5,069 bases of DNA from a bacterium (GTDB lineage Bacteria; T1Sed10-126): the NCBI GenBank assembly GCA_003554945.1, contig PWHN01000052.1, forward strand, positions 1-5,069, given 5' to 3'. Shown here piece after piece: positions 1 through 5,069 of this stretch. Below the pieces are notes generated by a model that saw only the letters and a list, made by a program, of their open reading frames with translations, was not told where the DNA came from and made no database searches. Both the position numbers and the translations under genes were made by a program. How positions within the stretch are numbered: position 1 is the stretch's first letter; each line of letters starts with the position of its first letter.

Positions 1-62
1 AACGGTTTGTAATTGGTATTTAGAGCAAGATTAAAACTTTCTCTTGTTATACTTCTCGTCTA

Positions 63-90
63 ATATAGTTAAGTTAAAACTTAACTATAT
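63..90. repeat. AT-rich perfect palindrome, 13-bp arms
   Basis: The arm ATATAGTTAAGTT (63-75) is followed by AA and its exact reverse complement (78-90). The T-run on the complementary strand (A-run at 92-98) lies on the wrong side for a minus-strand terminator, and no T-run follows on the plus strand, so it does not look like a standard intrinsic terminator. It lies upstream of both candidate promoters of the small gene at 226, so it could be an operator for a dimeric regulator or the 3' end of an upstream gene. Its arm resembles that of the palindrome at 2966-3001 (ATAGTTWAGT). Confidence 0.6.
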
Positions 91-124
91 CAAAAAAATG
101 ATCCGATTGAGGGTGGATGACTTG

Positions 125-199
125 TATAATTGTGCGAAATAAATTAGCCTGAATATCTATGGTAGTGGATTGTTGTAAATTGTTTGATTAGAGTATAAA
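125..199 (+). promoter_or_regulatory. candidate promoters for the small gene at 226
   Basis: Two sigma-70-like possibilities are visible. The nearer has TTGTTG (170-175), an 18-base spacer and TATAAA (194-199); transcription would start near 206 and leave a short leader carrying the Shine-Dalgarno. The second is a perfect TATAAT at 125-130 without a convincing -35 box. The region is AT-rich, so chance matches are easy, and I cannot choose between them. Confidence 0.35.
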
Positions 200-225
200 A
201 AAAGAAAATTACGGGAGGGAAGAAA

Positions 226-534
226 ATGTCAGTTAATGAGTGGCAGCCCCACAAGGGTGATGATCCGACAATCGTTGGTGAATTAAACCAGGAGGGCAGA
301 TTAGAGACGGAAGATGGAGTTTTTGAATTGCCCGAACACCGTGTTCTTCAGAAGGAAGTTGAGATCATCTTGAAGAATTGGGAGGAAAATCCCACCGTGG
401 CGATCGCCTACCAGGGGGATGACCCCGAAGACATCGAGGGCAAACATGATTACGTAGTGCTGCGAGCCCAACCATCGGTTTCACCGCTGGAACTCTCCGA
501 GGTACTGAACAATTTCTCCGGACGCATAAAATAA
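226..534 (+). CDS. small acidic protein of unknown function (102 aa)
   Basis: I do not recognise this family. The start is well supported: GGAGG at 214-218 lies seven bases before the ATG, and no competing start is nearby. The protein is acidic (about 22 Asp/Glu against 9 Lys/Arg) and has no signal peptide, membrane segment or cysteine, so it should be a soluble cytoplasmic protein. It carries GDDP twice, at residues 11-14 and 64-67. The stretch around residues 38-54 (HRVLQKEVEIILKNWEE) looks like an amphipathic helix, followed by a strand-like TVAIAY and a second strand DYVVLR at 75-80; this suggests a small alpha/beta fold, though that is inference. It appears monocistronic: a strong terminator begins eight bases after the stop and the next gene lies about 440 bases away. 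The good ribosome site, coherent composition and terminator argue for a real gene. Confidence 0.8.
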   Translation: MSVNEWQPHKGDDPTIVGELNQEGRLETEDGVFELPEHRVLQKEVEIILKNWEENPTVAIAYQGDDPEDIEGKHDYVVLRAQPSVSPLELSEVLNNFSGRIK

Positions 535-542
535 CTCCCCTC

Positions 543-589
543 AACATTTACCACATTTGCGCAATTGCGCAAATGTGGTAAATGTTTTT
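543..589 (+). terminator. 44-bp perfect palindrome plus T-run, intrinsic terminator
   Basis: Bases 543-564 are the exact reverse complement of 565-586. As RNA this gives a 20-bp stem closed by AAUU, followed by a run of T (585-589), with a second T-run at 594-599. The core is GC-rich (TTGCGC around the centre) and the outer part AT-rich. Its place eight bases after the stop codon at 534 makes it the likely terminator of the small gene. The stem is unusually long and perfect for this purpose, and the symmetric centre could also bind a protein as DNA. Confidence 0.8.
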
Positions 590-670
590 AGGATTTTTTG
601 TTATTTACGATTTCAGATTCCGCCCCCTATCGACGAAACGTAACAGAATTATTTGAGATTACCGCTTATA

Positions 671-801
671 GGCCCAAAAAGGGGTGTGTTCACATCAATC
701 TCGAAATCTTCAAGGATTTCTCCGAGGTATAAATAAGGATAACCGGGCTCATCCCGAGTCCATCCTCATTTATAAATCCGTTCAACACCCCTTTTAGGGC
801 C
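671..801. repeat. 131-nt nested inverted-repeat element, three-way-junction shape
   Basis: The ends (671-687 and 785-801) are inverted copies matching at 16 of 17 positions; the outer motif is GGCCC-A/T-AAAAGGGGTGT. They enclose two separate hairpins. Hairpin A (700-726) pairs CTCG with CGAG and AAATC with GATTT, with a three-base bulge. Hairpin B (728-774) pairs TATAAAT with ATTTATA, then AGGAT with ATCCT past one mismatch, and is capped by CGGG-CTCAT-CCCG. As RNA this is a clean three-helix junction. Two readings remain: a structured RNA (cis-leader or small RNA), or a MITE-like mobile element with terminal inverted repeats. I see no flanking target duplication, which weakly disfavours a recent insertion. 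It matches no riboswitch class I can recognise. Confidence 0.6.
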
Positions 802-925
802 AACTGGAGAAAAAATTTGCATTTCAAGCAAAGGGTGCGGAACGTGAATACGATGATGAGGGGGTATGGGATAGATCCGATTCAAGTCTGGAACAGGTTT
901 AAAAAACCATTAAATTTGATACCCT

Positions 926-931
926 TATAAT
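926..931 (+). promoter_or_regulatory. candidate -10 box of the cpdB-like gene
   Basis: A perfect TATAAT lies about 40 bases before the start codon. There is no good -35 box at 16-18 bases; the inverted repeat GGTTT-AAA-AAACC (896-908) occupies that position and could be an operator. Transcription would begin near 938, giving a short leader that excludes the 671-801 element. In that case the element is not part of this mRNA unless a promoter farther upstream is also used. Confidence 0.4.
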
Positions 932-957
932 GTTGCAATTAAAAATCAGGTAGTTCG

Positions 958-964
958 AAAGGAG
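958..964 (+). promoter_or_regulatory. Shine-Dalgarno fixing a TTG start
   Basis: AAAGGAG ends nine bases before the TTG at 974. No in-frame ATG lies between this site and the signal peptide; the next in-frame ATG (residue 60) would delete the whole lipoprotein signal. The TTG start is therefore the best choice. Confidence 0.75.
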
Positions 965-973
965 AGAGGACAT

Positions 974-2884
974 TTGCTTACTAAAAAGAAAACTGTTCCA
1001 TTGAAGATAAGTCTTTTCTTAGTAATATCTATTTTTATTACCTTCGGGGTTGTTGGCTGCGGTGCTGTGGAAGAGGAGCCGGTTGAAGAGGAAACTTTGG
1101 CACTTCTTTCGACGACAGATGTTCATCAATACCTATTGCCCTACAATTACATGGAAGACGAGGAAGACGAAACTATTGGTCTGTCAAAAACGTATACGCT
1201 CATCGAAGAGGCGCGGGAAGAATACGATTATCACCTGCTGTTGGACGCCGGTGACCTTATCCAGGGAAGTCTTGTTGGTGTCTACGAGTCGCAGGTGGAA
1301 CCTTTAGAAGAGGGAGAAACTCAGACCATAGTGGAAATTTATAACGAAATAGGTTACGACGCTGTCGCTATCGGTAATCACGAGGTCCAGGATTACGGTC
1401 TCTGGTTTTTGGATCGTGCAATTGAAGGTGCTGAATTTCCGTGGCTGTCGGCCAACATGGTGCAGGCGGACAATCCAGACGAATTTTATACAAAACCCTA
1501 CGAGATTTTGGAAAAAGATATTGGTGGGCAAACCCTGGAAGTTGGAGTAATTAGTTTTGTTCCCCCGCAGATAATGCAGTGGGGCCGTTCACATCTTAAA
1601 GGGGAAGTAAAAGCCAGGGAAATTCTTGATATGGCTGAAAAATATCTCCCCGAGCTGGAAGCAAAAACTGATCTGCTGGTTGTTAACATGCACTCAGGTA
1701 TTGATGACTCGCCGCCGGATTCCTACGATGCGCGAGAGAACGCCGGTTACTACGTTGCCCGGATGGATGAGGTAGACGCCCTGATTACCGGCCACCAGCA
1801 CCTGGAAATGCCTAACGAATATTTTGCCGACATGGAAGGAGTCGACATGGATGCGGGTACGGTGCATGGTGTGCCGACGGTCATGCCCGGCTCCTGGGGT
1901 GATCACCTGGGAATTCTTGAACTTGACCTCTATTACGCTGACGGCGAGTGGGGGATTGAAGGTCACGACGTGAAGCTTCGGGAAGTGGACGAGGATGTAG
2001 AGTCACATCCGCTGGTTGAAGAAATGGCCGCTGATATTCACGAAAAGACGCTTGAATACGTCCGCACACCGATTGGTGAGACGGAGATGGAGTTAAACAC
2101 TTATTTTGCTCGGATAAAAGACAATCCGGTGGTCCAACTCGTAAACGACGCTCAACTCTGGTATGGGGAAAAACAGCTTGAGGGCTCTGAATACGAGGAG
2201 TTGCCGCTGTTATCCGCCGCCGCGCCCTTTGTCGCCGGTCGGGAAGGTCCTGATTACTATACCAGGGTGAGTGGTGAAATCACAATTGGCGACGTAACCG
2301 ATATCTATCTTTACGATAATACCGTCTATATTTTGAAGCTTGACGGCCAGCAGGTAATCGACTGGCTTGAGCACAGCGGTAAAGCTTTCAATCAAATTGC
2401 CCCTGATGAAACCGACGAACAGCATCTTGTGAATTATGAGCGTCGGGCTTTCAATTTTGACGTTCTCGAGGGAGTCGAATACAGCTATGACCTAACTCAG
2501 CCGCAAGGTGAGCGTGTCGTCGAGGCTACTTACCAGGGTGAGCCGCTGGATGAGGAGATGGAGTTTGCTGTCATCACCAACGACTATCGCGCCGGTGGAG
2601 GCGGCGATTTTCCTCACATGAGTGACGATAACGTTATTTTTCAGTCAGCCGACGTAAATCGCGAGCAGATAATTTATTACATCGAAGAAAAAGGAAGTAT
2701 TCGCCCTGAACCCAGCTTTAACTGGAAGCTTGCCCCTCTGACAGCCGAAGGACAGCTGCTTTTTCGTTCGAATCCGGCGGCCGGCGACTATGCCGGTAGT
2801 CGGGGGCTCGAAGGAACTGAAAAATTAGAAGTGGACGAGGACGGCTGGGGAATTTTTGAGATTGATTTAGATAAATTGAACTAA
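974..2884 (+). CDS. cpdB: 2',3'-cyclic-nucleotide 2'-phosphodiesterase/3'-nucleotidase lipoprotein (CpdB-like)
   Basis: The enzyme should hydrolyse 2',3'-cyclic nucleotides to 3'-nucleotides and then to nucleoside and phosphate outside the cytoplasmic membrane. The 636-residue length fits CpdB. Residues 1-29 form a lipoprotein signal: KKK, a hydrophobic stretch, then VVGC with Cys29 as the lipidation site, followed by a very acidic linker. The metallophosphatase domain (about 41-340) keeps the expected metal and catalytic motifs: D49-x-H51, GD94, N135-H136, H240 and H274-x-H276. The C-terminal nucleotidase domain (about 365-600) has CpdB-like signatures: DNPVVQLVNDAQ (383-394), SAAAPF (414-419), GPDYYT (425-430), FNQI (472-475) and NDYRAGGGGDF (536-546). 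Aromatics near Y428/Y429 and Y538 probably stack on the base. These C-domain signatures favour CpdB over UshA 5'-nucleotidases; exact substrate range is inferred. It has its own promoter candidate and is convergent with the gene at 3049-4557. It has no sortase anchor. Confidence 0.93.
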   Translation: MLTKKKTVPLKISLFLVISIFITFGVVGCGAVEEEPVEEETLALLSTTDVHQYLLPYNYMEDEEDETIGLSKTYTLIEEAREEYDYHLLLDAGDLIQGSLVGVYESQVEPLEEGETQTIVEIYNEIGYDAVAIGNHEVQDYGLWFLDRAIEGAEFPWLSANMVQADNPDEFYTKPYEILEKDIGGQTLEVGVISFVPPQIMQWGRSHLKGEVKAREILDMAEKYLPELEAKTDLLVVNMHSGIDDSPPDSYDARENAGYYVARMDEVDALITGHQHLEMPNEYFADMEGVDMDAGTVHGVPTVMPGSWGDHLGILELDLYYADGEWGIEGHDVKLREVDEDVESHPLVEEMAADIHEKTLEYVRTPIGETEMELNTYFARIKDNPVVQLVNDAQLWYGEKQLEGSEYEELPLLSAAAPFVAGREGPDYYTRVSGEITIGDVTDIYLYDNTVYILKLDGQQVIDWLEHSGKAFNQIAPDETDEQHLVNYERRAFNFDVLEGVEYSYDLTQPQGERVVEATYQGEPLDEEMEFAVITNDYRAGGGGDFPHMSDDNVIFQSADVNREQIIYYIEEKGSIRPEPSFNWKLAPLTAEGQLLFRSNPAAGDYAGSRGLEGTEKLEVDEDGWGIFEIDLDKLN

Positions 2885-2965
2885 GTTGCCCTTAACCCAC
2901 CGCTGCATGGTAAGAAGGTTTTTAATAAGTGACGTAGTTTGTAAAAACAACAAGAAAAACCTGTG

Positions 2966-3001
2966 ACTTAGATAGTTTAGTCAGCACTAAACTATCTAAG
3001 T
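2966..3001 (-). terminator. 16-bp-arm palindrome between convergent genes, probable terminator
   Basis: The arm ACTTAGATAGTTTAGT (2966-2981) is separated by CAGC from its exact reverse complement (2986-3001). Read on the minus strand it lies about 47 bases after the stop of the gene at 3049-4557 and is followed, after a few bases, by a T-rich tract (complement of the A-run at 2955-2959). That fits a terminator for that gene. On the plus strand no T-run follows, so its effect on the cpdB-like gene is uncertain. The stem is AT-rich, weaker than typical terminators but long. Confidence 0.55.
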
Positions 3002-3048
3002 TAGGTCAATGAAACTTAGTGTTTCGAACCAGGATAGAGTTTGGGTAA

Positions 3049-4557
3049 TTACTGGAGTTCGTGGAGCCTTAAGTTGTGGAAACTGGCTCTGTAATCGCCG
3101 CGATCCAGCCAGCTTTTTGCGTAAATGCCTACCTGTGCCTGTTGTGGAGTGAGAGAAATTTCTACCGGGGTTAATTTCCGCCATTCGTCTTCTCCGGAGG
3201 GGCGGAACAGCGGAACGTATTTTCCGTCCTCATAGGCCAACCCTATTTCTTTAGCTATACCATCGTATTCACGGACAGTCGTGATGTCTTCATCCGGTTT
3301 ATTAACCATTAGTCGGGTAATATTTCCTTCTCCCGTTGGCCCCCAGTGAAACCAGTTGTTCTGGCCTGCGAAAACCACTATACCCGATTCGCGGCCGTAT
3401 TCAACCTCAAAATTTAGACCGGTTTCGAGTAGCCACTCTTCTGGTAGCTCCCCGTCGTAAAAAAGCCGGGGTGCTGTAACTCTGCCATACCAGAGGGCTG
3501 ATTCTTGCCCGGCATGTAGCTCTACCTCGTTTGGCGTATGTGAGTAGTCGTTCCCCCTGTCACCGTATTCAATTTCAACCTTATCTTCAAATTTTTCACT
3601 TGACCAATGGCTGTCCAGTAGTGTCTCGCCAAACCGGGGACGATAGCGAGCGTAAAGGTCCATGTAGCCGTAAGTCTGAATTGTATAATCTCCCGCCGGA
3701 GCGTCGGGGTCGATAAGAACTTCAACATAACCGTGGAGCCCGGTCTGATAAACGTCAACGTTGTAACGGTCCAGTCGATCCAACACTTCGTCGTGTGGAT
3801 GGTCGTAGGGACTATCCTCAGGGGCGGGTATAATAGCTGCGTCGGGGCGAGTATTTTCAAGCAGAATCCGGCCGGTGGAGGTGCTGCTTCCGTGATGGCC
3901 GGCTTTTAAGATATCTACGTTATCAATCAGTTCTTCTCGAACCCACTCGTCCTCCTGCCGGATGTACGCATCGCCCGTGGTGAGGATAGTGACGCCGTTA
4001 ATTGTGATAGGAAAACTGATAGAAAGTTCGTTAAGATCGCCGCGGGGAGGATCCGGTGGATTAATAATGTCAACAGTGAGTCCCGGTAGCAGTTCCAGGT
4101 TTTGTGTTCGATGGACTGTTCGATAACTGATTCTTTCTGTGTCTATTCTCTCCAGAAGATCCATGTAGGTCTGTCCGGTATGATCGTTTTGGACGTCCCA
4201 TACTTCACCAATTTCATAATTATCTAACAAAGTCTCAGTACCGCCGATATGATCCATGTGAGGATGGGTGAGGACAAGCGTATCAATGCGTTCAACCCCC
4301 ATGTAATCAAGCCAGCGGGTGAGGGCGGCTACGCCGCCTGCAGTTGCTGCGTCGATAACGGCGACGTGACCGTCGGGACTGACGAGAGCAGTGCCGTCCG
4401 CCTGGCCGACGGGAGCAGCGACGTAACGCCAGAGACGTGCCCCGGGGTCGGCGGGAACGTCGTCATCGACAGGACTCCAGTACCAGTAAAGTCCGCCGGC
4501 CAGAGCAATTGAAATCAGGAGCAAAACAAAGATTTTGGTCCAGGAAATACGTCTCAT
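3049..4557 (-). CDS. exported ComEC-like metallo-beta-lactamase-fold hydrolase with C-terminal ConA-like domain
   Basis: The 502-residue protein starts at an ATG six bases after AAAGGA (minus strand, 4564-4569). Residues 8-27 form one hydrophobic segment after MRRISWTK, a signal anchor or uncleaved signal peptide, so the rest should be outside the membrane. Residues about 43-285 are a metallo-beta-lactamase fold of the ComEC/Rec2 type: VGQAD (50-54), VID (67-69), the metal site HPHMDH (98-103), TTGD (193-196), KAGHHGSS (218-225) and DHPH (252-255). The usual DVGQGD motif is altered to PVGQAD. No ComEC channel domain is present, so it is not a complete competence protein. Residues about 310-500 look like a concanavalin/DUF1349-type beta-sandwich (LLDSHWS near the start, W374, SGIVVFAGQNNW, regular strands, final YRASFHNLRL); this is pattern recognition with moderate confidence. 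Related domains act as nucleases or phosphodiesterases; the substrate here is unknown. Confidence 0.9.
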   Translation of the reverse strand: MRRISWTKIFVLLLISIALAGGLYWYWSPVDDDVPADPGARLWRYVAAPVGQADGTALVSPDGHVAVIDAATAGGVAALTRWLDYMGVERIDTLVLTHPHMDHIGGTETLLDNYEIGEVWDVQNDHTGQTYMDLLERIDTERISYRTVHRTQNLELLPGLTVDIINPPDPPRGDLNELSISFPITINGVTILTTGDAYIRQEDEWVREELIDNVDILKAGHHGSSTSTGRILLENTRPDAAIIPAPEDSPYDHPHDEVLDRLDRYNVDVYQTGLHGYVEVLIDPDAPAGDYTIQTYGYMDLYARYRPRFGETLLDSHWSSEKFEDKVEIEYGDRGNDYSHTPNEVELHAGQESALWYGRVTAPRLFYDGELPEEWLLETGLNFEVEYGRESGIVVFAGQNNWFHWGPTGEGNITRLMVNKPDEDITTVREYDGIAKEIGLAYEDGKYVPLFRPSGEDEWRKLTPVEISLTPQQAQVGIYAKSWLDRGDYRASFHNLRLHELQ

Positions 4558-4608
4558 AGTTATTCCTTTCCGGAAACTGAAATGAATTTTTTTAAATGAG
4601 TCTTCTCC

Positions 4609-4637
4609 AAAAAGCCCTCTCCCCTGGAGGGAGAGGG
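4609..4637 (-). terminator. terminator-like GC hairpin in the leader of the minus-strand gene
   Basis: CCCTCTCCC (4615-4623) pairs perfectly with GGGAGAGGG (4629-4637) around a five-base loop. On the minus strand the stem is followed by CTTTTT (complement of 4609-4614), the form of an intrinsic terminator. It lies about 50 bases upstream of the minus-strand ATG at 4557. It may end a transcript entering from the right, act as an attenuator, or simply be part of an intergenic repeat; I recall similar CCCTCTCCC/GGGAGAGGG repeats in many unrelated bacterial genomes. Confidence 0.5.
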
Positions 4638-4687
4638 TTGGGTGAGGGGGAAGATGGTTCTAAATCGCCAATTCACCCCCCTTTGTA

Positions 4688-4716
4688 TTTCCCCCCGTCA
4701 AGGGGGGAAAGTTTTT
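4688..4716 (+). repeat. GC-rich hairpin with plus-strand T-run
   Basis: TTTCCCCCC (4688-4696) pairs with GGGGGGAAA (4702-4710) around GTCAA, and GTTTTT follows on the plus strand. It therefore has terminator form in the plus direction, although no plus-strand gene precedes it within the window. On the minus strand no T-run follows. It is adjacent to the hairpin at 4615-4637 and may belong to the same repeat unit. Confidence 0.5.
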
Positions 4717-4731
4717 AGAGTGGACTCTTAA

Positions 4732-4740
4732 ATTATATCA
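4732..4740 (-). promoter_or_regulatory. candidate extended -10 promoter for the minus-strand gene
   Basis: On the minus strand this reads TGATATAAT, a perfect -10 box with the TGn extension that can replace a -35 box; no good -35 is present. Transcription would start near 4725 and give a leader of about 165 bases holding both GC hairpins before the ATG at 4557. The nearer alternative, a promoter between 4558 and 4608, is not obvious. Confidence 0.4.
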
Positions 4741-4788
4741 AAAGTATCTTTTCTCGGGGGATTAACTTTGTGGGCTTTTTTGGCGTCT

Positions 4789-4846
4789 TCATTGTCATTG
4801 TGGGTATGAACTATCGCTTTTCATTACGGACCACAATCAGCAATGA
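4789..4846. repeat. imperfect inverted repeat
   Basis: TCATTG (4789-4794) and ATTGTGG (4797-4803) pair with CAATGA (4841-4846) and CCACAAT (4831-4837), with a 2-versus-3-base internal loop. It contains one of the four GTCATT motifs of the repeat tract to its right and is probably a diverged member of the same repeat family. Confidence 0.5.
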
Positions 4847-4880
4847 CGTCAAGTTCAGAAGCGAGCTTGACCTAACGCTT

Positions 4881-5069
4881 GTCATTCCCCGGTTTGCTCT
4901 ACCGTTCGTCATTGTCCGGAACGAATAACGTCCCAGGGCTTGACCGGGCAATCCAGAACTAACGAACGTCATTACCCGGCTTGACCGGGTAATCCAGCGA
5001 CTTTGACGTTGATCTTGACTTTCGCTCGTAGAACGTTCAAATTCAACGTCGCTGGATTCCCGCTTCCGC
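4881..5069. repeat. mosaic of degenerate REP-like palindromic repeats, cut by the window edge
   Basis: The one intact unit (4968-4997) begins GTCATT, has the stem TTACCCGG (4972-4979)/CCGGGTAA (4985-4992) and ends AATCCAG. The motif GGCTTGACCGGG followed by YAATCCAG occurs at 4937-4956 and 4978-4997 with 19 of 20 bases equal. GTCATT heads also stand at 4881 and 4908. An inverted tail (5048-5058) pairs over 11 bases with 4991-5001, so the last units face each other; GACGTTGA (5005-5012) also pairs with TCAACGTC (5043-5050). The final unit is truncated. This resembles the GTCATTCCCG/CGGGAATCCAG intergenic repeats of many bacteria; no transposase is present here. Confidence 0.65.

Follow-up and report, generated by a model that had tools for sequence, protein, structure and literature searches.

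The locus and its fold

The window (the whole stretch of DNA that was analysed, 5,069 nucleotides) contains a spacer that separates a 102-aa ORF, in which no Pfam family was found, from a 5'-nucleotidase-like gene. The ORF is followed at 544-585 by a near-perfect 42-base palindrome and then a T-run, which together resemble a strong terminator hairpin. A long inverted repeat (gacttagatagtttagt...actaaactatctaagt) lies at 2960-3003, between the 5'-nucleotidase-like gene and a convergent gene; positions 3049-4557 of the minus strand encode a 502-aa metallo-beta-lactamase-fold protein (Pfam Lactamase_B) with an N-terminal membrane segment, in a ComEC-like arrangement; and the repeats 'gtcattcccgg..gaccgggtaatccag' at 4770-5069 represent a different intergenic repeat family. 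The present analysis concerns a folded segment of the spacer, the features of which are listed in Table 1. No promoter-like site was found when we looked for one near this copy.

A first-pass annotation, made from the letters alone, had described at 671-801 a 17-base terminal inverted repeat with a single A/A mismatch enclosing two hairpins, the second of them with a bulge and an internal mismatch, and had judged that such nesting was unlikely to have arisen by chance. Each of these claims was borne out. Hairpin B has one internal mismatch and a four-base AACC bulge, and the outer inverted repeat is the sole one at such spacing in the 5-kb contig, with none seen in three simple shuffles. When region 661-811 was folded as RNA, the energy was -54.2 kcal/mol compared with -33.2 +/- 3.7 kcal/mol for dinucleotide shuffles (z -5.6), and none of 200 shuffles was as good. 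Folds of the core region calculated for the opposite strand and with DNA energies gave z values of -5.0 to -6.1 against shuffles.

Table 1. Features of the folded core and of the element that surrounds it (window coordinates).
Feature	Position	Strand	Remarks
Left target-site duplication TACGAT	606-611	.	Repeated directly and exactly (6 bp) at 849-854
Whole mobile (MITE-like) element, 237 bp	612-848	+	BLAST match to contig C95; bounded by the direct repeats
Left terminal inverted repeat TTCAGATTCCGC	612-623	+	10/12 against the reverse complement of 837-848; similarity to ~630
Outer stem P1, left arm	671-687	+	GGCCCAAAAAGGGGTGT; pairs with 785-801
Junction strand J1, conserved	695-702	+	TCAATCTC here; family consensus TCATTCTC; from alignments
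Hairpin A (P2)	703-720	+	GAAATC/GATTTC, pairs 703-708/715-720; stem letters free, tip variable; covariation
Junction strand J2, conserved	721-727	+	TCCGAGG; near-invariant in all alignments
Hairpin B (P3)	728-774	+	13-bp lower stem (728-740/762-774), 6-bp upper stem (745-750/756-761); covariation
Hairpin B bulge AACC	741-744	+	
Hairpin B loop ATCCC	751-755	+	
Junction strand J3, conserved	775-780	+	AATCCG; from alignments
Outer stem P1, right arm	785-801	+	Reverse complement GGCCCTAAAAGGGGTGT; 17 bp with 671-687, one A/A mismatch
Right terminal inverted repeat GCGGAACGTGAA	837-848	-	Imperfect partner of 612-623
Right target-site duplication TACGAT	849-854	.	Exact direct repeat of 606-611

The folded segment is the core of a transposed element

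The extent first assigned to the feature, 671-801, is correct for the fold and too narrow for the repeated unit, which runs from 612 to 848 with duplications at 606-611 and 849-854. BLAST against the source genome identified a second copy on contig C95 (about 8682-8918) that was 97% identical over 237 bases and was flanked on both sides by a different 6-bp direct repeat, TTAATT. Both copies begin TTCAGATTCCGC and finish either GCGGAACGTGAA or GCGGAACGTGAG, the terminal inverted repeat being imperfect, and a search with the terminal repeat pattern matched only these two copies and one further site that is likely to be a chance match. Since the copies have terminal inverted repeats and each has its own direct repeat, we conclude that both have transposed, and that 671-801 forms the core, a three-way junction, of a short non-autonomous element that entered this site by transposition with a 6-bp target duplication. 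The features by which MITEs are recognised, namely terminal inverted repeats, target-site duplications of fixed length and dispersed copies without coding sequence, are all present; no cognate transposase was found with the terminal repeat pattern. The window copy sits in the spacer between the 102-aa ORF and the 5'-nucleotidase-like gene.

The same core is carried by several classes of element

Weak BLAST matches to hairpin B led us to repeats whose stems differed and whose junction letters agreed, and a covariance model (R1) was built from 16 cores. This model gave 63 matches in the source genome, about 55 of which were strong and full-length; the cores are three-way junctions of 112-150 bp and occupy mostly intergenic sites. 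As strict automatic detection of terminal repeats and duplications missed most copies, ends were anchored on the terminal repeats of each family. At least three classes of terminal repeat and duplication carry the same core in this genome. Class 1, the window family, has TTCANATTCCGC ends and 6-bp duplications; class 2 has GGCTCTRTTGAAATCC ends (variant GGCTTTGTAGAGATCC) and 8-bp duplications (TTACAAAA, GTAGTTTC, GAAGAAAA and AAATAAAA); and class 3 has CTAAAGTTTTGCG ends and duplications of ~7 bp (TAATTTA, AAACTAA and TTAGAAA). We take the class 2 ends to resemble those of the IS6 family; the source assembly contains no member of the IS6 transposase family (DDE_Tnp_IS240). The dispersed copies with flanking duplications that had been named beforehand as the mark of a mobile element are present, in the form of the copy on C95, the approximately 55 core copies and their duplications.

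Core-bearing elements were also found inserted in other core-bearing elements, at L067 (C89:17380-17600), L178 (C45:5787) and L167 (C69), and the empty site of the nested insertions can be seen in the intact host element (C7:3628 and C45:22603). Many contigs end within core elements (C7, C34, C41, C63, C100, C106, C113, C114, C16 and C97), so the copy number is underestimated, the repeats having broken the assembly. The genes enclosed by an inverted pair of cores on C7 were of housekeeping type and included no transposase.

Pairing is conserved while stem sequences change

The alignments comprised about 140 distinct copies, and as controls the pairing partners were shifted by one to three columns. 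Stem pairing was kept in 94, 92, 91 and 89% of cells (16, 55, 26 and 84 distinct sequences, respectively) compared with about 26-44% for the slid controls, although these figures favour the model in that alignments A3-A5 were fitted to it. In the six-genome alignment, 25 of 27 pairs had changed on both sides and 91% of cells were paired (31-44% in slid controls), and for the 84 copies from other genomes the corresponding value was 89% (34-44%). Nearly all paired columns covary, most pairs having changes on both sides. The part of the outer stem beyond three pairs lay outside the model and so gave an independent test of pairing: its mean score was 16.2 compared with 6.4 +/- 2.4 for arms taken from different loci, and 94% of loci scored above 95% of the control. 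Covarying stems, the other property for which a check had been proposed, were thus found across about 55 distinct copies from the source genome and 84 sequences from other genomes.

The junction strands behave differently from the stems and are nearly fixed across the family (TCATTCTC, TCCGAGG and AATCCG). Within families, diversity was 3-6% in the core and reached 16-47% in the parts on either side of it, which mostly belong to the same elements; the contrast is approximate, host flank or misaligned ends being included in some of the outer segments. As the core varies far less than its flanks, it must be under constraint, either at the resident site or for the spread of the element. We conclude that the family keeps its fold, and not its stem sequence, by selection, and that this widespread family is borne by elements whose terminal repeats are of several unrelated kinds; that the element is mobile and its fold conserved we regard as close to certain.

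Occurrence in other genomes

A BLAST search with the element in about 100 relatives gave a match in the source genome only. The stems diverge too far for BLAST, and the covariance model was needed. With the model, carriers were found among unrelated genomes (G284, G176, G124, G068 and G314), each with a single copy to a few copies. In the phylum of G124 the core was present in 74 of 395 genomes and 52 of 170 genera, with at least nine matches in many genomes; it was absent from the only other genome of the same family as the source. Further kinds of element ends were seen in these other genomes. The G068 cores (L194, L195, L205 and L206) lie inside repeats bounded by AAAAAGTAGGTAG and CTACCTACAAAATAAAAT, another set of ends.

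Searches of other kinds were unproductive. When the genome collection was scanned for exact occurrences of a 19-mer from hairpin A, all 23 matches were rejected as short chance matches of hairpin A alone, and two pattern scans of viral contigs gave none and then 18 short matches that the covariance model rejected. No match to the core was found in the plasmid and phage collections.

Strand, base pairs and orientation

RNA families usually hold several per cent of G-U pairs. Among the distinct sequences of other genomes, hairpin A had 314 Watson-Crick pairs, one G-U and one A-C, and hairpin B had 755, three and two, respectively. This near-absence of G-U fits folded DNA at least as well as RNA. 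A MITE-like element and a structured RNA had been offered at the outset as alternatives, and both proved partly right, the second in the sense of a structured nucleic acid under selection, given that the marks of a mobile element and covarying stems occur together; with P2 and P3 almost devoid of G-U, RNA is no better a reading here than folded DNA.

On this point the outer stem disagrees with the hairpins, for it does contain wobbles: over 61 distinct stems there were 55 A-C and 14 G-U (p 7e-7). Each plus-strand A-C corresponds to a G-U on the opposite strand, and the better fold is therefore that of the minus strand. This suggests that the minus strand is the one at work, whether as RNA or as single-stranded DNA. 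For copies between two same-direction genes, with neighbouring genes called by ORF length only, 47 lay along and 18 against the direction of the genes (p 4e-4); for the source genome alone the count was 17 to 7 (p 0.06), which is suggestive. Many cores in the phylum of G124 start 20-50 nt past a stop codon. The loops of both hairpins often hold UCC (GGA on the opposite strand).

Possible roles of the core

The explanation that we favour over a structured RNA, if with slightly less than even confidence, is that the core of these mobile elements is a strand-specific folded DNA signal that is REP-like in action. The substrates of TnpAREP are folded single strands, on which its action is strand-specific, and some members require a perfect stem, a single mismatch costing them their activity (PMC8266576). 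By a similar action to that of TnpAREP, which reads REP hairpins plus a foot motif, a trans-acting enzyme of the host or of a transposon would recognise the folded strand by its three conserved junction strands. The core would thus act in cis as a recognition structure while one strand is exposed as single-stranded DNA, as may happen in replication or transfer, and its reading would favour the copying or movement of any core-bearing element, so that many different elements could spread. Target duplications would be made separately, by an ordinary DDE-type transposase working on the outer repeats. Both the reader enzyme and the DNA nature of the working form are things that we infer, and the single-stranded-DNA mechanism in itself seems to us somewhat less likely than not. 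The favoured explanation draws on the second copy with its own duplication, the approximately 55 full-length copies, the covariation, the independent test of the outer stem, the low diversity of the core relative to its flanks, the several end classes, the hairpins nearly free of G-U and the strand-specific wobbles. It has against it that no cognate enzyme was found, that the IS6 transposase is absent despite IS6-like ends in one class, and that the frequent UCC in both loops is not explained by a DNA model. The orientation bias with neighbouring genes also speaks against a DNA reading, and transcription could matter.

A close second, which we consider less likely than not, is that the core functions as a structured RNA, either as a non-coding RNA or, within UTRs, as an element of cis-regulation or processing. 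It would hitchhike in different MITEs and be kept for its benefit to the element or to the neighbouring gene. Strong covariation with conserved unpaired junctions recalls riboswitch or ribozyme cores, and the very stable fold, the strand asymmetry of the outer-stem wobbles, the orientation bias and the frequent position after stop codons in the phylum of G124 would all suit such a role. However, P2 and P3 are almost without G-U, the wobbles indicate the minus strand yet the orientation bias puts the plus strand in mRNA, and the patchy, multi-copy distribution is that of mobile DNA. There is likewise no promoter-like site near the window copy, and no Rfam family matched above the gathering threshold, a permissive threshold giving only chance-level matches; known ribozymes and riboswitches were dropped on this ground. 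It is unlikely that we are dealing with an ordinary MITE family in which the fold is a by-product of nested palindromes from replication slippage and the conservation reflects recent copying. Such a family would typically have terminal repeats, duplications and nested insertions, as here, and MITE transcripts generally form stem-loops (PMC10969869). Across phyla, however, these junction strands are found again with stems and terminal repeats that are unrelated, the core is far less variable than the flanks of the same elements, and chance palindromes would not hold the three junction motifs at fixed places of the fold. Least probable of all, and very unlikely, is a role of the minus strand as decoy RNA for CsrA/RsmA or another GGA-binding protein, GGA being present in the two hairpin loops and in two of the junction strands. 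Both hairpins commonly have the loop NUCC, which gives GGA on the minus strand, but the loops of several genomes (G124 and G314) have no GGA, and CsrA binding does not call for the invariance seen in the longer junction strands. Overall, we would put at a little short of even the chance that a new class of nucleic-acid module, folded as a three-way junction with invariant junction strands, rides unrelated MITEs through many lineages and is either read as a folded single strand by a putative shared factor or is an undescribed RNA.

Comparison with known elements

No description of such a core element was found in the open-access literature, and the family, a folding mobile DNA or RNA, appears to be undescribed. 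We regard these as bacterial MITE/REP-like elements in a new form, and there is a fair chance that they make up a new class. They share with ERIC, BOX, Correia/NEMIS and QMITE a size of 100-300 bp, terminal inverted repeats, short target duplications, dispersed intergenic copies and a lack of coding capacity (PMC10969869). Unlike those MITEs, they contain a folded core, with invariant junction strands and free stems, that is common to elements with unrelated terminal repeats and to different phyla. We know of no MITE family with a folded core defined by junction strands across unrelated ends. Bacterial MITEs are usually viewed as passive insertion-sequence remains defined by their ends, whereas here the middle is conserved across phyla and different ends. 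Selection on the fold across differing ends implies that something recognises the fold, and the recogniser, once found, would point either to a new route of transposition or mobilisation via folded DNA or to a non-coding RNA class that is new and widespread.

REPs and REPINs, with TnpAREP (RAYT), likewise have variable near-perfect stems beside a conserved unpaired motif, many intergenic copies and some head-to-head pairs (PMC8266576, PMC3733652). REPs are, however, single hairpins of 20-40 bp tagged GTAG or CGTC, whereas the present core is a three-way junction of 112-150 bp that lies within elements bounded by terminal repeats and duplications, and the conserved strands here (TCATTCTC, TCCGAGG and AATCCG) do not contain the GTAG (or CGTC) tag of the hairpin foot. 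Integron attC sites and IS200-IS605 ends are also sequence-tolerant folded single strands that are used strand-specifically (PMC8266576), but the conserved letters of the present family lie in the junctions and not at the stem foot, and no integrase or TnpA is known nearby. To our knowledge, the letters of the attC core site are not apparent in the core. The three-way-junction riboswitches and ribozymes of Rfam similarly have variable stems around a conserved junction, but the core described here is patchy, multi-copy and mobile, and its hairpins are nearly without G-U. IStrons and other transposon-borne structured RNAs resemble it as structured modules on DNA transposons (PMC4227781); they differ in that group I introns are of much greater size and are included in Rfam, and the present core has no self-splicing core.

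Paired and modified cores

Head-to-head pairs of two different cores within one CTAAAGTTTTGCG-bounded element were seen at L165 (C114:1-113 on the plus and 196-307 on the minus strand), L164 (C101:28284 plus and 28439 minus) and L163 (C106), and these resemble composite or REPIN-like doublets. Five cores have a similar insert of ~100 bases, itself apparently structured, in the tip of hairpin A: L224 (C102:63800-63902), L225 (C81:89-191), L226 (C24:20980-21082), L163 (C106:36042-36144) and L189 (C95:102173-102275). In four to five other cores (C47:26144, C102:58150, C98:3956, C38:4222 and C97), hairpin A is replaced by a long hairpin with the stem CCGAGCACTCAAT.
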